A DNA stretch of 11,032 nucleotides from Chloroflexota bacterium (GTDB taxonomy: Bacteria > Chloroflexota > Anaerolineae > Promineifilales > Promineifilaceae), in contig QQUD01000980.1 in assembly GCA_008501785.1 (NCBI GenBank), forward strand, positions 1-11,032, in the 5' to 3' direction. This document shows, in pieces, positions 1-11,032 of the stretch (positions are counted from its first letter, which is position 1; the number at the start of each line of letters is the position of its first letter). Both the position numbers and the translations under genes were made by a program. The notes under the pieces are model-generated. The model worked only from the letters and a program-made list of their open reading frames with translations. It was not told the origin of the DNA and did no database searches.

Positions 1-482
1 ATGTGGTTATGCTCACAGGGGACAAGCACACCGTTGCCAAACGGATTGCCGCTGAAGTCGGTGTTGATGATGTGTATGCCGATCGGCTGCCGGAAGACAA
101 AGTGGATGCTGTGAAAGCTGTCCGCGAAAAATATGGGCCGGTGGCCATGGTGGGGGATGGTGTCAACGATGCGCCAGCATTGGCAACAGCAAATATCGGC
201 ATTGCGATGGGTGCGGCTGGCACGGATGTAGCGTTAGAAACGGCTGATGTGGTTCTCATGGCAGACGATCTCAACAAAATTCCATACGTGATGGGCCTCA
301 GCCGCGCTACCCGGCGCACATTAGCCGTCAATTTGGGCTTTGCACTATTCATGATTTTGCTAATGTTGGGTACGATTTTTGCTGCAAACCTGGCGCTGCC
401 GTTGGCGGTTATTGGGCATGAAGGCGGCACGGTGTTGGTCTCGCTCAATGGATTACGCATGTTAGGGTATCGACAGGCGTAG
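1..482 (+). CDS. P1B-type metal-transporting ATPase, C-terminal part (gene runs off the left edge)
   Basis: This is the last ~160 residues of a heavy-metal P-type ATPase, a membrane pump that uses ATP to expel transition-metal cations. The reading frame is open to the left edge (codons begin at base 3), so the start is not in the window. Visible motifs are TGDK at residues 5-8, the hinge motif GDGVNDAP at 51-58, and two terminal membrane segments at roughly 108-128 and 130-150. The last segment holds HEGGT (139-143) followed by a Leu-Asn-Gly-Leu-Arg tail. HEGGT in the final helix is typical of the P1B-4 subgroup (CoaT, CtpD and PfeT relatives, exporting Co2+, Fe2+ or Zn2+) rather than copper pumps. 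The partner SPC motif would lie upstream, outside the window. The feo genes 1.2 kb downstream make Fe(II) efflux attractive but unproven. Family assignment is sure; the metal is inferred. Confidence 0.93.
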   Translation, partial: VVMLTGDKHTVAKRIAAEVGVDDVYADRLPEDKVDAVKAVREKYGPVAMVGDGVNDAPALATANIGIAMGAAGTDVALETADVVLMADDLNKIPYVMGLSRATRRTLAVNLGFALFMILLMLGTIFAANLALPLAVIGHEGGTVLVSLNGLRMLGYRQA

Positions 483-501
483 TTTCTTTTTGATTTTTGT
501 G

Positions 502-560
502 AACACGGATAGAATGAACACGGATGGAGAAATTGAAGTCCGTGTTTTTCTATCCGTGTT
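502..560. repeat. Hairpin repeat, possible terminator of the ATPase gene
   Basis: The arms 502-524 and 539-560 are reverse complements apart from a small bulge, giving a stem of about 22 bp around a 14-nt loop. Each arm contains two copies of an ACACGGA core. A run of six T follows the stem (559-564), so transcripts from the ATPase gene could end here. The same ACACGGATA/ACACAGA vocabulary recurs in the hairpin at 2746-2824, so it is likely a dispersed intergenic repeat family that also serves as a terminator. Confidence 0.75.
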
Positions 561-591
561 TTTTGTTGATTGATTTGGAAGAAGATGATGT

Positions 592-1161
592 ATGGGTAAA
601 CGGCCGTTTCTAACCTACCAAACCCTCAACACATTGCCCGGTGCAACTGGCATCGTCTGTCTCTTCTTGGCAATAATTGTTGCTGCCATTGTTGTTTTTC
701 AAACGAAACATCAAACTCATCTGCGTGAAAACGGCATCGAAGTTAACGCTACCATTACCGACAAACGCATCATGCAGGTGAGTTCTGGCCGTGGGTATCG
801 CACCGATTATCAGATTTCAGTTATGTATTTTGATGATCCTTTAGCCGAACTGGGTGAGGATGCGCCAACTGAAGTATGGGATTTGGGTATGGGTATCGAA
901 ATTGAAATGCCTGTCATCGAAATTGGTGATTTCCATTCTGACGACATTTCAATCACTGAAGAGCGTTACCATTCACTGCGCGATGGGGGCGATCTTGCTG
1001 TCCTATACCTTCCTGAAAAACGAGACGAAGCATGGGTGGCAGATGCTGTGTACAACTATTCTGCCCGTGGCGGCTGGGTAGTAACGACAATTTTCATTCT
1101 GCTTGCTGGCCTGTTTTTATTTATTGCTATTCGAAAAAACACCAAAGCTGAGAAACCCTAA
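592..1161 (+). CDS. Two-TM membrane protein, DUF3592-like
   Basis: A 189-residue protein of unknown function. Predicted membrane segments lie at about residues 18-37 and 160-180, with a ~120-residue soluble domain between them. That domain has the DUF3592 layout: an ATIxxKR-like strand just after the first helix, an alternating Y-x-I-x-V-x-Y strand, and a late stretch of the kind 'GDLAVLYLPEK' resembling the G-x-x-V-x-V-Y-Y-x-P hallmark. It is less typical than the second copy at 5195. The start at 592 has GGAAGAAG at 577-584; the ATGs at 585 and 588 are out of frame. The palindrome AAACGGCCGTTT sits at codons 3-6. No partner is evident; the next gene is 560 bp away. Confidence 0.75.
   Translation: MGKRPFLTYQTLNTLPGATGIVCLFLAIIVAAIVVFQTKHQTHLRENGIEVNATITDKRIMQVSSGRGYRTDYQISVMYFDDPLAELGEDAPTEVWDLGMGIEIEMPVIEIGDFHSDDISITEERYHSLRDGGDLAVLYLPEKRDEAWVADAVYNYSARGGWVVTTIFILLAGLFLFIAIRKNTKAEKP
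600..607. repeat. ACGGCCGT palindrome, site 1
   Basis: Read in the frame K-R-P-F at the very start of the DUF3592-like gene; the perfect palindrome extends to 12 bp (598-609). By hand count the 50 bases to the left hold 14 G and 3 C, and the 50 to the right hold 7 G and 19 C. Confidence 0.9.
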
Positions 1162-1301
1162 AATCTAGGGCGTGTTGACATTTCGCAAAAGTGACGATTT
1201 AACCATCGGAGTTGGTTGTCATTCCGAGTAGCTTATGCCGGTAAGACCCAACACAAAATAAAGAAGAAACTTGTCCTGCAATTGTCATTCCGAAGTCTGC
1301 T

Positions 1302-1383
1302 GAGGAATCCTGCTTTGAGGCAAAGGATTATTGACAGACACGAAGCAAGATTTCTCACTCCGAAGACTGCGTTCGAAATGACA
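1302..1383. repeat. 82-nt direct repeat, copy 1
   Basis: This copy matches 1429-1510 at a spacing of 127 bp. The last 52 nt (1332-1383) differ from copy 2 (1459-1510) at only three positions. Within the copy, the two halves are partly reverse complementary around an AAGCAAGATTTCTC core, so the single strand could fold. Confidence 0.85.
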
Positions 1384-1428
1384 ACTTTCTTAGTAGAGCC
1401 TGTGCTGAGGCCCTGCGAAGTATCCGCC

Positions 1429-1510
1429 GAGGAATCTTGCTTTGAGTTCGGGGAATAATGACAGACACGAAGCAAGATTTCTCATTCCGAAGACTCCATT
1501 CGAAATGACA
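1429..1510. repeat. 82-nt direct repeat, copy 2
   Basis: Second copy of the unit at 1302-1383. The first 30 or so bases have diverged more than the last 52, with most changes around the TTTGAG segment. A third, partial and more degraded piece of the same vocabulary follows at about 1511-1550. Confidence 0.85.
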
Positions 1511-1662
1511 CGACTTCCTTGGTCGTCCGCTGAGAAATCTCTTCGACTGACACAATGTGGGTATCTCGTCAAAGAGCCTGCCCTGATCACAGCCGAACGG
1601 GTTGGAATAACAAATGTCAACAGTACAAAGCTAATCCATGTTTTGTTAAATCAATTTCACTG

Positions 1663-1691
1663 TTGCAATTTGTGTATAACAAAAGTAAAAT
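1663..1691 (+). promoter_or_regulatory. Probable sigma70-type promoter of the feo operon
   Basis: TTGCAA at 1663-1668 and TAAAAT at 1686-1691 are separated by exactly 17 nt. Transcription would begin near 1697-1700, giving a very short leader before the Shine-Dalgarno at 1712. The -10 element is overlapped by the palindrome at 1687-1710, the classic arrangement for repression by RNA polymerase exclusion. Confidence 0.55.
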
Positions 1692-1710
1692 TTTGATGTA
1701 TCAAAATTTT
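1687..1710. promoter_or_regulatory. Palindromic operator, likely the DtxR/MntR-type regulator's own site
   Basis: AAAATTTTGAT (1687-1697) and its exact reverse complement (1700-1710) flank a 2-nt GT centre, making a perfect 11+2+11 palindrome. Its size and AT-rich dyad suit a DtxR/MntR-family metalloregulator, and the next gene encodes one. It overlaps the -10 element and the expected transcription start, implying metal-dependent autorepression. The assignment rests on position and symmetry; the sequence does not match the classical DtxR box. Confidence 0.6.
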
Positions 1711-1711
1711 T

Positions 1712-1715
1712 GGAG
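1712..1715 (+). promoter_or_regulatory. Ribosome binding site that fixes the start of the regulator gene
   Basis: GGAG lies 6 nt before the ATG at 1722. An in-frame TTG at 1710 would overlap the operator and this Shine-Dalgarno, so 1722 is the better start. Confidence 0.75.
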
Positions 1716-1721
1716 TTGAGT

Positions 1722-2750
1722 ATGGTTAATCCAGCTATTGCTTTATTAGTTGCCGCTGTTATTGGCGGGTTGGTTGCCTTGATATGGTGGCCAGAAAAAG
1801 GAATATTGGCCCGTTGGCAGATTGCGAATCATTTGACAGAGCGGGTGCTGCAAGAGGATGCGCTAAAGCATATTCACAAGCGGGATATGAGTGGGCGGTC
1901 TTGCACGATGGAAAGCATTGCCGGAACGCTGCATATTAGCACGAATGATACGGCCGTTTTGCTCACATCCATGCAAAATGACGGACTGCTACTCATTGAA
2001 GATGGCAAGATTCACCTCACGCTTGCAGGACGAGATACGGCACTGCACATCATTCGTGCCCACCGGCTGTGGGAGCGCCATCTGGCCGAAGAGACTGGTT
2101 TTACGGAAACAGAATGGCATGCTCAGGCTGACTTACGTGAACACGCGTTGTCGCCGGATGAGTTGGATGCGTTGGCGTCCCGGCTGGGTAATCCGACACA
2201 TGATCCACATGGCGATCCCATTCCCACTGCCAGTGGTGAAATAGAGACGCATGGCGGTCAGCCATTGTCCCAACTGCCGTTGGATACACCGGCAATGATC
2301 GTGCATTTGGAAGATGAGCCAGATGTGGTGTATGCACAGCTTGTGGCCGAAGGGTTATATCCTGGCATGCCCGTGCGAGTCACGGAGCGGTCTGCCGAGC
2401 GTGTCCGCTTTTGGGCGAATGGGGATGAGCATATGTTGGCACCCATTTTGGCAAACAATATTTCGGTGGTGGAGACGGTTGTACCGGAAGAGATTGAGCT
2501 GGAAGCGGATGAGGTGTTGTCGAATGTGGGGGTGGGAGAAACGGCCGTTGTTACCAAATTGGCCCCTACCTGTCGCGGAGCCGAACGTCGTCGATTTATG
2601 GACCTGGGCATTCTTCCCGGCACACAAATTACCGCCGAAATTCGCAGCCCTGGTGGCGATCCCACTGGCTACCGCATTCGTGGCGCTGTCATCGCTTTAC
2701 GGCAAGAACAGGCAGGGCAAATTCGAGTAAAAAGAAGTAAGAATGAATAG
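1722..2750 (+). CDS. Membrane-anchored DtxR/MntR-type metalloregulator fused to FeoA
   Basis: A 342-residue fusion. Residues 4-22 are a strongly hydrophobic helix followed by WWPEKG, a membrane anchor that classical DtxR lacks. Residues ~40-105 form a winged helix, and 105-170 the DtxR dimerisation/metal domain, including the GDPIP stretch near 164-168. Aligned with DtxR, metal ligands appear kept at H114, E118, H133, E140 and H141, while the DtxR Cys102 position is Asp137, closer to the acidic residue in MntR. Residues ~180-250 resemble an SH3-like domain, and 270-336 are a FeoA domain with the RRRFMDLGILPG core. It probably senses Fe(II) or Mn(II), represses the operon, and supplies FeoA to the FeoB channel. 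The next gene starts 97 nt downstream across a hairpin. Domain identity is strong; in vivo metal and membrane topology are inferred. Confidence 0.85.
   Translation: MVNPAIALLVAAVIGGLVALIWWPEKGILARWQIANHLTERVLQEDALKHIHKRDMSGRSCTMESIAGTLHISTNDTAVLLTSMQNDGLLLIEDGKIHLTLAGRDTALHIIRAHRLWERHLAEETGFTETEWHAQADLREHALSPDELDALASRLGNPTHDPHGDPIPTASGEIETHGGQPLSQLPLDTPAMIVHLEDEPDVVYAQLVAEGLYPGMPVRVTERSAERVRFWANGDEHMLAPILANNISVVETVVPEEIELEADEVLSNVGVGETAVVTKLAPTCRGAERRRFMDLGILPGTQITAEIRSPGGDPTGYRIRGAVIALRQEQAGQIRVKRSKNE
1950..1957. repeat. ACGGCCGT palindrome, site 2
   Basis: Encodes T-A-V in the helix-turn-helix region of the regulator. Local skew change is weak: left 50 bases 13 G/11 C, right 50 bases 10 G/12 C, though C-rich codons continue for about 100 bases to the right. 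Confidence 0.9.
2541..2548. repeat. ACGGCCGT palindrome, site 3
   Basis: Encodes T-A-V at the entrance of the FeoA domain. Left 50 bases: 24 G/3 C. Right 50 bases: 12 G/15 C, with the first 22 bases holding 3 G/8 C, and C-rich codons persisting to about 2700. Confidence 0.9.
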
Positions 2751-2824
2751 GACACGGATAAACACAGAAAAACACAGATGAAACCAAAAAATCTGTGTTC
2801 ATCTGCGTTTTTCGGTGTTCTATT
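2746..2824. repeat. Long imperfect hairpin repeat between the regulator and feoB genes
   Basis: Arms 2746-2779 and 2791-2824 are each 34 nt and pair at 28 of 34 positions around an 11-nt loop. The left arm overlaps the regulator's stop codon. The arms contain ACACAGA and ACACGGATA words shared with the hairpin at 502-560, so this is a second member of the same family. No T-run follows, so it may only attenuate transcription into feoB or stabilise the 3' end of the upstream message. Confidence 0.75.
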
Positions 2825-2846
2825 TCTAAAAAAGTAGGACATTGAT

Positions 2847-3695
2847 ATGAAAGAGAATCGTCAATCGTCAATCGCCAATCATCAAGCATCTGATGCTTGT
2901 GCAACGTGTCCGGCACACAATGCGGGGAACTTGCTCAAGTTGGGTGTTGATATGGAAAACTGGGATTATGTGGTGGCGTTGGCCGGTAATCCCAACACTG
3001 GTAAAAGTACCGTTTTTAATGCACTAACCGGATTGCGGCAGCACACTGGCAACTGGCCTGGAAAAACGGTGACGCGTGCTGAAGGTGGATTCAGCTTTGG
3101 TGATCATCGTTACAAAATTGTAGATTTACCGGGTACCTATTCACTGCTTTCCACAAGTTTGGATGAAGAGGTGGCCCGTGATTTTATCTTGTTTGGGCAG
3201 CCGGATGTGACCATCATTGTGGTGGATGCGACCCGGTTGGAGCGCAATTTGAATTTAGCCCTGCAAGTGCTAGAAATTACCGATCGGGCGGTAATTTGCT
3301 TGAATTTGATGGATGAAGCCAAGCGGCACGGTATTGCAGTAGACGATCGGCGATTGGCGCGTGATTTGGGTGTGCCCGTGGTGCCGACGGCGGCGCGATA
3401 CGGTGAAGGGTTTGATTTGTTGCTGCAAGCGATTGCTGATGTGGCCACAGGTAAAACGGTTTGCAAACCACGTCGCATTAAAAATGAATCACCGGCAATT
3501 CGGCAGGCTTTGAAGAAGCTGGTGAGCCAGTTAACCACACTGTATCCGCAGTTACCAAATGCACGATGGGTAGCGCTGCGTTTGCTTGATGGCGATTTGC
3601 GCATAGCCGAGGCGCTGCGCAATGGCGAACTAGGCGATCTGACCAGTCAAGCCCCGGAAGAGGTGCAGAATTTACGCCTGGAGGTGATTTCATGA
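2847..3695 (+). CDS. feoB: FeoB GTPase domain as a separate protein (split FeoB, N-terminal half)
   Basis: A 282-residue cytoplasmic protein matching only the G domain and following helical region of FeoB. The G motifs are complete: G1 GNPNTGKST (47-55), the TGNWPGKT switch I region (67-74), G3 DLPG (93-96), G4 NLMD (153-156) and a G5-like TAAR at 181-184. GTP binding and hydrolysis would gate Fe(II) uptake by the membrane half, which begins in the overlapping next gene. Residues 1-36 are an extension with a CATCP segment (C18, C21). Start choice: AGGA at 2836-2839 sits 7 nt before the ATG. An in-frame ATG at 2952 would drop the extension, whose first part is encoded by tandem heptamers, but it lacks a good ribosome site. 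Usual FeoB is a single protein of about 700-800 residues. Confidence 0.93.
2859..2886. repeat. Tandem heptamer run in the feoB 5' end
   Basis: Four consecutive 7-nt units, CGTCAAT, CGTCAAT, CGCCAAT and CATCAAG, lie just inside the coding region. They lead into the palindrome CAAGCATC-T-GATGCTTG (2883-2899). The unit length is not a multiple of three, so changes of one unit would shift the frame. Confidence 0.7.
3680..3684 (+). promoter_or_regulatory. Ribosome binding site for the FeoB membrane half
   Basis: GGAGG sits 7 nt before the ATG at 3692, inside the end of the GTPase gene. With the ATGA overlap, it shows the second half is translated on its own and probably coupled to the first. Confidence 0.8.
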
Positions 3696-5164
3696 CAACA
3701 ATGCCTTTGACTTCTGATTCTATTCCGAGTGATGAGAATGACGCAGCTGTGGCTGTGGACGATGTGCTGAAAACGGCCGATTCATTGCGTTGGCAAATTG
3801 GCCGTAACTTTCATGAACGGTTGATGGAGGATATTTACACCGATGCTGCACAATTGGCAGATCGGGCGGTGACGCGTCCTGGTGAAAAACCGCGTTTTGA
3901 CCTGGATCGCACGATTGACCGGGTTGTGACCAGCCGCATTTGGGGATTTCCACTGATGATTTTGCTGTTTACGTTGGTCTTTTGGATCACAATTTCGGGT
4001 GCAAATGTGCCGTCAGGTTGGTTGGCGACATTGCTGCTGGATATGGGGCATCCATTTTTGAAGGGAATTTCGGCGACTATTGGGCTGCCTTGGTGGTTGG
4101 ATGGGCTGCTGCTGGATGGCATTTACATGGCAACGGCGTGGGTGATTAGCGTGATGCTGCCGCCGATGGCCATCTTTTTCCCGCTGTTTACGCTGTTGGA
4201 AGATTTTGGGTATTTGCCACGGGTGGCGTTTAACCTGGACAATGTTTTTAAGAAATCTGGTGCTCATGGCAAGCAGGCATTGAGCATGATGATGGGCTTT
4301 GGCTGTAACGCAGCGGGGATTGTGGCGACACGAGTGATTGACAGTCCGCGTGAACGACTGATTGCGATTATTTCGAATAATTTTGCGTTGTGTAACGGCC
4401 GTTGGCCCACTCAAATTTTAATCGCTACCTTGTTTATTGGCGGCATGGTTCCCGCGTATTTGGCGGGGCTGGTATCGGCGTTGGCGGTGGTGGGGATTGC
4501 GATGTTGGGCGTGCTGCTTACGTTTGCGGTTTCGTGGGGATTGTCGCGCACGGTGTTGAAGGGTGAAGTGTCCACGTTTAGTTTGGAACTGCCACCGTAC
4601 CGACCGCCGCGTGTGTGGCAGACGATTTATACATCGATGATTGATCGCACTATTTTTGTGCTGTGGCGAGCGATTGTGTTTGCTCTGCCTGCTGGGGCCG
4701 CGATTTGGTTGAGTGCGAATATCAACATTGCTGGCGTGAGCATTGCGGAGCATTTGATTACTTTTCTTAATCCAGTTGGTTGGTTGGTTGGTTTGAATGG
4801 CGTTATTTTGGTGGCGTACATTGTGGCAATTCCGGCGAATGAGATTGTGATCCCAACGATTTTGATGCTGACGGTGTTGGCTGCGGGCGTCACGGGGGCT
4901 GGTGAAGGGACTGGTGTCATGTTTGAATTGGACTCTGGTATGGAGACGATGGCGCTGTTTGATGCGGGGGGGTGGACGTTGTTAACGGCCGTTAACCTTA
5001 TGATCTTCTCCCTCATCCACAACCCATGTTCAACTACCATCTACACCATCTACAAAGAAACAGGCAGTCGCAAATGGACGCTGATTGCGTCTCTGCTGCC
5101 GGTCGTGATGGGTTTTGTAATCACGTTTTTGGTAGCGCAGATATGGTATTTGGTTGTAAATTAG
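3692..5164 (+). CDS. feoB: FeoB membrane channel as a separate protein (split FeoB, C-terminal half)
   Basis: A 490-residue polytopic protein matching the transmembrane part of FeoB. After a ~75-residue soluble linker come about ten membrane segments starting near residue 84. The first Gate domain has [10 protein letters not shown] (168-177), HGK (192-194) and GFGCN (202-206). It continues as LCNGRWP (233-239), where classical FeoB has a CSAR-type motif, and the later Gate has PANEIVIP in place of the usual AKE-containing stretch. These mark a divergent FeoB subfamily. Its gene overlaps the GTPase gene by four bases (ATGA) and lies in a different frame with its own strong ribosome site, so this is a genuine two-protein FeoB and not a simple frameshift. 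Function: Fe(II) permeation across the cytoplasmic membrane with the GTPase and FeoA partners. Confidence 0.92.
3773..3780. repeat. ACGGCCGA, single-base variant of the palindrome
   Basis: This encodes K-T-A-D in the linker of the FeoB membrane half. It is the only CGGCCG I found in the window that is not followed by T, and may be a decayed site. Confidence 0.7.
4395..4402. repeat. ACGGCCGT palindrome, site 4
   Basis: Encodes N-G-R within the CNGRWP motif of FeoB, a different frame from the T-A-V sites. Left 50 bases: 12 G/8 C. Right 50 bases: 10 G/13 C, with the first 28 holding about 3 G/9 C. Confidence 0.9.
4981..4996. repeat. ACGGCCGT palindrome, site 5, extended to a 16-bp perfect palindrome
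   Basis: GTTAACGGCCGTTAAC is a perfect 16-bp palindrome with the core at 4985-4992, encoding L-T-A-V-N. The skew switch is the sharpest in the window: left 50 bases 23 G/6 C, right 50 bases 2 G/19 C. Confidence 0.95.
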
Positions 5165-5194
5165 TACACTTTATCTACCAATGAAGTTAGCTTT

Positions 5195-5665
5195 ATGTTC
5201 GAAGCTGTTTTTGTAATTCCATTAATTATTTGTGCTTATGGTGTTTTTTTAGTAAAAGCCTGTTTGGTAATTTATTATTTGATTGCTCGAAACCGGTGGC
5301 GGTCAACGGATGGGAAAGTCGTTCATGCAAAAATTGTAAAGAAAAAAATTAGACGAGACAGGTTTAGATATTTCTATCAAACGCAGCTCGAATATGATTA
5401 TTTTGTTGATGATGTACTGTATCATGGACATCGTTTTTCTTTTGTTGAACGAATAAATTTTGGAAGAAACCCGGCTTATAGCAAAGATAATGCAGAGTTT
5501 ATCCTTAGATTTTATCCAGTTAATAGTGAAGTCTCTGTTTTATATAATCCCCGCAATCCATCACAAGCTGTTATAGAAAAAACCGTTGTCGATAGAAATA
5601 CAATTTTATTGTTTCTTGTCTATTTGGTGATGACAATGATGCTGATTTGTGTGTCTAGTGGTTAG
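5195..5665 (+). CDS. DUF3592 family membrane protein
   Basis: A 156-residue protein with the DUF3592 pattern: a first membrane segment at about 6-30, the RWRSTDGKVV strand just after it, a Y-x-Y strand followed by YHGHRFSF, the EVSVLYNPRNPSQAVIE hallmark, and a second membrane segment at about 137-154. Function is unknown for the family. It starts 30 nt after the feoB stop, possibly read through from the operon, but has only a weak Shine-Dalgarno (GAAG at 5183-5186). Base composition is clearly different from its neighbours: about 34-36% G+C in the stretch I counted (5281-5640) against about 57% in a sample of the adjacent feoB gene. It holds no ACGGCCGT site. This suggests recent acquisition or relaxed constraint. 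Confidence 0.82.
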   Translation: MFEAVFVIPLIICAYGVFLVKACLVIYYLIARNRWRSTDGKVVHAKIVKKKIRRDRFRYFYQTQLEYDYFVDDVLYHGHRFSFVERINFGRNPAYSKDNAEFILRFYPVNSEVSVLYNPRNPSQAVIEKTVVDRNTILLFLVYLVMTMMLICVSSG

Positions 5666-5712
5666 ATTGTCCTACCTTTTGCCTGAAAATTGACCCTATT
5701 CAACAGAGACAT

Positions 5713-5757
5713 TTTCCTTCAAAATACATACCATCTTGAATCAAGGATTGAAGGAAA
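5713..5757 (+). promoter_or_regulatory. Inverted repeat that could hide the ribosome site of the EamA gene
   Basis: TTTCCTTCAA (5713-5722) is the exact reverse complement of TTGAAGGAAA (5748-5757), which contains the AAGGA Shine-Dalgarno for the ATG at 5761. Pairing would close a 25-nt loop and mask the ribosome site. The stem is only 10 bp and AT-rich, so it is a candidate only. Confidence 0.4.
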
Positions 5758-5760
5758 TTC

Positions 5761-6696
5761 ATGCAAGCAACACAAACTGAACCCAACCTCACACGCGGCT
5801 ATTCAATTGCACTCACCAGCTCAATCGTTTTATCAACCACCGGCATTCTCATTCGCTACCTGACGCAAACGTATCAACTCCCATCGCTAATTCTCGCATT
5901 TTGGCGCGAACTGTTTGTCGTTGTTTCGCTTTTTGTGCTGTTGGCGCTATTTCGGCCAGTTTTGCTGCGGGTTAAACGTCAGCATTTGCGCTATTTGGTT
6001 GTTTATGGCTTTGTTTTGGCCATGTTTAACAGCTTTTGGACCTTATCAGTGTCGTTGAATGGTGCGGCAGTGGCAACTGTGCTTGCTTATTCATCTGCCG
6101 GTTTTACGGTGCTGCTGGGATGGGCTTTCTTGCAAGAGCGGATCGGTAAGGTGAAAATGTTGGCGGTTGTGTTGAGTATTGGCGGCTGTGTTCTGGTGGT
6201 TGGCGCCTTGGATCCAGAAGTGTGGCGCACAAATCTGATTGGCATTGTTGCGGGTATCTTTTCTGGTGTTTTTTATTCAGTTTATAGTCTTTTGGGTCGG
6301 TCTGCTTCCCAACGTGGGTTAAACGCTTGGTCAACATTATTATATATTTTTGGTTTTGGCTCAATTTTCTTGTTGAGCGTTAATTTGGTGTCAAACGGCT
6401 TTTTCCCAGGGTCTGCGACTCATCCAGGCGAGTTGTTGTGGTTGGGGAATGCATTGACTGGGTGGGGGATTTTGTTGCTGCTGGCTGTGGGGCCGACGCT
6501 GTTTGGGTATGGTTTGTACAATATGAGCTTGGGGTATTTGCCATCGAGCATTGCGCATTTGATTTTGACGACAGAGCCGGTGTTTACGGCCGTTATCGCC
6601 TTCTTCTTCCTCGGTGAAATTTTGACAGGTGTGCAAATTGGGGGCAGCGTAATGATTATGTGTGGCGTCATCTTCTTGCGAATTTATGGTGATTAA
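5761..6696 (+). CDS. EamA/DMT-superfamily transporter
   Basis: A 311-residue inner-membrane protein with about ten hydrophobic segments in two tandem five-helix EamA repeats (roughly 15-148 and 160-310). Each half ends in the usual pattern: YSSAGFTVLLGWAFLQER in the first and TTEPVFTAVIAFFFLGE in the second, where the acidic residue after the helix is the family mark. Members export amino acids, drugs or other small metabolites; substrate cannot be read from sequence. The start has AAGGA at 5751-5755, 5 nt upstream, within a possible masking hairpin. It is followed after 61 nt by modA, with a short inverted repeat between, so it is probably a separate unit. Length is normal for the family. 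Confidence 0.9.
   Translation: MQATQTEPNLTRGYSIALTSSIVLSTTGILIRYLTQTYQLPSLILAFWRELFVVVSLFVLLALFRPVLLRVKRQHLRYLVVYGFVLAMFNSFWTLSVSLNGAAVATVLAYSSAGFTVLLGWAFLQERIGKVKMLAVVLSIGGCVLVVGALDPEVWRTNLIGIVAGIFSGVFYSVYSLLGRSASQRGLNAWSTLLYIFGFGSIFLLSVNLVSNGFFPGSATHPGELLWLGNALTGWGILLLLAVGPTLFGYGLYNMSLGYLPSSIAHLILTTEPVFTAVIAFFFLGEILTGVQIGGSVMIMCGVIFLRIYGD
6586..6593. repeat. ACGGCCGT palindrome, site 6
   Basis: Encodes T-A-V in the last EamA repeat. The next 20 bases hold 8 C and 1 G, while the G-rich tract on the left lies a little further off (about 6440-6540). Confidence 0.9.
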
Positions 6697-6726
6697 GGTT
6701 GGTGCGTTGGTCTCGTGTTATACTCA

Positions 6727-6751
6727 CTCTCATCTTGAAATGTAATGAGAG
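6727..6751 (+). promoter_or_regulatory. Small inverted repeat touching the modA ribosome site
   Basis: CTCTCAT (6727-6733) pairs exactly with ATGAGAG (6745-6751) across an 11-nt loop, and the right arm runs into the purine-rich AGAGGAAGGA before the ATG at 6758. It could modulate modA translation or be an operator half-site. It does not resemble the ModE site as I know it. Confidence 0.3.
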
Positions 6752-6757
6752 GAAGGA

Positions 6758-7552
6758 ATGAGATTAAAACCGCTAGTATGGTGCGGGATATTACTTTTTC
6801 TTTTAGGATGCACTACAACTCAAGAGGGTGGTGAGCCAAATACCATAACCGTTTTTGCCGCTGCTTCCTTGACCGAAGCATTTACTGAATTAGGCGTCCA
6901 CTATGAAAAAACACATCCAGATGTACAGGTTGTGTTCAATTTTGCTGGCTCGCAGCAGTTGGCACAGCAGTTGGGGCAGGGTGCGCCGGGGGATGTGTTT
7001 GCCAGCGCAAATGAAAAGCAGATGATGAATGTGGTGGAAAACGGCCGTATTCTTCCCAACACCCCCCAGCCATTTACTCACAACGAACTGATCGTTATTT
7101 TTCCCGCTGATAATCCAGGAAACATTACCAAGCTCTCCGATTTAACAAATCCGGGTTTGAAAATTGTGATGGCAACCGAGGAGGTGCCGGTTGGTGCGTA
7201 TTCAATGCAATTTTTGCAAGCAGCATCTGGTGTAGATGGCTTGGGGGGTGGGTTTGAAACGGCCGTTCTTACCAATGTCGTTTCCTACGAGCAAAATGTG
7301 CGGTCTGTATTTAGCAAAGTTGCTTTAGGCGAGGCCGATGCTGGCATTGTTTACAGCAGTGATGTCGGTGTGAATACACAATCAGACGTGGGCCAAATCG
7401 AAATCCCACCCCAATGGAATGTCCTGGCTACCTATCCAATTGCACCTCTGGCAGACAGTACGCAGCCTAAACATGCACAAGACTTCATCAACTTTGTGGT
7501 CTCATCAGAAGGACAGCAAATTTTAGATATGTACGGTTTTCGGGGAAAATAG
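6758..7552 (+). CDS. modA: Molybdate ABC transporter substrate-binding lipoprotein
   Basis: A 264-residue periplasmic or surface lipoprotein that captures molybdate (or tungstate) and hands it to the ModB permease. The N-terminus is a lipoprotein signal: a short basic start, a hydrophobic stretch and the lipobox LLGC with C18 as the lipidation site. Mature-protein signatures are AAASLT (34-39), NFAGSQQL (61-68), GAPGDVFASA (75-84) and the VPVGAYS stretch near 143-150, all typical of the ModA oxyanion pocket. The purine-rich stretch AGAGGAAGGA lies directly before the ATG. modB begins 5 nt after the stop, so the two are co-transcribed. Two ACGGCCGT sites (7041, 7259) fall within the gene. Confidence 0.93.
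   Translation: MRLKPLVWCGILLFLLGCTTTQEGGEPNTITVFAAASLTEAFTELGVHYEKTHPDVQVVFNFAGSQQLAQQLGQGAPGDVFASANEKQMMNVVENGRILPNTPQPFTHNELIVIFPADNPGNITKLSDLTNPGLKIVMATEEVPVGAYSMQFLQAASGVDGLGGGFETAVLTNVVSYEQNVRSVFSKVALGEADAGIVYSSDVGVNTQSDVGQIEIPPQWNVLATYPIAPLADSTQPKHAQDFINFVVSSEGQQILDMYGFRGK
7041..7048. repeat. ACGGCCGT palindrome, site 7
   Basis: Encodes N-G-R in modA. Left 50 bases: 17 G/5 C. Right 50 bases: 4 G/19 C, including a run of six C. Confidence 0.95.
7259..7266. repeat. ACGGCCGT palindrome, site 8
   Basis: Encodes T-A-V in modA. Left 50 bases: 19 G/5 C, including a run of six G. Right 50 bases: 10 G/11 C, with the first 24 bases leaning to C (7 C, 3 G). Confidence 0.92.
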
Positions 7553-7557
7553 CGCGT

Positions 7558-8379
7558 ATGACAAGATACCGCAGCCAACGCCCCCCACATCGATCAGGGC
7601 GAAAAATTAGCAATGTATGGTGGACGATGAGTGTGCCGCTGCTTTTGTTTTTATTGCTGCCATTGTTGGCCTTAATTTGGCGGGGCAACCCGATGCAGAT
7701 TGTGTCAAATTTAAACAATCCAACTGTGATACAGGCAATCTTGTTGAGCTTAAAAACGAGCAGCATTACGACCTTAGTCAGTTTTTTGTTTGGCACGCCA
7801 TTGGCTTTTGTGATGGCTCGCACTGTGTTTCGTGGCAAACGGTTTTTGGATACGCTCATAGATTTGCCCACGGTATTGCCACCAGCCGTGGCTGGTGTGG
7901 CCTTGTTGATGGCGTTTGGTCGCAGGGGACTCCTTGGTGGTGTGCTGGAGATGGCTGGGGTGACGGTGGGGTTTACGGAAACGGCCGTTATCCTCGCCCA
8001 AACATTCATTGCGGCACCATTGTTTGTAAAAACGGCCGTGACCGGATTCGCCGCAATTCCACACGAACTAGAGCAAGCTGCTGCCCTCGATGGCGCAAAT
8101 TCATGGTATATCTTTCGATTTATCACCATTCCGCTTTCCCGCCCTGCCTTGCTGACTGGAGCAGTACTCACCTGGGCACGTGCACTTGGGGAATTTGGCG
8201 CAACCATCATTTTTGCCGGGAACTTTCCAGGGCGAACACAAACAATGCCATTAGCTATCTACATCGGCTTTGAGATCGATTTAAACATCGCTTTGACGTT
8301 ATCAGTTATTTTAATGGGATTATCTTTCCTAGTTCTTGTTTTGATAAAAGGTTTGTTTTGGCAAGATGATGAGGAGTAA
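7558..8379 (+). CDS. modB: Molybdate ABC transporter permease
   Basis: A 273-residue inner-membrane permease forming the molybdate channel with ModA outside and a ModC ATPase inside. About five to six membrane segments lie between residues 25 and 265. The cytoplasmic coupling loop is clear: EQAAALDGA at 172-180 leading to the proline at 192, followed by the ModB-typical ALGEFGATIIF (209-219). The start at 7558 is 5 nt after the modA stop but has no convincing Shine-Dalgarno (a GGGG at 7542-7545 is too far), suggesting translational coupling; an in-frame ATG at 7627 would remove the basic N-terminal tail. Unusually, no modC follows: the next gene runs toward it from the opposite strand. Two palindromes, 7981 and 8032, lie 51 bp apart inside. 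Confidence 0.93.
   Translation: MTRYRSQRPPHRSGRKISNVWWTMSVPLLLFLLLPLLALIWRGNPMQIVSNLNNPTVIQAILLSLKTSSITTLVSFLFGTPLAFVMARTVFRGKRFLDTLIDLPTVLPPAVAGVALLMAFGRRGLLGGVLEMAGVTVGFTETAVILAQTFIAAPLFVKTAVTGFAAIPHELEQAAALDGANSWYIFRFITIPLSRPALLTGAVLTWARALGEFGATIIFAGNFPGRTQTMPLAIYIGFEIDLNIALTLSVILMGLSFLVLVLIKGLFWQDDEE
7981..7988. repeat. ACGGCCGT palindrome, site 9
   Basis: Encodes T-A-V in modB. Left 50 bases: 24 G/6 C. The 42 bases to the right, up to the next site: 6 G/12 C. Confidence 0.95.
8032..8039. repeat. ACGGCCGT palindrome, site 10
   Basis: Encodes T-A-V in modB, 51 bp (17 codons) after site 9. C-rich composition continues on its right: 8041-8090 hold 11 G and 18 C. Confidence 0.92.
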
Positions 8380-8389
8380 TATGATAAAA

Positions 8390-8430
8390 TCAAAGATGGC
8401 CCATATTACATACACATGGGCCATCTTTGA
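8390..8430. terminator. Bidirectional terminator between modB and the histidine kinase gene
   Basis: A perfect 15-bp stem, 8390-8404 with 8416-8430, closes an 11-nt loop. On the minus strand it is followed by TTTTATC, a good fit to an intrinsic terminator just after the kinase stop codon. On the plus strand the trailing bases are only moderately T-rich. It lies between convergent genes, where a shared terminator is expected. Confidence 0.88.
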
Positions 8431-8435
8431 ATAAG

Positions 8436-10208
8436 TTAAAATGTTTCAAATTTTAGATCTGCGTCTGCCAATTCAGAAGAAGATAAAGAATCAGAAGCGA
8501 TTTGTTGGGGAATAGGTAACGACATTTCAAATAACGCACCTCCCCAGCGGCTTTCCTTAACAACAAGCGTGCCATCGTGTGCTTCAATTACCATTTTACA
8601 GAAAGTAAGACCCAAGCCAGCCCCGCGTCGTTCGGTCCCTTTCGCCTGGCCAAACTTTTCAAAAATATACTCTCTGTCTTCAGCAGGTACACCAGGACCA
8701 TTATCTGCAAATTGGATCATCATCCGGTCTATATCAACCAATACGTTAATTTCAATTTTCCCTTCTTCCGGTGTGAATTTCAATGCATTGCTGATTAGAT
8801 TGTTAAAAACACGCTGCAAAAGCCGTTTGTCAACCCGTACTGAGGGCAAGAGAGTTGGGCTTGTAAGTGACAAAGTCTGATGATGCGTTCCCGCTACAAT
8901 TTGGTTTTCATCAACACAGTATTTCAATATTTTAGTAATATTCGTATGGCTTGGTTGCATTTCTAATTGGTTTGCTTCGAGCCGTTCGACATCTAACAAA
9001 TCATTGATGAGGGAAATGATATGTTTTCCAGACTTTTCGAGTTTGTTCAGAAGTCGCTGTTGTGTTTCAGATATCTCCCCAAGATTCCCTTTCGACATCA
9101 AGTTCATGCCGCTTGTGATAACGGTTAGTGGGCTTTTTAAATCATGGACAATGAGTTGCGTTAATTCGGTGCGTAAACGCTGCTCACGCTTCAAGGCTTC
9201 TGTTCGCTCTGTAATGAGCCGATTTAAATACATGACAATGACAAACAGAATAAGAAAGCTTAAAGCCCCCTGAATTAAGATGATTGGAATAACATAAGTG
9301 CGCTGTAACTCAAGATCAAGTAAACGGGCTGTAAATTCACCAAAAATGAGTGCAATTGCGCCAATGAGGACGATGCCCAAGGTTGCAAAATACCTTGTAA
9401 ATTGAATATTTTGTTCAGACTCATAGGTAGATAAAATGGCAGATACAGCAATCATAAATGCTGATAATGTCACGGGGTGGTAGAGCAGCCAATTGTAGCC
9501 ACCTAAATCGCCAAACGCCTGGAAAAATTGAGCTTCAGCCAATAACAAAAGCACAATTGAAATACGCTTATTAATGTACGGATATGCATTCCATTCTAAT
9601 CGCCAGCTATACCAGGCTGCACTGCACAATAAAGAGATTGCCACAAGTGCTAAAAGATTTTCTAATAGTGGACTATATTGGTGCAAAGAAGAAAATGATG
9701 CAGGATTAATAACGACAATAATTGAGTAACAGAGTATAAAGATTGCCCCTAAACTCCAAAAAATTCGCCGAAACTTGGTGAGGTTTTTGCTGATTAGCTT
9801 ATGCCAGGGCAAATGACCAAGGAAAAAAAAGACGCTGCCTAGCGGATATGCAAATCGTAAGGACCAAAAATAAATATCGGCGTATGTTGGAGAGGCTATA
9901 ATTTGTGGTGTACCGATGCTGCTGATTAATAGCATAACCGAAATATTCACGAATGCGATTGGAATGAACATGGTTCGTGGGTGGGATTCATCGCCAAGCG
10001 AGTTGCTCGTAAATATTGCAGCAACCAATGAGACCAGGCTAGCAAATGAGCCGACGTAAAATTCAATCAGGTATGTGTCCCAGGTAACCGGCCAATTTTT
10101 AATATCAATGTTTGGAAGAAATCTAAGAAACAGGTACAAGATCAGTGGGATAGCTAAAATGGCTATTTGTAAGTACCGTCGCTTATGCGTGTGAAAGACA
10201 GATAACAT
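8436..10208 (-). CDS. Multi-TM sensor histidine kinase (orphan)
   Basis: A 590-residue membrane kinase that autophosphorylates and would pass phosphate to a response regulator. The N-terminal 330 residues hold about ten hydrophobic segments (for example 14-31, 50-69, 81-99, 150-167, 183-201, 245-260, 274-291, 305-328) and form a sensor domain I cannot assign to a named family. A short coiled region (330-350) leads directly to HisKA with H355 in VHDLKSP. The HATPase domain has the N box at 469-478, DNGPG at 502-506, a FEKFG F-box at 516-520 and GAGLGL at 529-534. All catalytic elements look intact. There is no HAMP or PAS domain and no response regulator nearby, so its partner must be elsewhere. 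The gene is relatively AT-rich and has no ACGGCCGT site. Confidence 0.93.
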   Translation of the reverse strand: MLSVFHTHKRRYLQIAILAIPLILYLFLRFLPNIDIKNWPVTWDTYLIEFYVGSFASLVSLVAAIFTSNSLGDESHPRTMFIPIAFVNISVMLLISSIGTPQIIASPTYADIYFWSLRFAYPLGSVFFFLGHLPWHKLISKNLTKFRRIFWSLGAIFILCYSIIVVINPASFSSLHQYSPLLENLLALVAISLLCSAAWYSWRLEWNAYPYINKRISIVLLLLAEAQFFQAFGDLGGYNWLLYHPVTLSAFMIAVSAILSTYESEQNIQFTRYFATLGIVLIGAIALIFGEFTARLLDLELQRTYVIPIILIQGALSFLILFVIVMYLNRLITERTEALKREQRLRTELTQLIVHDLKSPLTVITSGMNLMSKGNLGEISETQQRLLNKLEKSGKHIISLINDLLDVERLEANQLEMQPSHTNITKILKYCVDENQIVAGTHHQTLSLTSPTLLPSVRVDKRLLQRVFNNLISNALKFTPEEGKIEINVLVDIDRMMIQFADNGPGVPAEDREYIFEKFGQAKGTERRGAGLGLTFCKMVIEAHDGTLVVKESRWGGALFEMSLPIPQQIASDSLSSSELADADLKFETF

Positions 10209-10221
10209 ACGTTAAACGTAT
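10207..10221 (-). promoter_or_regulatory. Palindrome overlapping the kinase start codon
   Basis: ATACGTT-A-AACGTAT is a perfect 7+1+7 palindrome. On the minus strand it includes the first bases of the ATG and fills the 12-nt gap between the AAGGA Shine-Dalgarno (complement of 10221-10225) and the start codon. It could be an operator or a small hairpin limiting translation. No protein is identified as binding it. Confidence 0.45.
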
Positions 10222-10336
10222 CCTTAAATGCTGACTTTCTTCCTTACAAAAGATGGCTTAAAGATTAGGAAAGTTTAAGATAATAGCAGCAAACTTGTGG
10301 GTTAAGCTGCTGGCTTGACCTGGTGAATAACAACGA

Positions 10337-10353
10337 GACAAACAGGGTTTGTC
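10337..10353. repeat. Small hairpin between the divergent kinase and acetyltransferase genes
   Basis: GACAAAC (10337-10343) and GTTTGTC (10347-10353) pair perfectly across three bases. It lies 25 bp before the acetyltransferase start and would be in its leader. The sequence resembles short dispersed hairpin repeats more than a terminator, since no T-run follows. Confidence 0.5.
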
Positions 10354-10377
10354 CTACGATTTACAAAGGAATTAAAA

Positions 10378-10941
10378 ATGCACCCAATTATGCGTGATTT
10401 TCCGTTTGAATTTGAAACAGAGCGATTAACAATTCGTGGCCCATTGCCCGGTGATGGCAAAGAAGTACAGGCTGCTGTTGCAGAATCTATTGATGAATTA
10501 CGGCCGTGGATGCCGTGGGCTACCGAAGTACCCACTGTTAAGGTGTCGGAAATACGAGTTCGAGAAAAGTATTTGGATTTTTTGGCACGAAGGGATTTGA
10601 TTTTGCATTTGTTTTTGCAGGGAACGCATACGTTTATTGGTAGCAGTGGTTTGCATCGTATTGATTGGAGTGTTCCCAGTTTTGAAATCGGGTATTGGGT
10701 GCGAACGTCTTTTTCACGGAAGGGATTTATTACAGAGGCTGTGAGAGGTATTTCGAATTTTGCATTTGAGCAATTGGAGGCTAAACGTGTCGAAATACGC
10801 TGTGATGCCAAAAATGTACGGAGTGCTGCTATCCCGCAACGACTTGGATTTGTACTTGAGGGGACCCTGCGCAATGAAGCAGTTGATCACATCACTGGTG
10901 AATTACGGGATACGATGATCTTTGCTAAGATTGTTGAGTAG
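10378..10941 (+). CDS. GNAT-family N-acetyltransferase, RimJ/RimL-like
   Basis: A 187-residue cytoplasmic enzyme expected to transfer acetyl from acetyl-CoA to an amino group. The family order is complete: ERLTIRGP near the N-terminus (15-22), a central strand ending EIGYWVR (103-109), the acetyl-CoA loop SRKGFITEAV (113-122, in place of the commoner GKGYATEA), then the N-x-x-S-x-x-I-x-x-x-LGFVLEGTLR segment (146-165) typical of the RimJ/RimL branch that modifies ribosomal or other proteins and some antibiotics. The start has AAAGGA at 10365-10370, 7 nt before the ATG. It diverges from the kinase and seems to stand alone. Substrate unknown. Confidence 0.9.
   Translation: MHPIMRDFPFEFETERLTIRGPLPGDGKEVQAAVAESIDELRPWMPWATEVPTVKVSEIRVREKYLDFLARRDLILHLFLQGTHTFIGSSGLHRIDWSVPSFEIGYWVRTSFSRKGFITEAVRGISNFAFEQLEAKRVEIRCDAKNVRSAAIPQRLGFVLEGTLRNEAVDHITGELRDTMIFAKIVE
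10500..10507. repeat. ACGGCCGT palindrome, site 11
   Basis: Read as L-R-P-W in the acetyltransferase, the third possible frame. Left 50 bases: 15 G/6 C. Right 50 bases: 16 G/11 C, so the C-rich half is absent here. Confidence 0.9.
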
Positions 10942-10971
10942 ATTGCAGCAGGAGGGCATGTTTTTCTACGG

Positions 10972-10999
10972 TTGCCCATTATTTCCTGACTGTTATAAT
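10972..10999 (+). promoter_or_regulatory. Possible promoter for a gene beyond the right edge
   Basis: TTGCCC (10972-10977) and a perfect TATAAT (10994-10999) are 16 nt apart. No start codon with a ribosome site is visible before the window ends. Confidence 0.4.
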
Positions 11000-11032
11000 C
11001 CAGCCGCTTATAAACCTATTGAGCTAATTATT

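Follow-up and report, generated by a model that had tools for sequence, protein, structure and literature searches.

A strand-skew sawtooth is centred on a highly iterated palindrome in genomes of one Chloroflexota order

The window, which is the whole 11,032-nt stretch of Chloroflexota DNA analysed here, carries 11 copies of the palindromic octamer ACGGCCGT, compared with 0.11 expected. An ORF at 1710..2750 (+) combines an iron-dependent-repressor domain with a FeoA domain and contains two sites, 1950..1957 and 2541..2548. FeoB is encoded as a GTPase part (FeoB_N, 2847..3695, +) and a membrane part (Gate and FeoB_C, 3692..5164, +); the latter, which is the basis of the cross-genome position test, contains the sites 4395..4402 and 4985..4992. 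Site 6586..6593 is located in an EamA-transporter ORF. Two sites, 7041..7048 and 7259..7266, are located in a solute-binding-protein ORF (6758..7552, +), and two more, 7981..7988 and 8032..8039 (43 nt past the preceding one), in a binding-protein-dependent permease ORF (7558..8379, +). The remaining copies are found near the start of the ORF 592-1161 (600..607) and in a GNAT acetyltransferase ORF (10500..10507). The sites are not assigned to a strand. Every site lies within a predicted ORF, and a recount reproduced all 11 positions listed by the sequence-only reading of this DNA. An Rfam search of the window gave no match.

In the 50-nt flanks of all 11 sites, 183 G and 78 C were counted on the left, and 105 G and 162 C on the right. 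Without site 8032, the left flanks hold 174 G and 63 C, the same figure that had been obtained by hand. The switch in G minus C averages 14.7 over the 11 sites, compared with 0.03 ± 2.3 at random positions, and none of 5000 random-position sets equals the observed mean. These results confirm that the skew switch at ACGGCCGT in the window is real and far beyond chance. The sharpest switch is observed at 4985 (23 G/6 C, then 2 G/19 C; +34), and a similarly sharp one at 7041 (17 G/5 C, then 4 G/19 C; +27), both with the counts originally reported. Site 2541 also exhibits a strong switch (24 G/3 C, then 12 G/15 C); the flanks of site 600 hold 14 G/3 C and then 7 G/19 C, and the switches at 7981, 7259 and 4395 are +24, +15 and +7. 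Sites 1950 and 10500 are indeed weak, as had been noted (+4 each), but the switchless site 6586 had not been flagged. In all, the switch is above 0 at 9 of the 11 sites and exactly 0 at 6586 and 8032. Other palindromes in the window show no switch (6-mers, n=100, mean -0.03; 8-mers, n=21, mean -0.05). The extent originally given to the pattern, 2491-8090, is too narrow, because the pattern reaches site 600.

At third codon positions of the window, neither the near nor the far gain of a logistic model was matched by any of 104 shifted site sets. The skew had been described as drifting back between sites. In all nine intervals of more than 100 nt, the last quarter is more G-skewed than the first, but just four of the nine begin with a quarter below 0, and no clean ramp is seen in, for example, 4403-4984 and 6594-7040. 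The interval 7049-7258 forms a full sawtooth, with quarters of -0.65, -0.39, +0.46 and +0.54. The proposed enrichment of T on the left and A on the right was not borne out in the window, where the T/A switch is not significant (50 nt: +1.6, sd 2.7, p=0.28). The described change of leucine codons across the 4985 site is broadly right, with the exceptions of TTA at 4982 and the return of CTG at 5081.

Since all window sites lie in ORFs, a coding effect is possible on the window evidence alone, and this placement would fit an origin of the pattern in chance, codon usage or the protein sequence around the octamer. Alignment columns 733 (site 4395) and 1353 (site 4985) of the FeoB membrane part each carry the octamer in 17 of 18 site-rich loci, a group defined by a density cut-off and including the window and L074 (2 copies). 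The octamer is also present at a site column in nine feoB loci outside the site-rich group, which indicates that the protein sequence favours it there. However, at the same FeoB columns, genomes without the site show skew of opposite sign; the group with the site comprises 57 column-locus pairs from five columns, is column-weighted and takes in nine loci outside the 18. A reciprocal ortholog test was null on the side without the site. The skew tracks the site, not the protein position. A codon or amino-acid cause is ruled out by the FeoB columns, the orthologs and the noncoding sites described below; together with the random-position sets, these observations refute an origin in chance or coding, to which we attach practically no weight.

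ACGGCCGT is a highly iterated palindrome (HIP) in many genomes of one Chloroflexota order. It occurs in 2,887 to 15,176 copies each in 16 of the 24 relatives' genomes searched. Genome G014 contains 15,031 copies in 7.2 Mb (mean spacing of 507 nt in its sample), and the combined samples of G012 and G014 contain 1369, compared with 19.5 expected. Sister genomes of the same order use substitute palindromes, TCGGCCGA in G016 (1155 in the sample compared with 36.8 expected) and TGCCGGCA in G017. Most sites in the genome-scale samples lie within ORFs. One-base deviants of ACGGCCGT in G012+G014 reach 1.66 and 1.67 of expectation at the end positions and 0.39-0.94 inside; for TCGGCCGA in G016 the end bias is weaker (0.92 and 0.82, compared with 0.37-0.85 inside). 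These sites are HIP-like. HIPs are a feature of cyanobacteria, whereas the members of a set of 80 FeoB relatives with a best-segment identity of at least 75% are Chloroflexota by name, with the exception of L024 (titled only 'bacterium'). In L068, CATTAATG shows no G/C skew in its 15 copies in 21 kb and is probably a local repeat.

Averaging around the sites in genome-scale samples, as proposed in the sequence-only reading, places the centre of the switch at the palindrome that the genome itself uses and shows that the switch fades with distance. Third codon positions exhibit it in genes of either strand, as do noncoding sites, and the values for control palindromes and shifted positions are near 0. 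The strand that runs 5´ to 3´ into the site carries more G than C and, at long range, more T than A. The G excess peaks within about 40 nt of the site, falls across the interval and changes sign near its middle. At third positions, the skew starts at -0.2/-0.3 on the right of a site and reaches +0.25/+0.37 on the left of the following one, and its course is near-linear in both the 500-1500 nt intervals of G016 (-0.28 to +0.28) and the 150-500 nt intervals of G012+G014 (-0.30 to +0.37). The sawtooth is seen with all three palindromes, each in the genomes using it. The data show that the sampled genomes are tiled by a skew sawtooth whose period is about 0.5 to 1 kb; that the pattern exists is near certain. 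The skew at decoy palindromes is small or absent; non-own CGGCCG decoys in two genomes give +0.03 to +0.05 up to a distance of 20 nt, and -0.02 to +0.03 farther away. Position-specific flank structure is weak past about 5 nt, codon phase aside.

Likelihood gains for G/C range from 275 to 1066 log units, compared with at most 7.1 for circular shifts; in the simpler model, the far G/C gains are 690 and 275, while 40 shifts each reach no more than 5.7 and 7.1. For G012+G014, the best fit is just 8 log units ahead of a 60-nt term with a 5-nt correction, and a model with two free short-range terms (5 nt and up to 80 nt) was therefore used. The long-range term stayed: added to this model, an interval-fraction term gains 271 (G016), 207 (G012+G014) and 136 (G002) log units for G/C and 60, 16.5 and 27 for T/A, respectively. 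The maximum G/C gains in 12 shifts each are 18.3 (G016) and 5.2 (G012+G014). A long-range skew term is needed. In the larger sets, the far coefficient for T/A amounts to 0.4-0.8 of that for G/C, which argues that plain cytosine deamination is insufficient; in one small subgroup the ratio is 1.1. The T/A component is small or absent close to sites, and in G014 control palindromes match the T/A excess at 30-100 nt.

The second-neighbour and adjacent G/C coefficients are 0.16 and 0.59 in G016, 0.14 and 0.36 in G012+G014, 0.15 and 0.58 in G002, and 0.02 and 0.43 in ten loci; the T/A second-neighbour coefficient lies about 2 standard errors from 0 or closer. The exception is G017, in which the G/C coefficient is larger for the second neighbour (0.64 ± 0.20) than for the adjacent sites (0.28). 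In most sets, the long-range skew ends for the most part at the next site. The reset at that site is incomplete, with a second-neighbour gain of 10-11 log units in G016 and G012+G014.

A switch that is centred, decays with distance, is bounded and has null controls is naturally read as a process acting outward from a palindromic site, and points to some DNA-handling process that may begin or end at each palindrome copy. The sequence-only reading had proposed such an outward process. Its centring, decay, controls and bounding are supported, but its mutational nature is unproven because divergence is not higher near sites, no C-to-T excess is seen and the near T/A component is small. Forks or transcripts that converge on each site would give a local replication or transcription asymmetry with the observed sign, the one expected of a terminus at the site, and an excess of G/C over T/A skew is usual in bacterial replication. 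With sites every ~0.5 to 1 kb, mostly in genes, and the same pattern on both gene strands and at noncoding positions, however, such convergence is most improbable.

The reading that we consider most likely, although at somewhat less than even confidence, is that each site serves as an entry point for strand-polar excision and resynthesis. One strand would be opened at each site, most simply by a nick, and the strand with its 5´ end at the site would be removed 5´ to 3´ and resynthesised, as in excision of the mismatch-repair type. The opposite strand, with its 3´ side toward the site, would be repeatedly exposed as template and acquire a bias like that of a replication leading strand. If excision ran from the site to lesions placed randomly before the next site, strand exposure would change linearly over the interval, which would produce both the sawtooth and its reset. 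The excess of G over C within 40 nt would be a separate component, either a context preferred by the site-binding machinery or its footprint.

Among close relatives, 87-94% of the palindrome sites are conserved, compared with 44-55% of other octamers. Divergence at fourfold sites is not raised near sites between G012 and G007 (0.233 and 0.266 near, 0.263 far), nor in the other two genome pairs. First and second codon positions within 15 nt are slightly more diverged (0.070, 0.050 and 0.056, compared with 0.059, 0.045 and 0.046). A simple local mutation hot zone is unsupported, since fourfold divergence near conserved sites equals that far from them. Polarised changes in the 5´ flank reveal no C-to-T excess in four overlapping comparisons, with C-to-T/G-to-A rate ratios of 0.89-1.06 at 41-400 nt and 0.74-0.92 at 3-40 nt. 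Within 40 nt, transversions lean in the expected direction (C-to-A/G-to-T 1.19-4.52; C-to-G/G-to-C 0.87-1.69). Given its noise and outgroup distances of about 9-12%, this spectrum is not decisive. Of 29 sites present in G012 and missing from G007, 23 have no other site within 60 nt, and at these G007 retains the flank skew (+0.157 compared with +0.171). At 12 sites found in G007 only, with the same isolation, the flanks have a skew of +0.162 in the genome carrying the site and of +0.100 ± 0.044 in the one lacking it. The 23 and 12 gained or lost sites are too few to separate cause from effect. A hairpin or cruciform was rejected as a general cause because the flanks are not complementary in register beyond cross-site pairing (z of -2.4 to +1.1 in G012+G014; in G016, two of the nine bins, those at 1 nt and 7-10 nt, give +2.8).

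Weak selection would account for several of these observations without a local mutation bias, if the flanks belonged to the functional site and a G-rich strand leading into the palindrome helped a nucleoid, recombination or segregation protein to bind or load. The site conservation, the normal divergence, the near component of G over C with little T/A, unlike deamination, and the flank skew that persists after site loss all fit. However, selection of this kind does not easily give a sign change at mid-interval hundreds of nucleotides away, the long-range T/A component or the scarcity of position-specific structure, and we consider it a somewhat doubtful explanation.

MutL was found in 17 of 18 genomes (not in G007) and is not specific to site-bearing ones, while MutH was found in none of the 18, with a positive E. 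coli control; a MutH-less type of mismatch repair is thus available. None of the three methyltransferase families searched follows the distribution of the sites: PF00145 occurs in 6 of 10 ACGGCCGT-rich genomes searched, PF01555 gives weak matches alone, in G010, G011 and G024, and PF02086 occurs in 18 of 19 genomes, site-bearing or not, and is only weak in G012. Neither these three families nor MutH yielded an effector gene. Restriction-like double-strand breaks at the palindrome, followed by 5´-to-3´ resection, would leave exposed 3´ tails that gain a strand bias of the right polarity for both T/A and G/C. The depletion of core-changed near-miss octamers (0.37-0.94 of expectation) might also result from near-site restriction. 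However, cleavage at up to 15,000 sites would kill a cell that did not protect them, the three methyltransferase families yielded no shared modification gene, and resection is not expected to end largely at the next site; breaks of this kind are improbable.

In weighing excision, we counted in its favour the linear sawtooth, the needed long-range term, the small second-neighbour term, the long-range T/A skew, the noncoding sites, the three palindromes, the dependence on site rather than protein position, and MutL without MutH. Counted against it were the normal divergence, the lack of a C-to-T excess, the incomplete reset, the G017 exception, the control T/A skew in G014, the untracked methyltransferases, the skew that outlives site loss and, from the systems compared below, the missing GATC skew and the small HIP1 skew.

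In these genomes, composition at third codon positions, and weakly at first and second positions, varies with how far away the nearest palindrome lies, a dependence relevant to phylogenetics, studies of codon usage and gene calling in this group. It is plausible, at somewhat less than even odds, that these Chloroflexota run a site-addressed, strand-polar repair or synthesis system that enters at thousands of genome-specific palindromes and leaves a kilobase-scale sawtooth.

A comparable system is methyl-directed mismatch repair by E. coli MutHLS, in which a strand is excised from short GATC palindromes a few hundred bases apart. MutHLS excision proceeds in both directions, the 657 GATC sites in 150 kb of E. 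coli K-12 show no surrounding skew, and the 18 genomes searched here lack MutH. Replication origins and termini also exhibit a skew sign change at a functional site, often stronger in G/C than in T/A, but with one or two switches per chromosome rather than thousands spaced by about a kilobase or less. Chi sites and DNA uptake sequences are likewise short, highly over-represented words, tied to recombination or uptake, but they are not palindromic, and we know of no flank sawtooth around them. HIPs were described in cyanobacteria in 1995 (PMC4390886). Cyanobacterial HIP1 (GCGATCGC) and the alternate HIPs resemble the present sites in their many-fold enrichment, density of ~1/kb or more, use of alternative GC-rich palindromes by related genomes and, for the ACGGCCGT clade, near-misses that gather at the first and last base; no mention of a flank sawtooth is known to us from that account, whose main text does not contain the word 'skew' (Elhai 2015, PMC4390886). 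HIP1 differs from ACGGCCGT in phylum and sequence. At 223 HIP1 sites on three cyanobacterial plasmids, the pooled skew reaches +0.10 at 0-10 nt; at greater distances it differs from 0 by less than 2 standard errors, and a far G/C term is absent. Trichormus alone gives +0.08 ± 0.03 at 20-40 nt. A sawtooth as a general HIP property is thus unsupported on these plasmids, the only replicons in this test. The Chloroflexota sites represent a HIP-like system in another phylum with a measurable average polar signature around three palindromes. This signature provides a handle on the events at HIP sites, namely the identity of the exposed strand, the extent of exposure and the point at which the process ends. 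To our knowledge, HIPs have no agreed function; if the excision reading is true, the sawtooth would document excision polarity at HIP-like sites in sequence for the first time and give a direct clue to the purpose of HIPs.

The palindromic octamer ACGGCCGT occurs 11 times in the window, against 0.11 expected from shuffles. The sequence-only reading had described G/T-rich flanks to the left of these sites and C/A-rich flanks to the right; its hand counts of G and C were reproduced on recount, and the T/A switch in the window is not significant. The G/C switch, taken as G minus C of the left flank less that of the right (positive when the G-rich strand points into the site), averages 14.7 in 50-nt flanks and is positive at 9 of the 11 sites and 0 at 2. 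Random window positions give 0.03 ± 2.3, and none of 5000 random sets attains 14.7. At 100 other six-mer palindromes in the window the switch averages -0.03, and at 21 eight-mer ones -0.05. A logistic skew model with a short-range (near) and a long-range (far) term gains 43.5 and 14.8 log units, respectively, which is matched by 0 of 104 shifted site sets. The longest gap between sites, 8040-10499 (2,460 nt), spans a minus-strand histidine kinase gene (8436-10208). A pair of 88-nt direct repeats (85% alike) lies in the intergenic region 1296-1510, together with several short copies and with inverted arms; these may be part of a dispersed repeat family. Intergenic inverted repeats at 2746-2824 (34-nt arms, 82% complementary) and 500-560 (16-nt arms, 88%) are rich in the words 'cacggat...cacagat' and 'aacacggat'.

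FeoB is split at 2847-5164 into a GTPase ORF and a membrane ORF with a 4-base overlap, and the ORF upstream carries repressor and FeoA domains. A search with the membrane part (3692-5164) yielded 80 relatives, most of which bear the names Anaerolineae or Chloroflexi. Sixteen of their 80 feoB loci carry between 4 and 52 copies of ACGGCCGT; the whole genomes of these 16 contain 2,887 to 15,176 copies versus 55 to 459 of the reversed word, and the remaining 8 of the 24 genomes searched contain 14 to 188. Within the order of the relative G014, 30 of 56 genomes have at least 1,700 copies and 26 have fewer than 1,200. The order also includes G026, G050 and G055-G057, where the reversed word occurs only 4 to 43 times and ACGGCCGT 83 to 1,727 times, which may represent a weaker over-representation. 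Alternative palindromes are found in the sister genomes G016 (TCGGCCGA) and G017 (TGCCGGCA). We infer that the window comes from this group. A further word, CATTAATG, has 15 copies within 21 kb of sequence from a Caldilineaceae MAG, and its flanks there show no G/C skew.

Genome-scale profiles, for which the sequence-only reading had proposed comparison with control palindromes and shuffled positions and a split by third codon position and gene strand, bear out the G/C pattern. Skew was calculated as (G-C)/(G+C), with each flank read in the direction of the site. At 508 sites in 260 kb of G014, skew in the first three bins (0-10, 10-20 and 20-30 nt) measures +0.26, +0.20 and +0.16, and it falls to approximately +0.02 at 50-75 nt; beyond 10 nt, 373 control palindromes and 2176 other GGCC all lie within 0.015 of 0. 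CGGCCG outside the octamer (241 in G014) gives +0.05 and +0.03 within 20 nt and lies within 0.02 of 0 farther out. A small T/A excess at 30-100 nt in G014 is equalled at control palindromes. A set of 861 sites from G012, another ACGGCCGT-bearing relative, gives the same G/C outcome. In G016, skew at 1155 TCGGCCGA is initially +0.08 to +0.18 and fades gradually over more than 300 nt, accompanied by an excess of T over A; 78 TGCCGGCA in G017 give +0.17 and +0.23. Among the feoB loci, skew at 2-40 nt is positive in 15 of 16, the other (4 sites) giving 0.00.

The skew arises at the DNA level. Third codon positions in G014 show +0.36 (0-15 nt) and +0.34 (15-30 nt), with both gene strands and both flanks concordant; first and second positions show +0.15 and +0.14, then +0.09 and +0.05. 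A coding cause is ruled out by three observations. Noncoding bases beside noncoding G014 sites show +0.31 and +0.16. In the feoB alignment, window sites 4395 and 4985 fall in columns 733 and 1353, at each of which 17 of the 18 site-rich loci have a site, as 12 of 18 do at a third column; the half-switch at 30 and 60 nt is +0.13 and +0.17 where the site is present, and where it is absent -0.14 and -0.08 in non-site-rich loci and -0.15 and -0.14 in site-rich loci. The octamer at one such column is also found in 9 non-site-rich loci, showing that the protein sequence favours it at these columns. Finally, 20 ortholog-like pairs were compared, with one member from G012/G014 and the other from G016: a genome's own sites give +0.30±0.04 (38) and +0.20±0.05 (22), and the same columns in the partner genome give 0.00±0.04 and -0.05±0.05.

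At third positions between consecutive sites within one gene, skew climbs from -0.28 to +0.28 across 184 G016 intervals (500-1500 nt); in the pooled G012 and G014 samples (395 intervals, 150-500 nt) it starts at -0.30 and ends at +0.37. Both cross zero near mid-interval. A conserved, genome-specific palindrome delimits intervals of graded strand asymmetry. With a gene-strand offset included, the model gains 546 near and 690 far for G/C in G016 and 1066 and 275 in the pooled samples; T/A gains are 76 and 68, and 0 and 32, respectively. Forty circular shifts of the sites gain at most 7.1. Six decoy words gain more than the shifts (up to 22 near and 8 far), but their coefficients are small and vary in sign (for example, CCGG: +0.14 in G016, -0.14 in the pooled samples). 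Ten other feoB loci pooled gain 164 near and 68 far, and G017 gains 60 and 20. The best-fitting far terms have a scale of at least 500 nt or are proportional to interval fraction, and the data do not distinguish these; in the pooled samples, a 5-nt correction added to a 60-nt term brings the fit to just 8 units short of the best. Even with two short-range terms in the model, G/C gains another 271 (G016), 207 (pooled samples) and 136 (G002, a further relative) from the far term, and 12 shifts per set add at most 18.3 in G016 and 5.2 in the pooled samples. Sites past the nearest contribute little: second-neighbour G/C coefficients are approximately 1/4 to 2/5 of the adjacent one in these three sets and near 0 in the ten pooled loci, and those for T/A are within approximately 2 standard errors of 0. 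G017 departs from this, with a second-neighbour G/C coefficient of 0.64±0.20 versus 0.28 for the adjacent site. Two parts of the skew emerge from these fits: up to approximately 40 nt from a site G exceeds C (near), and at longer range G exceeds C and T exceeds A (far). With the far term modelled, ACGGCCGT sets have negative near T/A coefficients (-0.25, -0.76 and -0.64), meaning A in excess of T; of the bases adjoining a site, 32% are A and 18% T.

The sites themselves are retained. In aligned cases, G012 sites persist in 190 of 219 (G007), 114 of 121 (G005) and 94 of 101 (G014), noncoding ones included (12/15, 11/13 and 7/8); other octamers are identical in 44-55% of cases. Skew remains where one genome lacks the site. 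In the pooled samples and G016, one-base core deviants occur at 0.37-0.94 of expectation; deviants at the two end positions are enriched in the pooled samples. The words GCGGCCGC and CCGGCCGG stand at approximately 0.3-0.7 of expectation in the same samples.

The simplest mechanism, which we hold tentatively and rate somewhat short of probable, is strand-polar excision and resynthesis from the sites. Excision would start at a site and run toward randomly placed lesions, giving a linear gradient that is reset at the next site. The enriched strand has its 3' side at the site, so this strand would be the exposed one and its complement, whose 5' end lies there, the one removed. Several results argue against such excision: divergence is not elevated close to sites, polarised substitutions show no C-to-T excess, G/C skew is stronger than T/A skew, and the reset at the next site is incomplete. 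Confidence is slightly lowered further by the G017 exception and the 60-nt fit, which bears on the decay scale. The chief competing explanation, above all for the near component, is selection acting on the composition of the flanks.

Among the open-licence papers listed for the three octamers, for highly iterated palindromes (HIPs) in Chloroflexi, for GC skew at HIP1, the cyanobacterial HIP, and for repair- or palindrome-linked skew, none describes this pattern in its title or abstract opening. A 2018 study reportedly argued that HIP1 is under selection. E. coli GATC (657 sites) shows no skew. At 223 HIP1 sites on cyanobacterial plasmids, skew is +0.10 over the first 10 nt and, in the pooled data, does not exceed 2 standard errors farther out, with +0.08±0.03 at 20-40 nt in Trichormus alone; its G/C gain is 8.5 near and 0.04 far, and its T/A far gain is 4.7. 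The nearest published idea found is Elhai's model, in which a mismatch-repair system maintains HIPs (PMC4390886, section 3.4); that passage does not mention flank skew. As described in the abstract of the same article, HIP1 near-misses are depleted in the core and enriched at the ends (PMC4390886), and the palindrome of G012 and G014 resembles HIP1 in this pattern, with core deviants rarer and those at the two ends commoner.
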